Source: Pleomorphomonas sp. PLEO
Lineage (GTDB): Bacteria; Pseudomonadota; Alphaproteobacteria; Rhizobiales; Pleomorphomonadaceae
NCBI RefSeq assembly: GCF_041320595.1
Contig: NZ_CP166625.1
Location: 5,330,001-5,394,000, forward strand
Length of the DNA stretch: 64,000 nt
Reading direction: 5' to 3'
Shown here: positions 1 through 64,000 of the stretch, one piece after another
Numbering within the stretch: the first letter of the stretch is position 1
How the letters are laid out: each line of letters begins with the position of its first letter
Made by a program: the position numbers and the translations under genes
The notes under the pieces: generated by a model
Told to the model about the DNA's origin: nothing
Seen by the model: only the letters and a program-made list of their open reading frames with translations
Databases searched by the model: none

Positions 1-555
<555 letters not shown>

Positions 556-562
556 GGCCGGC

Positions 563-1522
563 ATGAACGAGATGTATCTGTTCTACGCCTTCGCCGGCTT
601 CGCCGCCGCCTTCCTGGCCGAAGCGGTATATCTTCTGACGGTGAACGCCGGCTCTGATCGTCGGCAGGTCAACCGCCGGCTCCGGGTTTCCGCGCCAGAC
701 GCCAACCGACAGGAAGTGATGGTGATGCTCAGGCGTGAGCGTGGCCTCACCGCCGCCGGCGGCATGCCTCGTCACCTTGCCTGGCTCGGCCAGCTGATCG
801 TCCAATGCGGCATCACCATCGGCCTGACCAAGCTGATGATGCTGTTTGCCGCCACCGGCGTCATCATCGCCGGCCTGGTCTTCAATTTTACCAACCACGA
901 CCTCATTAAGACCGCCATCGCACTGCCGCTCGGCGGCTTCGTGCTGCCGGTCATGGCGTTGCGCATGCGGCGTAACCGACGGCAAATGAAATTCGCTCTG
1001 CAGTTTCCCGAGGCGATCGAGTTGATCGTCCGTAGCCTCAAGGCTGGACATCCAGTGCCCGTGGCCATGTCCATGGTGGCGCGCGAGATGCCCGATCCGA
1101 TCGGCACGGAGTTCGGCATGATGACCGATGAGGTCACCTACGGCGCCGACCTGGTGACGGCACTTGTCAACATGCAGGTCCGCGTCGGTCAGGAAGACTT
1201 GCCGCTGTTCGTCACGGCCGTGTCGATCCAATCGTCGACCGGCGGCAACCTGCGCGAAATCCTGCAGAACCTCACCGACGTGATCCGCCAGCGCATCAAG
1301 ATGCGGCGCAAGATCCGCTCCATCTCAGCCGAGGGACGGATCTCGGCCATCTTCCTGACCGCCATGCCTGTCATGTTGTTCGGTGCCCTCAATTTCATAT
1401 CGCCGGACTACTACGGCTCGGTCTGGGGCAAGCCAATGACCACCTGGGGTCTTGTCGGCGCCGTCACCTGGCTCGGCGTTGGCAACCTGATGATGAAGAA
1501 GATGATCAGCTTCCGCTTCTGA
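563..1522 (+). CDS. tadB: TadB inner-membrane platform protein of Flp pilus
   Basis: The 319-aa protein matches TadB in length and design: an N-terminal membrane segment, a pair of hydrophobic helices near residues 85-135, and a type II secretion F domain near residues 150-275 (FPEAIELIVRSLKAGHPVPVAM, then QSSTGGNLREILQNL). A C-terminal hydrophobic segment follows. TadB with TadC forms the inner-membrane platform on which the CpaF ATPase drives pilin polymerisation. It sits 7 bp after cpaF and 7 bp before tadC, so it is in one operon. Confidence 0.93.
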   Translation: MNEMYLFYAFAGFAAAFLAEAVYLLTVNAGSDRRQVNRRLRVSAPDANRQEVMVMLRRERGLTAAGGMPRHLAWLGQLIVQCGITIGLTKLMMLFAATGVIIAGLVFNFTNHDLIKTAIALPLGGFVLPVMALRMRRNRRQMKFALQFPEAIELIVRSLKAGHPVPVAMSMVAREMPDPIGTEFGMMTDEVTYGADLVTALVNMQVRVGQEDLPLFVTAVSIQSSTGGNLREILQNLTDVIRQRIKMRRKIRSISAEGRISAIFLTAMPVMLFGALNFISPDYYGSVWGKPMTTWGLVGAVTWLGVGNLMMKKMISFRF

Positions 1523-1529
1523 GGCCTTT

Positions 1530-2528
1530 ATGCTCGACGTCATCCGCCTTGTTCTCGATACCGTAGCGGCCCGCCCCGAACTCATGGTGCTGGCGGCCCT
1601 CGTTGCCATGTCGGCGGCCATTGCCACGGCCGTGACCGGATCGCTAAAACGTAGCCGGCGCGTCAAGCGTCGTCTCAAGGTCGACCTGCCGACGTCGAAG
1701 CGTGAAGCGGCTGGCGATGAGGCGGGCGATGATGCGCTATCGGCTCTCAGCCTCGCATCGGACAGCAGTCGCCTGCCACCGACGCTGGAAAAGTTCCTCG
1801 CCCAAGCGAACGGCATTCTCAGCAGCGGCGATGCCGGCAAGATGAAGTTGGCCCGCCAGCGGATGATCCGCGCCGGCCTGTTTTCACCGCATGCCGTTGG
1901 TCTGTTCTTTCTTGCCCGCATCGCTGGCGCGGTCGGGTTGCCGGTCGGCGTGCTTCTGCTTGTAGCCGGGACCGGCTTTGAGCCCAAGACGACGACGCTG
2001 CTTCTCGTCCTGCTCGTTTCCGCCATCGCCGGCTATCTTGGCCCGAGCCTCTACGTCGACCGGCTTGCCAAGACTGTGCTGCGGCAAAACCGCATTGCCT
2101 TTCCCGATTTCATGGATCTGATGGGCGTCTGCGCCAACGCGGGCCTTTCCATGGAAGGCAGCCTGGAGCGCGTGACGCAGGAGTTGGCGCCGATGTATCC
2201 AGCGCTTGGCGTCAATCTTCAGGTGTTGTGCCTCGAAGTCCGGGCTGGGCGTCCGATGGAGCTTGCCTTGCAGACGCTGGCCGATCGTGTCGGCGTGCCG
2301 GAAGTGCGCGCCTTTGCAACGCTGCTTCAACAGTCGCGCGAACTGGGTTCAAGCCTTTCCGACGCACTCCGCGTCTTCTCCGAAGACATGCGCCATCAGC
2401 GCCTGTCCGCCGCCGAGGAAAAAGCCTATGCCCTGCCGGCCAAACTGTCGGTACCCGTCACGGCTTGCATCCTGCCGGTGGTGCTCTTCATCGCCATCTG
2501 GCCGGTGGTGGTGAAGTTCAACAGTTGA
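1530..2528 (+). CDS. tadC: TadC inner-membrane platform protein of Flp pilus
   Basis: This 332-aa protein has an N-terminal membrane anchor, a variable linker, a hydrophobic pair near residues 125-175 and a type II secretion F domain (FPDFMDLMGVCANAGLSMEGSLERV, then LLQQSRELGSSLSDALRVFSEDMR). It ends in a membrane helix. It is the TadB partner in the Tad platform. It is the last gene of the rightward tad run here: its TGA stop (2526-2528) directly abuts the stop codon of the convergent chemoreceptor gene at 2529, leaving no spacer and no obvious terminator. Confidence 0.92.
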   Translation: MLDVIRLVLDTVAARPELMVLAALVAMSAAIATAVTGSLKRSRRVKRRLKVDLPTSKREAAGDEAGDDALSALSLASDSSRLPPTLEKFLAQANGILSSGDAGKMKLARQRMIRAGLFSPHAVGLFFLARIAGAVGLPVGVLLLVAGTGFEPKTTTLLLVLLVSAIAGYLGPSLYVDRLAKTVLRQNRIAFPDFMDLMGVCANAGLSMEGSLERVTQELAPMYPALGVNLQVLCLEVRAGRPMELALQTLADRVGVPEVRAFATLLQQSRELGSSLSDALRVFSEDMRHQRLSAAEEKAYALPAKLSVPVTACILPVVLFIAIWPVVVKFNS

Positions 2529-4205
2529 TCAGGCGGCAGCCACATCGTCGAGGAAAGATCGCACCCGCCGGCGAAGCTCGGCGGTCTTGGCCGTCACATC
2601 GGCGGAGGTGGTGAAAACCGACCCGGCCGCGGCGCGGGACTTTCCGGCCGCCGCCGTCACGCCGCCAACACTATGCGTCAGATCGGCGGCTCCCGAGGAC
2701 ACCGCTCCAATGTTGGCCGCGATGGATCCCGTGACGACGCCCTGTTCTTCGATCGCCGCTGAGATGGCGGTGGTGTAGGAGCGGACCTCGCTCATGACCA
2801 CGCCGATCGAGCGGATGGCGTCGACGGTCTCGCCGGTCGACGATTGGATGCTTTCGATCTTTTCGGAAATGGTGCTTGTTGCCGTGGCCGTCTGGGCGGC
2901 CAGTGATTTCACCTCGCTCGCCACCACCGCGAACCCCCTCCCCGCCTCACCGGCGCGGGCGGCCTCGATGGTGGCGTTGAGGGCCAGAAGGTTTGTTTGA
3001 GCGGCGATATTGTCGATCAGCGTCACCACTTCACCGATGGCGACTGCCAGTTCTGCCAACTCGCCGACCCGTTTGTTCGCCCCGTCGACCATTTCGGCGG
3101 CGCGCAAGGTCACCTCGGACGTTCTGGCGATCTGCTGTGAAATTTCGGATATGGCGCCACGCAATTCGTCGGATGCGGAAGCGACCGCCGAGGCACTGTC
3201 GGCCGACTTCTCGGCCCCTTGAGCCGCAGTTCCGGCCAGCCGCTCCGTCTCCTCGCCGGAAGAGGAAAGATCGTGGGCCAACCGGTCGAGGCCGTCCATT
3301 TCTGAAATCACCGCGTCGAGCTGCCGCCCGACCTCGTCGCCAAAACTGGAAATGAGCAGCTCCACCGTTTCGCGACGGTGCTGACGGTCTCGGTCGGCGC
3401 GCTCCTGTTCGGCGCGCAAGGCATCGCGCTCCTCGGCATGGCGCCGGAAAACATCGACAACACGCGCCATCTCGCCCACTTCGTCGGTACGCTCGATGCC
3501 CGCGACCTCGGCGTGTCGCCCCTCCGCGATATCAGCCATTGAGACGCGTAACGCGCTCATGGGACGGGTGATGGTACGGGTAAGGAGGCTTGCGACGAGC
3601 ACCAGAAGCACGGCGATCACCAGCGTGGAAACCGCCGCCCAGATCACGGACAACCGGTTTTCAGCGGCGATGTCATCCACATAGACACCCGTGCCGATCG
3701 CCCAACGCCAGGCGGGGAGAGGCAGCACATAACTGGTTTTGGCCACCGGCCGCTCAGCGCCGGGACGCGGCCACAAATAGCTGTAAAAGCCGCCACCGTT
3801 TTGGGCCAGTTGTGCCATGTCTTTAAACAAGTGCGCGCCTGCTGGATCGGTGGAGGCGGAAAGATCCTTGCCATCAAGCTCTGGCTTGATCGGATGCATG
3901 ACCATGTGGGCGTCAAAGTCGATGACAAAGAAATACTCATTGCCGTCGTAGCGCATGGCGGAAAGGGTCGCGAGAGCCTCCTTCTTCGCCGTCGCCTCGT
4001 CGAGCGTACCGCTTTTTGCCAGATCTGCGAAGTGACCGACCGAGGACAACGCGCCATCCGTAATAGAACGTAATGTCTCGGTCCGATGAACCCGGTTAGT
4101 GGCGGTGAGTTCATAGGTCGACAGCCCGGCGACACCAGCGACCGCCAGGACAGCCAACGCTATCAAGGCATAGAATCGTCCGGCGATGCTGTTGAGCCTG
4201 ATCAT
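2529..4205 (-). CDS. Methyl-accepting chemotaxis protein with sCache sensor
   Basis: This 558-aa transmembrane chemoreceptor has TM1 near residues 8-30, a periplasmic single-Cache domain ([22 protein letters not shown], then [14 protein letters not shown]), TM2 near 188-208, a HAMP domain and a cytoplasmic signalling domain. The hairpin tip matches the MCP core ([23 protein letters not shown]). sCache_2 domains often bind small organic acids, but the ligand cannot be read from sequence. The ATG at 4205 is preferred over an upstream in-frame GTG (4226) that would add seven residues. No che genes are nearby, so it is an orphan receptor that breaks the tad run on the opposite strand. Confidence 0.92.
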
Positions 4206-4403
4206 TTTTCTTTTTTCCCCGCCCACAGATCAACTCGGAGCGATAATTGATCAAGCCTATGAACAGGCCCTTAATGAAATTCAGTATCGCCACACGCCTT
4301 AAGAATTACTTCAGTCCTCTATCTTTCTAAAATTGAATATGAATCCTTGACGCAGATTTATACCATCTCTTCTACGCTCCAACGATCCATAAAGGTATGC
4401 ATC

Positions 4404-4892
4404 ATGGATCGTCATTTTTTCATACCCGCGCTCGTGCTTCTCCTTTCGGCACCGCTCAGTGCCTGCAGTACAGCTTTCGAGGACGCGCTCATCGATGGCG
4501 GACCGGAGCATTCACAGTTCGCGAGCCAGCAAGCCACCTTGCGCGATCGAGCCAAAGCGGCCTTCCGCCAGAGTGACTTTGCTGGTGCCGAACGCACCTT
4601 CCGCGCTGCCCTTGCCAAGGATCCGCTCGATCCGGAGGCTTGGCTCGGATTTGCCGCCGCCTCCGATCGCCTCGGCAGATTCGATGCCTCCGACAAGGCC
4701 TATGCGCAGGTGATCGCTATCGCCGGACGACGCGGCGAGGTGGTCAACAACATGGGGTGGTCGCAATGGCTGAGAGGCAATCGTGACGCGGCGAAACTGC
4801 TGTTCGCCGAGGCATTGACCCTCGCCCCCGGCAATCCGGTCATTGCTGCCAACGCATCCGCCCAGAAGGCCGGTACCGCCGCCCAAAGCTGA
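4404..4892 (+). CDS. TPR lipoprotein, TadD-like
   Basis: This 162-aa protein starts at the ATG at 4404, with AAAGG 8 bp upstream. The first 21 residues form a lipoprotein signal with lipobox LSAC, so the mature N-terminus would be an acylated Cys. The rest is built from TPR-type helices (AKAAFRQSDFAGAERTFRAALAKDPLDPEAWLGFAAASDRLGRFDASDKAYAQ is the clearest stretch, split over about two and a half repeats). TadD proteins are TPR lipoproteins that help assemble the Tad outer-membrane secretin, and this gene follows tadC after the intervening MCP gene. The TadD role is inferred from architecture and position. Confidence 0.72.
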   Translation: MDRHFFIPALVLLLSAPLSACSTAFEDALIDGGPEHSQFASQQATLRDRAKAAFRQSDFAGAERTFRAALAKDPLDPEAWLGFAAASDRLGRFDASDKAYAQVIAIAGRRGEVVNNMGWSQWLRGNRDAAKLLFAEALTLAPGNPVIAANASAQKAGTAAQS

Positions 4893-5074
4893 TGATTGGA
4901 AGCGACCAGCAGGACGATGCGGAGCAAATCCGGCGGCATGATAGACACGGGAGGAAATCCGAGAGGAGCAAATCCTGAGTGTCAGTTGTGGATTTTCAGC
5001 GGCACGACGGCAGCCTTGATTTCGACACGCCGCCGGCGCATCGACGCGCCATCAGGACTTTAGAGAGTCGAGCA

Positions 5075-5776
5075 ATGCGGTTTCTTCTTGTTGCCATCGC
5101 CGTAATGGCAGCTTCTCCCGTTTTGGCCCACGATATCGAGCCGCGCTTGGTGCTGCCGGCTGGTGATCGGGCTGTGGCCCTCACCTTCGATGCCTGTTCC
5201 GGCACCGTCGATAGTCGTATCCTCGACGAACTGATCGCCGAGCACATCCCGGCCACGGTGTTCGTCACGCACCGCTGGCTGAGGCGCAACGCGGCGACCG
5301 CGGCACTACTTCTGGCCCATTCCGACCTGTTCGAAATTGAAAACCACGGCGAAAATCACGTGCCGGCCATCACCGACCAACCGAGCGTCTTCGGCCTGCC
5401 GACCGCCGGATCGCTGACGGCTGTATCGCAGGAGGTTTTGGGCGGCGCCGCGGCGGTAACCGCGACCTTCGGTCGGGCGCCTGTCTGGTATCGAGACGCG
5501 TCGGCGCGTTACAGCCGTGATGCTGTCGAACTGATTGGTAACCTCGGATATCGGATCGCTGGCTATTCCCTCAACGCCGACGTTGGCGCCTCATTGCCAG
5601 CCGCCTCGGTGAGCAAACGCATTGCGGCGGCAAAGCCCGGCGACGTGATCATCGCCCACATCAATCATCCGGAACGACCGGCAGGAGCCGGCGTTGTCGA
5701 GGGGATCCGTCTTCTCGTTGCGAAAGGCATGCGCTTCGAGCGGCTAGACGCCGCCTTTCAGATACCGACCGGCTGA
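5075..5776 (+). CDS. Secreted polysaccharide deacetylase family protein
   Basis: The 233-aa protein begins at the ATG at 5075, which gives a clean Sec signal peptide ending ASPVLA. The longer in-frame ORF from 4979 would bury this signal. The NodB-type fold is indicated by TFDACSG at the first metal motif and NHGENH at the second, a later WYRDASARY segment, and DVIIAHINHP near the end. Family members remove acetyl groups from chitin-like or peptidoglycan sugars in the cell envelope. The usual TFDD motif has Ala in place of the second Asp, so catalysis may be altered. No neighbouring glycan genes indicate the substrate. Confidence 0.8.
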   Translation: MRFLLVAIAVMAASPVLAHDIEPRLVLPAGDRAVALTFDACSGTVDSRILDELIAEHIPATVFVTHRWLRRNAATAALLLAHSDLFEIENHGENHVPAITDQPSVFGLPTAGSLTAVSQEVLGGAAAVTATFGRAPVWYRDASARYSRDAVELIGNLGYRIAGYSLNADVGASLPAASVSKRIAAAKPGDVIIAHINHPERPAGAGVVEGIRLLVAKGMRFERLDAAFQIPTG

Positions 5777-5792
5777 GGGCGTCTAGCGACCG

Positions 5793-6125
5793 TCACAGCG
5801 AACCGAAGTCGCCCTTGGCCGATGGGTCGGCGGCGCGGTTGGGAGTACCGATCGCAGTCGGGCGGGATTGGGGGGCTCCGAACGTGCCGCAAGCGACCGT
5901 CAGGCCGGCGCCATATGCAAGATCGAGATCGACGCTACGACTTGCCGTCACATCGAGCTCGGACCAAGCGGGAGAGCCATCGCCCGAGCCAAGGCCAACC
6001 AAGCAGACGGGCGCGCCTTGAGGGGCGGCCGAGGGAGCGTCGAGGGCACTGGCCGGGGAGGCTAAGCCCGATACCCCAACAGCGGCCATTGATAGAAAAG
6101 CCAGACAACTGAGGGTGCGCGCCAT
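5793..6125 (-). CDS. Small secreted hypothetical protein
   Basis: This 110-aa protein has a good ribosome-binding site (GGAGG about 8 bp before the ATG) and an N-terminal signal peptide (MARTLSCLAFLSMAAVGVSG, cleavage probably after ASA). The mature part is short, rich in Gly, Ala and Ser, and carries two cysteines that could form one disulfide. I do not recognise a family. It is convergent with the deacetylase gene, ending 16 bp away. Confidence 0.6.
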   Translation of the reverse strand: MARTLSCLAFLSMAAVGVSGLASPASALDAPSAAPQGAPVCLVGLGSGDGSPAWSELDVTASRSVDLDLAYGAGLTVACGTFGAPQSRPTAIGTPNRAADPSAKGDFGSL

Positions 6126-6237
6126 GTCGTGCCTCCAGGGAGACGGCTATCGTGCGAGTTGCGGCGAAAATGGGCCGTCGACAGCAGATTCAACGTCGAG
6201 CGAAGCAAAGAGTTGCAGGGGCGATGAAAGAAGCGCC

Positions 6238-6738
6238 TCAGGAGGCGGCTTTGTCGCCGGGTTTGGCCTGCCAGATATTTTGACGGTTACGGATCTCGCG
6301 CGGCGCCGGGCCGAAATATGTCGGCGTCTTGACGAAGTCGCGCGGCGCCAGCACCACCGACTGGATGCGCTGGTAAAGCGACTTGGCCGAGATCGGCTTG
6401 CACAACAGCTCATGAATCCCGAGCCGACGGGCCTCGATGATCCGGCTGCGCTCGGTGTGGCCAGTGACCATGATGATCGGAATATACGCGAAAGGATTGG
6501 ACGGAACGCGGATCATCCGCACCATGTCGGCGCCGTCGAGGATCGGCATGACCCAATCGAGGATGAGAATGTCCGGATTGGCGCGGTCCATTGCTTCAAG
6601 ACCCGAGGCGCCGTCTTCGGCTTCCACGATTCGTCGCGCGCCGAAGCCTTGCAGCATCGTCCTTAGGATCGTGCGCATGTAGGCGCTATCTTCCACGACC
6701 AAAAAGGTCAGGGATGACAGATCAAGCTGCACCGGCAT
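6238..6738 (-). CDS. Single-domain response regulator (CheY-like)
   Basis: The 166-aa protein consists of a receiver domain (about residues 8-130) and a charged C-terminal tail of about 35 residues without a recognisable output domain. Acidic pocket VVEDS, phospho-acceptor Asp in ILDWVMP, the MVTGH switch and CKPI lysine are all present, so it should be phosphorylated. The style resembles alphaproteobacterial stand-alone receivers placed near chemotaxis or motility genes. No partner kinase is adjacent, and its job is unknown. Confidence 0.85.
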   Translation of the reverse strand: MPVQLDLSSLTFLVVEDSAYMRTILRTMLQGFGARRIVEAEDGASGLEAMDRANPDILILDWVMPILDGADMVRMIRVPSNPFAYIPIIMVTGHTERSRIIEARRLGIHELLCKPISAKSLYQRIQSVVLAPRDFVKTPTYFGPAPREIRNRQNIWQAKPGDKAAS

Positions 6739-7173
6739 ACTCCTTCGCTTTCCTCCTAACAGCCAAAGGTGAAAAAGCGGTTAGGTGCGTTGTCAAAGCT
6801 CCGGCTGGCTTTCGACAATAACCAAAGGTCGCGCTGGATGCCCGGCCTGCATGGCCGCTCACCGGTTCCAGCATTCGACAGGAGGAAACAGCTTGAGACT
6901 TCAGCGACACCGTGCTTTAAATTCAGGCAGATGCGTCGGGTTTTTGGACCCGTTCAAAACGCTGTGACCGCGCATGAATATCGAGGGCTTCCTCGTCTTT
7001 TCGCTGAAACCGCTGATCAAGACAGTTTATGATTTGATCGTGATCAAGGGCGGTTCGCAGTAATGTGCGTAGGTTATCGTAGGTGGAAAGACGGCGGACC
7101 GTCGGCGGCATGCACGGCGATCCGTTCATGAAGAGACGTACGCCTGTCGGGCGTCGGAGGGATTGGCTCAATC
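6739..7173. other. Divergent intergenic region, receiver gene / hemA
   Basis: No convincing coding sequence lies in these 435 bp. The right half carries the FNR/FixK palindrome in front of hemA. The left part holds an imperfect dyad (TTGTCAAAGC at 6790-6799 against GCTTTCGACAA at 6808-6818), which could form a stem in the leader of the receiver gene or be an operator. Confidence 0.6.
7034..7047. promoter_or_regulatory. FNR/FixK box upstream of hemA
   Basis: TTGATCGTGATCAA is a perfect match to the FNR/FixK consensus TTGAT-N4-ATCAA. It lies 127 bp before the hemA ATG. A FixK-type regulator is encoded in this window at 18533-19297, so induction of hemA under low oxygen is the natural reading. 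The transcription start is not known. Confidence 0.85.
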
Positions 7174-8445
7174 ATGAACTATGATGCGGTGTTCGAGAGT
7201 GCCGTTCAGGCCCTGCAGGACGAGAAGCGCTACCGCGTATTCGCCGAACTGGAGCGGATGGCCGGACGGTTTCCTACCGCTCTTTGGCATCAGGGCGGCG
7301 GGACACGCGAGATCACCGTCTGGTGTTCGAACGACTATCTCGGCATGGGCCAGCACCCCAAGGTGATCGGCGCCATGACCGCCGCCGCCGAAGCGATGGG
7401 CGCCGGAGCCGGCGGCACGCGCAATATTTCCGGCACCAATCATCCGTTGGTTCAGCTCGAGCATGAGCTCGCCGATCTGCACGGCAAGGAAGCGGCGCTG
7501 GTGTTTACCTCCGGCTACGTCTCCAACGAGGCGGCGATCTCGACCATCGCCAAGCTGCTGCCCAACTGTCTGATCCTGTCCGATGCGCTCAATCATGCCT
7601 CGATGATCCACGGGGTACGGTCTTCGGGTGTCTCCAAGCAGATCTGGCGGCACAACGATCTCGGCCATCTTGAGGAGTTGCTGATCGCCGCCGGCCCCGA
7701 CCGTGCCAAACTGATCGTCTTCGAGAGCGTCTATTCGATGGACGGTGATGTCGCGCCGATCGAGAGGATCGCCGATCTCGCCGACAAGTATAATGCCTTC
7801 ACCTACATCGACGAGGTGCATGCGGTTGGCATGTATGGCGACCGTGGCGCCGGCATTTGCGAGCGCGACGGTGTCATGGACCGCATGGACGTGATCGAGG
7901 GCACGCTGGCCAAGGGCTTTGGCGTGATGGGTGGCTATATCACCGGCAAGAAGTCGCTGGTCGATGCCGTTCGCTCCTACGCCCCCGGCTTCATCTTCAC
8001 AACGGCGCTGCCGCCCGGCCTCTGCGCCGCCGCGACCGCCTCGATCCGCCATCTCAAGGAAAGCCGCGCCGAGCGCGAAGCACATCAGCAACAGGCAGCC
8101 CGTACCAAGGCGGTGCTGAGAGCCGCCGGACTGCCGGTCATGCCGTCGGTGACGCATATCGTGCCGGTGCTGGTCGGCAACCCCGATCTTTGCAAGAAGG
8201 CGACCGACATCCTTCTTGAGAAGCACGGCATCTACATCCAGCCGATCAACTATCCCACGGTGCCGCGCGGCACCGAGCGCCTCCGGATCACGCCGACGCC
8301 CTTCCACAATGACGCGGTGATCGAGCATCTGCGCGATGCGCTGGTCGACGTTTGGGAAACTCTCAGCCTGCCGTTCTCCGAGCCGAGCGTGCCGGAGGTG
8401 GAAAAGACCGTCCGCCAGCAGATTTTCAGCGCCGCTGGCGGCTGA
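7174..8445 (+). CDS. hemA: 5-aminolevulinate synthase
   Basis: This 423-aa pyridoxal-phosphate enzyme condenses glycine with succinyl-CoA to give 5-aminolevulinate, the first committed step of haem synthesis in alphaproteobacteria. Recognisable segments are [33 protein letters not shown], the [11 protein letters not shown] motif, [10 protein letters not shown] and the PLP-lysine region [14 protein letters not shown]. Length is slightly above the usual 400-410 aa because of a C-terminal tail. It sits beside the cbb3 oxidase genes and has an FNR/FixK box upstream, coupling haem supply to microaerobic respiration. A hairpin followed by T residues ends the gene. Confidence 0.97.
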
Positions 8446-8473
8446 CGGCGCGCCGACACGGCAAAAGACAATG

Positions 8474-8503
8474 CGGGACTGGCGTCAACGTCGGTCCCGT
8501 TTT
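8474..8503 (+). terminator. Rho-independent terminator after hemA
   Basis: Arms CGGGACTGGCG (8474-8484) and CGTCGGTCCCG (8489-8499) pair with two G-T wobbles around a TCAA loop and are followed by TTTT. It lies between the convergent hemA and ccoS genes. Confidence 0.75.
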
Positions 8504-8548
8504 CATTTGGCGGGTATCTTGAGGTTGGCGGGATCTAAGATACCGCGG

Positions 8549-8764
8549 TCAGCCCTTGCGCCGCTCTTCGCCCTCTGGAACGTGTCCGCGCGCACCTTCG
8601 GGAGGATCCTCCAGGGTATCCTCAATGTCGTCGTCTTCAAGGATGCGCCAAGCGGCCCCCTCGAGATCCTCGTATTGCCCTGTTTTCAGCGACCACATGA
8701 AACCGGCGAGGCCAAGAAGCCCCAGGAGAAGAGCGGCGGGCACGAGATAGACGAGAACACTCAT
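8549..8764 (-). CDS. ccoS: cbb3 oxidase assembly protein CcoS
   Basis: The 71-aa protein has an N-terminal membrane helix (SVLVYLVPAALLLGLLGLAG) followed by the CcoS signature FMWSLKTGQYEDLEGAAWRIL and an acidic tail. CcoS is needed for cofactor insertion during cbb3 oxidase maturation. Its ATG overlaps the ccoI stop by 4 bp (8761-8764), so the two are translationally coupled. It is the last gene of ccoGHIS. Confidence 0.95.
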   Translation of the reverse strand: MSVLVYLVPAALLLGLLGLAGFMWSLKTGQYEDLEGAAWRILEDDDIEDTLEDPPEGARGHVPEGEERRKG

Positions 8765-11061
8765 GCCGGCTCCTGGGCTTGGTCCTCACGGGCGGCGGCG
8801 ACTGCCTCCGGCGGCCGTTCGGACGGTGGCGTCGCAACACGGCGGAGACGCAACGCATTCAAGGTCACAATCAGCGACGAGCCCGACATGGCGGCCGCGG
8901 CAATCAGCGGCGTGACGTAGCCAAGCACGGCGATCGGCACGGCAATCAGATTGTAGACCACCGCCGTCCAGAGATTCTGCTTCATCAGGCGATAGGCAGC
9001 GCGAGAAACGTCGAGGGCGACCACGACCGGCTTCAGATGGTCGCCGAGGAAGACAGCGTCCGACGCCGCCTGCGCCAAGTGGGCAGCGGAGACGGGTGAC
9101 AACGATACGTGAGCGGCGGCGAGCGAGGGAGCGTCGTTGAGACCGTCGCCGACCATCAGCACCCTTTGTCCCTTCGCCTTCAGCGCGTCGAGCCGGGCGA
9201 TCTTGCCGGCCGGGTCAATCTCGGCCTGCCAGTCGGAAATGCCAAGCTTTTCCGCCACGGCGGCAACAGCCGTCGCACGGTCGCCGGAAAGAATCATCAG
9301 GCCATAACCCTTGGCCCGGAGCTCCGCGGCAACTTCAACGGCGTCCGCCTTGAGACGCTGAGCAAAGGCGAACACCGCCGTCTGATCGCCATCCGAGAAA
9401 GCGATCAGCGAAGCGTCGGGATAGGCCGCACGCACTGGATCTCCAAGCGCGTCGCCAATGCCACAAAAGGAAAGCGAGCCGAGCCGCAAGGTCCGTCCCG
9501 CCAGATCCGCCTCGACGCCCTCACCGGTTATCTCACGCGAACCGTCGATGGTGCCGGTCGTGCCGGACGCGCGCGACAGCGCCTCGGCAAGCGGGTGCCG
9601 GCTCGCGCGGGCCAGGCGACCGGCAAGGTCGAGCACGTCGTCGGACACATCGCCTCGGTTGGCCAACAATGGCTCGGGGCTGGTCAGCGTTCCCGTCTTG
9701 TCGAAGACGATGGTGTCGACGCGAGCGAGACGCTCGATGGCGTCGCCCGCATTGAGCAAAATTCCATTGCGGAAGAATCGCCCCGCCGCCGTCACCTGCA
9801 CCGCCGGTATGGCGAGTGCGAGCGCGCAGGGGCAAGTGATGATCAGGACTGCGATGGCGTTGATTAGCGCCGTATGCCAACCGGCACCGGCGATCAGCCA
9901 CCCGGCGGCGGTGAGGAATGCCGAGGAATGAACGACCGGGGCATAGGCACGGGCGGCGCGATCGGCCAGACGGAGTGCACCGGATTTCGCTGATTGAGCC
10001 TCACTAATCAGCCGCTCGATTTCGGCCATCAGCGTGCCCTCGACAGCAGCGGTGACCACAATCGTCAGAAGACCGGCGCCGTTCAGCGTACCGGCATGCA
10101 CGATATCACCTGGAGCGACCAGCGCCGGTAGTGTTTCGCCAGTGACCAGGCTGCGGTCGACATCGGAACGACCGGAGAGCACTTCGCCATCGACGGGAAC
10201 CCTCTCTCCGGGCCGCACCACCACGATATCGCCGGGGCGAACGGCGCTGAGGGGAACCCGGACCAGGCTATCGCCGTCTCCGCGCTTCAGCGCCGAGTCG
10301 GCACGCAGAGTCGCCAGCGTCTCAGCCTCCACCGCTGTGCGCCGGCGCATGTTCTCGTCGAGGAAGCGACCGAGCAGCAGGAAGAACAGCAGCATAAGCG
10401 CGCTGTCGAAATAGGCCTCAAGGGCGTGGGTCAGCGTATTGAAGATGGAAAGGCCCATGGCGAGGCAGACGCCGATCGAAATGGGCACATCCATGTTGAG
10501 CGAGCGGCGACGGATGGCGGCGAAGGCACTTCGAAAGAAGGGCCGCGCGGCGTAGGCCACCGTCGGAAGCGCGACGAGCGCACTCATGAAATGGAAGAAA
10601 TCTCGCGTCTCCGGCGTGATGTCGGTGACATTGCCGGACCACACAGCAACCGACATCAGCATGACGTTCATGGCGCCAAAGCCGGCGACGCCCATGCATT
10701 TCAAAAGCTCCCGTGCCTCAGCGGAGCGGTTGTCGCGCTGCAAGGCCGGATCGAAGGGTTGGGCCGGGTAACCAATCGCCGACATACGGTCCAGCACGGC
10801 GCGCGGCGTGACCTTGTCCGGCGAAAAGACCACGGAGGTACGGCGGCTGCTGACATTGACGCGCGCGCGCACTATTCCCGGCAAGCGACGGAGACCGCGT
10901 TCGATATCAGTCAGGCAGGCGGCGCAGGTGATGCCATCGACTGCAAGTTCCATGCGGCGGGTGCCGTCGCGGTCGGCCACCGTGTAGGCGTCCCAATCGT
11001 GATCAACGGGCTGTCCCGCCGGAGCGGCTTCGAGGGGACCGACATCCACCGCTATGTTCAC
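8761..11061 (-). CDS. ccoI: Copper-transporting P1B-type ATPase CcoI
   Basis: This 766-aa copper P-type ATPase (also called FixI) moves copper across the inner membrane for the CuB centre of cbb3 oxidase. An N-terminal heavy-metal domain carries GITCAAC. The channel motif CPC is in ITCPCALALAIP, the phosphorylation site is DKTGTLT, and the hinge is MVGDGLNDAPSL. The start is a GTG at 11061 with AGGGAG upstream. It lies 14 bp after ccoH and overlaps ccoS, within ccoGHIS. Confidence 0.96.
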   Translation of the reverse strand: MNIAVDVGPLEAAPAGQPVDHDWDAYTVADRDGTRRMELAVDGITCAACLTDIERGLRRLPGIVRARVNVSSRRTSVVFSPDKVTPRAVLDRMSAIGYPAQPFDPALQRDNRSAEARELLKCMGVAGFGAMNVMLMSVAVWSGNVTDITPETRDFFHFMSALVALPTVAYAARPFFRSAFAAIRRRSLNMDVPISIGVCLAMGLSIFNTLTHALEAYFDSALMLLFFLLLGRFLDENMRRRTAVEAETLATLRADSALKRGDGDSLVRVPLSAVRPGDIVVVRPGERVPVDGEVLSGRSDVDRSLVTGETLPALVAPGDIVHAGTLNGAGLLTIVVTAAVEGTLMAEIERLISEAQSAKSGALRLADRAARAYAPVVHSSAFLTAAGWLIAGAGWHTALINAIAVLIITCPCALALAIPAVQVTAAGRFFRNGILLNAGDAIERLARVDTIVFDKTGTLTSPEPLLANRGDVSDDVLDLAGRLARASRHPLAEALSRASGTTGTIDGSREITGEGVEADLAGRTLRLGSLSFCGIGDALGDPVRAAYPDASLIAFSDGDQTAVFAFAQRLKADAVEVAAELRAKGYGLMILSGDRATAVAAVAEKLGISDWQAEIDPAGKIARLDALKAKGQRVLMVGDGLNDAPSLAAAHVSLSPVSAAHLAQAASDAVFLGDHLKPVVVALDVSRAAYRLMKQNLWTAVVYNLIAVPIAVLGYVTPLIAAAAMSGSSLIVTLNALRLRRVATPPSERPPEAVAAAREDQAQEPA

Positions 11062-11075
11062 GGTATCTCCCTTCG

Positions 11076-11585
11076 TCAGCGGACGAGGCGGAGCTGGTTG
11101 TGACTCAAGAACATCCGCTCATTGCCCTTATAGGCCTCGATGGTCAGCTCCCACATGCCGGCCTGAACCTTCGGTAGCACCGTGCGATAGGTACCACTCG
11201 CCACCTCCGGCAGACTGGCCGAATGATCATTGTTCGGATCGACGGCATGGATCAAGCTGGCCCGAACGTCGAGCCCGTGGAGATCGGCTCCCGCCTTGTC
11301 ACGAAAATGGATCTCAACCGAGGCGTCGTCGCCCACCGGCCGGACGGCGGCATCCACCGTCCATCCGCGTTCCGCCTGGGCTTTACCCGCCTGAACCTCG
11401 CCTTCAAACTCCTGACCGGCCTTGTAGCTCGATTCCACCTCAAGGCCAGGGAAGGTCGACTCTGCGAAATAGACAAAGGCCCCATTCACTGCGAACACCA
11501 CGCCAAAGAAGGCGAACAGCCAAAGAAAGACGCCTCTCCCAGTCAGGCGGCGGCCACGGGCGACGTCCTCGGAGGTAGCAGTCAT
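11076..11585 (-). CDS. ccoH: cbb3 oxidase assembly protein CcoH (FixH family)
   Basis: The 169-aa protein has a single N-terminal membrane helix (GVFLWLFAFFGVVFAVNGAF) with a periplasmic domain typical of FixH (YKAGQEFEGEVQAGKAQAERGW). CcoH binds the oxidase subunits during assembly. ATG at 11585 is chosen because AAGGAG lies just upstream; a longer in-frame start at 11615 has no such site. It is between ccoG and ccoI in the usual order. Confidence 0.94.
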   Translation of the reverse strand: MTATSEDVARGRRLTGRGVFLWLFAFFGVVFAVNGAFVYFAESTFPGLEVESSYKAGQEFEGEVQAGKAQAERGWTVDAAVRPVGDDASVEIHFRDKAGADLHGLDVRASLIHAVDPNNDHSASLPEVASGTYRTVLPKVQAGMWELTIEAYKGNERMFLSHNQLRLVR

Positions 11586-11673
11586 TCGGTTGGTCTCCTT
11601 CTGGGTCAAGACCAAGCATCCGCCTTTTGCGAGATGTTCGCAACCTTGCAGACGCTACTCCGGCGGGGTCGGC

Positions 11674-13128
11674 TCAGTTGGGAGCCGCGGTTTTAAAGAA
11701 GTCGGACGTGGAGGCTTTCTCACCGTTGTCGGTGTCGACGATGTAGAACTCGATCGGTGTCGATGCCGGCAGCACAATGCCGTTCGGCACCATGACCAGC
11801 ACACGCAGCTCGCGCGTCGTGTCGGCCGCGACCTCGACCACCGGCTTGCCACTGGCGGCGGCTACGCCCTGAGCTTCCAGCGTAAAGCCTTCCGGGAGGC
11901 CGGACACGGTCAGCGCGAAGTGCCGTTCGTGCGGACGCTTGTTGATGAGGCGCACCGTATAGCCGTTACGGGTGCCGCCATCGGACAGGTTGACGTAGAG
12001 CGGATTGCGGTCATGCAAGACGCTGACACCCTGGAAGGCACGATTGGCGAGCGTGTAGATCATAAAGCCGCCGATGAGGACGATCAGCGCCGCATAAAGC
12101 ACGGTGCGCGGCCGCACGATGCGATAGATCGGCGGCTTGCCCTCGCTGCGACGGGCGATGTTCATGTCTGTATCGTAGCCGATCAGCCCTGGCTCACGGC
12201 CAACCTTGTGCATCACGGTATCGCAGGCGTCGATGCAAAGGCCGCATTGAATACAGCCGAGCTGAAGGCCTTCTCGAATATCCACGCCGGTGGGGCAAAC
12301 CTGGACACACGCCTTGCAGTCGATGCAGTCACCAACCGCTTCGCCCGCCGCCTTAGCCCGCTCACCGATCCTCACAGATTTGCGGGGCTCACCTCGGTCG
12401 GTGCGATAGGTCACATTGAGCGCCCACTCATCGGTCAGCGCTGCCTGGATACGCGGCCACGGGCACATGTAGAGGCAGACCTGCTCGCGCATGAAGCCGG
12501 CCAGCGAGTAGGTGGTGAAGGTCAGAATGCCGATCCAGATGTAAACGATCGGCGCGGCGTTGCCGGTAAACACGTCCTTCACGATGGTCGGCGCATCGCC
12601 GAAATAGAGCACCCAGGCGCCACCCGTACCAACCGCGATCAACAGCCAGATGACGTGCTTTGCCGACTTGCGCATAAATTTACCGGCGCTCATCGGCGCA
12701 CGGTCCATCAGGATGCGGTCGCGACGATCACCTTCGATCCAGCGCTCAACGGCGAAAAAGAGGTCGGTCCAAACAGTCTGCGGACAGAGATAGCCGCACC
12801 AGATGCGGCCGGCCACCGCGTTCATCAGGAACAGGGCGATGGAAGCGAGCACGAGCAGGCCCGTGAGATAATAAACCTCCTGCGGCCATATCTCGACGCC
12901 AAAGAAATAGGCCTTGCGGCCGGCCATGTCGATCAGCACCGCCTGGCCCGGTGCGTCCGGGCCGCGATCCCAACGGATAAAGGGCAGAAAATAGTAGATG
13001 CCGAGCGTGATGATCAGCACGGACCATTTGATGGTCCTGAGACGGCCACTGACCGCCGCCGGATAGTTCTTCTTGGCAGCAGCGTAATAGTTGTCGCCAC
13101 CGGTCGTCACGTTCTCGTCGACCCGCAT
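11674..13128 (-). CDS. ccoG: cbb3 oxidase accessory protein CcoG, polyferredoxin
   Basis: The 484-aa membrane protein (FixG) has about five hydrophobic helices and two [4Fe-4S] cluster motifs (CIDCKACVQVCPTGVDI and CIQCGLCIDACDTVMHK). The C-terminal FixG Ig-like domain follows. CcoG acts in the delivery or reduction of copper during oxidase assembly. The segment GYLCPQTVWTDLF is diagnostic. It opens the ccoGHIS run, 206 bp downstream of ccoP. Confidence 0.96.
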   Translation of the reverse strand: MRVDENVTTGGDNYYAAAKKNYPAAVSGRLRTIKWSVLIITLGIYYFLPFIRWDRGPDAPGQAVLIDMAGRKAYFFGVEIWPQEVYYLTGLLVLASIALFLMNAVAGRIWCGYLCPQTVWTDLFFAVERWIEGDRRDRILMDRAPMSAGKFMRKSAKHVIWLLIAVGTGGAWVLYFGDAPTIVKDVFTGNAAPIVYIWIGILTFTTYSLAGFMREQVCLYMCPWPRIQAALTDEWALNVTYRTDRGEPRKSVRIGERAKAAGEAVGDCIDCKACVQVCPTGVDIREGLQLGCIQCGLCIDACDTVMHKVGREPGLIGYDTDMNIARRSEGKPPIYRIVRPRTVLYAALIVLIGGFMIYTLANRAFQGVSVLHDRNPLYVNLSDGGTRNGYTVRLINKRPHERHFALTVSGLPEGFTLEAQGVAAASGKPVVEVAADTTRELRVLVMVPNGIVLPASTPIEFYIVDTDNGEKASTSDFFKTAAPN

Positions 13129-13280
13129 GTTGCCTTCGTCTCCCGGAGACCGCCTTTTTCGTCTAGCAGTCGATCATATAAGCAATTGCCTCTATTATTA
13201 GCACATTAGCATAAAAAAGACCGAAGAACGAACCGCGAATTCGACAATGCCGTCCTGCCCTCACCGGGCCTTTCGACAGA

Positions 13281-13309
13281 CGACGGCGGGCATTGATTGC
13301 CCACCGTCG
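13281..13309 (-). terminator. Hairpin between ccoP and ccoG
   Basis: A 12-bp stem with one mismatch (CGACGGCGGGCA against TGCCCACCGTCG) and a 5-nt loop lies just after the ccoP stop. No T-run follows on the ccoP strand, so it may act as a partial terminator or an RNA-stabilising element that sets the ratio of oxidase to assembly proteins. Confidence 0.5.
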
Positions 13310-13334
13310 CTCCCGTTCCACTGAAGGCTTAGGA

Positions 13335-14201
13335 TCAAGTACCGCCGCCGAGGTCGTGAACATAGATCGCCAGCGACTTGATGGTCACCGGATCGAGCTT
13401 GCCACCCCATGTCGGCATGACGCCCCGATGGGCATGGGTGATCGTGTTGATCACCGACGCTTCATCGCCGCCATAGAGCCAAACCTTGTCGGTGAGGTTG
13501 GGCGCACCCAACTCATGGCTGCCCTTGGCGTCTTCCCCGTGGCAGCTGGTGCAGTTCTCGGCGAAGATCTGCTTACCCGCCTCGACGTCGGCACCCTTGA
13601 CGGAACTGCCCGACAGCGACAGCACGAAGCCGGCGACGTTGCGGATTTGCTTGGCATCAAGCAGGCCATCTTCACCGAAGCGCGGCATGTCGTTCATGCG
13701 CGTGTCCGGGCTGGTCGAGCGAACGCCGACGGTGATGGTGTGCTCGATGTCGGTCAGAGTGCCGCCCCACAGCCAGTCGTCATCCTGCAAGTTGGGATAA
13801 CCCTTGGAGCCGGTCGCGCCGGAACCATGACAAGGGGCGCAGTTGTCGCCGAAGGCGGCGCGGCCCTGCGCCATGGCGAATTCCAGCATCTTGGGATCGT
13901 TCTTGATCTGATCGAGGCTGGCATTGGCGAGCCCCTTGCCCACCTCAGCGCGCGCGGCCTGACCGGCCTGGGTCTCGGCAAGCGCCGAAGCCCGTTGCGA
14001 GTGGCCGAGCAGCCCCTTGGAATAACTCGAGACAAGCGGAACCGCCGGGTAGACAAAGGCGTAGCCGATCGCAAAGACGATGCAGGCGTAGAACACCCAA
14101 AGCCACCAGCGCGGCAGCGGGTTGTTCAGTTCCTTGATCCCGTCCCACTCGTGGCCGGTGGTCGCCACGCCAGTGACCTTGTCGATTTCCTCATGAGCCA
14201 T
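13335..14201 (-). CDS. ccoP: cbb3 oxidase subunit III, dihaem cytochrome c CcoP
   Basis: The 288-aa subunit has N-terminal membrane helix WWLWVFYACIVFAIGYAFVY and two haem c sites, CAPCH near residue 124 and CTSCH near residue 220. It passes electrons from cytochrome bc1 toward the CcoO haem. The N-terminal HEWDGIKELNNPLPRWW motif is typical of CcoP. It starts 3 bp after the ccoQ stop, in ccoNOQP. Confidence 0.97.
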   Translation of the reverse strand: MAHEEIDKVTGVATTGHEWDGIKELNNPLPRWWLWVFYACIVFAIGYAFVYPAVPLVSSYSKGLLGHSQRASALAETQAGQAARAEVGKGLANASLDQIKNDPKMLEFAMAQGRAAFGDNCAPCHGSGATGSKGYPNLQDDDWLWGGTLTDIEHTITVGVRSTSPDTRMNDMPRFGEDGLLDAKQIRNVAGFVLSLSGSSVKGADVEAGKQIFAENCTSCHGEDAKGSHELGAPNLTDKVWLYGGDEASVINTITHAHRGVMPTWGGKLDPVTIKSLAIYVHDLGGGT

Positions 14202-14204
14202 GGC

Positions 14205-14360
14205 TCAATCCTCCTCAAGCGGGATCTGCGCGGCGTGGTCGAACTTCGTCTTGTTCTTAGGCCAGAGCGCGTAGACGCAAATGGCCGCAAAGATCAGGAA
14301 GAAGTACAGAAGCCCGCTCTGTTGGGCAAAGATGGCAACCTGTTCATAGCTGAAGTCCAT
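14205..14360 (-). CDS. ccoQ: cbb3 oxidase subunit CcoQ
   Basis: This is a 51-aa single-helix protein read directly from the gap between ccoO and ccoP. It starts MDFSYEQVAIFAQQSG, continues into a hydrophobic helix, and has the CcoQ signature YALWPKNK after it, ending in an acidic tail. CcoQ stabilises the cbb3 complex. Spacing (9 bp after ccoO, 3 bp before ccoP) fits the invariant NOQP order. Confidence 0.93.
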   Translation of the reverse strand: MDFSYEQVAIFAQQSGLLYFFLIFAAICVYALWPKNKTKFDHAAQIPLEED

Positions 14361-14369
14361 GGCTCCACC

Positions 14370-15101
14370 TCAACGCAGGTTGGCTTTGTCATCGTAGGTC
14401 GAGAAATCGACCAACGTGCCAAGCATCTGAAGATAAGCGATCAGCGCATCCATCTCGCTGAGCTTGTTCGGATTGCCGTCAAAATCGCGCACCACCGCCT
14501 TGGGATAGCGGGCGAGCAGAGCATCAGCTGTACCGTCCGGGCTCACCTGCGCCTTGAGGTCGGCCGTGGCGTTGGCGATCTCCTCGTCGGTGTAGGGCAC
14601 CCCTTCAAGCCGCAGCGTCTTCATGTCTTCGCCGATGCGCTCCCCCTTGAGCGGCGCTTCCTTCAGGAAAGCGTAGGGCGGCATGACGGAGGCCGGCACT
14701 ACCGAGCGCGGGTCGGTCAGATGGGCGACGTGCCAATCATCGGAGTACTTGCCTCCGACACGGGCAAGATCAGGCCCCGTCCGCTTCGACCCCCACTGGA
14801 ACGGGTGATCGTACTGGCTCTCGGCCGCCAACGAGAAATGGCCGTAGCGCTCGATCTCGTCGCGCATCGGGCGGATCATCTGACTGTGGCAGAGATAGCA
14901 GCCTTCGCGAACGAAGATGTTGCGGCCCGCGAGCTCCAGCGGCGAGTAGGGACGCATCCCCGTCACCGTTTCTATGGTGCTCTTGAGGTAGAACAACGGC
15001 ACGATCTCGACCAGGCCACCGATAGCCACCACGATCAGAATACCGATCAGGAGGACGATGGAGTTCCGTTCGAACACCACATGCTTTTGCATGAGACTCA
15101 T
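14370..15101 (-). CDS. ccoO: cbb3 oxidase subunit II, monohaem cytochrome c CcoO
   Basis: The 243-aa protein has an N-terminal membrane anchor ([20 protein letters not shown]), the family stretch [11 protein letters not shown]-like region [20 protein letters not shown], and haem c motif CYLCH. It carries electrons from CcoP to the catalytic subunit CcoN. A strong AAGGAG site lies before the ATG at 15101. It is 11 bp downstream of ccoN. Confidence 0.97.
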
Positions 15102-15112
15102 CAGTCGTCTCC

Positions 15113-16765
15113 TTACTCGGCCGGAGCCAGAGCCACGTCAGCGGCAGGTTTCTCGGCTTCGCCATGGCGAATGGTGAGATAAAGGTTGACCGCCATGATC
15201 ACCGCGCCGCTCAGGAAGAGGATGCCGCCCAACGCACGGATGACGTAGTAGGGGTGCATCGCCTCGACCGTTTCGACGAAGGAATACTGCAGGAAACCGA
15301 GGTTGGTGTAGGCGCGCCACATCAGGCCCTGCATGATACCCGACACCCACATGGAGGTGATGTAGAGCACGATGCCGAGCGTCGAGATCCAGAAGTGCCA
15401 GTCGACCAGCTTCAAGGAGTAAACGTCCCGCTTGCCGTAGATCCAGGGAACCAGGCAGTAGAGCGCACCGAATGAGACGTAGCCGACCCAGCCGAGAGCG
15501 CCCGAATGCACATGGCCGATGGTCCAGTCGGTGTAGTGGCTGAGCGAGTTGACCGACTTGATCGACATCAGCGGTCCCTCGAAGGTCGACATGCCATAGA
15601 AGGCGACCGACACCACGAGGAGACGCAACACCGGATCGGTGCGGAGCTTGTCCCAGGCACCGCTCAGCGTCATCAGACCGTTGATCATGCCACCCCAGGA
15701 CGGCATCCACAGCATCACCGAGAACACCATGCCGAGCGTCGAAGCCCACTCGGGCAGCGCGGTATAATGGAGATGATGGGGACCGGCCCAGATATAGAGG
15801 AAGATCAGCGCCCAGAAGTGGATGATCGACAACCGGTAGGAATAGACCGGCCGATTGGCCCGCTTCGGCACGAAATAATACATGATGGCGAGGAAGCCGG
15901 CGGTGAGGAAGAAGCCCACCGCGTTATGGCCGTACCACCACTGCACCATGGCGTCCTGCACGCCCGACCAGACGACATAGGACTTGGAACCAAAGAAGCT
16001 GACCGGCACCGCCGCGTTGTTGACGATGTGCAGCATGGCGATGGTGACGATAAACGCCAGATAGAACCAGTTCGCCACGTAGATGTGGGGCTCCTTGCGC
16101 CGCCACAGCGTCGCCAGGAAGATCAGCAGATAGGCGACCCAGACGATGGTCAGCCAAAGATCGGCGTACCACTCCGGCTCGGCGTATTCCTTACCCTGGC
16201 CAACGCCCAGCACATAGCCCGTACCGGCAAGCACGATGAACACGTTGTAGCCGAGGATGACGAACCATGGCGTGACGAGGCCCGGCATACGGGCCCGGCT
16301 GGTGCGCTGCACGACATAGAAGGATGTCGCGAGCAGCACGTTACCGCCAAAGGCGAAAATCACCGCCGACGTGTGCAGGGGCCGGAGACGACCGAAGGTG
16401 GTCCAGGGAAGGCCAAGATTGAGAACCGGATAGGCCAGTTCCAGGGCGATCCAAATGCCCACCGAGAAGCCGGCGAGCCCCCAGAACATGGCAGCGATCG
16501 AGGCGAACTTGATCGGGCCGAGGTTGTAGTTCGGCTTGCCGTTGATCTCGTCCGGTTCAACCCTTCCGTCACGGTCGATGAACGACCTCACGATCAGGAA
16601 GATGCCGGCCGCCGACGCAATGGCGCCAATGGTGGCATGAAAGGCAAATACCGGATCCACCGCCTTGCCGGCGGCCAGAACGCAATAGAGAAAGAGCAGC
16701 CCCAGGAAAACCGAATAACCGGTCTCCTCGAGCGACATCAGAGGTTTGGCCCTCAACGCCGTCAT
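15113..16765 (-). CDS. ccoN: cbb3 oxidase catalytic subunit I CcoN
   Basis: The 550-aa haem-copper oxidase subunit has about twelve to fourteen membrane helices. Haem and copper ligand regions are visible ([71 protein letters not shown]). It reduces oxygen with high affinity and conserves energy at the inner membrane. The gene starts ccoNOQP, with a palindromic FNR/FixK-type site 149 bp upstream of its ATG. Confidence 0.97.
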
Positions 16766-16913
16766 GTTCGTCGCCCCGCTTCTGTCGGAGATCGCCTGCC
16801 GTAGCCGACAGGCGCCTCGCCTCGCCCGTTTGCCGACACCCCCGGCATCCCCACCCCGGACCGTCGCGTCCAGAGCACGGGAAACAACCTAGTGGGGTCT
16901 ACGCACACCAGCT

Positions 16914-16927
16914 TTGACAAAGGTCAA
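16914..16927. promoter_or_regulatory. FNR/FixK-type box upstream of ccoNOQP
   Basis: TTGACAAAGGTCAA is a TTGAC-N4-GTCAA palindrome fitting the degenerate FixK/FNR consensus TTGA(T/C)-N4-(A/G)TCAA. It is 149 bp upstream of the ccoN start and 230 bp from hemN, so ccoN is the likelier target. Confidence 0.75.
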
Positions 16928-17109
16928 AGCCAATCTGGGAATAAACGGGGTTTACCGTAGTTCAAGACGTTTTGCCTATATCAAAATGGACTAATTTTAA
17001 TGTGCGATACGAGCCAGACGGCGGCCGTTGCAAGCGAGACGGTTCAGGAGGCAGATACCCGTCCGCTGAGATGGCGATGGCCGACTGATTCGGCTCAATG
17101 CCGCAAAGT

Positions 17110-17123
17110 TTGACGCCGATCAA
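17110..17123. promoter_or_regulatory. FNR/FixK box upstream of hemN
   Basis: TTGACGCCGATCAA matches the FNR/FixK consensus (TTGAC-N4-ATCAA). It ends 34 bp before the hemN ATG at 17158. This is close for an activator site, so either the leader is very short or binding here represses. Confidence 0.75.
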
Positions 17124-17157
17124 TGTCTGAGCCGGCTGTCGGCGCCAAGGATTGGGT

Positions 17158-18519
17158 ATGACCTACCAGGACGAAGCCGTTTCGCTCGAAACCCTGATCC
17201 GCGCAACGGTACCGCGCTATACCTCGTATCCGACGGCGCCGCATTTTTCAGCCGATGTCGGACCGGACACCTATGGCGATTTCCTCGACCGGGCGGCGGC
17301 GGACAACGGCCCCATCTCGCTCTACGTCCACATCCCCTTCTGCCATTCGATCTGCCATTACTGCGGCTGCACCACCAAGGCGAGCCGCCGCTACGCGCCG
17401 ATCGAGGCTTATGTCGAGGTCCTGAGGTCGGAGATTGCCATGGTGGCGGCGCGGATCGGGCGCCGGGCCGTGTCGCACATCCATTGGGGCGGCGGCACAC
17501 CCAACCTGCTTTCCGCCGCCGCCTTTGAGGCGATCGTCGGCGACTTCCATCGCTTCTTTGATATCGGGCCGGAAACCGAGCATGCCATCGAGCTCGATCC
17601 GCGCCATCTCGGCGAAGGGCGAGCACGTTTTCTTGCCAGCATCGGCGTCAACCGCGCTAGTCTTGGCGTGCAGGACTTCGACCCAAGCGTTCAGGCAGCG
17701 ATCGGCCGCATCCAGCCGGCGGAAACGGTGTCCGCCGCCGTCGAGCAACTGAGGGACGCCGGCATCTCCTCCCTGAGCTTCGACCTGATTTACGGTTTGC
17801 CGGAACAGAGTGCCTCCTCCATCCGACGCACCGTCGAAACGGCGATCGCACTTGCGCCCGACCGCATCTCGCTGTTCGGCTACGCCCATGTTCCCTGGTT
17901 CCGCGCCAACCAGAAACTGATCGACGTTTCCAAGTTACCGGGAAGCGAACAGCGGCTCGAACTCGAGCGGGCAGCCCACGGCGCGATCGCGGCGGCGGGT
18001 TATGCGCCAATCGGTATCGATCATTTTGCACAACCGAGCGACGCCATGGCCGTGGCATTGTCGAAGCGGACGCTCCGCCGCAACTTCCAGGGCTACACCA
18101 CCGACCGCGCCGACACGCTGATCGGCTTCGGCGCCTCGTCGATCGGCCGGACGCCGGCCGGGTATGCGCAAAACGTCACGGATACGGGCAATTGGCGCGA
18201 ACGCATCGTCGGTGGCCATTTCGCAACCGAGCGCGGGCGCGTCCTGACGCCCGAAGACCGGCTCAGGGCCGACGTGATTGAGCAAATCCTCTGCTTCTAC
18301 GACGTCGACCTCTCGGCCACCGCGGCACGCCACGGTGCCGATGCCGCCACTTTCTCGGCCGACCTCGACAAACTGGCGCCGCTACTTGGCGCCGGCTGGG
18401 TGGTCGCTGACGACGGCCGGCTTGTCATCACGCGCCATGCCGCCGAGTTGGCGCGCCTCGTCGCCTCCGCCTTCGATGCCTACCTCGGCGCGGGCGGGCG
18501 GCATTCGGTGGCGGTATAG
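17158..18519 (+). CDS. hemN: Oxygen-independent coproporphyrinogen III oxidase
   Basis: This 453-aa radical-SAM enzyme converts coproporphyrinogen III to protoporphyrinogen IX without oxygen. The cluster motif is CHSICHYCGC (CX3CX2CXC) in HIPFCHSICHYCGCTTK, followed by HWGGGTPNLL and EIDPRHL-like ELDPRHLGEGRA; the C-terminal HemN domain is complete. The N-terminal PRYTSYPTAPHFS is typical of genuine HemN rather than HemW. The ATG at 17158 is preferred over TTG at 17152. Together with hemA it supplies haem for the oxidase under low oxygen. Confidence 0.95.
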   Translation: MTYQDEAVSLETLIRATVPRYTSYPTAPHFSADVGPDTYGDFLDRAAADNGPISLYVHIPFCHSICHYCGCTTKASRRYAPIEAYVEVLRSEIAMVAARIGRRAVSHIHWGGGTPNLLSAAAFEAIVGDFHRFFDIGPETEHAIELDPRHLGEGRARFLASIGVNRASLGVQDFDPSVQAAIGRIQPAETVSAAVEQLRDAGISSLSFDLIYGLPEQSASSIRRTVETAIALAPDRISLFGYAHVPWFRANQKLIDVSKLPGSEQRLELERAAHGAIAAAGYAPIGIDHFAQPSDAMAVALSKRTLRRNFQGYTTDRADTLIGFGASSIGRTPAGYAQNVTDTGNWRERIVGGHFATERGRVLTPEDRLRADVIEQILCFYDVDLSATAARHGADAATFSADLDKLAPLLGAGWVVADDGRLVITRHAAELARLVASAFDAYLGAGGRHSVAV

Positions 18520-18532
18520 CCGGCAGACCGGC

Positions 18533-19297
18533 TCAGTGGATGCCAGTCATCTTGCAGACACGGCAGACATCGACAAGACGAATGCGGTCATTGCGCTCGA
18601 TGGAGATGACGCCGCGCCGCTTGAGATCGGACAGCACGCGGCTCACCGTCTCGATGGTGAGGCCGAGGAAGTCGGCGATCTCCTGCCGCGTCATCTTAAG
18701 CACCACCAACTCGCTATCGGCGCTGTGCCGTTCGCTCAGGCGTTCCGGGCCGGTACAGCCGACAACGCCGCGGCCGGGCACGAAGCGCATCAGGAAGCTA
18801 GCCACCCGTTCCGTAGCCGACTTGCGCCCGAGCAACACCGCGTGGCTGTGTAGCGCCTCAATGCGCGTCAGCAGACAGCGATTGACGTGGGCGAGCAGAT
18901 CGGTCGACTGATCGATGTCACGGCGATCGAGAACCCGCACTTCGGCGTAGGTCAACGCTTCGGCCGTGCAATCGTAGACGCCCGTCAGCGAATGACCGCA
19001 GAGGTCGCCTTCGCCAAGAATGTCGACGACCTGCCGACGACCGTCGCCCAGCAGGCGATAGAGCATGATCTGACCGCTGACCACTTCGTAGACGTGGCTT
19101 GCCGCGTCATCCTCACGGAACAGCACGGAATGGGCATCATGGCGGTCAAGCCGGGCACGCGGCGACGCGCGGTAGTGCGTCCAGGCGCTGTCGTCAACCG
19201 GCGCACGCACTCTGGTGCCCAGATAACGGCTGCGATGGCGACTATTATCAAAGCCGCCGGAGCTCTCGTCGAATGACGTCTTTTTCTCAATGAACAT
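18533..19297 (-). CDS. fixK: Crp/Fnr-family regulator, FixK-like
   Basis: The 254-aa protein has an N-terminal cyclic-nucleotide-like sensor domain and a C-terminal winged helix (MTRQEIADFLGLTIETVSRVL), whose ETVSR recognition helix matches the E-SR contact pattern of FNR/FixK for TTGA half-sites. The N-terminal cysteine cluster that FNR needs for its [4Fe-4S] sensor is absent, so it should not sense oxygen directly. That favours FixK, activated through FixJ, over FnrL. ATG 19297 follows a GAGGAGGG site. A CxxC near the C-terminus (CRVC) is unexplained. Probable targets are the boxes before hemA, ccoN and hemN. Confidence 0.88.
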   Translation of the reverse strand: MFIEKKTSFDESSGGFDNSRHRSRYLGTRVRAPVDDSAWTHYRASPRARLDRHDAHSVLFREDDAASHVYEVVSGQIMLYRLLGDGRRQVVDILGEGDLCGHSLTGVYDCTAEALTYAEVRVLDRRDIDQSTDLLAHVNRCLLTRIEALHSHAVLLGRKSATERVASFLMRFVPGRGVVGCTGPERLSERHSADSELVVLKMTRQEIADFLGLTIETVSRVLSDLKRRGVISIERNDRIRLVDVCRVCKMTGIH

Positions 19298-19481
19298 CGA
19301 TCCCTCCTCGATGACACATGCTCGATGACACGTGGTCGTCAGGCCACCGGAAGATCGACCGGCCATCCGTCCATGGCCGCCTCTTTTTCCCGCCAGCTCG
19401 ACCGAAACCCGTCCGCTTCGGCCGCACCACTATCGATAATGGCACAATATGGACAAATGTGCCCTGCGGTAATTCGTTTGG

Positions 19482-19601
19482 TTACTTAACCATCTGAGGA
19501 AAGATGACTGGGTAAGGCACCGACAGGCCGCGGCGGACCAAGTGGTAACCATAGGCTACCACCACGCTCACGGAACGTCCCAGGATGGACACCGCGAGCA
19601 C
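19482..19601 (-). CDS. Possible tiny membrane protein (doubtful)
   Basis: An open frame of 39 codons from a GTG reads as a hydrophobic helix followed by YHLVRRGLSVPYPVIFPQ and ends in TAA. The frame stays open and protein-like upstream (RILYVFACFVLAVSILGRS), but it has no good start codon or ribosome-binding site. An ATG lies one base out of frame further upstream (in ATGCTCGGG), so this could be a frameshifted remnant. Included because the composition looks coding; confidence is low. Confidence 0.2.
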   Translation of the reverse strand: MLAVSILGRSVSVVVAYGYHLVRRGLSVPYPVIFPQMVK

Positions 19602-19664
19602 AAAGCAGGCAAAAACATAGAGAATACGGCTACGCGCCGTCCTACTCCCCGAGCATCGCAGGAC

Positions 19665-19686
19665 AAAAAAACCCGGCGAACCGGGT
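19665..19686 (-). terminator. Rho-independent terminator of the FixT-like receiver gene
   Basis: On the minus strand ACCCGG, a TTCG tetraloop and CCGGGT are followed by a run of T residues. It lies 29 bp past the receiver stop codon and separates that gene from fixK. Confidence 0.88.
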
Positions 19687-19714
19687 GACCAAACCAGGAT
19701 CGAGGCAGATAAGA

Positions 19715-20053
19715 TCAGGCGGTGATCGCTTCCAGCCAGTCGGCAGCCGGCGGCTTGCGCAGAATCTTGAGATCGGACAGCCCCTCGGTCTCGCGAGCGA
19801 TCGTCCGCGAAGACTTGCCGGAGATAGCAATCACCTTTGGGTTTGCCCCGGCTTTCTCGAGATGGCGCACAAGCTCGCCACCGCTCATACCGGGCAGGCC
19901 AAGGTCCACGATCATCGTGTCCTCGGACGTCAAAGATGCGGAATGAATGAGTTCCTCGGCGGTCGAAAAAACACGCACCGACAATCCCGCTCCGGAGAGC
20001 AGGGATTGCAGCGCGTCGGCGACCGAAGGATCGTCCTCAACAATGATATACAT
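19715..20053 (-). CDS. Single-domain receiver, FixT-like candidate
   Basis: This 112-aa protein is a lone receiver domain with acidic pocket EDD (residues 6-8), phospho-acceptor Asp50 in MIVDLGLPGMSG, switch Ser78 and Lys100 in KPP. It lies between fixJ and fixK. In Caulobacter a single receiver, FixT, inhibits FixL autophosphorylation and forms a feedback loop; position and size suggest the same here. It has no cysteine, so an Fe-S-based oxygen response reported for Caulobacter FixT would not apply. ATG 20053 has AAGAG upstream. An alternative role is a phosphate sink. Confidence 0.8.
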   Translation of the reverse strand: MYIIVEDDPSVADALQSLLSGAGLSVRVFSTAEELIHSASLTSEDTMIVDLGLPGMSGGELVRHLEKAGANPKVIAISGKSSRTIARETEGLSDLKILRKPPAADWLEAITA

Positions 20054-20127
20054 TGGCAACACTCTTAATCTGCGAGACGCTAACCAGTCGCAGGAAAAAG
20101 TAGTGTGCCCTGATCAACCGACAATGT

Positions 20128-20748
20128 TTATCCGTGATCTCCCGTATGCGCAGTCAGCACGATGCGGACGAGATCGGCGGCGTTGCGCGCACCGAGCTTT
20201 TCCATGATACGTGCGCGATGCACTTCGATGGTGCGCGGGGAAATACCAAGCCGCCGCCCGGCTTCCTTATTGGAGGCGCCGCCGGTGATTTCCTGGAGAA
20301 CATCGCGCTCACGCGGCGTCAAATGCTCGGCGCCAGGGAAGCTGAGAGCGGGCGCGCCACCGTTGATGTGACGGCCGTAGGAGGCAATCGCCTCGCGTAC
20401 CCGCGTCACCACCGTGTCGGCGTCGAATGGCTTCTCGATGAAGTCGGTTGCACCAGCCTTGATGGCACTCACAGCCATGGGGATATCACCCTGGCCGGAG
20501 ATGATGAACACCGGCGATGGGAAGGTACCGACATCGATCGAGCGGAGAATGTCGAGACCGGATTTACCCGGCATATGGACGTCGAGCAGCACGCAAGAGG
20601 GCTTATCCGTCTTGAGTGCCGTCAGGAACTGGTCGCCGTCCGCGAATGTCCTGACACCGTAACCTTCCATCTCGAAAATGACCGACAGCGCGTCCCGCAC
20701 CGAGGCGTCATCATCGACAACGAAGATTTTTCCTTCTGTTTCAGCCAT
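20128..20748 (-). CDS. fixJ: Two-component response regulator FixJ
   Basis: The 206-aa protein has an N-terminal receiver (VVDDDASVRDAL, phospho-acceptor Asp56 in LLDVHMPGKSGLD, ISGQGDIPMAV, EKPFD) and a C-terminal LuxR-type helix-turn-helix (LTPRERDVLQEI, GISPRTIEVHRARIM). FixL phosphorylates FixJ when oxygen is low, and FixJ then activates fixK. The ATG at 20748 fits the family start. It lies 250 bp downstream of fixL in the same direction. Confidence 0.95.
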   Translation of the reverse strand: MAETEGKIFVVDDDASVRDALSVIFEMEGYGVRTFADGDQFLTALKTDKPSCVLLDVHMPGKSGLDILRSIDVGTFPSPVFIISGQGDIPMAVSAIKAGATDFIEKPFDADTVVTRVREAIASYGRHINGGAPALSFPGAEHLTPRERDVLQEITGGASNKEAGRRLGISPRTIEVHRARIMEKLGARNAADLVRIVLTAHTGDHG

Positions 20749-20998
20749 GTCACCCTTCCTCAATCTGAGGATCCCTGAAGACCGCCAGGGTCCCGCCCGG
20801 CTAGCCAAGTCCATGGATCACGTCCGCTCCGCGTCCTTACGGCCTGCCAGCCGAAGGGCTGGCTCGCCGCAAAACCACCGCGGACCTTGTTGGTCTAAGT
20901 ATTTATACGGCGAAACCCCTGGCCGCGCCAGTTGTCGTCCGCCCGGACGACCGTATTGAACTGTTTCCTTCCCCCACCGACGCTCGCCACGCCGCCTC
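20749..20998. other. Spacer fixL-fixJ with hairpin
   Basis: The 250 bp are noncoding. A perfect 7-bp stem (GCCAGCC 20846-20852, GGCTGGC 20857-20863) with a 4-nt loop lies in the middle. It is not followed by a T-run on either strand, so its role is open. Confidence 0.4.
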
Positions 20999-22162
20999 TC
21001 ACCCCCACGTATCGTCTTCCGCCTCGTCCGGACGGTGCATCGGCAGCATCAGCGTGAACGTCGCCCCCTGCCCGTTGCCGCCGGGATCGGCCATGAGATC
21101 GCCACCATGATTCTGGGCGATCGCACGGGAAATCGCGAGCCCAAGCCCCATGCCAGACTTCTTTGTCGTACTGAACGTCTTGAACAACGACTTTCCGGTG
21201 TCCTCGGAGAAACCAAGCCCGCTGTCGGTCACCGATACGAAGGCCGATCGATCATCAGAGCCGATCGATACCTTCACCCAGCGCTCCTCGCTCTCCTTGG
21301 CCACCTCAAGAGCATTGCGCAGCAGGTTGAGAATGATTTGCTGGATCTGTGTCGCATCGGCATCGACATGAATCGGCGTCATACCAAAGACGCGACGTAT
21401 GGTGACTGTGGCACCCTGCGCAACAAATTCGCTGAGGTCGAGCGCTTCGTTGACCACCTCGCGCAGATCGATAGTCGCGCGCTCAGGATCGCGTTTCTCC
21501 ACCATCTGGCGCATGCGCTGGACGATATGGCTGGCCCGCTCAGCCTCTTGCACGGCCTTGTCGAGCACCTCAAGCATCTTGTCGCTTGGCGGTTTGCCGT
21601 CGGCGTGGCAGGACTTGATCTGTCGTGCCACCGCCTGAAGATAGAGCAGCAACGCCGTGAGCGGCTGGTTGAGTTCGTGCGCCATGGCAGCGCCCATCTC
21701 GTCCATGGCGGACAGGCGCGTCATATGCACCACCTGCGCCTGCAACTGCGACACACGCTGCTCGACGGCGCGACGGGAGCGCAGATCACGCAGCACGCCT
21801 ATATATTGACGCCCCTCGGCGGTCTTCGCCTCGCCGACCGACAGCTCCAAGGGAAAAACAGAGCCATCACGGTGCATGCCGGAAACTTCTCGGCCGATGC
21901 CGATGATCCGTTTCTCGCCGGTCCGGTGATAATTGTGCATGAAGCGGTCGTGGGAGAGCGAGAATTCCGGCGGCATGATCAGCGATACGTTCTGGCCGAT
22001 CGCCTCCTGAGAGGTGTAGCCGAACAGTTGCTCGCAGATCTTGTTGAAGACCAACATGCGACCAGTCTCGTCGATAACGATGACGCCATCGGCGGCAGTA
22101 TCGAGAAGGCTCTCGAAACGAGCCTCCGAAACCGCAGTCCGACGGTCCTCGAGTTCTCCCAT
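20999..22162 (-). CDS. fixL: Oxygen-sensing haem-PAS histidine kinase FixL
   Basis: The 387-aa soluble kinase has one PAS domain (about 14-128), a coiled linker, a HisKA segment with phospho-accepting His162 in AHELNQPL, and an HATPase domain (NLLRNALEV, DSGLGFSED, GMGLGLAIS). The PAS matches haem-binding FixL: candidate proximal His71 (LSHDRF) and distal Arg91 in IIGIGREVSG. There are no membrane helices, like Bradyrhizobium FixL and unlike the Sinorhizobium protein. ATG 22162 is chosen for the GAGGCGG just upstream; an in-frame GTG at 22201 would add 13 residues. Confidence 0.93.
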   Translation of the reverse strand: MGELEDRRTAVSEARFESLLDTAADGVIVIDETGRMLVFNKICEQLFGYTSQEAIGQNVSLIMPPEFSLSHDRFMHNYHRTGEKRIIGIGREVSGMHRDGSVFPLELSVGEAKTAEGRQYIGVLRDLRSRRAVEQRVSQLQAQVVHMTRLSAMDEMGAAMAHELNQPLTALLLYLQAVARQIKSCHADGKPPSDKMLEVLDKAVQEAERASHIVQRMRQMVEKRDPERATIDLREVVNEALDLSEFVAQGATVTIRRVFGMTPIHVDADATQIQQIILNLLRNALEVAKESEERWVKVSIGSDDRSAFVSVTDSGLGFSEDTGKSLFKTFSTTKKSGMGLGLAISRAIAQNHGGDLMADPGGNGQGATFTLMLPMHRPDEAEDDTWG

Positions 22163-22324
22163 ATCCGCCTCGTTCTCCCCTACGTCCCGGCGGGCCACCA
22201 CCCGCCTACAGGCTTGTCAAATCAGGAACAGCCCTTCAGTGCAAGTCCGGATGTAACATGCACGAGTTCGACGGAAAAGGAACTGTCTCAGATCAAATTC
22301 AAATTCAAATATCCGCAAAAAACA

Positions 22325-23548
22325 CTAACGGCCGCCGACGGCCGCCCGGCGCGCCGCGAGCCAAGCCGAAAGGCGACCGAGCGCGGTGGTAATTTCGCCA
22401 GGATCGCCGGCAAAGCAAAGGCGCATGAAGCGTTCTCCTCCCCGGCCAAAAGCCGTGCCCGGCGCGATGCCGACGCCGGCCTCGCGGACCATGTCCAGGC
22501 AGAGCTGGCGCGTGTCGCTTTCGCCTTCGACCGAAAAGAACAGATAGAAGGCGCCATCTGGCGGCGACAACGTGACGCCACCCGCCGCTGCGAGCGCTGC
22601 GACGACCGCCGCTCTGTTGTCGCGCGCCCGGGCAATCTGAAAGGCCAGGAAATTTTCGCCGTTATCGAGCGCCTCGGTCGCCGCCCGCTGCATGAAGACG
22701 GCCGTTCCGGAACTTGTGTATTGCACCAGATTCTGGACGGTGGCGTTGAGAGTTGCAGGCACTTCGATCCAGCCGATCCGCCAACCGGTCATCGCCCAGT
22801 TCTTCGAGAATGTGTTGACGAAGATCAGCCGATCCTCGGGCTCGGCTACCTCATGGAAAGAGGGGGCCACCGGCAGGCCGTCCAGATAGCAGAAGCGGCC
22901 GTAGACCTCGTCGGCGACGATCCAGATGCCATGCCGACGGGTGATGTCGAGAATGGAGGCAAGTCGATCGCGGCTCGCGACCCAGCCGGAAGGATTGCTG
23001 GGCGAATTGATGAAGATGGCTCGCGTGCGAGGCGTGATCGCGGCTTCAAGATCGTCAGGATCAAGATCCCAGCCGGCGGCGCCCAGACGCATCGGCAACT
23101 CGCGCACTATGGCGCCGCACAACGCGGCGGCGGCTGGCGCGTTCGGCCAAGCGGGCGTCGGTACGATCACTTCGTCACCGGATCCGGCGACCAGTGACGC
23201 TGCCATCTGAATGGCGTGCATACCGGAGCTGGTGACAACGAAGCGATTCACGTCGGCGGGTCGTCCCCCGAACGGCCCATAGAGCCGATCATGATAGCGG
23301 CAGAGGGCTTCCCTCAGCTCCGGCAGGCCGGCCTGATGGGTGTAGAAGGTTTCTCCGGCCATCAGCGAACGGATCGCCGCATCGCGAATGTTATCAGGCG
23401 TCGGCAGACTGCCCTCACCCACCCACAGCTTGGCTGTCCCCGGCCTTCGCAGTCCTTCAAGGTGAACCTCGACGATACCGCTTGGCGGGGCATTCCGAGC
23501 GGCTGGCCTGATGTCGTCGAGAAAACGCGCGGCAGCTTCTGATGTCAT
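22325..23548 (-). CDS. Class I/II pyridoxal-phosphate aminotransferase
   Basis: The 407-aa fold-type I aminotransferase has SPSNPSGW, the DEVYGRFCY region, and PLP-lysine motif NTFSKNWAMTGWRIGW. It is of the aspartate/aromatic aminotransferase group, whose members move amino groups between amino acids and 2-oxo acids; the substrate cannot be assigned. The gene stands alone between fixL and mscL and is likely a single transcription unit. Confidence 0.88.
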   Translation of the reverse strand: MTSEAAARFLDDIRPAARNAPPSGIVEVHLEGLRRPGTAKLWVGEGSLPTPDNIRDAAIRSLMAGETFYTHQAGLPELREALCRYHDRLYGPFGGRPADVNRFVVTSSGMHAIQMAASLVAGSGDEVIVPTPAWPNAPAAAALCGAIVRELPMRLGAAGWDLDPDDLEAAITPRTRAIFINSPSNPSGWVASRDRLASILDITRRHGIWIVADEVYGRFCYLDGLPVAPSFHEVAEPEDRLIFVNTFSKNWAMTGWRIGWIEVPATLNATVQNLVQYTSSGTAVFMQRAATEALDNGENFLAFQIARARDNRAAVVAALAAAGGVTLSPPDGAFYLFFSVEGESDTRQLCLDMVREAGVGIAPGTAFGRGGERFMRLCFAGDPGEITTALGRLSAWLAARRAAVGGR

Positions 23549-23672
23549 GAGGGAGCCTGCTCGAAGGGTTGGCGGGAATCACCGTCCCCTGGAGATATCA
23601 GTCCCGCAAAAACGAATCAAAAGACAAGATATGGAGGAAGCTGCCGCAAGGCCGCACCCGTTGCCCAGCCGG

Positions 23673-24089
23673 TTAGCCCTTCTTCAGAAGGTCGCGAATC
23701 TCCGCGAGCAGCGCGACATCTGCCGGCACCTCCGGCGGCGCTTCAACAACCGGCTCGCTATCGTTCTTCATGCGGTTCATCAGCTTGACCACCAGGAACA
23801 ATACGAAGGCGATGATCAGAAAGTTGATGGCCAGCGTCACGAAGTTGCCGTAGGCGATCGTCGCACCTGCCTTTCGGGCGGCGACAAGATCCCCCACCAC
23901 CGGGGTTCCCGATAGCTGAACGTAGAGATTGGTGAAATCGATGCCGCCAGTGATGAGCCCGATGACCGGCATCAGGAGGTCGGCGACAATCGAATTGACC
24001 AGCCCGCCAAAGGCCCCGCCGATGATCACACCGATGGCGAGGTCGACCATATTACCGCGCAGTGCGAATTCCTTGAATTCCTTGAGCAT
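23673..24089 (-). CDS. mscL: Large-conductance mechanosensitive channel MscL
   Basis: The 138-aa protein begins with the MscL N-terminal helix and first pore helix ([38 protein letters not shown]), has a periplasmic loop and a second helix ([17 protein letters not shown]), and ends in a charged helix ([11 protein letters not shown]). It opens when membrane tension rises and releases solutes during hypo-osmotic shock. GGAGATGAG precedes the ATG. Confidence 0.97.
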
Positions 24090-24226
24090 CTCTCATCTCC
24101 CCACAGGTGCTTAAGGTAAACCCGATCATGCCGCAGCACCTGTCGCACCGCTATGCCTCATGCCGCAGACGACTGCATTTTTCCAAATAAAACTGTGGAA
24201 TTTGGCCGCCGCCATAATGCGAGGCG

Positions 24227-24655
24227 CTAGATCGGCCCCTCATCTCGCTGGCGCAGTCGCTCCACGAGATCGAAGAAGTGGCGGAACATGCGGTCGCCAA
24301 GATCCAGAAACTCCTGGAGGTGTTGCTCGTCTTCCTTATCGAGAAGCGGCGCCAGCGCCTTCTTATTTTGTGCCTCTAGCTCCGCGATGTGCTTGCTCAG
24401 CCGATCGTTCTCCGCCTCGAGTTCGGCAATGCGATCCTCGTAGGCCTTGCGGTCCTCAGCGATCAATTGGCAAGACCAGGCTCCGTCGCGTGCGGAGCAG
24501 TGCGAGACATCGCCGGTGCGGCGGTCAATCTTGAGATAGTCCCCGACGGCCGGCTGCAAACTGTAGCCTTCGTCAGCCGGCAGGGCCTGAGCGGAGGCGG
24601 CTGTGACGGAGACAAGAGTGCCGAACGCAACAAGGGCTGCCAGGATCGCGCGCAT
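24227..24655 (-). CDS. Secreted coiled-coil hypothetical protein
   Basis: The 142-aa protein starts at the ATG at 24655, giving a signal peptide MRAILAALVAFGTLVSVTA with cleavage probably after ASAQA. A short region with two cysteines (HCSARDGAWSCQ) resembles a WSC-like turn seen in small periplasmic proteins of Hyphomicrobiales, then a long charged coiled coil (EDRIAELEAENDRLSKHIAEL) follows. No known function. The longer ORF extending to 24838 runs through GC-rich repeated sequence and is not believed. Confidence 0.65.
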   Translation of the reverse strand: MRAILAALVAFGTLVSVTAASAQALPADEGYSLQPAVGDYLKIDRRTGDVSHCSARDGAWSCQLIAEDRKAYEDRIAELEAENDRLSKHIAELEAQNKKALAPLLDKEDEQHLQEFLDLGDRMFRHFFDLVERLRQRDEGPI

Positions 24656-24734
24656 TGTGGTTTTCCCGGTTGGTCTCTCGACAGAAGAATACCCTATCAC
24701 GCCCGCGACGGCTTCTTTATTTAAGCCTGAATCG

Positions 24735-24836
24735 TCGGCGGGCCTCCGGCCCTTGGCTTCCGCTCCGCTTGGCGCCGAAACCCGCCCGAGGCGGCTTCGG
24801 CAATGTTCGGCCTCATTCGCCGGCGGGCCTCCGGCC
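24735..24836. repeat. Duplicated GC-rich 16-mer
   Basis: CGGCGGGCCTCCGGCC occurs at about 24735-24750 and again at about 24821-24836 in the same orientation, in the gap between the MerR-family gene and the secreted coiled-coil gene. Each copy can fold on itself (GGCC against GGCC), so this may be a small interspersed palindromic element. Confidence 0.5.
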
Positions 24837-24838
24837 AC

Positions 24839-25330
24839 TCAGCTCCGGCGCGCTTCCGCCTCCTTCTCTTCCTTTTCCTTGAGGAGACCGCTCACCACCG
24901 CCGTGGTGCGGCGCAACTCCATCAGCGCCTGTTCGATTTCCTTTTTCTGCTTCTCCAGGATCGCGATCCGGTCGTTGAAACGGTCGAGCGCCACCTTGAG
25001 CTGGGCCACCTGGCCGTCGCGAAGATCGTAGAGATCGAGCATCCCCTTGATCTCGGTCAGCGAGAAACCGACACGCTTTCCCATCAGCACGAGTTTGAGA
25101 CGCGCCCTGTCCCGTCGGGAATAGAGGCGATTGAGGCCCTCGCGGCGCGGGCTGACTAGCCCCTTATCCTCATAGAAACGTAGGGTGCGGAGCGTGACGT
25201 CGAACTCACGGGCGAGATCGCCGATCGAAAACAGCGACCCACGCGGGTGCAGCCCGTCATCGTCCTCAAGCTTGTCGGCAATGACGGCCCCGATTTGCGC
25301 CTCGGCAGCCGGCTCGTCGCTTTCGATCAC
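24839..25330 (-). CDS. MerR-family transcriptional regulator
   Basis: The 163-aa protein has a MerR-type winged helix (FSIGDLAREFDVTLRTLRFYEDKGLVSPRREG) at residues 34-66, an LYSRRDRARL wing and a long C-terminal coiled coil. Metal-binding cysteines are absent, so it is not a mercury or copper sensor. It resembles regulators of the branched-chain or acyl-CoA catabolism type (LiuR-like), but no such genes adjoin it. The start is a GTG at 25330. It diverges from the PodJ-like gene. Confidence 0.85.
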   Translation of the reverse strand: MIESDEPAAEAQIGAVIADKLEDDDGLHPRGSLFSIGDLAREFDVTLRTLRFYEDKGLVSPRREGLNRLYSRRDRARLKLVLMGKRVGFSLTEIKGMLDLYDLRDGQVAQLKVALDRFNDRIAILEKQKKEIEQALMELRRTTAVVSGLLKEKEEKEAEARRS

Positions 25331-25512
25331 CCGCCATACCCTCCATGCAAGGCCGCCGGAACGGCCCCACGACCGCTACCCCCGTCAAACTGCGCATAAG
25401 CTTCCCTTTACGTCAAGGATGGGTGACAGAGGCTCATAATCGTTGTTTTTCGGTGCGATCCGGTAAGGTTCCGTTCAGAGCGCTTAAAAAGCTGACAAAA
25501 CTGGCCGCGTGA

Positions 25513-25527
25513 TTAACCGGACGTTTA
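25513..25527. promoter_or_regulatory. Possible CtrA box upstream of podJ-like gene
   Basis: TTAACCGGACGTTTA fits the CtrA pattern TTAA-N7-TTAA with one mismatch. It is about 100 bp upstream of the PodJ-like start, where cell-cycle control would be expected. The short motif means chance occurrence is possible. Confidence 0.4.
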
Positions 25528-25628
25528 CCCTGTTTTTGCAAATTGCCCTGTGAATGAATGCATCCTGGCGGTGTTCCATCTCGGCGGCTCTTGCCGCGAG
25601 GGTGGCATTGCAAACGGGGAGAACGATC

Positions 25629-28600
25629 ATGGCGTCGCGGGCTACGTCTCGTTTGAACGGCGGAATGGGCGGAGCGAGCCAGTACGACCGAGAGTCAGAC
25701 AGCACCGGCGGCTATGGGGCGGAAGGCGACCGGCAGGGTGGCGATCCGGTCGATCGCATCCTGACCTCTCTCGACCGCCTTGGCGAACGCATCCGGACGC
25801 TGTCGCCGGCCGAGGAACGGCGACCGGTCCGGCCGGCATCACGTGCCCCCGGACCAGATGATCTGCAGAGGGCCATCGACCAGATTTCGCGCAAGCGGGA
25901 CGCGGTTGCCCCCGGGCGGAGCAACCGCCGTGACGACTTGGGCGTTGCCGAGCTCGGTGCCCGCGTCCGCGCTCTCAGCCAGGAAATGGCCCCCGATCGC
26001 CGGCGGGCACCGGCTTTTGGCGAAGGTCTGACAACGGAAGTGGCCGATCTACGGGCCGAGGTCGAGCGGTTGATCGAGGCTAGCTCCGGGCGATCGCTGG
26101 AAAGCGCTTTCGACACGCTGGTGGAGCGGCTCGACGATATCCGTTCCTCCGTCGATAACCCGCGCGTCGTTGGTGACCTCGTGCAACGCCTCGCGGAAAT
26201 TCGGCGGCTGATCGCCACCCTGCCGTCAGGCGAGCAGGTCGGCGTCATCACCGCGCGCCTCGATCGCCTCGCCGAACGGCTCGACCAAGGGTTCGGCGAC
26301 CAGCGCGTGCTCGGCGACTTCGGCCGCAGCCTGTCCGATCTCGCCGCCGCCGTCGCCCAACTCGACAAGCGCGAAGTGATCGCCGCCATCGAGCACCGGC
26401 TCGACGACGTTGCCGGCAGCATCCGCGCCATAGAACGCGACATCGGCGACTTTTCACGCTGGCAGGAGGGCCTTGAACGCCAGAACGCCACGCTGTCGCA
26501 GGTTGCGCAGCGCTCCGAACAACTTCCGCGGTTCGCCCACGAGTTGGAGCGGCAGTCGGTCTCCATTGAGCGCATCGCACGCTCGACCGACGGCCTGCCA
26601 CGACTTGCCGAGGAAATCGACGGCCTGCGCCTTTCCCTCGACCACCCCAACGTGACGCTTGATGCCATCGCCATCAGGGCGCTCGACGAGCGTTTCGCCG
26701 AACTCGGCCGATCTCTCGAAGCCCAACTCCGACCGTCGGTCAGCGGTCTGCCGGCCGACCTCAGCGCGGCCCTGACGCGCATTGAGGCCAAGCTTGCCGA
26801 GCCGGCAACGGGCGGCCGCATCTCGGAAATCGAAGACCGCATCGCCGTACTGACGCGGTCCGTTGCCGAGATCGATTTTGCGACCAGCAAGGAAGTCAAC
26901 GCTCTCGAAAGTGCCGTCGAGCGCCTGCGCGAAGATGTGCTGGCCGCGGCCGGGCGGCCAGATGCCGGCCTTGCCGCCGACGTGCGGACGCTGGTTGAGC
27001 GGATCGAACGCCTGGACCCGCCGTCGATCGGCGCAGCGGCCTTCGATCGCCTGGAAAGCCGGATAGCCGACATTGCCGCCCGCCTCGAAACGCGACCAAA
27101 CGAGATCGCCGCTCTGGCCGACGCACTGGAACGACTTGACGCCACCATGTCGAGTTCTTTGTCGGTCGAAGCCATTGCCGACCGCGTGGCGGCTGCTGCC
27201 GATCGCCACGGCAACGACGCTCCTGCCCGCCTCGCCAGCGTCGAGGCCGGCATCAATCGGCTCGGCGAGAACCTTCGGGCCGATGCCGAACGCGATCGCG
27301 ACCTGTTGCTGGCCATCGGCCAGACAGTGGAGCGCTTGGCCCTGCGCGAGGCCAGCGCCGACGAGCCGCGTGGCGAAACCATCGAGCCCAAGGCGTCGCA
27401 AGCTCCGAAGGACAACTGGGAAGAAATAGAAGAGGCTCTTACCCGGCGGATTCCGTCCATAGCGGAGTCCGAGGACGGAGAAGATCTACCGCGCATCTTT
27501 GGCCGGAAATCCAAGCCGGCGCCACGCGTCGAGCCGCCGCTCGGCAAGCCGGAGCAAGGCAAGGCGAGCGAGCCGGCGCTGCCGCCCGGTTTCGACGTCA
27601 ACAAGCCGCTCGAGCCGGGATCGGGCAAGCCAAGCTTGCCGAAGTCAACGCCAGCAACCGACCGGGCGGCCACACCCGACGCGGCGCGCGCGCCCACCAA
27701 GGCGGATTTCATCGCTGCCGCCCGTCGGGCTGCCCAGGCGGCCGGTAGCGGAGTACCCGGCGAGACTGGAAAGGAAGAAGCACCAACCGGCGGCAAATCA
27801 CGCTTCGTCTTGCCGAAGCTTAGTTTCAATTTACGCAAGGCAACGATGGTCGCCGCCGTGGTGCTGATCGCGCTTGGCCTTGCCAAGATCGGCAACGACG
27901 CGCTGAAACGCTTCTCGGCATCCGATGGAGCGCCGGCGGAAGCCACCTCTTCATCAGAGCCGGCCATACAGAGCGCACCAGCCGAGATCGCCTCCGCCAC
28001 GACGTCTGCCGTGGAAACGCCTGCCCCCAAAGCGCCGGCCGTCGAGACGCCCGCCGCCATCGCTGCGCCGACGACAGAGATCGCGCCATCCTCCGCTTCG
28101 CCAGTGGTCTCCGAAATACCGCCGGGGCCTCAAGGCATGATGCCGGCTGACGGCTTCTCGCCGACACCGCCCGCGTTGCCAACCGATGGCTTCGCTCCGG
28201 TTCCGGCTGTGACTTCGGCGCCCCCCGTCTCTCCTGAAGCGACAACCGGGGCGTTGACTGCTCCACCAGTCGGCACAGCGCCGATGCTCCCGGACGCCAT
28301 CGGCCCGAAGGCGTTGCGCGATGCGGCGGCCAGTGGAAGCCCGCTGGCGGCCGTCGAGGTGGCCTCGCGCTTTGCTGATGGCCGTGGCGTGCCGCAGGAC
28401 CTCGGCGCCGCCATCGACTGGTACCGCCGCGCCGCCGAGGCCGGCCTGGCACCGGCCCAATACAGGCTCGGCAGCCTGTATGAAAAGGGCATCGGCACGG
28501 CGCGCGATGCCAAGACCGCCGCTGGTTGGTATGCCAAGGCTTCGGCCCTTGGTAACGCCAAGGCCATGCACAACCTCGCCGTCCTCAACGCCGAAGGCAG

Positions 28601-29138
28601 CCTCGGTACGCCGGATTATGCGCAGGCGGCAAAGTGGTTCCAGGAAGCCGCCGAGCGCGGTGTCCGCGACAGCCAGTTCAACCTGGGCATCCTCTATGCC
28701 CGCGGTCTTGGTGTGCCGCGCGATCTTGCCACGTCCTACAAGTGGTTTGCGCTGGCTGCGACCGCCGGCGATACGGACAGTGCCAAGAAGCGCGACGATA
28801 TTGCCCAGGTACTGTCCAAGGAGGACCTCGCCCGCGCCCGCCTCGCCGTCGAAACCTGGGTGGCCAAGCCCTTGGACCCCAAGGTTGAAGACGTTCCGCC
28901 GACCGATCCGGCTTGGGCGGCGGCGCCGGAACACACTGCCTCCGTCGACACCTCCAAGACCGTCGCCCGCACCCAGGCTATCCTTGACAGCTTGGGCTTC
29001 GACGCAGGCGCTCCCGATGGCAAGATGGGCCGCAAGACGCGGGACGCCATCGCCGCCTTCCAGACCTCCAAGGGTCTGCCGGCCACCGGCGAGATTGACA
29101 AGGCGCTGGTCGAGGCGCTCGGCATGCCAGTCCTCTGA
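25629..29138 (+). CDS. PodJ-like polar organiser with Sel1 repeats
   Basis: The 1169-aa protein begins at the ATG at 25629 after a GGGAGAA site. Residues about 1-620 are charged, low in Cys and coiled-coil-like (many LxxRLD and EIxxRI heptads). A Pro/Ala linker follows, then one membrane helix near 738-757 (MVAAVVLIALGLAKIG), a second Pro/Ala linker, three to four Sel1-like repeats near 899-1055 (WYRRAAEAGLAPAQYRLGSLY) and a C-terminal peptidoglycan-binding domain near 1113-1164. This matches PodJ of Caulobacter and Agrobacterium: a cytoplasmic scaffold at the pole with a periplasmic wall-binding part. Symbol left blank because orthology was not tested. Confidence 0.85.
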   Translation: MASRATSRLNGGMGGASQYDRESDSTGGYGAEGDRQGGDPVDRILTSLDRLGERIRTLSPAEERRPVRPASRAPGPDDLQRAIDQISRKRDAVAPGRSNRRDDLGVAELGARVRALSQEMAPDRRRAPAFGEGLTTEVADLRAEVERLIEASSGRSLESAFDTLVERLDDIRSSVDNPRVVGDLVQRLAEIRRLIATLPSGEQVGVITARLDRLAERLDQGFGDQRVLGDFGRSLSDLAAAVAQLDKREVIAAIEHRLDDVAGSIRAIERDIGDFSRWQEGLERQNATLSQVAQRSEQLPRFAHELERQSVSIERIARSTDGLPRLAEEIDGLRLSLDHPNVTLDAIAIRALDERFAELGRSLEAQLRPSVSGLPADLSAALTRIEAKLAEPATGGRISEIEDRIAVLTRSVAEIDFATSKEVNALESAVERLREDVLAAAGRPDAGLAADVRTLVERIERLDPPSIGAAAFDRLESRIADIAARLETRPNEIAALADALERLDATMSSSLSVEAIADRVAAAADRHGNDAPARLASVEAGINRLGENLRADAERDRDLLLAIGQTVERLALREASADEPRGETIEPKASQAPKDNWEEIEEALTRRIPSIAESEDGEDLPRIFGRKSKPAPRVEPPLGKPEQGKASEPALPPGFDVNKPLEPGSGKPSLPKSTPATDRAATPDAARAPTKADFIAAARRAAQAAGSGVPGETGKEEAPTGGKSRFVLPKLSFNLRKATMVAAVVLIALGLAKIGNDALKRFSASDGAPAEATSSSEPAIQSAPAEIASATTSAVETPAPKAPAVETPAAIAAPTTEIAPSSASPVVSEIPPGPQGMMPADGFSPTPPALPTDGFAPVPAVTSAPPVSPEATTGALTAPPVGTAPMLPDAIGPKALRDAAASGSPLAAVEVASRFADGRGVPQDLGAAIDWYRRAAEAGLAPAQYRLGSLYEKGIGTARDAKTAAGWYAKASALGNAKAMHNLAVLNAEGSLGTPDYAQAAKWFQEAAERGVRDSQFNLGILYARGLGVPRDLATSYKWFALAATAGDTDSAKKRDDIAQVLSKEDLARARLAVETWVAKPLDPKVEDVPPTDPAWAAAPEHTASVDTSKTVARTQAILDSLGFDAGAPDGKMGRKTRDAIAAFQTSKGLPATGEIDKALVEALGMPVL

Positions 29139-29189
29139 CGGAGCGACGTCCCTTTTTAGCCTTGGGCTCAAACAACCGGCAGGTGTCGT

Positions 29190-30428
29190 CTACGACAAAG
29201 CGGAAACGGCTTGGACGAGGCGCTTGATCGCCTCGTCCACCGTGACGCGGGGACAGCCGAGATTTACCCGCATATAGCCATGGCCTTCGGGGCCGAATTT
29301 CTGGCCCTTGTCCAGCCAGAGCCGCGCCTTGGTGAGCATGAACTTGTCGAGGGCATCAGGGTCCATGCCGAGACCGCGACAGTCCATCCAAGCAAGGTAA
29401 AGCGCGTCCGCCGGTAACACGCGAACTTTCGGCAGCGCGCCGTTGATCGCCTCGGCAAAATGGCGATGGTTGTCGCGCAGATAAATCAGCAACTCCTCCA
29501 GCCACAGTTCGCCGTAGAGGTAGGCCGCTTCAGCCGCCACCATGCCGAGGGTGTTTACCCCCGGCGCCATGTTCCGCTCCACCTGGCGCTCGAACTCGTC
29601 GCGGATGCGCCGGTTGGGAATGATGAGATTGGCGCTTCGCAAACCGGCGAGATTGAAGGTCTTGCTCGGCGACGTGCAAATGATGCTGTTCTGGGCGAAC
29701 GCTTCGCCGAGCGAAGCAAAGGGATGGTGCTTCTTCGCCGGGTTGATGATCAGGTCCTGGTGGATCTCGTCGGAGACCACCAGAATATTGTGCCGGGCGC
29801 AGATCTCGCCCATTGTCCTGAGTTCATCCTCCGACCAGACATTCCCTGTCGGATTGTGGGGATTGCAGAGGATGAACAGTTTAGTGTCGTCCGTGATCGC
29901 CGCCTCGAAGGTGGCGGCGTCAAAGCGATAGCCATCGTCGACGCGCAGAAGCGGCGCCGATGCCAATCGGCGACCGTTCAGCACCGGATCGGTATGGAAA
30001 TGAATATATACGGGTGGCTGGATGAGCACCGCATCACCCGGAGCGGAAAAGGCTTGAATGGCAACCCTGAGCGCCGTCACCACACCGGGCGACTGAACAA
30101 TCCAGTCTCCGGAGATGTCCCAACCGAACCGCTTGCCCTCCCAGCCGACGACGGCGTCGATGTAGCTCTGCCGAACGTCGGGATAGCCGAACATGCCCTG
30201 CTCCACGACCTCGCGGAGCTTGTCGATCACCGGCAGCGGCGCCCGGAAATCCATGTCCGCCACCCACATCGGCAACGGATCGGCGGCGAATTCGTCCGGC
30301 GCGAGAAGCTTGGCCCCACAGGCCCATTTCACTGAGTCCGAATGTCTGCGATCGACCACCCGATCGAATATAGATCCGTCGCGCGTCGGGCCGCGTCCCG
30401 CCTTCACCACCGCAGCTGTCTTTTCCAT
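29190..30428 (-). CDS. PatB/MalY-type aminotransferase (C-S lyase)
   Basis: The 412-aa fold-type I PLP protein has the MalY/PatB marks: RRHSDSVKW near the start, WVADMDF, CNPHNPTGNVWSEDEL, SDEIHQDLI and PLP-lysine segment TSPSKTFNLAGLRSAN. Family members are cystathionine beta-lyases that release a thiol or H2S, pyruvate and ammonia from Cys derivatives. It starts 36 bp downstream of the sugar ABC ATPase gene and reads in the same direction, so it may be cotranscribed, though the reason is unclear. Confidence 0.88.
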   Translation of the reverse strand: MEKTAAVVKAGRGPTRDGSIFDRVVDRRHSDSVKWACGAKLLAPDEFAADPLPMWVADMDFRAPLPVIDKLREVVEQGMFGYPDVRQSYIDAVVGWEGKRFGWDISGDWIVQSPGVVTALRVAIQAFSAPGDAVLIQPPVYIHFHTDPVLNGRRLASAPLLRVDDGYRFDAATFEAAITDDTKLFILCNPHNPTGNVWSEDELRTMGEICARHNILVVSDEIHQDLIINPAKKHHPFASLGEAFAQNSIICTSPSKTFNLAGLRSANLIIPNRRIRDEFERQVERNMAPGVNTLGMVAAEAAYLYGELWLEELLIYLRDNHRHFAEAINGALPKVRVLPADALYLAWMDCRGLGMDPDALDKFMLTKARLWLDKGQKFGPEGHGYMRVNLGCPRVTVDEAIKRLVQAVSALS

Positions 30429-30463
30429 CGTCGTTGTTCTCTCTCCGTGCCCCTCAACCCGCT

Positions 30464-31627
30464 TTAGAGGCGTTCGCCGGTCCCCGCGTCGAACAGCGAG
30501 GCACGCCCGAGATCGAGGCCGATCTCAATCGCATCGCCAAGATGATGGCCGAGATCTGCGCTGACGCGAATGGTCACCGACTGTCCGCCGAGCTTGCTCC
30601 AGAGCATGGTGTCGGCGCCCGTTGGTTCCACCATCTCGATCTTCCCCGGGGCCCAGAAGCGGCGGCCACCTTCGTCACCCAGGCTGGCACTGCCGAGGAC
30701 AATGTGTTCCGGGCGGACGCCGAGGACCACCTCGGTGCCGTCGACAAGATCGCTGCCTGAGCGCTCGTAGGCGCACAAGGAAATCTTGAGATCGCCGATG
30801 CCGACGGCAACGTCATCTCCCGAAATGGCAAGCCGTCCCTTGAGGAAGTTCATGCTCGGCGAGCCGATGAAGCCAGCGACGAACAGGTTGCACGGCTTGT
30901 TGTAGACCTCATGCGGTGGCGCCAACTGCTGGATGATGCCGCCCTTCATGATGGCGATGCGGTCGGCCAACGTCATCGCTTCGATCTGGTCGTGGGTGAC
31001 GTAGATCATCGTGTTGCCGAGGTCCTGATGCAGCCGCTTGATCTCGACGCGCAGCTCCGCCCGGAGCTTGGCGTCGAGGTTGCTGAGCGGCTCGTCGAAC
31101 AGGAATACGTCGACGTTGCGCACCAGGGCCCGGCCGATGGCGACGCGCTGGCGCTGTCCGCCGGAGAGTTCCGACGGCTTGCGCTTCAGGAGCGGTTCGA
31201 GTTGCAGGATCTGCGCCGCCTTGGCCACGCGCGCCTTCACTTCCGTCTTGGGAAGGCCGGCGATCTTGAGGCCAAAGCCCATGTTGTCTTCGACGCTCAT
31301 GCGCGGATAGAGCGCGTAGGACTGGAACACCATGCCGATGCCGCGATCCTTGGGCTCATCCCAGGTGACGTTGCGGCCGGAGATCCAGACCTCGCCGTCG
31401 GTGATATCCAGGAGCCCGGCGATGGCGTTGAGCAACGTCGACTTGCCGCAGCCCGACGGTCCGAGCAGCACCAGGAACTCGCCCTTGCCGATGTCAAGCG
31501 ACATGCGGTCAAGCACGGTCGCCGCGCCGTAGCGGATGATGAGATCGCGGATCGATACGCTGGCGTCGTTGGTGGACGTCGCATGGTGGGCCATGACGGC
31601 GTGCTTTTCCATTTCTGTTGTCGTCAT
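30464..31627 (-). CDS. Sugar ABC transporter ATP-binding protein (UgpC/MalK type)
   Basis: The 387-aa ATPase has Walker A (GPSGCGKST), Q loop (FQSYALYP), signature LSGGQRQRVAIGRALVR, Walker B (VFLFDEPLSNLD) and switch His (YVTHD). The C-terminal about 120 residues form the MalK-type TOBE regulatory domain (GVRPEHI). It would energise the permease pair encoded directly upstream, four bases away. Confidence 0.94.
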   Translation of the reverse strand: MTTTEMEKHAVMAHHATSTNDASVSIRDLIIRYGAATVLDRMSLDIGKGEFLVLLGPSGCGKSTLLNAIAGLLDITDGEVWISGRNVTWDEPKDRGIGMVFQSYALYPRMSVEDNMGFGLKIAGLPKTEVKARVAKAAQILQLEPLLKRKPSELSGGQRQRVAIGRALVRNVDVFLFDEPLSNLDAKLRAELRVEIKRLHQDLGNTMIYVTHDQIEAMTLADRIAIMKGGIIQQLAPPHEVYNKPCNLFVAGFIGSPSMNFLKGRLAISGDDVAVGIGDLKISLCAYERSGSDLVDGTEVVLGVRPEHIVLGSASLGDEGGRRFWAPGKIEMVEPTGADTMLWSKLGGQSVTIRVSADLGHHLGDAIEIGLDLGRASLFDAGTGERL

Positions 31628-31631
31628 GATG

Positions 31632-32531
31632 TCAACCCTTTACGGCGCCGGCCGCGATGCCGCGGACGAACCAGCGACCCGAGAGGAAGTAGATGGTGAG
31701 CGGCACGGCGGCGGTGAGGATGGTCGCAGCCATATCCACGTTGTAGGCGCGCGTGCCCTGGGTGGTGTTGACGATGTTGTTGAGCTGAACCGTCATCGGC
31801 CAGTTGGTCTGGCCGGCAAACACGGTGCCGAGCAGGAAGTCGTTCCAGATGCCGGTGACCTGCAAGATGACGGCGACGATGACCATCGGCGTCGATAGCG
31901 GCAGCATGATCGAGATGAAGATGCGCCAGAAGCCCGCGCCATCCACCCGGGCGGCCTTGAACAGTTCGATCGGCACCGACGCAAAGTAGTTGCGGAACAA
32001 GAGCGTCATCACCGGCAGGCCGAAGATGACGTGCACGGTGATAATGTTGAACAGCGTGCCGTAGAGCGACACGTAGGCGTAGACCCGAACCAACGGGTAG
32101 ATGAAGATCTGGTAGGGCAGGAAGGCGCCGGCCAACAGCAGGCCGAATAGCAAGTTCGAGCCCTTGGTCCGCCACAGCGACAAGCTGTAGCCGAGGATGG
32201 CGCCGGCCAGGATCGACAGGATCACGGCGGGCACGGTAATCGTCACAGAATTGAGGAAGCCGATCTTCAGGCCATCGCAGGAGACGCCGGTGCAGGCACT
32301 CGACCAGGCCTCGATCCAAGGCTGAACGGTGAAGTCGCGCGGCAGGGCGAAGATCTGGCTCATGCGGATCTCGTCCTGGGTTTTGAAGCTGGTGACCACC
32401 ATGATGTAGAGCGGCATCAGGAAGAACAGGCAGCTCACCACCACGAAGGCATAGATGCCGGCGCGACCGGGAGTGAGACGGTTCGGTCTCGGGCCGCGAG
32501 CATGGGTTTGGGTTGCGACGACGGAGGTCAT
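31632..32531 (-). CDS. Sugar ABC transporter permease (MalG type)
   Basis: The 299-aa integral membrane protein has six predicted helices and the EAA loop that docks on the ATPase (ELFKAARVDGAGFWRIFISIMLPLS). Start chosen at 32531, where its ATG overlaps the TGA of the first permease by one base. A longer overlapping frame to 33047 is a shadow of the upstream permease. Confidence 0.93.
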   Translation of the reverse strand: MTSVVATQTHARGPRPNRLTPGRAGIYAFVVVSCLFFLMPLYIMVVTSFKTQDEIRMSQIFALPRDFTVQPWIEAWSSACTGVSCDGLKIGFLNSVTITVPAVILSILAGAILGYSLSLWRTKGSNLLFGLLLAGAFLPYQIFIYPLVRVYAYVSLYGTLFNIITVHVIFGLPVMTLLFRNYFASVPIELFKAARVDGAGFWRIFISIMLPLSTPMVIVAVILQVTGIWNDFLLGTVFAGQTNWPMTVQLNNIVNTTQGTRAYNVDMAATILTAAVPLTIYFLSGRWFVRGIAAGAVKG

Positions 32532-33415
32532 CAGCGGTTCCCCTTCTTTTCGCGGAAGTACTCGAAGTAGAACCACGGCGTGAAGAACACGAGGACGAAG
32601 GCAAGAAGGACGGAACAGGCGGCGGTCGCCAGTCCGATGTTTGCTCGCTCGAAGAAGAAATCCATGATGAACTTGGCCGGCACGTCGGTCGACAGGCCCG
32701 GTCCGCCGCCGGTCAGGGCGACGACCAGATCGTAGGCCTTGATCACCGACAGCGACATCAACACCACGGCGGTGACGATGGTCGGCCTCATCATCGGCAG
32801 GACGATCGAAAAGTAGACGCGCCAGGTCGGGATGCCGTCGACCCGCGACGCCTTCCAGATATCCTGGTCGATGCCGCGAAGACCGGCGAGCATCAACGCC
32901 GTGATCAGCCCCGACGCTTGCCAGACACCGGCGATGACCAGCGCGTAGATCGCCTTGTCGGACGTCACCAGCCAGTCGAAGGAAAAACTCGTCCAGCCAA
33001 AGTCGTGCATCGCCTTTTCGAGGCCGACCGTGGGATTCATCATCCACTGCCAGATCAGGCCGGTGACGATGAACGACATCGCGTAGGGGTAGAGGACGAT
33101 CGTCCTAACCGTATCTTCGGCGCGGATGCGGCTGTCGAGCATCACGGCCATGAGAAAGCCGATGACCAGGCAGAGCATCATCAGGAGCGCGCCGTAGATG
33201 ATGATGTTGTGAACGGCGATGTTCCAGCGGTCGGTGGCGAACAGCCGCCGGTACTGGTCAAAGCCGACGAAAGTGCTGTTGGGCAGCATCTTGGAACTGG
33301 TCATCGAGATGAAGACCGTCCAGATCATGGTGCCGACATAGGCCCCGAGGATGAGAACCCAGAAGGGAATGATCGTCAGCGTCGCACCCCAGCTTCGCTT
33401 CTGTTTTCGCGCCAT
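32531..33415 (-). CDS. Sugar ABC transporter permease (MalF type)
   Basis: The 294-aa integral membrane protein has six helices and EAA loop DIWKASRVDGIPTWRVYFSIVLPMM. It pairs with the downstream permease to form the membrane channel for a sugar or glycoside. The ATG at 33415 follows CAGGAGAG; the alternative start at 33445 is less likely. Confidence 0.93.
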   Translation of the reverse strand: MARKQKRSWGATLTIIPFWVLILGAYVGTMIWTVFISMTSSKMLPNSTFVGFDQYRRLFATDRWNIAVHNIIIYGALLMMLCLVIGFLMAVMLDSRIRAEDTVRTIVLYPYAMSFIVTGLIWQWMMNPTVGLEKAMHDFGWTSFSFDWLVTSDKAIYALVIAGVWQASGLITALMLAGLRGIDQDIWKASRVDGIPTWRVYFSIVLPMMRPTIVTAVVLMSLSVIKAYDLVVALTGGGPGLSTDVPAKFIMDFFFERANIGLATAACSVLLAFVLVFFTPWFYFEYFREKKGNR

Positions 33416-33446
33416 GCCGGCACTCTCCTGCTGATCGCGGACCAAA

Positions 33447-33474
33447 GCTGGCGGGCTCTGTCGAACCCGCCAGC
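33447..33474 (-). terminator. Hairpin between binding protein and permease genes
   Basis: Perfect 9-bp arms (GCTGGCGGG and CCCGCCAGC) with a 10-nt loop. Such stems after a periplasmic binding protein gene often protect the upstream mRNA or cause partial termination, giving more binding protein than permease. Confidence 0.65.
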
Positions 33475-33492
33475 CGAGTAGGCCGCCGACGA

Positions 33493-34746
33493 TTACTGCG
33501 TCGAGATTGCCGCCTCGAACTTGCCGACGAAGTCATCGACCGACGCAGTCTTGTCGGCCCACGCCGCGCCCAGCAGGTCCTGGATGGCGCCGATGGCATC
33601 GGGGGTCAGGTAGAAGTCCCGGTCACCAACCTGATTGGCCGGATCGGCCATCAGCTTGAGGCCGATCTGGCCGCAAGGATCGACCTTGGACGTGTCGACG
33701 TCGCCACGCACCGGGATCGAACCCTTCACCAGGTTGAAGGCAACCTGAACGTCCTTGTCCATGATGGTGTTGACCAGCAGATCTTCCGCCTTGAGCAGCG
33801 CCGGATCCTTGGTCGCGGTCACGATGAACATGTCGCCGCCGAACACGTAGCCCTTGTTGGCGCCGATGGTCGGCGTGCAAGCGAAGTCGGCCATCGGCTT
33901 CTTGCCGGCGTTGAGGAATTCGCCCTTGGCCCAGTCGCCCATGAACTGAACGCCGGCCGTATTGTTGATGACCAGCGCGGTCGAGTCGTTCCAGTTACGT
34001 GCCGACGCACCGGCGTCGGAATAGTCACGCATCTTGAACAGCGTTTCCACCACGCCCTTGAAGGCGGCGCTGTGCATGGCTTCGCTGTCGCGATCGATAT
34101 AGACCTTCTTGAACAGGTCGGTGCCGCCCTTGGAGATCATCAGGAAGCGCCACATGGAATCGATCGTCCAGGCGTCGCGCGAGACGGCCACCGGGATGAT
34201 GCCGGCCGCCTTGAGCTTGTCGAGGGTCGGGAAGAAATCGTCCCAGCTCTTGGGCACGTCGGCGCCAGCCTTCTGGAGGGCCGGAATCGACCACCACGAC
34301 CAGGTCTGGCCGTGCAGATCAATGGGAACGCCATAGACCTTGCCGTCACGGGTGATCGAATCCCAGAACAGCGCGGGGATGGCCGCCTTCCAGCCGCCAG
34401 CGGCGGCAAGGTCGGAGATGTCCCGCACATATCCATTGGCGACGAACTCGTCGAGTTCCTTGCCGGGAATGATCTGCATGGCCGCCGGCGGATTGCCACC
34501 GACGATGCGGTTGATGCCGATCGACTTGGCATTGTTGCCGTTGCCGCCTGCGATGGCGGCGTCAACCCATTCGCCGCCCGCCTTGTTGTAGGCGTCAGCC
34601 AGCACCTTGACGGCGGCGGCCTCGCTGCCCGAGGTCCACCAGTGGATCACGTCGGCCTTCTCGCCGGCGAACGCCGATGTGGCGGCTCCGGCAAGCAGTG
34701 CGGCTGCGAACAGGCTGGTCACGGATCTAGCATTAAAAGTAGTCAT
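33493..34746 (-). CDS. Sugar ABC transporter substrate-binding protein
   Basis: The 417-aa periplasmic protein has a signal peptide (ATG 34746, cleavage after SAFA) and the family 1 solute-binding fold (DVIHWWTSGSEAAAVKVLADAYN, QTWSWWSIPALQKAGADVPKSWDDF, INNTAGVQFMGDWAKGEF). The WxSGxEAxA pattern is typical of CUT1-family binding proteins. The ligand is probably an oligosaccharide or glycoside, judging by the glycosidase in the same operon. A GGGAG site precedes the ATG. Confidence 0.92.
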   Translation of the reverse strand: MTTFNARSVTSLFAAALLAGAATSAFAGEKADVIHWWTSGSEAAAVKVLADAYNKAGGEWVDAAIAGGNGNNAKSIGINRIVGGNPPAAMQIIPGKELDEFVANGYVRDISDLAAAGGWKAAIPALFWDSITRDGKVYGVPIDLHGQTWSWWSIPALQKAGADVPKSWDDFFPTLDKLKAAGIIPVAVSRDAWTIDSMWRFLMISKGGTDLFKKVYIDRDSEAMHSAAFKGVVETLFKMRDYSDAGASARNWNDSTALVINNTAGVQFMGDWAKGEFLNAGKKPMADFACTPTIGANKGYVFGGDMFIVTATKDPALLKAEDLLVNTIMDKDVQVAFNLVKGSIPVRGDVDTSKVDPCGQIGLKLMADPANQVGDRDFYLTPDAIGAIQDLLGAAWADKTASVDDFVGKFEAAISTQ

Positions 34747-34765
34747 AAGGTGCTCCCTGGTTGAC

Positions 34766-34799
34766 CGCCGGATGGGAACCTCATGGTCCGCATCCGGCG
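34766..34799 (-). other. Leader hairpin before the binding protein gene
   Basis: Perfect 9-bp arms (CGCCGGATG at 34766-34774, CATCCGGCG at 34791-34799) around a 16-nt loop sit in the gap between the glycosidase and the binding protein gene. A second shorter stem (CCCGCC 34837-34842, GGCGGG 34849-34854) follows directly after the glycosidase stop. Together they probably uncouple expression of the two genes. Confidence 0.55.
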
Positions 34800-34865
34800 C
34801 TTCTGAAGACGAAAAAACGGTCGATCCCCTGTTTAGCCCGCCTTTCATGGCGGGTCGTATGTCGC

Positions 34866-36164
34866 TCACTTCAGGTAGGCGAGGTGGTCCTTCTGAAGCG
34901 AAAGCATGGTGTCGAGCAAAGCCTCGGCGGCGCGGGCATCGTGGCAGACCGGGTCGACCAGGATCGCCTGCAGCGCTGCTTCCTTGGAGCCGCGCAGCAC
35001 GGCTTCCGTGGTCATGTCGTTGACCGGAACCTGGGTCATCAACAGCGCCGCGAACGCCTTCGGATAGGGATCGAGCCGGACGCCGTGGATACCCTTGCCG
35101 TCAATGATGCCCGGCACCTCGACGATCTGGTTGGCCGGCAGATAGTCGATCAGGCCGTTATTCGGCACGTTGACCGCCAGTTCGCTGTGATGGTCGTCGG
35201 CCACGATGCCTTCGATGATCGGCACCACACGCCAGTATTCCTCCGGCGGCGTCCCTTCGGCGACGCGCCGCAGCGCCTCGTCGTGGTTCGAGCGCATGTT
35301 CGACTTGTAGCTCGAATAGAACTCCAGGATGCCCCGATGGTCGGCAACGCTGGCAGCCCAGGGGATATACTCGCCGAAATGGCTGTCGGTGGTGATCGGC
35401 AGGTGGCCGAACCGCTTCAGGATCACCTGGAACAGGCTGCGTTCGCCGATGTAGCCGTAGACCGCCGGCGCCTTGGCGAAATAGTCCGGCGCCTTGGCGC
35501 GGATGTCGGGATAGGCGTCCTTGCCGCTGTCCTTGTAGGTCGCCTCGACCAGAACGCTGAAGTGGTTGAAGCCACCGGCCTTGATGTCGAGGTTCTCGAA
35601 CGGGGTGTTCAGCATCAGCGGCAGGTGTTCCATGAGGGAAGCCACCTCATGGCAGATGCCGACGTATTTCAGCGCCGGGAACTTGGTGTGCACCGCCTGG
35701 GAGATGCGGACCATCGGATTGCTGAGATTGAGGACATAGGCATCGGGGCAGACGGCGGAGATGCGCTCGCAGATCTTCAGGATCGGCGGGATGATGCGCA
35801 GGGCATGGAACAGGCCGCCGGGGCCGCCGTTTTCGCCATAGACCTGACGGAAGCCGTATTGCAGCGGGATCTTCCAGTCCTGCTCCCAAAGGGTATGGCG
35901 GTCGCCCACCTCAATGGAAATCAGGCAGAACTGGGCGCCCTTCAGCGCGACGTCGAGCGAGGTCGTCGCCTCGATCTTGTAGGGAAGGTTGTTGTCGCGA
36001 ATATAGCGGCTGGCGACGCCTTCGACGAAGGCGAGCGCTTCCGGGTTGATATCGTTGAGGACGATCGTGCAGCCGACCAGCGCCTTGCTGCGCAGGATGT
36101 CGCCGACGGCGCCGAGGCCGAACATGGCGCTTCCGGCGCCGATCAGAACGATTCTTGTGCTCAT
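34866..36164 (-). CDS. Glycoside hydrolase family 4, alpha-glucosidase/galactosidase
   Basis: The 432-aa enzyme has the N-terminal Rossmann motif RIVLIGAGSAMFGLGAVGDI for NAD and the GH4 metal/catalytic motif GICHEVA near the centre, after VLNLSNPMVRISQAV. GH4 enzymes cleave glycosides through an NAD-linked oxidation-elimination cycle with Mn2+. The CHEV form is generally linked with alpha-glucosidase-type members, and CHS with alpha-galactosidases, so alpha-glucoside is the better guess. It acts in the cytoplasm on the sugar brought in by the adjacent transporter. Confidence 0.88.
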   Translation of the reverse strand: MSTRIVLIGAGSAMFGLGAVGDILRSKALVGCTIVLNDINPEALAFVEGVASRYIRDNNLPYKIEATTSLDVALKGAQFCLISIEVGDRHTLWEQDWKIPLQYGFRQVYGENGGPGGLFHALRIIPPILKICERISAVCPDAYVLNLSNPMVRISQAVHTKFPALKYVGICHEVASLMEHLPLMLNTPFENLDIKAGGFNHFSVLVEATYKDSGKDAYPDIRAKAPDYFAKAPAVYGYIGERSLFQVILKRFGHLPITTDSHFGEYIPWAASVADHRGILEFYSSYKSNMRSNHDEALRRVAEGTPPEEYWRVVPIIEGIVADDHHSELAVNVPNNGLIDYLPANQIVEVPGIIDGKGIHGVRLDPYPKAFAALLMTQVPVNDMTTEAVLRGSKEAALQAILVDPVCHDARAAEALLDTMLSLQKDHLAYLK

Positions 36165-36266
36165 GACGAGCCTCCGTTGTTGGAAATTTGGCAAAGAGGT
36201 TGCCTTCGGGCGCACCGGCAGCGCGCCCGCGACAGAATCGGAAAGTCGAGAACCGGCCCGACCGGG

Positions 36267-37283
36267 CTATCGGCCGAAGCGGTATTCGGTGTGGTGGGCG
36301 TAGACGTCCCCTGGCCGCAATACGGCGTTGGGGAAATGGCACTTGTTGATCGAGTCCGGGAAAACCTGCGGTTCGAGGCAGAAGCCGGAGCGCGGCGACA
36401 GGCGCTCGCCGTCAAGTCCCGGCGCCGACACGTTGAGCGTCGCCGCGTCGAACACCTGAAGTCCCGGCTGATCGGTCCACACCTCCATCGTCACGTCGCC
36501 CTTGGAAGACGTGGCGCGCGCCGCCTCAGCCAGGGTACCGGACGAGCGCAGCACGACGTTGCCATCGTAATGGAACGGACCGCCGTCCTTCTTGAACAGG
36601 AAAGGCCGCTCCGACCGGAAATCCCACGGCGTCCCCTCGACGGAAAGAATCTCTCCGGTGGGGATCAGGTCGGCGTCGGTCGGGGTGAAGAAATCGGCGT
36701 TGAGCGAAAGCCGCTGCGACAGCACGTCGCCGCCGCCATCGAGATTGAAATAGGCGTGGTTGGTGAGATTGATCGGCGTCGCCTTGTCCGTTGTCGCCGA
36801 ATAGATGATCTGAAGCGTTGCCGGCTCCAGGAGGCGATAGGTGACGGTGGTCGTCAGCCGCCCCGGGAAGCCATGTTCGCCGTCATCGGCGACAACCGCC
36901 AGTGTCACCGACCGGTCGTCAGCCTCAACGATCGCCCAGTTGCGCGCGCCGAAGCCGTCGTCGCCGCTATGCAGCGTATGCCGATTGTCCTGATTGCGTG
37001 GCAGCGCATAGGACTGCCCATCGATCTGAAAGCGGCCACCGGCGATCCGGTTGGCCACCCGCCCCGGCACCGCGCCGAGATGCCAATGTTTGTTGTCGAC
37101 GTAAGCCTCAAGCGTCTGGAACCCGAGCAGCACGCGCCGCAACCCTTCCGGCGCGGGAACCTTGAGATCGCGAATGATGGCCCCGAAGGTGATCACCTTC
37201 ATCTCGGCCCCGGCGTCGGTCCGGAGCGTGAGCTCACGAACCTCTTCCCCGTTGAACCGGCCGAACGAAACAAACTCTTTCAT
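36267..37283 (-). CDS. galM: Aldose 1-epimerase (mutarotase)
   Basis: The 338-aa enzyme interconverts alpha and beta anomers of free aldoses. GalM markers are GRVANRIAGGRF, NRHTLHSGDDGFGARNW, the catalytic His in TNHAYFNL and catalytic Glu in FCLEPQVFPD. The ATG at 37283 follows AGGAGGAAG; a longer ORF to 37478 lacks a site. As first gene of the operon it would handle the sugar freed by the GH4 enzyme. Confidence 0.92.
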   Translation of the reverse strand: MKEFVSFGRFNGEEVRELTLRTDAGAEMKVITFGAIIRDLKVPAPEGLRRVLLGFQTLEAYVDNKHWHLGAVPGRVANRIAGGRFQIDGQSYALPRNQDNRHTLHSGDDGFGARNWAIVEADDRSVTLAVVADDGEHGFPGRLTTTVTYRLLEPATLQIIYSATTDKATPINLTNHAYFNLDGGGDVLSQRLSLNADFFTPTDADLIPTGEILSVEGTPWDFRSERPFLFKKDGGPFHYDGNVVLRSSGTLAEAARATSSKGDVTMEVWTDQPGLQVFDAATLNVSAPGLDGERLSPRSGFCLEPQVFPDSINKCHFPNAVLRPGDVYAHHTEYRFGR

Positions 37284-37729
37284 GCTTCCTCCTCGCAAAG
37301 CCCTGCCGGGATTGTGCGCTCCAACACCTCCGCAAGCCGAAGAGCCTGAAGCTGGCTCAGGTAGCCTGCGATCGCATTTTCTCCATGAATGCCCCGCCCA
37401 AGACGATCTGTGGCGCAGCTCCACGGTCAACCGCTGAAGCCCTTCCTCCCGCACCTCGTTTCTTGTTGCCCCAACCAATATATCGGTATATCGGTTGCGT
37501 CAAGGAACTCGATGCCGCCATAAGTATTAATGCGTATCTCCGGATGATGGCTGGTCGTTCAGCGACTTATGGGGGGAGGATGCATTATGGCAGTGTGGTG
37601 TATATGAAGAGACGATAGAATCGCGGTTGCTGTTCACCCTGCAACCCTCTGGGCCGAGGCTGCATCGGTTGACCGGTTCGGCCTTAAAAAATTGAAAATA
37701 GCGAAAACAGATCTCAGGAAACCCGAAAT
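37284..37729. other. Divergent control region, galM operon / GntR gene
   Basis: The 446 bp contain no convincing gene. The notable signal is the tandem ATATCGGT at 37480-37495. The part near 37690-37729 is AT-rich and probably contains the promoter of the GntR gene. Confidence 0.6.
37480..37495. promoter_or_regulatory. Tandem ATATCGGT, candidate operator
   Basis: ATATCGGT occurs twice head to tail. Overlapping it, ACCAATATATCGGT (37474-37487) is a near-perfect palindrome (ACC-N8-GGT with an ATATAT core). It is about 190 bp upstream of galM and 240 bp upstream of the GntR gene. It is a plausible site for that regulator. Confidence 0.45.
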
Positions 37730-38503
37730 ATGCGAGCGCCTTCTTCTTTGAAAGGTCTTTCTACGGCTGGTTCGGGAGGTTCGAAGCTTGGCTTTTCAAG
37801 TGATCTGCTCGATAACGCTCGCCCGAAAGCTGGGCAGATCTATGAGCTGATCCGCGAAGCGATCATCGCCATGAAACTGCTTCCCGGAGCCGCGATTTCC
37901 GAAAAGGAGATCTGCGAGGCGCTCGGCACGTCAAGAACGCCGTTGCGCGAAGCCATCATTCAACTGGCCTCCGAAAGTCTCGTTGTGGTCCGCCCCAGTG
38001 GCGGCACCTTCGTCAATCTTATCGTGGTCCACGAGGTGCTCGACGGTCAGGTAACGCGGGACACGTTGGAAAAGCGTCTTGTCCAGCTGGCGGCTCGGCG
38101 GTTTACCCCGGCTGCGACCAGCCAATTCGAGATCTCGCTTTTCCAGCAGAAGATGGCGGCCGAAAAAAGGGATATCGACGAGTTCTTCGCCCTCGACAAC
38201 AGCTTCCACCGGCTGATTTGCGAAAGTTCCGGGTTCCCGAGCGCCTGGCGCACGATCCACAGCGCAACCGGTCAATTGGACCGCATTCGGCGCTATGCGC
38301 TACCCAAGGGCGACCATTTCCTGGACAGCCTCAAGGAGCACACCGAGATTTTCCATCACTTGCGCAACAGGGATGAGGACGCCGCCGTCGCAGCCTTTCA
38401 GGCCCATATCGACAGCCTGTTCCATGAAGTCGACCTGATCAGCCAACTCGATCCGGACATGGTATCCGCAGCCACACATATCAGCATTACCGACATCAGA
38501 TAG
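37730..38503 (+). CDS. GntR-family regulator, FadR subfamily
   Basis: The 257-aa protein has a GntR winged helix near residues 36-100 (IREAIIAMKLLPGAAISEKEICEALGTSRTPLREAIIQLA) and a helical FCD ligand domain (LDNSFHRLICESSG, HTEIFHHLRNRDEDAAVAAFQAHI) with metal-site histidines. FCD members usually bind organic acids or sugars. It diverges from the sugar operon and is the likely local regulator, although divergence alone does not prove it. Confidence 0.88.
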   Translation: MRAPSSLKGLSTAGSGGSKLGFSSDLLDNARPKAGQIYELIREAIIAMKLLPGAAISEKEICEALGTSRTPLREAIIQLASESLVVVRPSGGTFVNLIVVHEVLDGQVTRDTLEKRLVQLAARRFTPAATSQFEISLFQQKMAAEKRDIDEFFALDNSFHRLICESSGFPSAWRTIHSATGQLDRIRRYALPKGDHFLDSLKEHTEIFHHLRNRDEDAAVAAFQAHIDSLFHEVDLISQLDPDMVSAATHISITDIR

Positions 38504-38524
38504 TTGGTCATTGCCATTGAAGAG

Positions 38525-38552
38525 AAGGTCAGCGGCGTCCGCGTCTGACCTT
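38525..38552 (+). terminator. Hairpin terminator after the GntR gene
   Basis: Perfect 8-bp arms (AAGGTCAG, CTGACCTT) enclose a GC-rich loop that can pair further. It lies 21 bp beyond the stop codon. The T-run is short. Confidence 0.6.
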
Positions 38553-38759
38553 TGCATCCGTCGATAACATCCCCAGAACGAATGCCTAAATCAAAATAGC
38601 CGCGACCCGTCCGGGTATCACCGCCCGGGGGCTTTCCCTTTTTGATGTCGCTGCTCTTTTTTTGCCGGAAAGCCATGCCAAAGGGTCATTCCGTTGCACT
38701 TTTGCAAGAGGTTGCAGGCTAACACTGATCGCCGGATGCCTTTGAACGGATGACAGGTC

Positions 38760-39683
38760 GTGGATCTCTACCTGCCGATCGCCGAAATGCCGATGAACGT
38801 CTTCCTGCTGCTCGGCATGGGCGCGGCGGTTGGCTTTCTGTCCGGCATGTTCGGAGTGGGTGGCGGGTTCCTGCTGACGCCGCTCCTCATCTTCTCCGGC
38901 ATCTCGCCGGCCGTCGCCGTTGCCTCGGTTTCCTCGCAGATCGTCGCCAACTCGGCCTCGGGCGTTCTCGCCTATCTGCGCAAGAAGACAGTCGATCTGA
39001 AGCTCGGTCTTTATCTCACGCTCTCCGGCATCATCGGCTCGGCAATCGGCGTCTGGGTCTACGGGGTGCTGCGCGGCGTCGGCCAGCTCGATGTGGTCAT
39101 TGCCCTTTGTTACGTCGCCTTTCTCGGTACCATCGGCACGTTGATGACGGTGGAGGCGATACGCGCGATCATCGCCAAACAACGCGGCACGCCACTAGCA
39201 GTGCGCCGCCCCGGTCAGCACAGCTGGATCGCCGGCCTGCCGCTGCGGATTCGCTTCCATCGCTCGCACCTTTACATTTCGGCGCTGCCGGTCATTGCAC
39301 TCGGTGCCAGCATTGGCTTCCTCGGCGCGCTGCTCGGCATCGGCGGCGGCTTCATCATGGTGCCGGCCCTCATCTATCTGCTGAGGGTGCCCACCACCAT
39401 CGTCATCGGCACGACTCTGCTGCAGACGCTTGGCACCATGGCCTTTACCACCTTCATGCAATCGGCCACCAACCAGACGGTGGATGTCATTCTTGGTCTC
39501 GCTCTGATGGTCGGTGGCGTGGTCGGCGCTCAGTTCGGCGCTCGCGTCGGCCAGTCGCTGCGCGGCGAGACGCTGCGCCTGCTGCTCGGCCTTTTGGTAC
39601 TGGCGGTCGGTCTCAGGTTTGCCGTCGACCTGGTGGCGAAACCGGAAGAACTCTATTCAATCAGTCGGATGGGAGGGGGTTGA
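38760..39683 (+). CDS. TauE/SafE-family sulfite exporter-like permease
   Basis: The 307-aa membrane protein has two halves each opening with a glycine-rich motif (VGFLSGMFGVGGGFLLTPLLIF, and LGALLGIGGGFIMVPALIY), the duplicated DUF81 signature. Family members export sulfite, sulfonates or related small anions. The start is a GTG at 38760. The gene pairs with the following TIGR02186-like gene after a single base, a recurrent arrangement in alphaproteobacteria. Substrate unknown. Confidence 0.87.
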   Translation: MDLYLPIAEMPMNVFLLLGMGAAVGFLSGMFGVGGGFLLTPLLIFSGISPAVAVASVSSQIVANSASGVLAYLRKKTVDLKLGLYLTLSGIIGSAIGVWVYGVLRGVGQLDVVIALCYVAFLGTIGTLMTVEAIRAIIAKQRGTPLAVRRPGQHSWIAGLPLRIRFHRSHLYISALPVIALGASIGFLGALLGIGGGFIMVPALIYLLRVPTTIVIGTTLLQTLGTMAFTTFMQSATNQTVDVILGLALMVGGVVGAQFGARVGQSLRGETLRLLLGLLVLAVGLRFAVDLVAKPEELYSISRMGGG

Positions 39684-39684
39684 C

Positions 39685-40449
39685 ATGATTGTCCGCGCCC
39701 TCTTCCTCATCGTTGCATTCATCCTCGCGCCCTCGATGCTGCGCGCCGAGACGCTGGTGACAGCACTATCGACCGAGCGCGTCTCCATCGAATCCAATTT
39801 CACCGGTTCGGGTGTCGTCATCTTCGGTACCGTCGAGCGCGATCAGCAGACCGTCTCCCGGGGCGCGCCCTATGAGGTCGTGGTGACACTGACTGGTCCG
39901 CTACGCCCGATGGTCGCCCGGCGCAAGGAGCGCGTGGCCGGCATCTGGATCAACCGGACATCGGGCGATCTGCCACGCGTGCCGTCCTTTCTCGCCATCG
40001 CTACCACAGCGCCGATGGCCGACGTCGCCGGCAATCCGGTGCGGGCTCGTCAGGGTCTCGGCTTTGACATGTTGCCGACGAGCGGCCTGCCGGATGCCCT
40101 TCCTCCCGTCCGGACCGATTTCGACGCCGCCTTCCTCCGCCTGATGCAGAAGGAAGGCCTGTTCAGCCTCAATGAGGGCAGCGTGGAGTTCCTGTCGCCA
40201 CAGCTGTTTCGGGCGCCGATTACGCTGCCGGCCAATGTGCCGATCGGCTGGTATACGGCCACCGTCTACCTGTTCTCGGGCGGCGTATTGCTCGCCAAGA
40301 CGACACAGGATTTCTCCATCCTGAAGGGTGGCTTCGAACAGGCGATCACCAACCTCGCCCATCAGCAGCCGGCTCTCTACGGACTCGCCACCGTGGTTAT
40401 CGCCTGCTTCACCGGCTGGCTGGCCGGCGTGGCGTTCAGGCGCGATTGA
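39685..40449 (+). CDS. TIGR02186-like membrane protein
   Basis: The 254-aa protein has a signal peptide (MIVRALFLIVAFILAPSMLRA), a long periplasmic beta-rich part starting ETLVTALSTERVSIESNFTGSGVVIFG, and a C-terminal membrane helix (LYGLATVVIACFTGWLAGV). It matches my memory of the conserved alphaproteobacterial TIGR02186 family of unknown function. GGAGGGGG precedes the ATG within the end of the permease gene. It probably works as a periplasmic partner of that permease. Confidence 0.78.
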   Translation: MIVRALFLIVAFILAPSMLRAETLVTALSTERVSIESNFTGSGVVIFGTVERDQQTVSRGAPYEVVVTLTGPLRPMVARRKERVAGIWINRTSGDLPRVPSFLAIATTAPMADVAGNPVRARQGLGFDMLPTSGLPDALPPVRTDFDAAFLRLMQKEGLFSLNEGSVEFLSPQLFRAPITLPANVPIGWYTATVYLFSGGVLLAKTTQDFSILKGGFEQAITNLAHQQPALYGLATVVIACFTGWLAGVAFRRD

Positions 40450-40505
40450 GCACATTCGGGCATCGTGGTTGCTCGAAAACCGGTTCCCATTTTTCGGCGC
40501 GATGC

Positions 40506-41228
40506 CTAGTCCGGCAGGAACTCGGCCGAGCGGACCGGATAGACCCGACCATCCGACAGCATCCAGGCGATGAGACGCGACCGCTCGAACAGCCCCTTGA
40601 ACGCCGCATCCATGACGTTGAGACCGCCAGTGTAAGCGCCAAAGGCCGGCAGCAGGCAGCGGCTGCCATCGCAGACGAAGGCGCGCCGGCGCACCGAGCG
40701 GGTTCGTCCCACCTTGGCTGCCGGATGCAGATGGCCGGCCACCTCGCCGGCGGATCGCCCAACATGCGGTTCATGCCGAAAGACAAGCGGCCCGACGACG
40801 ATCTCGGCGACCGGCGTGCCGCCGAGGCCAGCCGGTGGCAACGGATCGTGATTGCCGGCGACCCAGGTCCAATCGACCGAGCCTACCAGCATCGTCAGGC
40901 TATCAAGGTCGGCGGGGGCGAGACGCCCTTCGGCTCCACCGTCGTGAAAACTATCGCCGAGAGCGATGACCCGCTCCGGCCGGAGACGGCCCATCGCCTC
41001 GGCCAGCGCCCGGAGCGTGGCACGCGTGTCATAGGGTGGCACGAAGCGGCCACGCGAGCCATGCGAGGAACCTTTTTCGAGATGCAGGTCGGAAACGACC
41101 AGCAACCGTTCCTCCGGCCAATGGAGCACGCCCGAAGCATCGAAGCGCACAGCGGCGCCATTGAGGTTCACGAGACCGCCCGCGGTCAGCACGTCGTCGT
41201 CTCCTTGTCCTGCCCTCAGCGCCGTCAC
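40506..41228 (-). CDS. pdeM: Ligase-associated metallophosphoesterase PdeM
   Basis: The 240-aa calcineurin-type phosphoesterase has metal motifs VVSDLHLEKGSSH, ALGDSFHDG, AGNHDP and FRHEPH with a GHLHPAA segment. PdeM is found beside the DNA-ligase-associated helicase in a bacterial DNA repair group and is annotated as a nuclease. Its GTG start overlaps the helicase stop by 4 bp (41225-41228), so the proteins are produced together. The ligase itself is not in the window. Confidence 0.88.
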   Translation of the reverse strand: MTALRAGQGDDDVLTAGGLVNLNGAAVRFDASGVLHWPEERLLVVSDLHLEKGSSHGSRGRFVPPYDTRATLRALAEAMGRLRPERVIALGDSFHDGGAEGRLAPADLDSLTMLVGSVDWTWVAGNHDPLPPAGLGGTPVAEIVVGPLVFRHEPHVGRSAGEVAGHLHPAAKVGRTRSVRRRAFVCDGSRCLLPAFGAYTGGLNVMDAAFKGLFERSRLIAWMLSDGRVYPVRSAEFLPD

Positions 41229-43723
41229 GCCATGGCCTCCCGGATAATTTCGTCGGCTGCCTGCCGGAGCACATCCTCGTCGGCCTCACCGGCGATGCGC
41301 TCGCCACCGATCTCCAGCATGATCGGCACGGCAAGCGGCGAGATGCGGTCGAGCCGCTTGTGCACGATGCGGCCGCTGATTCGTGACAGCATATCCGAGA
41401 GCCGTCGGAGGTCCAAAAGCCCCGAGGAGGCGTCGGCCCAAGCCGCTTCCAGCAGGATATGGTCGGGCTGGTGCTCCCGCAGCACGTCGTAGATAAGATC
41501 GGTGGAGACCGTCACCTGCCGCCCGGTCTTCTGAGCGCCAATGGCGTTTTTCTCGACGAGCCCAGCGATCATGGCGCAGGCCTTGAACATGCGCTTCAGG
41601 AGATAACTCTCGGCCATCCAGGCCTCGAGGTCGTCGCCCAGCATATCCGGCTCAAACAGGCGCGACAGCGTCGGCTCACCAAGCGCAAAGGCGCTCCCGA
41701 CGTCGGCGGCGCACCAGACGCCAATGACATAGTCGGTGGCAATGAAGCCAAGCGGCTTGAGGCCAAAGCGCTCAAGCCGGCGGGTCAACAGCATGCCGAG
41801 AGTCTGGTGGGCGAGCCGTCCCTCGAAGGGATAGAGCACCAGGAAGAAGCGTCCACGGTGGGGAAAGGTCTCGACCAAAAGTTCGTCCGGCTTGGGCAGG
41901 AGAGAATGATCGCGCTGCAAAGCCAACCAGTCCCGTACCGGTGCCGGCAACTTGCCCCATGATGAAGGATCGGACAGCATTTGGCGGACACCGGCCGCAA
42001 GAAAGGTCGAGAGGGGGAACTTACCGCCGGCATAAACCGGGATGCGAGGATCGCTCGACCGCGCCCTTGAGACGATCACCTCGGTCTCGCGCATACCCTC
42101 GAAACGTAAAACTTCGCCGGCAAACAAAAAAGTATCGCCGACCTTCATCTGCTCGCAGAAATACTCCTCCACCTCGCCCAGCAGCCGACCACCCATCACC
42201 GGCCCACGTCCGCGCGCCTTACCGCCGAGGCGTACCTTCAACATCGGGCTCTCGATGATGGTACCGACGTTGAGCCGGTAAGCCTGGGCAAAGCGCGGAT
42301 GGGTGAGCCGCCAAGTGCCATCGGCGGTCAGCTTGATCTTGGCGTAGCGCTCATAGGCGCGTAGCGCGTAGCCGCCGGTGGCGACAAGGTCGACCACCCG
42401 GTCGAACTGCTCGCGGCCGAACTGACGGTAGGGGTAGGCCGAAACGACTTCGGCGTAGAATTCATCGGCACGAAACGGACCGGCCACCACTCGGCCGAGC
42501 ACATGTTGGGCGAGCACGTCGAGCGCGCCGTCGCGGATCGGCGGGGTATCCTGTGCTCCGATGTAGTTGGCATCGAGCGCCGCCTGACACTCCAGTACCT
42601 CGAAGCGGTTGGCCGGCACCAGGAGCGCGGTGGACGGCTCGTCCATGCGGTGATTGGCCCGGCCAACTCGTTGAGCGAGCCGGCTGGCGCCTTTGGGGGC
42701 ACCGACGTGGATGACGAGGTCGATGTCGCCCCAGTCGATGCCGAGATCGAGCGTCGAAGTGGCGACGACGGCTCTGAGGCGGCCGTCAGCCATCGCCGCC
42801 TCCACCTTGCGCCGCTGGCCGACATCGAGCGAGCCATGATGAAGGGCGATCGGCAGGTTGGCATCGTTGAGGCGCCACAGCTCGGAGAAGATCATCTCCG
42901 CCTGGCTGCGGGTATTGACGAAGATCAGCGTCATGCGGCGGCGATCGATCTCGGCGAGCAGCCCTTCGTAGGCATAGCGCGCCGAATGCCCGGCCCAGGG
43001 AATGGTCTCGTCCGCTTCGAAGATGCGGATATCCGGCCGGGCACCGCCCGTGACGGTGACAATCTCGGAGAGGAATGGCGGTTCACCCGGCGCCTGCGGC
43101 ACCAGCCAGGCGCGCAATTCGTCTGGCTCCGCGACGGTTGCCGACAGGCCGACGGTTCGAATGGCCGGGGCAATGGCACGGAGACGGGAGAGACCGAGCG
43201 CCAGAAGATCGCCACGCTTGCTGGTCACCAGCGCGTGCAACTCGTCGAGAACAACCGTTTTCAGGTCCTCGAAGAAGGTTTCCGCGTCGCGACCGGCGAG
43301 CAGCAGCGCCAGTTGCTCGGGCGTGGTGAGCAGGATGTCGGGCGGGATCAGCTTTTGCCGCTGGCGGCGCGAGGCGGAGGTGTCGCCCGTGCGCGTCTCG
43401 ATGGCGACGTCGAGGCCGATGCCCCGCACCGGCGTTTCGAGGTTGCGCTCGATATCGACGGCGAGCGCCTTGAGCGGCGAGACGTAGAGCGTATGAACGC
43501 CACGCCGACGCGTGCCCGGCTTCCACTTCGGCCGCGCGGCGATATCGACAAGGCTCGGCAGAAAACCGGCCAGCGTCTTGCCGGCTCCGGTGGGTGCGAT
43601 CAGCAGCACGGAACGACCGGCCAGGCCGTGTTCAAGAAGCGCAAGCTGATGAGCACGCGGGCTCCAGCCACGCGACGCGAACCAGGCCTCGAATTTGGGG
43701 GGCAGAAGATTCGTCTCGGTCAC
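41225..43723 (-). CDS. DNA-ligase-associated DExH helicase (Lhr-like)
   Basis: The 832-aa SF2 helicase has motif I (APTGAGKT), DELH Walker B (VVLDELHAL), motif III-like VGLSATV, motif V (VATSTLDLGIDWGDID) and motif VI (RLAQRVGRANHR), then an Lhr-type C-terminal region. Start is a GTG at 43723 because protein similarity begins there (TETNLLPPKFEAWFASRGW); a longer frame overlaps the methyltransferase gene antisense. It probably acts in DNA repair with PdeM. Confidence 0.9.
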   Translation of the reverse strand: MTETNLLPPKFEAWFASRGWSPRAHQLALLEHGLAGRSVLLIAPTGAGKTLAGFLPSLVDIAARPKWKPGTRRRGVHTLYVSPLKALAVDIERNLETPVRGIGLDVAIETRTGDTSASRRQRQKLIPPDILLTTPEQLALLLAGRDAETFFEDLKTVVLDELHALVTSKRGDLLALGLSRLRAIAPAIRTVGLSATVAEPDELRAWLVPQAPGEPPFLSEIVTVTGGARPDIRIFEADETIPWAGHSARYAYEGLLAEIDRRRMTLIFVNTRSQAEMIFSELWRLNDANLPIALHHGSLDVGQRRKVEAAMADGRLRAVVATSTLDLGIDWGDIDLVIHVGAPKGASRLAQRVGRANHRMDEPSTALLVPANRFEVLECQAALDANYIGAQDTPPIRDGALDVLAQHVLGRVVAGPFRADEFYAEVVSAYPYRQFGREQFDRVVDLVATGGYALRAYERYAKIKLTADGTWRLTHPRFAQAYRLNVGTIIESPMLKVRLGGKARGRGPVMGGRLLGEVEEYFCEQMKVGDTFLFAGEVLRFEGMRETEVIVSRARSSDPRIPVYAGGKFPLSTFLAAGVRQMLSDPSSWGKLPAPVRDWLALQRDHSLLPKPDELLVETFPHRGRFFLVLYPFEGRLAHQTLGMLLTRRLERFGLKPLGFIATDYVIGVWCAADVGSAFALGEPTLSRLFEPDMLGDDLEAWMAESYLLKRMFKACAMIAGLVEKNAIGAQKTGRQVTVSTDLIYDVLREHQPDHILLEAAWADASSGLLDLRRLSDMLSRISGRIVHKRLDRISPLAVPIMLEIGGERIAGEADEDVLRQAADEIIREAMA

Positions 43724-43775
43724 CGGGCAAGTAAGCCCGATTTCCGCGAACAAGTGAAGAACATTTGTGAGGACG

Positions 43776-44684
43776 TCAGGGCGCGTGCCTTGCGACCACC
43801 ACGAGCCCTCGGATCGGCGCGCCGCGATCGAACCGCAGCGTTCCGCGCACGAGCTCAGCGACAGCAAGACCAGCCTCGGCGAGGCCCCGGCGGACGTAGG
43901 TCTCGCTATGGGCATAGCGCAGGCTGCTGCGCAGCACGAAGTCGCCGTCGTCGGATTCCTCGACGGTGAATGCAAAAAGGCCGCCCGGTGCGAGACAGGC
44001 GGCCACATGCTGGAACAGACTGTCGAGCGCGCCGATGTAGACCAGCACATCGGCAGCGGTGACCAGATCAAAGGTTTCGGTGCGCTCCGACAGGAAGGCG
44101 GTCGCCTCGGCTACAGCGAGGGCCTGATAACGCGTGCCGGCTTTGGCACGGGCAACCATTTCCGGCGAGAGATCGCAGCCCGAAAAGTGTTCGATCCGAT
44201 TCTTCAATGCTTCGGCCATCAGGCCGGTGCCACAGCCCAGATCGACACCGCGCGCGAAACCTGCACCGGGGCGGACCTCTTCGATGAGATCGGCGATCAG
44301 CCAGGGCGCCCGGTAGCCGAGATCGTCCACCAGCGCCGTTTCGAAGCGGTCCGCGTAGTCGTCGAAAAGACCACGCACATAGGCCTCCGGCGGGGCGGAG
44401 GGAACCTCTGCAAGGCCGAGAGCGGCGAGCTTTAGCGATGTTCCGAACAGACCGTCGATATCGCGGGTCGCTGCCTTGCGCAGCAGCGGCTCGGCCTCCT
44501 CACGGCGGCCAGCGGCGGCCAGGGCGTCGGCGGCGCCGACCAACGCCGGCAGCCAACCGGGCACCAGTTCAAGAGCTTGCAGATAAAGGTCCGCCGCTGC
44601 CTCGTGATCGCCCGCGTCAAAATAGGCGCGGGCATATTCGTAACGGCGGTCGGCGAGAAGATCCCCGGAAGAGGCTGCATGCAA
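43776..44684 (-). CDS. TPR-containing class I SAM methyltransferase
   Basis: The 302-aa protein has two TPR-like repeats in the first 75 residues (YEYARAYFDAGDHEAAADLYLQAL), then a class I methyltransferase core (GVDLGCGTGLMAEAL, CDLSPEMVARAK, AADVLVYIG, LAPGGLFAFTVEE). It belongs to the COG4976 type of predicted methyltransferases; the substrate is unknown. The first usable start is a TTG at 44684 with a poor ribosome-binding site, so the N-terminus is uncertain. Confidence 0.82.
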   Translation of the reverse strand: MHAASSGDLLADRRYEYARAYFDAGDHEAAADLYLQALELVPGWLPALVGAADALAAAGRREEAEPLLRKAATRDIDGLFGTSLKLAALGLAEVPSAPPEAYVRGLFDDYADRFETALVDDLGYRAPWLIADLIEEVRPGAGFARGVDLGCGTGLMAEALKNRIEHFSGCDLSPEMVARAKAGTRYQALAVAEATAFLSERTETFDLVTAADVLVYIGALDSLFQHVAACLAPGGLFAFTVEESDDGDFVLRSSLRYAHSETYVRRGLAEAGLAVAELVRGTLRFDRGAPIRGLVVVARHAP

Positions 44685-44768
44685 GATGATGGCACTCGGC
44701 TTGATGAGTGCCGGGTCATCCCGCCAATACGGGCCGCCGTCAAGATGAATTCAGCCGCGTGTGCCGCC

Positions 44769-45182
44769 TTACCCCGCCTTGCGGTAGCGGACGCGAGCCG
44801 AGTGCTCGATGGCGGCAACAGCCAGCTTGTCGAGGGAGAAGTGGTCCTCCAGCATTTGCAGGAACACCAGTTCCTCTTGCTTGACCTCGACGTCGGAGGC
44901 TGCGACCTCCACGGCCAGCGCGTAGGCCGTCTCATGGAGACGCTCGGGCAACGCCATCGCCACCCGATCGAGGATGTGGTCGATGCCATTCACCGATTTC
45001 AAATTTTCCGAACAGGCGTCGGCGATCTCGCCGATCGACCCCTCGAAACCCTGAAATACCGGCAAGAAACCAATCAATCGCTCGAACTGGGTAAGTTCGC
45101 GCTCGGTCATGTTACGGTCGGCGATCGCGGTGGTGACCATTACCCAGATCAACGCTTCCTGGGCGGACAACGGCTTCGGCAT
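44769..45182 (-). CDS. TerB-family tellurite resistance-like protein
   Basis: The 137-aa all-helical protein fits the TerB/DjlA-N fold: QEALIWVMVTTAIADRNMTERELTQFERLIG, then AVEVAASDVEVKQEELVFLQMLEDHF, where paired acidic residues may bind metal. It stands alone without other ter genes, so the tellurite label should not be taken literally. GAGGG precedes the ATG at 45182. Confidence 0.8.
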   Translation of the reverse strand: MPKPLSAQEALIWVMVTTAIADRNMTERELTQFERLIGFLPVFQGFEGSIGEIADACSENLKSVNGIDHILDRVAMALPERLHETAYALAVEVAASDVEVKQEELVFLQMLEDHFSLDKLAVAAIEHSARVRYRKAG

Positions 45183-45390
45183 GGAACCCTCGGGCAAAAG
45201 TCAAACGGGCCCTTATTTGGGACGCTGTCGATAAAAGCGCAAGCATCCTCTCGGCGGAAATGTGTCCGCCACCGATCGGCCCTACCAGGGGAATCGGCGC
45301 AAACCCGCCCCTCGTCCTTGACCTTTCCCGGCCTCGTCCCTACTGTCCGCCCGCCCGGAAACTCCGGGTTTTCTCGAATAGAGGCAACCG

Positions 45391-47055
45391 ATGGCAACCG
45401 TTTCTTCCACCCTGCTCTCCGATCCCGCGCTTCTCGCCGCGGCCGGCCGCTCCAAGGCCTGGCCCTTCGAGGAAGCCAAGAAGATCGTGGCGCGGATCGA
45501 GAAACGGAAAGATACCGCCAAGCCGGTGATCTTCGAGACTGGCTACGGCCCGTCCGGTTTGCCGCATATCGGAACCTTCGGTGAAGTGGCGCGCACCACC
45601 ATGGTGCGCCACGCCTTTCGCGTGCTCACCGGCGACAGCGTGCCGACGCGCCTTATCTGCTTCTCCGACGACATGGACGGCATGCGCAAGGTGCCGGACA
45701 ACGTGCCGAACCAGGAGCTGCTGCGGGCCAACCTCGGCAAGGCGCTGACCAACGTGCCAAACCCGTTCGACAACGGCTATCCGAGCTTCGGCCACAACAA
45801 CAACGCCAAGCTCCGACAGTTCCTCGACACCTTCGGCTTCGACTACGAGTTCATGTCGGCCACCGAGGAGTACAAGAAGGGCACCTTCGACGACATGCTG
45901 CTGCGCATGCTGGCGAAATACGACGCGGTGATGGAGATCATGCTGCCGACGCTGCGCGAAGAGCGGCGGCGGACCTACTCGCCCTTCCTGCCGGTGCATC
46001 CGAAGACGGAAGTCGTCATGCAGGTCCCGGTCGAGGAGCGCAACGTCGAAAAGGGAACGATCGTCTGGACCGATCCGGCCACCGGCGAGCGCTTCGAGAC
46101 ATCGGTGACCGGCGGTCATGCCAAGTGCCAGTGGAAGCCGGACTGGGCGCTGCGCTGGGCAGCGCTCGGCGTCGACTACGAAATGAGCGGCAAGGACCAT
46201 ATCGACAACGTCAAGACGTCGTCCAGGATCTGCAAGGTGCTGGGCGGTACGCCGCCGGATGGCTTCAACTACGAGCTGTTCCTCGACGAGAGCGGCGAGA
46301 AGATTTCAAAGTCGAAGGGTAACGGTCTCACCATTGATGCGTGGCTAACCTACGCTTCGCCGGACAGCTTGGCGCTCTACATGTTCCAGAAACCGAAGAC
46401 GGCCAAGCGTCTGTTCTTCGACGTGATCCCGCGCGCCGTCGACGAGTATTTCGCCTATCTCGACAAATACCCGACGATGGATGCCGATCAGCAGCTCACC
46501 AACCCGGTCTGGCACATCCATTCCGGCCAGCCGCCGGTGACGCCGGTGCCGGTCAGCTTCACGATGCTGCTCAATCTCGTCTCAGCCAGCCATGCCCACG
46601 ACAAGGGCGCGCTCTGGGCCTATATCGGCCGGCACTCGCCGGGCGTGACGCCGGCGACGCATCCGAAACTCGACGAACTCTGCGGCTATGCTCTGGCCTA
46701 TTATCAGGATCGAGTGAAGCCCTTCGTCACCTTCCGTGCGCCGGACGACGAGGAGCGGCAGGCCCTCGCCAAGCTGCGCGACGCGCTGGACGCGCTGCCG
46801 GTCACCACGACCGGCGAGGTAATCCAGGATACCGTGTTGGCAGTGGGCCGGTCGTTCCCGCGCTTCCAGGACCCGTCGAAAAAGAGCCCGGACGGCGGCC
46901 CCGGCGTCAGCCTGGAATGGTTCGCGACGCTCTATCAGGTGCTGCTTGGCCAGGAAAAAGGCCCGCGCTTCGGCTCCTTCGTCGAACTCTATGGCCTGAA
47001 GGAAACCGTGGCGATGATCGACGCAGCCCTTGCCGGCACGCTCGGCCAGAGCTGA
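45391..47055 (+). CDS. lysS: Class I lysyl-tRNA synthetase
   Basis: The 554-aa enzyme charges tRNA-Lys. It is of class I: HIGH-like motif [10 protein letters not shown] and KMSKS-like ISKSKGN are visible, with the Rossmann catalytic domain between. This form is normal for alphaproteobacteria and archaea and unrelated to the class II E. coli enzyme. A strong bidirectional hairpin terminator follows. Confidence 0.96.
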
Positions 47056-47077
47056 CACCCGATACAGCGACAATCAG

Positions 47078-47102
47078 GGCCGGCGCATGCGCCGGCCTTT
47101 TT
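47078..47102 (+). terminator. Rho-independent terminator after lysS
   Basis: The fully self-complementary GGCCGGCGCATGCGCCGGCC (47078-47097) is followed by TTTTT. The T-run overlaps the stop codon of the convergent gene, which ends at 47101. Confidence 0.9.
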
Positions 47103-47823
47103 AGTTTAAGGTCGGATCCGGCGGCTGCAGGCCACCGTCGCCATAGCGCCCAAGCTTTTCATCCCTCGCCTTTGCGGCATAGGGAGCGAGCCGTGCGTCG
47201 GCGGGATCGACCGGGTCCGCCCATCCCCGGCTCACCATGAAGAGCGACAGATTGCGGTTGCCGACCCAGCAGTCGGCGCGACTTTCGCCTTCGTCCCCAT
47301 CCGCCGCGATGCCGACGCAACCGACCGCGCGCGGCCCGATCAGCCGGGCAAGATCGGCGCGCGCCCGTGCGCCGCAGTTCCAGCGGCCAACGGTCCCCTC
47401 GCAAGAATCGGAAAAGGCGACGCCGTTAATGCCGGCAAGATGGATGACCAGGGGCTCGCGGTCGCGAACGGTCCTGAAGCGAGCGGCATCGAGAACGGTG
47501 ATGCGCGAAAAGAGTGCCTCGAAGGTGCCGGGCGGCGGCACCGAGGGCAACTCCTGCGGAGGCCCCTCGGCGGCTTTGCCTGCCATAGCCGACTGACTGG
47601 CCATCTGGATCGGTGGCGGCGCATCGGCGGTGAGCAGCTTCCTCGGCACATGAGGTAAAGGAGAGCGACCGAAATCCATTATGGTCGGGCGAGCCGTCGT
47701 CAAGTCCTGGCGCTCCGCATCCCCCCAAAGCCAGACCAGCGCAGCGACCGTCAGAGCCGAGCCGACGATCAGCGGGACGATCCCACGCGTCAGAAAACCG
47801 TACCGCCTTTGCTGTCGAGCCAT
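47101..47823 (-). CDS. Membrane-anchored SNase-fold-like protein, degenerate
   Basis: The 240-aa protein has an N-terminal membrane helix (GIVPLIVGSALTVAALVWLW), a Pro-rich linker and a C-terminal domain resembling the staphylococcal nuclease fold (VIHLAGINGVAF, WNCGARARADLARLI, ADCWVGNRNLSLFMVSRGWADPVD). The positions where active thermonucleases have the catalytic Arg and Glu (RLAGIDAPE-like) read HLAGINGVA, so nuclease activity is doubtful. Four cysteines suggest disulfides in the periplasm. ATG 47823 is chosen over a TTG at 47862. Confidence 0.7.
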   Translation of the reverse strand: MARQQRRYGFLTRGIVPLIVGSALTVAALVWLWGDAERQDLTTARPTIMDFGRSPLPHVPRKLLTADAPPPIQMASQSAMAGKAAEGPPQELPSVPPPGTFEALFSRITVLDAARFRTVRDREPLVIHLAGINGVAFSDSCEGTVGRWNCGARARADLARLIGPRAVGCVGIAADGDEGESRADCWVGNRNLSLFMVSRGWADPVDPADARLAPYAAKARDEKLGRYGDGGLQPPDPTLN

Positions 47824-47997
47824 TGCCTGCGGAATTCCCTCGCCGGAGCGCTTGCGAGGCAAAAATGCTGCATTCTCGCCGAGGGGGCAAGCTGTTCACT
47901 CACGATGGCAGCCCTGCGCGGGGATTTGATTTGAGCGGGGTGGTATCAGGCTGGCGGATGCTCTAGAGGATGGCCGCAGCCTTTCGGAGTTCCGCCC

Positions 47998-48351
47998 ATG
48001 GATCGTCTCGTCTATAAGATTGCGCCGCGCATGCTGTGGGAAGCCGGCGAAGCGACTGGTGTGTTTGCTGGCGCATCTATCGACTTCGAGGACGGCTTCA
48101 TCCACCTGTCGTCGGGTGCGCAGGTCAAAGAGACGGCGCGCCTTTACTTTGCCGGTCAGAGCGACCTCTTGCTGATCGGCATCGAGACGGCCGCCCTCGG
48201 CGATGCGCTGAAGTGGGAAGCGTCACGCGGCGGCGCTCTCTTTCCGCATCTGTATGCACCATTGGAATTTTCGGCGGTGGATTTCATTGTTCCGCTGCCG
48301 TTGGGGCCGGACGGCGCCCATCAGTTCCCCGACCTGGAGACCGGCCGATGA
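47998..48351 (+). CDS. DUF952 family protein
   Basis: The 117-aa cytosolic protein has the DUF952 features YKIAPRMLWEAGEATGVFAGASIDFEDGFIHLSSGAQV and FPHLYAPLEF. Its function is unknown. Its stop codon overlaps the pyrD start (ATGA, 48348-48351), so it is translated with pyrD; this pairing recurs in alphaproteobacteria. Confidence 0.85.
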   Translation: MDRLVYKIAPRMLWEAGEATGVFAGASIDFEDGFIHLSSGAQVKETARLYFAGQSDLLLIGIETAALGDALKWEASRGGALFPHLYAPLEFSAVDFIVPLPLGPDGAHQFPDLETGR

Positions 48352-49448
48352 CCCTTTCCGAACTGATCGGCTCGTTCAGTGCCGCCATGCTCCGGCGGTT
48401 CGACCCGGAACTCGCCCATACGCTTGCCGTTTCCGCCATGCGCCTCAACCTGGCCCCAGGCCTGCCCAAGGTGGTGGACGATCGCCTCGCCGTCAGCTTC
48501 TTCGACATGCGGCTCGACCATCCGATTGGGCTTGCCGCCGGTTTCGACAAGGACGCCGAGATCGCCGATGCCTTGCTGAAGCAGGGATTTTCCCATGTGG
48601 AAGTCGGTACGCTGACGCCGCGCCCGCAGCCGGGCAACCCAAAGCCGCGCATCTTCCGCCTGCCGGAGACTGGGGCCGTGATCAACCGTTGCGGCTTCAA
48701 TGGCAAAGGCCATGCCCACGCGCTGAAGCAGCTTGAGCGGCGCGGAGGACGGCCGGGCGTCATCGGGGTCAACGTCGGAGCCAACAAGGACAGCGCCGAT
48801 CGCGCCGCCGATTACGTGACGGGCATCAAGGCCTTCTCCGGCCTCGCTTCCTACTTCACCGTCAACATATCCTCGCCCAATACGCCGGGCCTCAGAGACT
48901 TGCAGGCAAGCGCCGCTCTGTCCGATCTCGTGGCGCGCGTCGTCGAGGCACGCGACGAGACGACGTCGGCGGTCGGCCGGCGGACGCCGGTACTGGTCAA
49001 GATCGCCCCGGACCTCAACGAGCAAGCGCTCGACGACATCGCCGCCGTAATAGCGGCTCGTGGCGCCGACGGCCTCGTCATTTCCAATACCACGCTGTCG
49101 CGCAGCGGCGTGTTCGGACCGACGGCGGCGGAGCCGGGCGGCCTTTCGGGCAAGCCGCTGTTTGAGCGATCGACTATCGTGCTGGCCAAGATGCGCGAAC
49201 GGGTCGGCCGGACTTTGCCGATTATCGGCGTTGGCGGTGTGATGACCGGCGAGGACGCCTATCTGAAGATCGCCGCCGGCGCCAATCTGGTGCAGGTCTA
49301 TACGGCCTTCATCTACGGCGGCGGCAATGCCGTCAACGCCATCACCAGCGATCTTCTTGCCCGTATCGAGCAAAGTAGTTTCGGCTCGGCACGAGCGCTT
49401 ACCGGTTCGGACAGCCGGGCTTGGGCGAGCCGACCGATTCCCGCGTAA
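48348..49448 (+). CDS. pyrD: Dihydroorotate dehydrogenase (quinone), class 2
   Basis: The 366-aa enzyme oxidises dihydroorotate to orotate in pyrimidine synthesis, passing electrons to membrane quinone. The N-terminal helical quinone tunnel region is present (class 2), with GLAAGFDKDAE, GTLTPRPQPGNPKPR, VGANKD, the catalytic Ser region TVNISSPNTPGLR and GVGGVMTGEDA. It starts at the ATG overlapping DUF952. Confidence 0.96.
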   Translation: MTLSELIGSFSAAMLRRFDPELAHTLAVSAMRLNLAPGLPKVVDDRLAVSFFDMRLDHPIGLAAGFDKDAEIADALLKQGFSHVEVGTLTPRPQPGNPKPRIFRLPETGAVINRCGFNGKGHAHALKQLERRGGRPGVIGVNVGANKDSADRAADYVTGIKAFSGLASYFTVNISSPNTPGLRDLQASAALSDLVARVVEARDETTSAVGRRTPVLVKIAPDLNEQALDDIAAVIAARGADGLVISNTTLSRSGVFGPTAAEPGGLSGKPLFERSTIVLAKMRERVGRTLPIIGVGGVMTGEDAYLKIAAGANLVQVYTAFIYGGGNAVNAITSDLLARIEQSSFGSARALTGSDSRAWASRPIPA

Positions 49449-49502
49449 GCGTTGAGCCCAGCCAACCAGGTTGTTGCAAGCCGATCGGTGGGTACTCTCA
49501 AA

Positions 49503-50294
49503 TCAAATGGTGTTGAGCACACCACCATCGACGCGCAGGGCAGCGCCGGTGGTGGCCGAGGCCTGCGGCGAGCAGGTATAGACCACCATGTTGGCGACCT
49601 CTTCGACGCTGGCGGCCCGCTGGATGATCGACGATGAGCGGTGGGTCATGACGAAGTCGGCAGCGACCTTCTCAACTGTCTTGCCGCTCCGTTTCACCTC
49701 GTCCGACAGCATATCGGCAAAGCCCTCGGACAGTGTCGGACCGGGGAGTACCGAATTGACGGTAACGCCGGTGCCGGCCATTCGCTTGGCGAGACCGCGA
49801 GCGATCGACACCATGGCCGTCTTGGAGAAGCCATAGTGGATCATGTCCTCGGGAATGTTGAGAGCAGACTCCGAGGAGATGAACACCACACGCCCCCAGT
49901 CCCGCTTCGCCATACCCTGAAGCCAAGCGCGTGACAGACGGACACCTGACATGACGTTGACTTCGAAATAGCGGGTCCACTCGTCATCGGGCGTCTCGAA
50001 GAAGTCGCGCGGGCCGAATATCCCGAGATTGTTGACGAGTATGTCGCAATCGGGGTGGGCGGCGACGATCGCCGCGCAGCCTTCGGCGGTGCCGAGGTCT
50101 CCAGCATGGCCAATGAAGCGACCATCGGGAATAGCGGCTTTAGCCGCAACTATCGCCTTTTCGACCGCCGCCTGGGTGCGCCCGTTGATAACGACAGTAG
50201 CGCCACACTCGCCAAGGCCCTTGGCTATGGCGAGACCGATGCCCGCCGTCGATCCGGTGACGACGGCACGCTTGCCGGTAAGGTCGATCCGCAT
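49503..50294 (-). CDS. Short-chain dehydrogenase, last gene of the lsr operon
   Basis: The 263-aa protein is a classical SDR: TGSTAGIGLAIAKGL binds the cofactor, NNLGIFG, catalytic Ser in FISSES and YGFSK catalytic Tyr-Lys. Such enzymes oxidise or reduce an alcohol or ketone with NAD(P). It begins 18 bp after lsrE, in the same direction, so it is most likely part of the AI-2 operon. Canonical enteric lsr operons lack it. A role in converting phospho-AI-2 breakdown products is inferred from position only. Confidence 0.85.
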   Translation of the reverse strand: MRIDLTGKRAVVTGSTAGIGLAIAKGLGECGATVVINGRTQAAVEKAIVAAKAAIPDGRFIGHAGDLGTAEGCAAIVAAHPDCDILVNNLGIFGPRDFFETPDDEWTRYFEVNVMSGVRLSRAWLQGMAKRDWGRVVFISSESALNIPEDMIHYGFSKTAMVSIARGLAKRMAGTGVTVNSVLPGPTLSEGFADMLSDEVKRSGKTVEKVAADFVMTHRSSSIIQRAASVEEVANMVVYTCSPQASATTGAALRVDGGVLNTI

Positions 50295-50312
50295 GGCTGT
50301 CTCCTTCAGCGA

Positions 50313-51050
50313 TTACCGGCTGGTTGCCCGGCGCAATCCGTTCAGATTATCCGCAATGCTGGCGCCCGCTTTGAAAACGGCGCTGCCACTGACGATCATA
50401 TCCGGTCGGAAACTGGCGGCAACGCCAATAGTCGCCTCGGTGATACCGCCATCAATGGCGATGAGCGGATCCACGCCGGCTTCAGTGGCAAGTTGTCTCA
50501 GCCGCTCGATCTTCCGGCCAAGCGCCGCGTCGGGCACACCGCCGCTCCAGCCGGGGTCGACGGCGAGCAATGTCACCATATCGATCGCATGCAGCATGGG
50601 CACCACGACATCGACCGGCGTAGCCGGATTGAGAGCCACGGCACGCAGCACACGCCGCCCAGGATGGCCGGCCACATCGACATCCAGCATGACGAGCGCC
50701 CGGTGGAGGTGCAACAGCCCCTCGGGGTGGACGTGCACGATGTCAGCGCCGGCCTTCAGCACGGCAGGAATGATGCTGAGCGGATCGGCCACCATCAGGT
50801 GAACGTCCTTCAGCAGGTTCGTTTTCGTCGCCGCGACGAGCGGTGGCCCCGCGGTGAAACCTGGGCAAAAGACGCCATCCATTACATCGAAATGCAGAAG
50901 GGGCGTGCCTGCTGCCTCGAGTTCGGCGATGGCGCTACCATAGGCCATGGCGTCAGCGGCCAGAAGGCCGACGCTGAGAGACGGCGCCGCGCGGCGCAGG
51001 AACGCCTTCAGCGCATCGCGTGTCGCCAGATCATCCGGAGAGGGAAACAT
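50313..51050 (-). CDS. lsrE: LsrE, ribulose-phosphate 3-epimerase-like protein
   Basis: The 245-aa TIM-barrel protein matches the epimerase family: H53 and D55 in LLHFDVMDG, H84 in DVHLMVADP, and D200 in AIDGG, covering the metal ligands and both acid-base aspartates. Salmonella lsr ends with lsrE, an Rpe-like gene of unsettled function, and divergences such as SLSVGLL and the FCPGFTAGP stretch agree with LsrE rather than housekeeping Rpe. ATG 51050 has AAGAGG upstream; an in-frame GTG at 51068 would overlap lsrG. It is 10 bp past lsrG. Confidence 0.82.
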   Translation of the reverse strand: MFPSPDDLATRDALKAFLRRAAPSLSVGLLAADAMAYGSAIAELEAAGTPLLHFDVMDGVFCPGFTAGPPLVAATKTNLLKDVHLMVADPLSIIPAVLKAGADIVHVHPEGLLHLHRALVMLDVDVAGHPGRRVLRAVALNPATPVDVVVPMLHAIDMVTLLAVDPGWSGGVPDAALGRKIERLRQLATEAGVDPLIAIDGGITEATIGVAASFRPDMIVSGSAVFKAGASIADNLNGLRRATSR

Positions 51051-51060
51051 GCAAGCCTCT

Positions 51061-51357
51061 TCAGTCACGCGGTAGGACGCCGATGAACACCTTGTGACTG
51101 CGCGGACCAGTCATGATGTCCTCGAGTTCGGCCTTCACCTTGAGATAGTGCGGCGTGGTCTTGTGGAACTTCACGGCCGCTTCGTCGACGAAGGCCTCGT
51201 AGATGGTGAAGCGGGTCGGTTCAGTAGGGTCCCGCAGCACGTCGAAGCGGCGGCAACCGGGCTCAGCAATGGTGCCCTCGCGATTGGCGCCGAAGACGCG
51301 CAGAAAATCGTCGACGCGGTCGGGCTTGACGTTGATCTCAACGAGCGTGACGTGCAT
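51061..51357 (-). CDS. lsrG: Phospho-AI-2 isomerase LsrG
   Basis: The 98-aa ferredoxin-fold protein of the antibiotic biosynthesis monooxygenase family matches LsrG along its length ([47 protein letters not shown]). LsrG isomerises phospho-DPD to 3-hydroxy-2,4-pentanedione-5-phosphate, the LsrF substrate. ATG 51357 is chosen; the frame extends upstream but with no similarity. It lies between lsrB and lsrE. Confidence 0.92.
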
Positions 51358-51519
51358 GGCCTGAACCTCCAAATTGACTAGGAACAAAAGGATGGCCGGC
51401 CGCCGGTGGATGGCGGCCGGCTCTCCGGAATCCCGCGCGGCCAAATGGGGGGAGCCGACGGGGGAGGAGCGGACGGCAGACGGGAGGGACCGCCGTTCCG
51501 CGGAGATGTGGAAATCCGA

Positions 51520-52545
51520 TCAGAAATCGAACTTGTCGATATTGTCCTTGGTGAACACCTGACGCTCGGGCAGCAGGATGATGCCGTTGTTGTCAGCCTC
51601 GTACTTGTAACCCTGGACGCTGTTCGGGCTCACCTCGACGGTGCCGACATCCGGAATCTCCAGCTTGTCGCCGACCTTCATGGCGCCGTTCTTGATGAGG
51701 TGATCGGCGACGTAGATGGAGATGGCGCCCTGCTTGGTGACATCCCACAGGCCAAAGGCCTTGACGGTGTCACGCTTGACGTAGGGGCGCATCACGTTCG
51801 GCGTCGAGAAGCCGACGATGGTCACCTGGCCGGCGCGACCGACGTTCTCGGCAGCCTGAGCGGCGGCGGGAAGCGCGTTGGCGTCGGGAGCGATGATGAT
51901 GTCGACGTCCTTATAAGCCTTCAGGATGCTTTCGCCTGTTTGCAGCGACTTCTGGGCATCGTTGTAGCCATACTGGGTGGTGACGACTTCCCAGCCCGGC
52001 TTGTCCTTGGCGATGATCGCCTTGGCCTGTTCGACCCACTGGTTCTGGTCGGTCACCGTCGGGCTCGAATAGAAGAAGGCAACCTTGGCCTTGTCGGCCG
52101 GGTGCTGCTGGGAGGCCATGTCGACAAGGAGCTTGCCGAGCTGAGCCGGCGTGCCTTGGTCGATGTAGTAGCTGCGGCACTCGGGATTGACGTCGCTGTC
52201 CCAGGTCAGAACCTTGATGCCGCGCGACATGGCGCGCTTCAGCGCCGGGCAGAGGCCGTCGGGCGACACGGCGGAGACGACGATGGCTTTGAAGCCCTGG
52301 TTGGCGAAGGTGTTGATATACTGCACCTGGCCCGACACCGACGGCTCAGTCGGGCCGTCATAGGTCACTTCGACGCCGAGCTTCTTGCCGGCCTCGACGG
52401 CGCCTTTACCGCCGGACGTGAAGAAACCGACGCCAACCAGCTTCGGGATGAAGGCGATGCGGGCGGCGTCGGCAGCGACCGACGGGCCGACGCAGGTCGC
52501 AGCGGCAGCCACGGCAAGCGCAAGGGAAACGGTACCAAACTTCAT
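51520..52545 (-). CDS. lsrB: AI-2 periplasmic binding protein LsrB
   Basis: The 341-aa protein has a signal peptide (cleavage after SVAA) and a type 1 periplasmic binding fold nearly superimposable on Salmonella LsrB ([52 protein letters not shown]). The six residues that contact AI-2 in the Salmonella structure, K35, D116, D166, Q167, P220 and A222, are all here at the same numbers. It therefore should bind AI-2 rather than a pentose. ATG 52545 has GGAAGGAGAG before it. A 162-bp gap separates it from lsrG. Confidence 0.96.
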
Positions 52546-52622
52546 TTTTGCTCTCCTTCCAAGACATGACCCGGGGGGCTGATCGCCCAATTTCCGGGCC
52601 CTCCTCCTCAAACGTCAGACCG

Positions 52623-53624
52623 TCATTCGGCCGCAACGTTCCTCAGCACGCGCCGGTGCTGGAACCAGACGCGTCCCATCTCCGAGAGGCTGCGCAAGGC
52701 AACCACGATGACCAACAGGCCGCCGGACAAGGCGCTCGAGACGTGGCTCGACACGCCGACGAGCTGAAGGCCGGTCTGCAGATAGCCGACCAGAAGCGCG
52801 GCCAGCGCCGTGCCGAGGATGGTGCCAGAGCCGCCATAGATCGACGTGCCCCCCAGCACCACGGCGGTGATTGCCGGCATCAGCGCCGTCGTACCGAAAT
52901 CGGAACGGGCCGAGCCGAAATAGGAAGCGAGGATCAGGCCGGACAACGCTGCCATCAGGCTGGTCAGGGCATAAGCGACCACCAGCGTGCGGAACACAGG
53001 CGTACCGGCATAAGCCGCCGCGCGCGGGTTCTGACCGATCAGATAGACATAGCGGCCAAAGCGGGTGCGGTGCAGAAGCGCCATGAAAGCGATGGTCAAC
53101 ACCACGAACAAGGCGAAGGGCAGCGGCAGGCCGACAATTTCAAGATTGGTGAGATTGACGAAGGCCGGATCGAAATTGCTGATGCCCTCATAGCCCGTTG
53201 CCCCGGCAAGACCCGACAGGACCAGAGCGGCACCGCCATAAAGAAAGCCGGTGCCGAGCGTGATGACCAGCGGATTGACCTTGGACAGATGGATGGCGAC
53301 GGCGTTGAAGACGCCAGCAAGCGTGCCGACGGCAAGCGCGGCCACCGCTGCCACCCAGATGTCGACGCCGCCGACCCAGAGGATCCCGAGGGTGATGGCC
53401 GACAGACCCATCACCGAACCGAGCGACAGATCGATGCCGCCGGTGATGATGACCAGCGTCAGCGCCAGTGCCGTGATGCCGACGTGGATGAAGTCGGACG
53501 TGGCGTAGAGAAGCGTCGCCGGCTGCAGGAACACCGGGTTGATGGCACCAAACAACAGGATCTCGGCGATCAGGAGCAGCGCCAGTACGCTCTCCCAGCG
53601 TTTGAGGGCGGGATGGAGCTTCAT
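52623..53624 (-). CDS. lsrD: AI-2 ABC transporter permease LsrD
   Basis: The 333-aa permease has about ten hydrophobic helices and the ribose-type BPD_transp_2 motif (ITGGIDLSLGSVMGLSA, NPLVITLGTGFLYGGAAL, VVLGGTSIYGGSGT). It forms the channel with LsrC. Its start overlaps the lsrC stop by 4 bp. Gene order C-D-B matches the enteric operon. Confidence 0.93.
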   Translation of the reverse strand: MKLHPALKRWESVLALLLIAEILLFGAINPVFLQPATLLYATSDFIHVGITALALTLVIITGGIDLSLGSVMGLSAITLGILWVGGVDIWVAAVAALAVGTLAGVFNAVAIHLSKVNPLVITLGTGFLYGGAALVLSGLAGATGYEGISNFDPAFVNLTNLEIVGLPLPFALFVVLTIAFMALLHRTRFGRYVYLIGQNPRAAAYAGTPVFRTLVVAYALTSLMAALSGLILASYFGSARSDFGTTALMPAITAVVLGGTSIYGGSGTILGTALAALLVGYLQTGLQLVGVSSHVSSALSGGLLVIVVALRSLSEMGRVWFQHRRVLRNVAAE

Positions 53625-54688
53625 TTGCGCGCCTCCGAGGTCTCGAGCACCGTCTTGACGGTCCGTCCGGCAGCCTTGGCCGCGTCGGCATGCTGCCCCG
53701 CCGCCTGTGGGTCGATGAACTTGCGATATTTCTGGTAGCGAAGGTGACGGTCGACGGCTTCGCGGATCTTGCCGTCGGTGATCAGCACCACCAGCAGGAT
53801 GGCGCCGGCGATGATGTCGTTCCAGTAGGCCTCAAGGCGCAGCAGCACCAGGATGCTGTCGATCGACGTCATGAAATAAGCGCCGAGGGCCGCGCCGAGT
53901 ACCGTGCCGGTGCCGCCCAAAAGGCTGACGCCGCCGAGCACGCTCGAAGAGATGGCGCGCATTTCCATACCGGTACCGGCGGTGTTGGGGATGAAGCCGA
54001 TCTGCGAGGCAAAGATGACGCCTGCCAACGCGGACAGCAGACCATTGAGGCCATAGGCGACGATCTGTACCTCGTTGACGCGGATGCCGATCAGTCGAGC
54101 GCCTTCCCGATTGTCGCCAACGGCGAACATCGAGCGGCCGAAAGCGGTGTAGCGCAATCCGAGGTGAGCAACGATCAGCAGGACCAGCACCAGCCAGGCG
54201 ACCGGCGACAGGCCGAGCGAGCCGGCCTTGGTCAATGCCTTGAAACCTTCCGGTAGACCCTCGATCCAGCTGCCGCCGGACAGAAGATGCACAAAGCCGC
54301 GATAGAGACCGAGCGTACCGAGCGTGGCAACAATCGCCGAGACCTTTAGCCACGCCACCAATGCGCCGTTGAAGAGACCACAGAGCAAACCGACGAGAAG
54401 CGCGACGCCGATGGAAGCGGGAATCCCCCAGCCGGCATTCATCAGCAGACCGGCGACCACCGCCGCCAAGCCCATGATGGAGCCAACGGAGACGTCGAGG
54501 CCGTGCGTCGCCATCACCATGGTGGCGCCGATCGCCAGCACGAACAGGATGAGGCTGTTGCCATAGACGAGCAGCACGGTATCAAAGGACAGATAGCTGC
54601 GATCAACGAGGCCGAGGATCGCGAACAGGAAGACGATGATCAGCGCGACCGAGGCTTCACGGTGGCGCTGCAGGAAACGGATGATCAT
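53621..54688 (-). CDS. lsrC: AI-2 ABC transporter permease LsrC
   Basis: The 355-aa permease is strongly LsrC-like: THGLDVSVGSIMGLAAV, AWLKVSAIVATLGTLGLYRG, ASQIGFIPNTAGTGMEM, SVLGGVSLLGGTGTVLG, and the tail LRYQKYRKF. It has about ten membrane helices. Its start overlaps the lsrA stop by 4 bp (54685-54688). It carries AI-2 across the inner membrane with LsrD. Confidence 0.94.
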   Translation of the reverse strand: MIIRFLQRHREASVALIIVFLFAILGLVDRSYLSFDTVLLVYGNSLILFVLAIGATMVMATHGLDVSVGSIMGLAAVVAGLLMNAGWGIPASIGVALLVGLLCGLFNGALVAWLKVSAIVATLGTLGLYRGFVHLLSGGSWIEGLPEGFKALTKAGSLGLSPVAWLVLVLLIVAHLGLRYTAFGRSMFAVGDNREGARLIGIRVNEVQIVAYGLNGLLSALAGVIFASQIGFIPNTAGTGMEMRAISSSVLGGVSLLGGTGTVLGAALGAYFMTSIDSILVLLRLEAYWNDIIAGAILLVVLITDGKIREAVDRHLRYQKYRKFIDPQAAGQHADAAKAAGRTVKTVLETSEARK

Positions 54689-56205
54689 TGCGCAGCGTCC
54701 AGTTTGGCGCCGACCCCGAAGGAGAGGCGGGCAATGGCGTTGATCGTGATGTCGGAGCCTTCGAGCAGACCGCCCGGATAACCGTGGTTCATCACCAGCA
54801 CGCGGTGGCTGAGGCGCTCGACCTCTTCATGGTCGGAGGAAATCAGCAGGATGGCGAGGCCTGCGCCGGCCAGCCTGTCGATCAGCCGATAGATATCGGC
54901 GCGCACGGCGACGTCGACGCCGCGCGTCGGCTCATCGAGGATGAGCACACGTGGGCCGGCGGCGAGACACTTGGCGAGCAGCACCTTCTGCTGATTGCCA
55001 CCCGACAGCGTCCGCACCGGCTGATCGGAGCTGCCGCAGACAATGCCGAGCAGCTTGATCTGTTCGGAGAAGTCGGCCTTTTCCTTGGCGAGCGGCAGCC
55101 ATGCCCGGCCGCGATGCAGCACCAGTGCCGACGCGTTCCAGACGAGCGGCGCGTTGACGAACAGGCCCGACACCTGCCGGTCTTCGGGCAGGTACACGAC
55201 GCCGGCATCGAGGCTCTCGCGCGGACCATGCTCGGACAGCGGCTTACCCTCGACAAAGATACGGCCGCGCGCAGCGGGGCGGATGCCATAGATGGTTTCG
55301 GCGAGCTCCGTGCGGCCTGAACCGACCACCCCGGCAAGACCCAGGATCTCGCCCGAGTGCAGCGAGAAGGTGACGTCGGCAAAGCCCTCGCCCGCCAATC
55401 CCTCGACACGCAGCCGTTCGGCCCCGCGTTCCGTCGGAGCGGCGGCGGCATGGCCGAGCGTAAAGCCTTCCTTGCCTTCGATATGGGTCATCGCCGCGAC
55501 GATTTCGGCGTCGGTGAATGACTTCGGCGCACCGGCCAACACGACTTGGCCATCGCGCAGAATGGAGACGATATCGGCGATCTCGCGGATCTCGCCGAGC
55601 TTGTGGGAGATGAAGAAAATACCGACGCCCTGGGCGGTCAGCGCCCGGATACGCTCGAACAGCTTGCCCACTTCGCGTGGCGTCAGTGCCGAGGTCGGCT
55701 CATCGAGAATGAGGATACGGGCATCACGGATGAGGCCGCGCAGGATCTCGACCATCTGCTGGTCGGCAACCTCGAGCTGACCGGCCTGGGTCGACAGGGT
55801 CATGCCGGCGCCAATCTCGCCGATCATCGTCTCAAGGCGAGCGCGCAGTTCCTTGCGATTGCCGGGAACGTGCATCAGCACGTTTTCTTCGACCGAAAGG
55901 CTGGGGAACAGCATCGGTTCCTGCGGCACCAAGTGAATACCGGCTTGGCGGGCCATCACCGGCGTCATGGCCGAGGCATCTTCGCCGCACACCAGAAGTT
56001 CGCCCCGATCGAGGCGATGCAAGCCAGCGATCATCTTCATCAGCGTGGACTTGCCGGCACCGTTGCCACCGAGCAGGGCATGCACCTCCCCCGGCCTCAG
56101 CGTCAGGTCGACGCCACGCAGCACGGCGATGGAGCCGAAGAACTTCCAGATTTGCCTGGCTTCAACCAGCGGCGGCCGCTGATCGGACGGCGAGATTCCC
56201 GCCAT
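54685..56205 (-). CDS. lsrA: AI-2 ABC transporter ATPase LsrA
   Basis: The 506-aa protein has two fused ATPase domains of the ribose type. The first is complete (Walker A GGNGAGKST, Walker B ILILDEPTSALT). The second has the usual degenerate Walker A (VVGSGRTELAETIYG) but an intact LSGGNQQKVLLAKCL signature and VLILDEPTRGVDV. It energises LsrCD. The gene is 133 bp downstream of lsrF. Confidence 0.93.
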   Translation of the reverse strand: MAGISPSDQRPPLVEARQIWKFFGSIAVLRGVDLTLRPGEVHALLGGNGAGKSTLMKMIAGLHRLDRGELLVCGEDASAMTPVMARQAGIHLVPQEPMLFPSLSVEENVLMHVPGNRKELRARLETMIGEIGAGMTLSTQAGQLEVADQQMVEILRGLIRDARILILDEPTSALTPREVGKLFERIRALTAQGVGIFFISHKLGEIREIADIVSILRDGQVVLAGAPKSFTDAEIVAAMTHIEGKEGFTLGHAAAAPTERGAERLRVEGLAGEGFADVTFSLHSGEILGLAGVVGSGRTELAETIYGIRPAARGRIFVEGKPLSEHGPRESLDAGVVYLPEDRQVSGLFVNAPLVWNASALVLHRGRAWLPLAKEKADFSEQIKLLGIVCGSSDQPVRTLSGGNQQKVLLAKCLAAGPRVLILDEPTRGVDVAVRADIYRLIDRLAGAGLAILLISSDHEEVERLSHRVLVMNHGYPGGLLEGSDITINAIARLSFGVGAKLDAAQ

Positions 56206-56262
56206 ATCGACAGTCTCCCAACTTCTTTCTTGGAAAGGCGGGGACCTGCCCGCATTTCAGTG

Positions 56263-56310
56263 CGCCCTCCTCCGGGCGGTCCGTCGGGCTTCCTCGCGGC
56301 AGCCCGACGG
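56263..56310 (-). other. Two hairpins between lsrF and lsrA
   Basis: A perfect 10-bp stem (CCGTCGGGCT 56281-56290, AGCCCGACGG 56301-56310) is followed by a smaller one (CGCCC 56263-56267, GGGCG 56274-56278). Neither has a T-run on the operon strand. They could uncouple the level of LsrF enzyme from the transporter, either by stabilising the lsrF message or by partial termination. Confidence 0.6.
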
Positions 56311-56338
56311 CGTGGTTCGCGGTCCTTCGGGGGTGGCC

Positions 56339-57223
56339 TCAGGCGGCCTTTGCCTTGCCGGCCTTATAGATATCGTATGCCTTGTCGACGCTCTCGCCGT
56401 CGTGCACCACAGCTCGCACGGCAGCAATCATCGCGACCGGACAGTCGGACTGGAAAATGTTGCGCCCCATGTCGACACCGGCCGCGCCCTGATCGATGGC
56501 GCGCCACGCCATCTCAAGAGCGTCGCGCTCCGGCAGCTTCTTGCCGCCGGCGATGACGATCGGCACCGGGCAGCCGGCCACGACCTTCTCGAAGCCGTTG
56601 TCGATATAGTAGGACTTCACGATATGGGCGCCGAGCTCGGCACAGATGCGGGTGGCAAGACCGAAATAACGCGCGTCGCGCACCATATCCTTGCCGACAC
56701 CAGTCACAGCCATGGTCGGAATACCGTAGCGATTGCCCGTGTCGATCAGCTTGACCAAGTTGGCGAGCGACTGGTGCTCGTATTCGGCGCCAACATAAAC
56801 ATTGGTGGTGATCGCCGAGGCATTGAGACGGATGGCGTCCTCGATATCCACGGCCACCAGTTCACGTGAAAGCTCGGTCAGCACGCTCATGCCGCCCGAA
56901 CAACGCAACACCACAGGCTTGCGGCTATCGGCAGGCATGGTCTGCCGGAGACCTCCACGCGTGCACATGAGTACGTCGGTATATGGGACGAGCGGACGGA
57001 TGGTGAGGTCGAGCCGCTCAAGACCGGTGGCCGGCCCCTGGAAGTAGCCATGGTCGAAAGCCAGCATGACGGTACGGCCACTCTTGGCCTGGAAGATGCG
57101 CGCAAGACGATCCTGCATTCCCCAGTCGAGCGAGACTGAGCCACGTACCGGAAATGCCCTCACCTCGACCGGCTGGTCCAATCCGAAATCCTTGCCTTCC
57201 TTCACGTCGTCCATATCGGCCAT
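56339..57223 (-). CDS. lsrF: LsrF thiolase (3-hydroxy-2,4-pentanedione-5-phosphate)
   Basis: The 294-aa aldolase-fold enzyme matches LsrF through its length ([81 protein letters not shown]). Lys203 in HIVKSYY has the same number as the catalytic lysine of E. coli LsrF. The reaction moves an acetyl group to CoA, yielding acetyl-CoA and dihydroxyacetone phosphate. ATG 57223 follows GGAGG at good spacing. Here it is the first gene of the operon, not after lsrB as in enterics. Confidence 0.95.
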
Positions 57224-57577
57224 TGGGTCCTCCAAAGGTGGCGGGCTGGGTCTGCAATCAGCAGTACCTTCCGTTCAAATGAACACCGCCTTATCAATTG
57301 CACGGTCGATTATTCGTCGGACAACCCGGATCGTCAACCCAGATTCTGCACATAAGTGACAGCGCAGCCCAAAAGAATCTCATCGCACACTTGTCGCATT
57401 ACAGAGAGAATTGCATAACTCATTGATTTTTCTTATTCTCGCCGGCGACACAGCAGAATGCCCCACGACTTAATGATGATCAAGAATTTCAGATCTTGCG
57501 CTTATGTGCGCATCGTGATCATATGATCGACAAAATCGCTGCCCGGACGCAATCCTCCTATTGTCCGTGCAAATGTC
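57224..57577. promoter_or_regulatory. Divergent lsrF / lsrR control region
   Basis: The 354-bp AT-rich spacer has several dyads. GTTCA-AA-TGAAC (57273-57284) is next to lsrF. GCACATAAG (57348-57356) is repeated in inverted orientation as CTTATGTGC (57501-57509), 145 bp apart, one copy per side. GATCATATGATC (57517-57528) is a perfect palindrome about 50 bp before lsrR, and CAAGA-N8-TCTTG lies at 57481-57498. These are candidate LsrR operators; none has been tested. Confidence 0.6.
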
Positions 57578-58543
57578 ATGAAGGTGAGTGACGTGAACGA
57601 AGCCTATGACGAGCTGGCATTCGAGCCGCACGAAGAAGAGCTGCTGAGCCGCGTGGCATGGCATTACTATCATGACGGTTTGACCCAGAGTGAAATCGGC
57701 GAACGGCTGAACCTGTCGCGCATCAAGGTGTCGCGCATGCTCGATCGTGGCCGGCGGATGGGCCTTATCCACGTTCACATCAATTCCAGCTATGGCGGCT
57801 GCTTCGCTCTGGAAGCCCGGCTGCAGGAAATCTATGGCCTCGACGAGGCGCGCGTCATCCCGGCCCAGGAATCTGGCAACGTCAACGACCGGCTGGCTGA
57901 AGCCGCGAGCCAGTATCTGATGGGACGCCTCAAGGACCAGGAAATGCTGGCCGTCGGCTGGGGCGCCACGGTGATGGGCACCTTGCAACGGCTTGCCCGA
58001 ACTCTTTCTTACCGCGACATTTCGCTGGTCAGCCTGACGGGTGGCGTCTCCGCCTACATCGAGGGCGTCGCCTCGGGCCGGTCGTCCCAGAACGTCCACC
58101 TCATCCCGGCACCGCTCGTCGTGTCGCAGGAGAGCATTGCCGAGGCAATCCGCGCCGAGCGGCATGTCGTTGACGTGATGAGCATGGCGCGGACCGCCAA
58201 CTATGCACTGGTCGGTATCGGCGCCGTAGCCGACGAGGCGACGCTGATCGCCTCTGGCTATGCCAGCCGCTCACAGTTCGAGATCTTCCGCCGCCAGGGC
58301 GCGGTGGGCGATATCATCGGCATCTTTTATGACCAGAACGGCGTGCCACTCGACCTCGCTTTCCACAAGATGCTGGTCGGGCTCGACTTCGAAGCGCTGT
58401 CTGCCATTCCGCAGGTGATCGCCGCCGCTGGCGGACCGAAGAAAGTCGATGCCATCCGCGCCGCCGCCCGTGGCGGCCGCATCGACGTGCTGATCACCGA
58501 CGAGCCGACTGCCGAAGCCATCCTCGAGAAAGACCAAGCATGA
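57578..58543 (+). CDS. lsrR: LsrR transcriptional regulator
   Basis: The 321-aa SorC/DeoR-type protein has an N-terminal helix-turn-helix (HYYHDGLTQSEIGERLNLSRIKVSRMLDRGRRMGLIHV) and a C-terminal sugar-phosphate binding domain (GWGATVMGTL, SLTGGVSAYI). In enterics LsrR represses lsr until phospho-AI-2 binds. It is transcribed divergently from the operon and overlaps lsrK by 4 bp, the expected arrangement. The ATG at 57578 has a weak ribosome-binding site. Confidence 0.93.
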   Translation: MKVSDVNEAYDELAFEPHEEELLSRVAWHYYHDGLTQSEIGERLNLSRIKVSRMLDRGRRMGLIHVHINSSYGGCFALEARLQEIYGLDEARVIPAQESGNVNDRLAEAASQYLMGRLKDQEMLAVGWGATVMGTLQRLARTLSYRDISLVSLTGGVSAYIEGVASGRSSQNVHLIPAPLVVSQESIAEAIRAERHVVDVMSMARTANYALVGIGAVADEATLIASGYASRSQFEIFRRQGAVGDIIGIFYDQNGVPLDLAFHKMLVGLDFEALSAIPQVIAAAGGPKKVDAIRAAARGGRIDVLITDEPTAEAILEKDQA

Positions 58544-60105
58544 CCAGCTCCTACGTTCTCGCCATCGATGCCGGCACCGGCAGCGGCCGCGCCGTTATCT
58601 TCGACAAGGCCGGTCGCCAAATCGCCGTGGCACAGGAGGAATGGACGCATCTCAGCGACCCTGGCCATCCCGGTTCGATGGAATTCGACTGCGCCGCCAA
58701 CTGGGCGCTACTTGCTGGCTGTGTTCGCCGGGCGCTCGCCTGCGCCGGCTTGCCAGCATCGGCTATCCGCGCCGTCAGCGCCACCTCGATGCGCGAAGGT
58801 ATCGTGCTCTGGGACCGGAGCGGACATGAGCTCTGGGCCTGTGCCAATGTCGACTCGCGCGCGTCCGACGAGACGAAGGCGCTAAAGGCCGCCATGCCGG
58901 GCTTCGAGCGCGACGCCTATGCGGTCACTGGCCAGACCTTCGCGCTCGGCGCCATTCCCCGCCTCAAGTGGATCGAGCGGCATATGCCGGACGTCCACGC
59001 CCGCACGGCGCGCATGTGCATGCTGTCCGACTGGATTGTGGCGCGCCTTTCCGGCGAGATCGCCTGCGACCCATCCAACGGCGGCACCAGCGGCCTGCTT
59101 GCGCTCGGCACGCGAACCTGGGACGCCGATATAGCCCGCCGCGCGGGCGTCGATCCGGCCATCTTACCGCCCGTCCACGAGACCGGAACCGCCATTGGCC
59201 GCGTAACGGCGACCGCTGCGGCCGATACGGGACTTGCAGAGGGAACGCCAGTGGTGGTCGGCGGTGGCGACGTTCAGCTCGGCGCCCTCGGCCTCGGCGT
59301 TGCCCGAGCCGGCCAAGCCGCCGTGCTCGGCGGCACCTTCTGGCAACAGGTAGTCAACATGCCGCGGCCGATCGCCGATCCCGCCATGCGGGTGCGCGTC
59401 AATCCGCACGTGGTGCCCGGCCTCAGCCAGGCCGAAGGCATCGCTTTCATGGTCGGCATGACCACTCGCTGGTTCCGCGACGCCTTCTGTGACGAAGAAA
59501 AGCGCATCGCCGCCGAACGCGGCATCGACGTTTACGCCCTGCTCGAGGAAAAATCCGCGACAGTGGCACCAGGCGCCAACGGCATCCTGCCTATCTTCTC
59601 GGACGTGATGAATTGCGCCGCCTGGTATCATGCCGCGCCATCGCTGTTGAACCTGTCGCTGGATGCCAGCGTCTGCGGCAAGCCGCAGATCTTCCGCGCC
59701 ATTCAGGAGAACGCGGCGATCGTCGCGTCGGAAAACCTTCGACTCGCCGCCGATCTGGCGGGTGTGAGGCTGACCGAACTCGTTTTTGCCGGCGGCGCTT
59801 CCAAAGGAAAGTTGTGGGGCCAGATCCTGTCCGACGTTACTGGCCTACCGGTGAAGGTGCCCGAGGTGACAGAGGCAACGGCGCTTGCCGCCGGCCTCGC
59901 CGCCTGGGTTGGCGTGGGTGAATATGCTTCGCTGCCGGAGGCAGCCGACGCCGTCGTTCGCTGGCGTCGCCGCTACGAGCCGGACGCCAGCCGTCACGCC
60001 CTCTATGGCGAGGTTACCGAGCGTTGGCGTACGGCCTATGCCGCCCAACGCCATCTCGTCGACGCCGGCATCACCCATTCAATGTGGAAGGCTCCTGGCC
60101 TCTAG
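58540..60105 (+). CDS. lsrK: AI-2 kinase LsrK
   Basis: The 521-aa FGGY-family kinase phosphorylates internalised AI-2 (DPD) and traps it in the cell. Phosphate motifs IDAGTGSGRAVIFD and VFAGGASKGKLWGQILSDVTGLPV, and the FGGY-type VVVGGGDVQLGALGLG and VLGGTFWQQVV, are all visible. SATSMREGIVLWD and NGGTSGLLALGTR agree with LsrK. It overlaps lsrR by 4 bp. Its product inactivates LsrR, giving positive feedback on the operon. Confidence 0.94.
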   Translation: MTSSYVLAIDAGTGSGRAVIFDKAGRQIAVAQEEWTHLSDPGHPGSMEFDCAANWALLAGCVRRALACAGLPASAIRAVSATSMREGIVLWDRSGHELWACANVDSRASDETKALKAAMPGFERDAYAVTGQTFALGAIPRLKWIERHMPDVHARTARMCMLSDWIVARLSGEIACDPSNGGTSGLLALGTRTWDADIARRAGVDPAILPPVHETGTAIGRVTATAAADTGLAEGTPVVVGGGDVQLGALGLGVARAGQAAVLGGTFWQQVVNMPRPIADPAMRVRVNPHVVPGLSQAEGIAFMVGMTTRWFRDAFCDEEKRIAAERGIDVYALLEEKSATVAPGANGILPIFSDVMNCAAWYHAAPSLLNLSLDASVCGKPQIFRAIQENAAIVASENLRLAADLAGVRLTELVFAGGASKGKLWGQILSDVTGLPVKVPEVTEATALAAGLAAWVGVGEYASLPEAADAVVRWRRRYEPDASRHALYGEVTERWRTAYAAQRHLVDAGITHSMWKAPGL

Positions 60106-60207
60106 CCACCGCCGCGCCAACGGTCGGAGCGCGGCGGACGAATACGGAATCAAGATCTCAGTATCAGCAAGGACCGCCATCCGGACGGGGACGGCGGCGG
60201 AGGAACG

Positions 60208-60561
60208 ATGTTCAAAACTCGAGAAGACGAGCACGACTATCGCTTCGGCGATCATGGCCCCAAATATCTTCTGCGCGGTCCGCTCATCGATATTGGCGTG
60301 GTGACGTTGCAGCCCGGCCAGCATTTCTCCACGCACAAGCATCAGCATGTCGAGGAGAACTTCCTGACGATTGCCGGCGAAGTGCACATGTATGTCGACG
60401 GGGAATTGCATGTGCTCGGTGTCGGCGATTTCCTGCGCTGCGAGCCAGGGGAAGGTCACCACGTCGTCAATCGAGGCGACACGCCGTGGAAGGCAGTATT
60501 CGTCAAGGCGCCTTACGACCCCAAGGACAGTGTGCCGATCGCCTGGTCGCCTGAGGGCTAA
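60208..60561 (+). CDS. Small cupin, lsr-linked
   Basis: The 117-aa protein is a single cupin barrel with the metal-site histidines in GQHFSTHKHQHVEENFLTIAGEVH and, in the second motif, EGHHVVNRG. It begins 102 bp after lsrK on the same strand, so it probably shares the transcript. Cupins of this size bind a metal and isomerise or hydrate small sugars or sugar phosphates, or sense them. No recognised lsr function matches it. Enteric lsr loci do not include such a gene. Confidence 0.78.
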   Translation: MFKTREDEHDYRFGDHGPKYLLRGPLIDIGVVTLQPGQHFSTHKHQHVEENFLTIAGEVHMYVDGELHVLGVGDFLRCEPGEGHHVVNRGDTPWKAVFVKAPYDPKDSVPIAWSPEG

Positions 60562-60673
60562 CTGGCTGGCGGCCATGTCCCGCTGTCAGCGGCAAGCGGG
60601 CATCGACGGGGTACGGAACTTTTGCGTCGACAGGCGGTTTACTTGGATCTCAACCGCAGCAAGGAGAGATTCC

Positions 60674-60985
60674 ATGCCGAGAGGAGACAAGTCCGCCTAT
60701 ACCGACAAGCAGAAGCGCAAGGCCGAGCATATCGAGGAAAGCTACGAGTCGCGTGGCGTTCCAGACGACGAAGCGGAGCGCCGTGCCTGGGCAACCGTCA
60801 ACAAGGAAAGTGGCGGCGGCAACAAGTCCGGCTCGGGACGCGGCCGCCCGGACACACACGTTTCTTCTGAAAAGGGTGGCCAGCGGGGCGGCGCAGCCTC
60901 GGCATCCCGGTCGAAGGAAGATCGCTCGGCGTCGGCCAAGAAGGCCGCAGCGACGCGCAAGCGCAACCGCGAACAGGCTGCTTGA
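60674..60985 (+). CDS. Small basic protein, 'plasmid stabilisation'-type
   Basis: The 103-aa protein has AAGGAGAG before the ATG. The N-terminal part (AYTDKQKRKAEHIEESYESRGV, DDEAERRAWATVNKESGGG) is conserved in many rhizobia under the vague label plasmid stabilisation protein. The tail is Lys/Arg/Ala/Ser rich and resembles histone-like tails (SAKKAAATRKRNREQ), so nucleic-acid binding is plausible. Function unknown; no plasmid context here. Confidence 0.78.
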   Translation: MPRGDKSAYTDKQKRKAEHIEESYESRGVPDDEAERRAWATVNKESGGGNKSGSGRGRPDTHVSSEKGGQRGGAASASRSKEDRSASAKKAAATRKRNREQAA

Positions 60986-61019
60986 TCACAGCGCTTCGAG
61001 ACACGGAAATGAAGAAAGC

Positions 61020-61093
61020 TGGAGCGGGTGAAGGGAATCGAACCCTCGTGTTCAGCTTGGGAAGCTGCTGCTCTACCATTGAGCTACACCCGC
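61020..61093 (-). tRNA. tRNA-Gly (CCC anticodon)
   Basis: Read on the minus strand: acceptor GCGGGTG pairs with CACCCGC, D arm GCTC-AATGGTA-GAGC, anticodon loop TTCCCAA, and T arm GAGGG-TTCGATT-CCCTT. The anticodon is CCC, reading GGG codons. The discriminator is T and the CCA end is encoded (61020-61022). The outermost anticodon-stem pair is a G-A mismatch. Confidence 0.95.
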
Positions 61094-61148
61094 GACGCGA
61101 CCTAGATCGCAGCCTCGCCGGACGCTGTCAAGAGGTGGCGCGCTGCCA

Positions 61149-62240
61149 TCAAGGACAGAAATGTTTGGAAAGCTTCAGCCCCTGCGCCTGATAATTGGAG
61201 CCCATACCTTGGCCGTATAGGGTGGCCGGCATTTCGACCATCCGCTCGTAGACGAGGCGACCGATGGTCTGCCCGTGATCGAGGATGAAGGGCACGTCGT
61301 GGCTCCTCACCTCCAGCACGGCGCGCGCGCCCTTGCCGCCAGCCGGCGCGTATCCGAAGCCAGGGTCAAAGAACCCGGCATAATGGACTCGAAACTCACC
61401 CACCAGAGGATCGATCGCCACCATTTCGGCCGCCGTCTCGGGCGGCACCTGCACCGCCTCGCGCGAGACGAGGATGTAGAACTCGTCCGGATCGAGAATC
61501 AGCGACGGCCGACCGCGCGCCTTGATCGGCTCCCAGAAGTCGGCGACTTCCTGTGCCGCCTTGGCATCGACGTCGAGCACGCTGGTGTGACGGCGGGCTC
61601 GATAGCCGATCAACGCCCCCTCGCCTGCCCCCGCGAGATCGATGGACAGCGTCAGGCCATGCTCGAAACGTGGCTCCAGATCGACCAGCGGAAAGCGAGC
61701 GTGCAGCGAGGCCAGCCCCAAGTCGTCGAGACGTGCGTCGCCACGGCGAAAGCGCACCTGACTGAGGCGTGAGCCGACCCGCACCTTGATCGGGAAGGTG
61801 CGCGGTGACACCTCGACCCACAACCGGCCGTGATAGCCGGGGGCAATCTGGTCAAAGGCAACGCCGTGGTCGGTGATAAGGCGGGTGAAGACGTCGATGC
61901 GGCCGGTCGAACTCTTGGGGTTGGCGGAGGCTGAAATATCATCCGGCAGGGCGAGAGATTCCAGAACGGGCACCAGATAGACGCCCCCCGTTTCGAGTAC
62001 CGCACCGGCGGTAAGGTCGAGGTCGTGCTGTGTGAGATAGTCGAGCTTATCCTCAACCGTGGCGCCGCTGCCCGGCAGGAAGCTCGCCCGAAGACGATAG
62101 GCGACCGGACCCAGGCGGAGGTCGAGACTGGCTGGCTGGATCTGATCGGTGTCGAGAGGCCGCGTCGACACGATGGCGCCAGCGTCAAAGAGCTCGCGGA
62201 TACGATGGGCGGGAAGGATGCCAAAGGTCTCGTCGGTCAT
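61149..62240 (-). CDS. dcd: dCTP deaminase, long two-domain form
   Basis: The 363-aa protein deaminates dCTP to dUTP for thymidylate synthesis. It is the long alphaproteobacterial type with two dUTPase-like halves: one with PASLDLRLG and ANPKSSTGRIDVF near residue 110, one with LILDPDEFYILVSRE and HYAGFFDPGFGYAPAG near 300. Typical E. coli Dcd is 193 aa, so this is a duplicated form with a normal length for its clade. No genes adjoin on the same transcript. Confidence 0.9.
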   Translation of the reverse strand: MTDETFGILPAHRIRELFDAGAIVSTRPLDTDQIQPASLDLRLGPVAYRLRASFLPGSGATVEDKLDYLTQHDLDLTAGAVLETGGVYLVPVLESLALPDDISASANPKSSTGRIDVFTRLITDHGVAFDQIAPGYHGRLWVEVSPRTFPIKVRVGSRLSQVRFRRGDARLDDLGLASLHARFPLVDLEPRFEHGLTLSIDLAGAGEGALIGYRARRHTSVLDVDAKAAQEVADFWEPIKARGRPSLILDPDEFYILVSREAVQVPPETAAEMVAIDPLVGEFRVHYAGFFDPGFGYAPAGGKGARAVLEVRSHDVPFILDHGQTIGRLVYERMVEMPATLYGQGMGSNYQAQGLKLSKHFCP

Positions 62241-62356
62241 GGGCGTGCGAAGCGTCCGGAAGGCAGGTGAGAGGCTGGCTTCTTAAGGTCGCCAGCGGGA
62301 TTTCAGGAAGCTCTAGCCTGTTTTGCCGCCCATGGAAACTTGAAGAATCGTCCCTC

Positions 62357-63763
62357 TCAGATGCCTGACGCCATCAGGACGAGTGGCTCGCCATACGCGC
62401 GTTCGCTGCGCATGCTCTTTCGATAGAAGCGAACCAGCCCCTTGCCGGCCTGCTTGGCCGCATAGAGCGCGGAATCAGCCTTGTGCAGTAGGGCGGCAAC
62501 ATCAAGGCCATGCTCGGGTGCCATGGCGACGCCAATGCTGACACCAACTGTGAGTACATGGCCGTTGTGATGGTAAGGGCTGCTCAAGGCCGCCAGCACA
62601 GCGTCGGCGCGCGCTTCTGCCACGCGCCGGTCGTTCGTCGGGATCACCATGACAAATTCGTCGCCGCCGAGCCGGGCCACCGTATCTTCGGACCGGCAGA
62701 ACTCGCGGAGCCGGTGCGCCACGCCCACCAGGACCGCGTCGCCGGCAGCGTGACCTGCGCTGTCGTTGACTTGCTTGAAGCCATCGAGATCGAGATAGAA
62801 CACCGCCGCCGCCGCATCTTCGCCGCGCTTCGGATCGAGCTGATGCTTCATGCGGTCGAGCAAAAGCAGTCGATTTGGCAGACCCGTAAGGGGGTCGTGA
62901 AGTGCCTTTTCCTCAGTGACGTTGATCAGGCGGGCGGCGCGACGCACGAAGGTCAGGACCGTCACCGTCAGTACGAGATAGGCCACGAAGACCAGTACCA
63001 ACCCCGGCGCGATGGCCTTGATGATCTCATCGCCAGGCAGGATGGGCTCCCAGACCAGCGCGTCACCCATGGTTCCGTCCTGGCTCATCAGCCTCAGACG
63101 ACCGGGACCGTCGGTGGTCTGCCCGAACCCCGGCTCGTAGCTGAGGTTCGGCAGCATGAAGCTTTCAGCGATATACTTCATGCTGGCGCGGTCGACGCGG
63201 CGGCCAATCGCCAGGAGATAGCCGCCATCAGCCGGCTTTTCCCGATCGGCGACGGCATGGATCCCGGCGATTGCGAATAGTACTGGTGTGCCGTCGACCG
63301 CGATGAGCTGAGTTACCGTGTCGGCAATGCGACCGGCCCGCCAGCGGGCAATCATCTGACCGAAGGTAGGAGGCAGGACGCCGCGCGCCTCCTTCGATAC
63401 GAGCCGACCATCGACTCTTGAGAACAGCGTGTGATCATCCGGGTCAAGAACGAAAAAAAAGGCATCAGCCTGCTCTGTCGTCAAATGACCGGCGAGCCAT
63501 CCAGCGTCGAAAGCGTCGATGACGTGCGCCGCCGTCTCGTCGCGACCGGCCATGCCAGCCGCAGCGCTGGCGAGTTCGTCGGCGAAATGATGAAGGGCAT
63601 TCTTTGCCGTGCGCTGCTGGAACTCAACGGCGAAGCGGTTCTGCTGAGAAGATAGCATCAGCACGCCGGCGGTAGCGCCGGCAAGCAAAAGAGCGATCAG
63701 GCCGAACATCGGCATGATCACCCGCAGGAAGAATCGGCGATCAAGGCTGGTCGTCGGTTTCAT
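62357..63763 (-). CDS. Membrane diguanylate cyclase with CHASE4-like sensor
   Basis: The 468-aa protein has TM1 near residues 14-36, a periplasmic region of about 200 residues of CHASE4 type (DAFFFVLDPDDHTLFSRVDGR), TM2 near 250-272, and a GGDEF domain (DPLTGLPNRLLLLDRM, then RLGGDEFVMVIP). The intact GGDEF implies synthesis of c-di-GMP, and an inhibitory RxxD site (RSED) sits five residues ahead. Signals at the periplasm probably control motility or attachment. There is no EAL domain. Confidence 0.9.
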   Translation of the reverse strand: MKPTTSLDRRFFLRVIMPMFGLIALLLAGATAGVLMLSSQQNRFAVEFQQRTAKNALHHFADELASAAAGMAGRDETAAHVIDAFDAGWLAGHLTTEQADAFFFVLDPDDHTLFSRVDGRLVSKEARGVLPPTFGQMIARWRAGRIADTVTQLIAVDGTPVLFAIAGIHAVADREKPADGGYLLAIGRRVDRASMKYIAESFMLPNLSYEPGFGQTTDGPGRLRLMSQDGTMGDALVWEPILPGDEIIKAIAPGLVLVFVAYLVLTVTVLTFVRRAARLINVTEEKALHDPLTGLPNRLLLLDRMKHQLDPKRGEDAAAAVFYLDLDGFKQVNDSAGHAAGDAVLVGVAHRLREFCRSEDTVARLGGDEFVMVIPTNDRRVAEARADAVLAALSSPYHHNGHVLTVGVSIGVAMAPEHGLDVAALLHKADSALYAAKQAGKGLVRFYRKSMRSERAYGEPLVLMASGI

Positions 63764-64000
63764 CGGGGCTCCAAAAGTATGGTCGCTTGACCGATATCTT
63801 GCGCCCCTTCAACCAATAATCCGTGGAGCTAAGGGAATTATCTCGGTATGACGAATGACACCTTACGAGAGTGAGCACTTTCGCCGTGGTCGTCTGCCGC
63901 CTATGGCAGAACCTCCAACAATTGTGCACCATCCGGGACTGGTCGCCAGCTTGACCTTTGTCCAAGCTTCCCCTAAACGAAAATGGATCGTGGTTTTTTG
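63764..64000. other. Region upstream of the GGDEF gene
   Basis: No convincing gene. A short ORF on the minus strand (63741-63965) overlaps the GGDEF start and reads as noncoding. At 63950-63964 the plus strand has TTGACCTTTGTCCAA, one base longer than a TTGAC-N4-GTCAA palindrome, so it is only a weak FixK-like site. Confidence 0.4.

Follow-up and report, generated by a model that had tools for sequence, protein, structure and literature searches.

A complete Salmonella-type lsr locus with a putative LsrK-associated cupin enzyme in a Pleomorphomonas genome lacking a luxS match

The stretch of Pleomorphomonas sp. PLEO DNA analysed here (64,000 nucleotides, hereafter the window) contains a full set of genes for the uptake and degradation of autoinducer AI-2. 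Our preferred explanation, to which we assign a probability of about 70%, is that this is a complete Salmonella-type lsr system without luxS, in which the cupin encoded after lsrK would be a dedicated metal-dependent partner of LsrK, the LsrE-like protein an optional component and the SDR oxidoreductase a passenger. AI-2 signalling between species is widespread, yet it is still debated whether the molecule serves as signal, nutrient or waste product.

Gene content and layout of the locus

Open reading frames with family matches follow the order that an earlier sequence-only reading had proposed, with lsrF, lsrA, lsrC, lsrD, lsrB, lsrG, an lsrE-like gene and the SDR gene running leftward and lsrR, lsrK and the cupin gene diverging from them (Table 1). 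That reading had also called the leftward genes a tight run; the order holds, but the tightness does not, as gaps of 133 bp (lsrF-lsrA), 77 bp (lsrD-lsrB) and 162 bp (lsrB-lsrG) interrupt it. The spacing between lsrK and the cupin gene is 102 bp. The start codons of LsrE, LsrG and LsrB were reassigned to inner ATGs. Apart from the SDR gene this arrangement is kept in relatives, so that chance association is of no concern.

Table 1 Features of the lsr locus, in window coordinates
Feature	Position	Strand	Remarks
SDR oxidoreductase (classical, PF00106)	49503..50294	-	Pfam match; 18 bp after lsrE
LsrE-like ribulose-phosphate-3-epimerase-family protein	50313..51050	-	GTG at 51068 is an alternative start
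LsrG, phospho-DPD isomerase, ABM fold	51061..51357	-	NCBIfam 134.5 bits, cut-off 135; Pfam ABM
Strong hairpin lsrB/lsrG	51395..51421	-	10 bp G+C stem
LsrB, AI-2 binding protein	51520..52545	-	NCBIfam 614 bits, cut-off 384
LsrD permease	52623..53624	-	NCBIfam 400 bits, cut-off 500; LsrD is best family
LsrC permease	53621..54688	-	NCBIfam 430 bits, cut-off 388
LsrA ATPase	54685..56205	-	NCBIfam 646 bits, cut-off 586
LsrF, P-HPD thiolase	56339..57235	-	NCBIfam 488 bits, cut-off 297
Palindrome GTTCAAATGAAC by lsrF, candidate LsrR operator	57273..57284	.	One copy in the window, expected 0.02
GTGATCATATGA, candidate LsrR operator near lsrR	57515..57526	.	One copy in the window, expected 0.01
LsrR repressor	57578..58543	+	NCBIfam 336 bits, cut-off 486; LsrR is best family
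LsrK, AI-2 kinase	58540..60105	+	NCBIfam 814 bits, cut-off 528
LsrK-associated cupin	60208..60561	+	Metal-ligand pattern H43 H45 E50 H84

By homology, the claim that the locus covers AI-2 uptake and degradation completely is upheld, since LsrB, the transporter components LsrA, LsrC and LsrD, the kinase LsrK with the divergent LsrR, and the degradation pair LsrG and LsrF are all matched. Five of the eight core proteins (LsrB, LsrA, LsrC, LsrK and LsrF) pass the curated NCBIfam cut-offs; LsrG, LsrD and LsrR score below theirs, LsrG by 0.5 bit, yet the Lsr model is the top match for each. In enteric bacteria the Lsr system imports AI-2, LsrK phosphorylates it, the resulting phospho-DPD releases LsrR, and LsrG followed by LsrF degrades phospho-DPD to dihydroxyacetone phosphate (DHAP) and acetyl-CoA. 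By homology, LsrB and LsrACD would import AI-2 from other species, LsrK would phosphorylate it, phospho-DPD would relieve the repression by LsrR, and LsrG and then LsrF would deliver the same two products. The presence of LsrG and LsrF is consistent with use of AI-2 as a carbon source or with erasure of the signal. No luxS match was found in the Pleomorphomonas genome (a single contig, rated 98.29% complete). Taken together with the full lsr set, this indicates that the organism is probably a listener to, or consumer of, AI-2 from others, with no known AI-2 synthesis gene of its own; a luxS-less genome that encodes import and degradation in full is a candidate for either role. A literature search on Pleomorphomonas and quorum sensing gave no useful lead, and neither did PMC12268683.

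That the locus imports some other sugar instead of AI-2 is very improbable. Lsr transporters are related to those for ribose, xylose and rhamnose, but LsrB scores 614 bits against 250 for RhaS, LsrK, LsrF and LsrG are present, and all six AI-2 contact residues of LsrB (K35, D116, D166, Q167, P220 and A222) are identical to Salmonella. These residue names were not found in the accessible part of PMC9540692.

Between the genes, the whole lsrB-lsrG gap folds at z -4.58, and its hairpin is kept, as judged by eye, in 11 aligned Pleomorphomonas-type gaps (the window and 10 others). The candidate operator GTTCAAATGAAC occurs exactly once in every one of 15 loci from relatives, and TGATCATATGA is present in 14 of the 15, the exception being an Ancalomicrobiaceae MAG locus (L008).

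Comparison with the Salmonella locus (lsrACDBFGE and lsrRK with a downstream cupin, STM4071-STM4080) revealed a common gene set that includes lsrE after lsrG and the cupin after lsrK. A table in the accessible part of PMC4804515 places STM4071 among AI-2 metabolism genes, and its number adjoins that of lsrK (STM4072); from gene order, STM4071 would be the Salmonella cupin. The two loci differ in that lsrF follows lsrB in Salmonella and heads the operon in Pleomorphomonas, where the LsrE-like protein is 38% identical to LsrE of Salmonella, the SDR gene is added and the genome has no luxS match. lsrE and the cupin, which had been regarded as an extension of the Lsr system, thus belong to an ordinary Salmonella-type set, found also in E. 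coli MS 196-1, and the SDR is the sole addition. An alphaproteobacterial counterpart on Sinorhizobium meliloti pSymB shares lsrACDB, lsrR-lsrK and LsrG with Pleomorphomonas; no LsrF, LsrE or cupin match was found in the 21.6 kb examined there, and a class II aldolase adjoins lsrB. The accessible part of PMC2561040 describes Sinorhizobium meliloti as a luxS-negative carrier of lsr.

The SDR and the LsrE-like protein

The main locus comparison covered 37 loci. Loci L059-L068, L107-L132, L022-L034 and L155-L160 lie outside it; L059-L068 and L107-L132 have short flanks, and L022-L034 come mostly from the same genomes as wider loci. Gene presence was scored by tblastn; simple ORF calling had overlooked the cupin in L152, L153 and L129 as well as several genes in G+C-rich loci. 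The first residue of each BLAST query was set to M, and the LsrB and LsrG queries were one or two codons off at the start.

Across Hyphomicrobiales lsr neighbourhoods, two genes proposed as conserved parts of the locus fared differently. The cupin gene adjoins lsrK in all 10 untruncated Pleomorphomonas-type loci (window included), which bears out its place in the locus, whereas the SDR was found in five of the 11 loci of that type, again counting the window, and in none of the nine other Hyphomicrobiales loci. SDR presence was defined by 45% identity, and SDR-superfamily matches of 26-29% in L052, L056 and L058 were not counted. The SDR was accordingly rejected as a conserved lsr component. 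Of the six Pleomorphomonas-type loci without it, four were measured and have a 48-146 bp gap in its place.

The sequence-only reading had joined LsrE, the SDR and the cupin in one extra branch converting an AI-2-derived sugar phosphate. We now regard this as quite unlikely. The SDR gene lies 18 bp after lsrE, which itself lies 10 bp after lsrG, spacings that make co-transcription probable, and four relatives that keep the SDR do so at 83-93% protein identity; against this stand the loci lacking the SDR, and also the occurrence of SDR homologues, up to 74% identical, away from lsr. The SDR is probably a lineage-specific bystander with no core part, and it may have entered the locus close to the base of Pleomorphomonas, with subsequent loss in some of the genus.

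The LsrE-like protein cannot be placed in the curated LsrE family by score, as it reaches 144 bits on PRK14057 against a cut-off of 530. Its score on the generic rpe model is about equal (141 bits, cut-off 213). Salmonella LsrE scores 602 on PRK14057, and two enteric homologues, at 341-347, likewise fall under the cut-off. Identity is about as high to the genome's best Rpe match (36%) as to Salmonella LsrE. In the best tree the protein and enteric LsrE fall on one side, apart from Rpe/AlsE, with weak support (78/90). The gene sits directly after lsrG both here and in Salmonella, and given this position and its motif the protein may be an orthologue of enteric LsrE.

A narrower version of the branch, in which phospho-DPD is processed successively by LsrE and the cupin and the SDR takes no part, is compatible with the preferred explanation and is possible, if doubtful. 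All 18 untruncated loci with lsrE carry the cupin, while lsrE is absent from all 10 cupin-less loci (L009, whose contig ends inside lsrK, was excluded from these counts), and both LsrE-bearing genomes among 119 of the family of Edwardsiella are among the five there that carry the cupin. Eight of the 26 cupin loci, however, lack lsrE, and the compared loci are mutually related and unequal in length, the cupin-less enteric ones having been viewed only near lsrK. Because LsrE was seen only in cupin-bearing loci, a link between the two stays possible, with LsrE as an optional epimerase-fold enzyme that may follow the cupin.

The cupin: distribution and candidate reaction

Outside the genus, the cupin lies beside lsrK in L008 and in all four loci of another family, and it is a neighbour of lsrK in records from Salmonella, Deinococcus and Lacticaseibacillus. 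Within 72,556 plasmid records it occurs in seven, adjoining lsrK in six, and the seventh record starts with the cupin. The idea that it is confined to Pleomorphomonas was dropped in view of these relatives and plasmids. Five of the 119 genomes from Edwardsiella's family have it, in each case beside lsrK. It was also found in 125 of 5426 E. coli genomes, with the gene next to lsrK in all three inspected. Among 249 Campylobacterota genomes, lsrK was detected in 26 (E <= 1e-100) and the cupin in six (E <= 1e-20), all within those 26 (hypergeometric P 7e-7, a value that ignores the relatedness of the genomes); the two genes are adjacent in four of the six and on different contigs in G875 and G899. 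The cupin was found only in the Pleomorphomonas genome among 299 Pseudomonadota genomes, in none of four rhizobial-type lsr loci and not within 1.5 kb of lsrK in eight f92 lsr loci, and 20 of the 26 lsrK-positive Campylobacterota are without it. With so many lsr loci lacking it, the cupin is dispensable. Literature searches on lsrK and cupin found no useful account.

All 20 cupin sequences compared, down to 33% identity, keep the metal-ligand pattern HxH-x4-E...H unchanged. An N-terminal RFxxxGPxYLxxG stretch is also conserved (RY in Deinococcus); it was not seen in three YxaG alignments. The AlphaFold model is a cupin barrel (pLDDT 90), and archaeal phosphomannose isomerase and KdgF are among the structures that Foldseek matched to it. 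The Thermococcales phosphomannose isomerases (7zvm, 7zvy) share the fold and the metal-ligand pattern, with Foldseek TM 0.67-0.77 (query length) to 7zvy chains and a profile match to 7zvm of E 5e-15 and 59 bits in one domain; KdgF shares both features at a profile E of 1e-5. The cupin passes PF01050 (mannose-6-phosphate isomerase C-terminal) at 27.2 bits (cut-off 23.6). No listed NCBIfam family matched at cut-off, isomerase-type models remaining far below theirs at 22-23 bits, and the cupins of Salmonella and Deinococcus additionally exceed the Pfam cut-offs for DMSP-lyase and AraC-binding.

The best E-value of the profile search, 2e-19, belongs to the quercetin 2,3-dioxygenase YxaG, with two cupin domains summed; YxaG likewise has the fold and the metal-ligand pattern in common with the cupin. 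As no match fixes the reaction of the cupin, O2-dependent cleavage of the reductone or diketone of phospho-DPD or P-HPD remains a candidate, albeit a rather unlikely one. The HxH-x4-E...H ligands would suit a dioxygenase, quercetin 2,3-dioxygenases are the best overall PDB profile matches, and P-DPD and P-HPD are 1,2- and 1,3-diketones, similar to those cleaved by acireductone dioxygenase and acetylacetone dioxygenase. On a per-domain basis, though, phosphomannose isomerase is the stronger match (YxaG reaches 40 bits in its best single domain), and the cupin also occurs in Lacticaseibacillus and Campylobacterota, where use of O2 is less expected.

Replacement or duplication of LsrG, the phospho-DPD isomerase, by the cupin is likewise a minority possibility. 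It would suit the Lacticaseibacillus locus, which has LsrF, LsrK, the cupin and RbsD with LsrG neither annotated nor matched, as well as L017 and L018, where lsrK-cupin occurs in possibly incomplete MAGs with no ABM match. A clean mutual exclusion of the two proteins did not hold: LsrG and the cupin coexist in Pleomorphomonas and enterics, and an ABM match is present in all six cupin-bearing Campylobacterota genomes. In the preferred explanation, the cupin is probably a dedicated metal enzyme acting on the LsrK product or one of its tautomers, as an isomerase or ring-opening tautomerase. Most likely it would ease phospho-DPD into degradation, either by isomerisation or by ring-opening/hydration tautomerisation.

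lsrK loci of Campylobacterota

Among luxS-positive Campylobacterota there are lsrK loci that show no Lsr transporter. We tentatively put forward, as a reading with somewhat less than an even chance, that the cupin is an unrecognised phospho-AI-2 enzyme accompanying LsrK in four phyla (Pseudomonadota, Campylobacterota, Deinococcota and Bacillota) and that Campylobacterota with such loci possess a DPD salvage route. Were this true, these luxS-positive Campylobacterota would recycle DPD internally by way of LsrK and a class II aldolase, together with either the cupin or a protein of the ABM (LsrG) fold. The aldolase would perform the LsrF step with DHAP and acetate as products in place of acetyl-CoA, and AI-2 would be a metabolite recycled where it is made. 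A cupin following the AI-2 kinase through four phyla would be a concrete candidate for a missing step, and the transporter-less loci would make the view of AI-2 as a recycled metabolite directly testable. Literature searches on lsrK with Arcobacter or Epsilonproteobacteria yielded no useful account, the accessible part of PMC3386761 included. As a separate observation, LsrF and a class II aldolase occurred together in none of the 37 loci.

Composition and control region of the lsr locus

The source genome is a single contig of 5.48 Mb whose nearest named relatives belong to Pleomorphomonas; LsrK is 90-95% identical in P. carboxyditropha, P. diazotrophica, P. koreensis, P. oryzae and others. 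The sequence-only reading had described two divergent lsr units, and both the gene set and its arrangement proved real. Of the eight core Lsr proteins, five exceed their curated NCBIfam cut-offs. LsrG falls half a bit short and LsrD and LsrR lie further below, with the Lsr model still the best match for all three. The LsrB of the window is the same as Salmonella LsrB at six putative contact residues, which we take to be the positions that touch AI-2. A search of the genome itself (one genome, 98.29% complete) gave no match to luxS. Sinorhizobium meliloti and Rhodobacter sphaeroides are named as luxS-negative lsr carriers in an earlier report, where eavesdropping is suggested (PMC2561040).

The same reading regarded lsrE, the short-chain dehydrogenase gene (SDR) and the cupin gene as an extension of the Lsr system. 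The Salmonella locus (L161) reads lsrACDBFG-epimerase / lsrR-lsrK-cupin and adjoins tpiA. The window and Salmonella thus have in common both an lsrE-type epimerase gene, placed directly after lsrG, and a cupin gene after lsrK. This layout is a known one and no extension, and the locus is a further example of the Salmonella-type kind. Within the genus, lsrK was below the cut-off in one of the seven genomes in the draw (G203; G000 counted), and the partial match in a metagenome-assembled locus (L019) represents either a broken gene or an assembly error.

Features of the lsr locus and of loci compared with it
Feature	Position	Strand	Remarks
lsr locus	49503-60561		eleven genes in two divergent units
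Leftward unit		-	lsrF-lsrA-lsrC-lsrD-lsrB-lsrG-lsrE-SDR
Rightward unit		+	lsrR-lsrK-cupin
GTTCAAATGAAC	57273		lsrF-lsrR gap; once in window vs 0.02 expected
GTGATCATATGA	57515		lsrF-lsrR gap; once in window vs 0.01 expected
Hairpin	51395-51421		between lsrB and lsrG; strong; kept by eye in 11 aligned Pleomorphomonas-type gaps
lsrK match	L019, near 10001		partial, 52% of length
rbsD (D-ribose pyranase)	L163, 11350-11745		after lsrK-cupin
ABM gene (LsrG fold)	L160, 7275-8147		genome G664; adjoins luxS
Class II aldolase gene with lsrK, LsrF absent	L011, L012, L014, L015, L021, L052, L057, L058, L164; also within L107-L132

Two words in the lsrF-lsrR gap are candidate LsrR sites. Of 15 related loci, all have a single GTTCAnnTGAAC and 14 have TGATCATATGA (missing from L008), at a spacing of 243-245 bp; neither was found in the eight loci of other types that were checked. 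The entire lsrB-lsrG gap folds better than its own shuffles (z -4.58), and a terminator scan returned sites no commoner than in shuffles (7 vs 7.9). The hairpin in this gap may shield the lsrB transcript, or it may reduce expression of the lsrG-lsrE-SDR part. Loci L053-L056 carry a different complementary stretch at its position.

Distribution of the cupin, LsrE and the dehydrogenase

The cupin, LsrE and the dehydrogenase had been proposed to form an extra metabolic branch. Analysis of the SDR did not bear out its place there. Among 11 Pleomorphomonas-type loci (window, L001-L007, L009, L019, L020) it occurs in five (window, L001, L002, L003, L005) and is missing from six. The pyrD-lsrE gap measures 48-146 bp in four loci without it, and blastn found no SDR remnant in these four gaps. 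At a 45% identity threshold the SDR was also not found in L008, in L053-L056 of another family or in four rhizobial-type loci (L052, L057, L058, L164); distant superfamily matches (26-29%) occur in L052, L056 and L058. On the LsrK tree, which does not include L019, the early branches within Pleomorphomonas are SDR-bearing genomes with most others nested, and this branching order fits a gain near the genus root followed by later loss. A search of 199 genomes from the order detected close homologues (E <= 1e-60) in 40; the lsrK-positive G180 of the same genus was included and gave no SDR match. Apart from the window's own, the 29 SDR-homologue loci fetched had no lsr match in 1.5 kb flanks. Absence from other lsr loci in related genomes is what the sequence-only reading had named as refuting its proposal, and this is the outcome for the SDR, which is not a conserved part of the locus and probably lies outside the proposed branch.

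The cupin held up as a true companion of the AI-2 kinase. It follows lsrK in all ten untruncated Pleomorphomonas-type loci, window counted (L009 breaks off within lsrK), in L008 and L053-L056, and in Edwardsiella hoshinae (L010), Deinococcus psychrotolerans (L162), E. coli MS 196-1 (L172) and, with rbsD next, Lacticaseibacillus paracasei (L163). Among 249 Campylobacterota genomes, 26 had lsrK (E <= 1e-100), and the six with the cupin (E <= 1e-20) were all among these 26 (P = 7e-7, kinship ignored); the two genes adjoin in G664, G787, G830 and G903, and in G875 and G899 they are on separate contigs. The cupin was present in five of 119 genomes of Edwardsiella's family, beside lsrK in all five, in 125 of 5426 E. 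coli genomes (beside lsrK in 3/3 inspected) and, among 299 Pseudomonadota genomes, in the source genome only. Of 72,556 plasmid records, seven carry the cupin and 79 lsrK; six of the seven cupins are adjacent to lsrK and the seventh record starts with the cupin. These counts link the cupin family to lsrK, although lsrK is frequently found without the cupin.

The E. coli MS 196-1 set is of Salmonella type, with epimerase and cupin, and looks mobile because it is surrounded by transposase and broken genes. The Lacticaseibacillus plasmid is typed conjugative, and lsrG was not found in its lsr locus.

LsrE is a relative of ribulose-phosphate 3-epimerase. The identity of the window protein is 38% with Salmonella LsrE, 36% with the best Rpe match of its own genome, 33% with E. 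coli Rpe and 29% with AlsE, and the protein shares an FCP motif with enteric LsrE where Rpe and AlsE have VPN. In the tree, the LsrE rows share one side of a branch whose support, 78/90, is not decisive. By NCBIfam score (144 vs a cut-off of 530 bits) the protein is no member, and two enteric LsrE homologues also fall below that cut-off (341-347 bits). The genome has four further epimerase-family matches, so the housekeeping role need not fall to LsrE. According to PMC2728841, neither AI-2 uptake nor lsr transcription changed detectably when S. typhimurium lost lsrE by deletion.

In a set of 37 lsrK loci, with L009 left out because its contig ends inside lsrK, the cupin was present in 18/18 untruncated lsrE loci, lsrE was missing from eight of 26 cupin loci, and none of the ten loci without cupin had lsrE. 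Likewise, the two LsrE genomes of the enteric draw are both among its five cupin genomes. The distribution of lsrE is nested within that of the cupin loci, which keeps part of the branch proposal alive: LsrE may belong with the cupin.

Candidate reaction of the cupin

The testable question posed by this locus is the reaction of the cupin. Across 20 sequences, down to 33% identity, H43, H45, E50 and H84 are kept in the usual cupin metal-ligand pattern. The N-terminal stretch RFxxxGPxYLxxG is invariant at R12, G17, P18, Y20, L21 and G24 and almost invariant at F13 and K19. The AlphaFold model is a cupin barrel (pLDDT 90). Its top Foldseek rows are an uncharacterised cupin (3h8u) and archaeal phosphomannose isomerases, and the list also holds dioxygenases, DMSP lyases and KdgF, which opens a sugar-acid ring. 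In a profile search, the best E-value belonged to YxaG quercetin dioxygenase (2e-19) because its two domains add up (best single domain 40 bits); next came phosphomannose isomerase with 59 bits in one domain. The window cupin passes the Pfam mannose-6-phosphate isomerase C-terminal model (27.2 vs 23.6), whereas the models passed by the Salmonella cupin are those for DMSP lyase and AraC binding, so the reaction cannot be read from family labels. Phospho-DPD occurs in linear, hydrated and cyclic forms. The cupin most likely acts on phospho-DPD, as an isomerase or as a tautomerase that opens the ring; a dioxygenase is the next choice.

Literature searches limited to open-licence papers found no study of the LsrK-associated cupin. 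In a fabR mutant table, the genes of AI-2 metabolism include Salmonella STM4071, labelled hypothetical and given a value of 2.02 (PMC4804515), and another report has "lsr STM4071-80" as a single quorum-sensing entry (PMC11000858). From the gene order of L161, we infer that STM4071 is the cupin.

A class II aldolase in loci lacking LsrF

In the known AI-2 route, as described in PMC8016206, LsrG is the isomerase and LsrF the thiolase. Among the 37 lsrK loci, LsrF is present in 23, a class II aldolase in nine, both in none and neither in five, counts that are non-independent since the loci vary in length and are interrelated. The aldolase (PF00596) resembles the aldolase portion of bifunctional proteins that combine an aldolase with a short-chain dehydrogenase. 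Its nine loci comprise four of rhizobial type (S. meliloti 2011 among them) and five from Campylobacterota. With 1.5 kb flanks, 26 Campylobacterota loci (L114 being the L021 locus again) contained the aldolase in 13, an ABM protein in ten and LsrF in none. All nine genomes behind the Campylobacterota loci L011-L018 and L021 have luxS, one match spanning part of the model only. Within these nine loci LsrB, LsrC and LsrD gave no match, and L016 gave a partial LsrA match (24%), as any ABC ATPase may. The lack of any locus with both LsrF and aldolase, the presence of luxS and the lack of transporter matches at the loci suggest that in S. meliloti and Campylobacterota the aldolase is a likely non-orthologous substitute for LsrF, and that luxS-positive Campylobacterota with these lsrK loci may process their own DPD. 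In part of L011-L018 and L021, lsrK adjoins an ABM protein of the LsrG fold.
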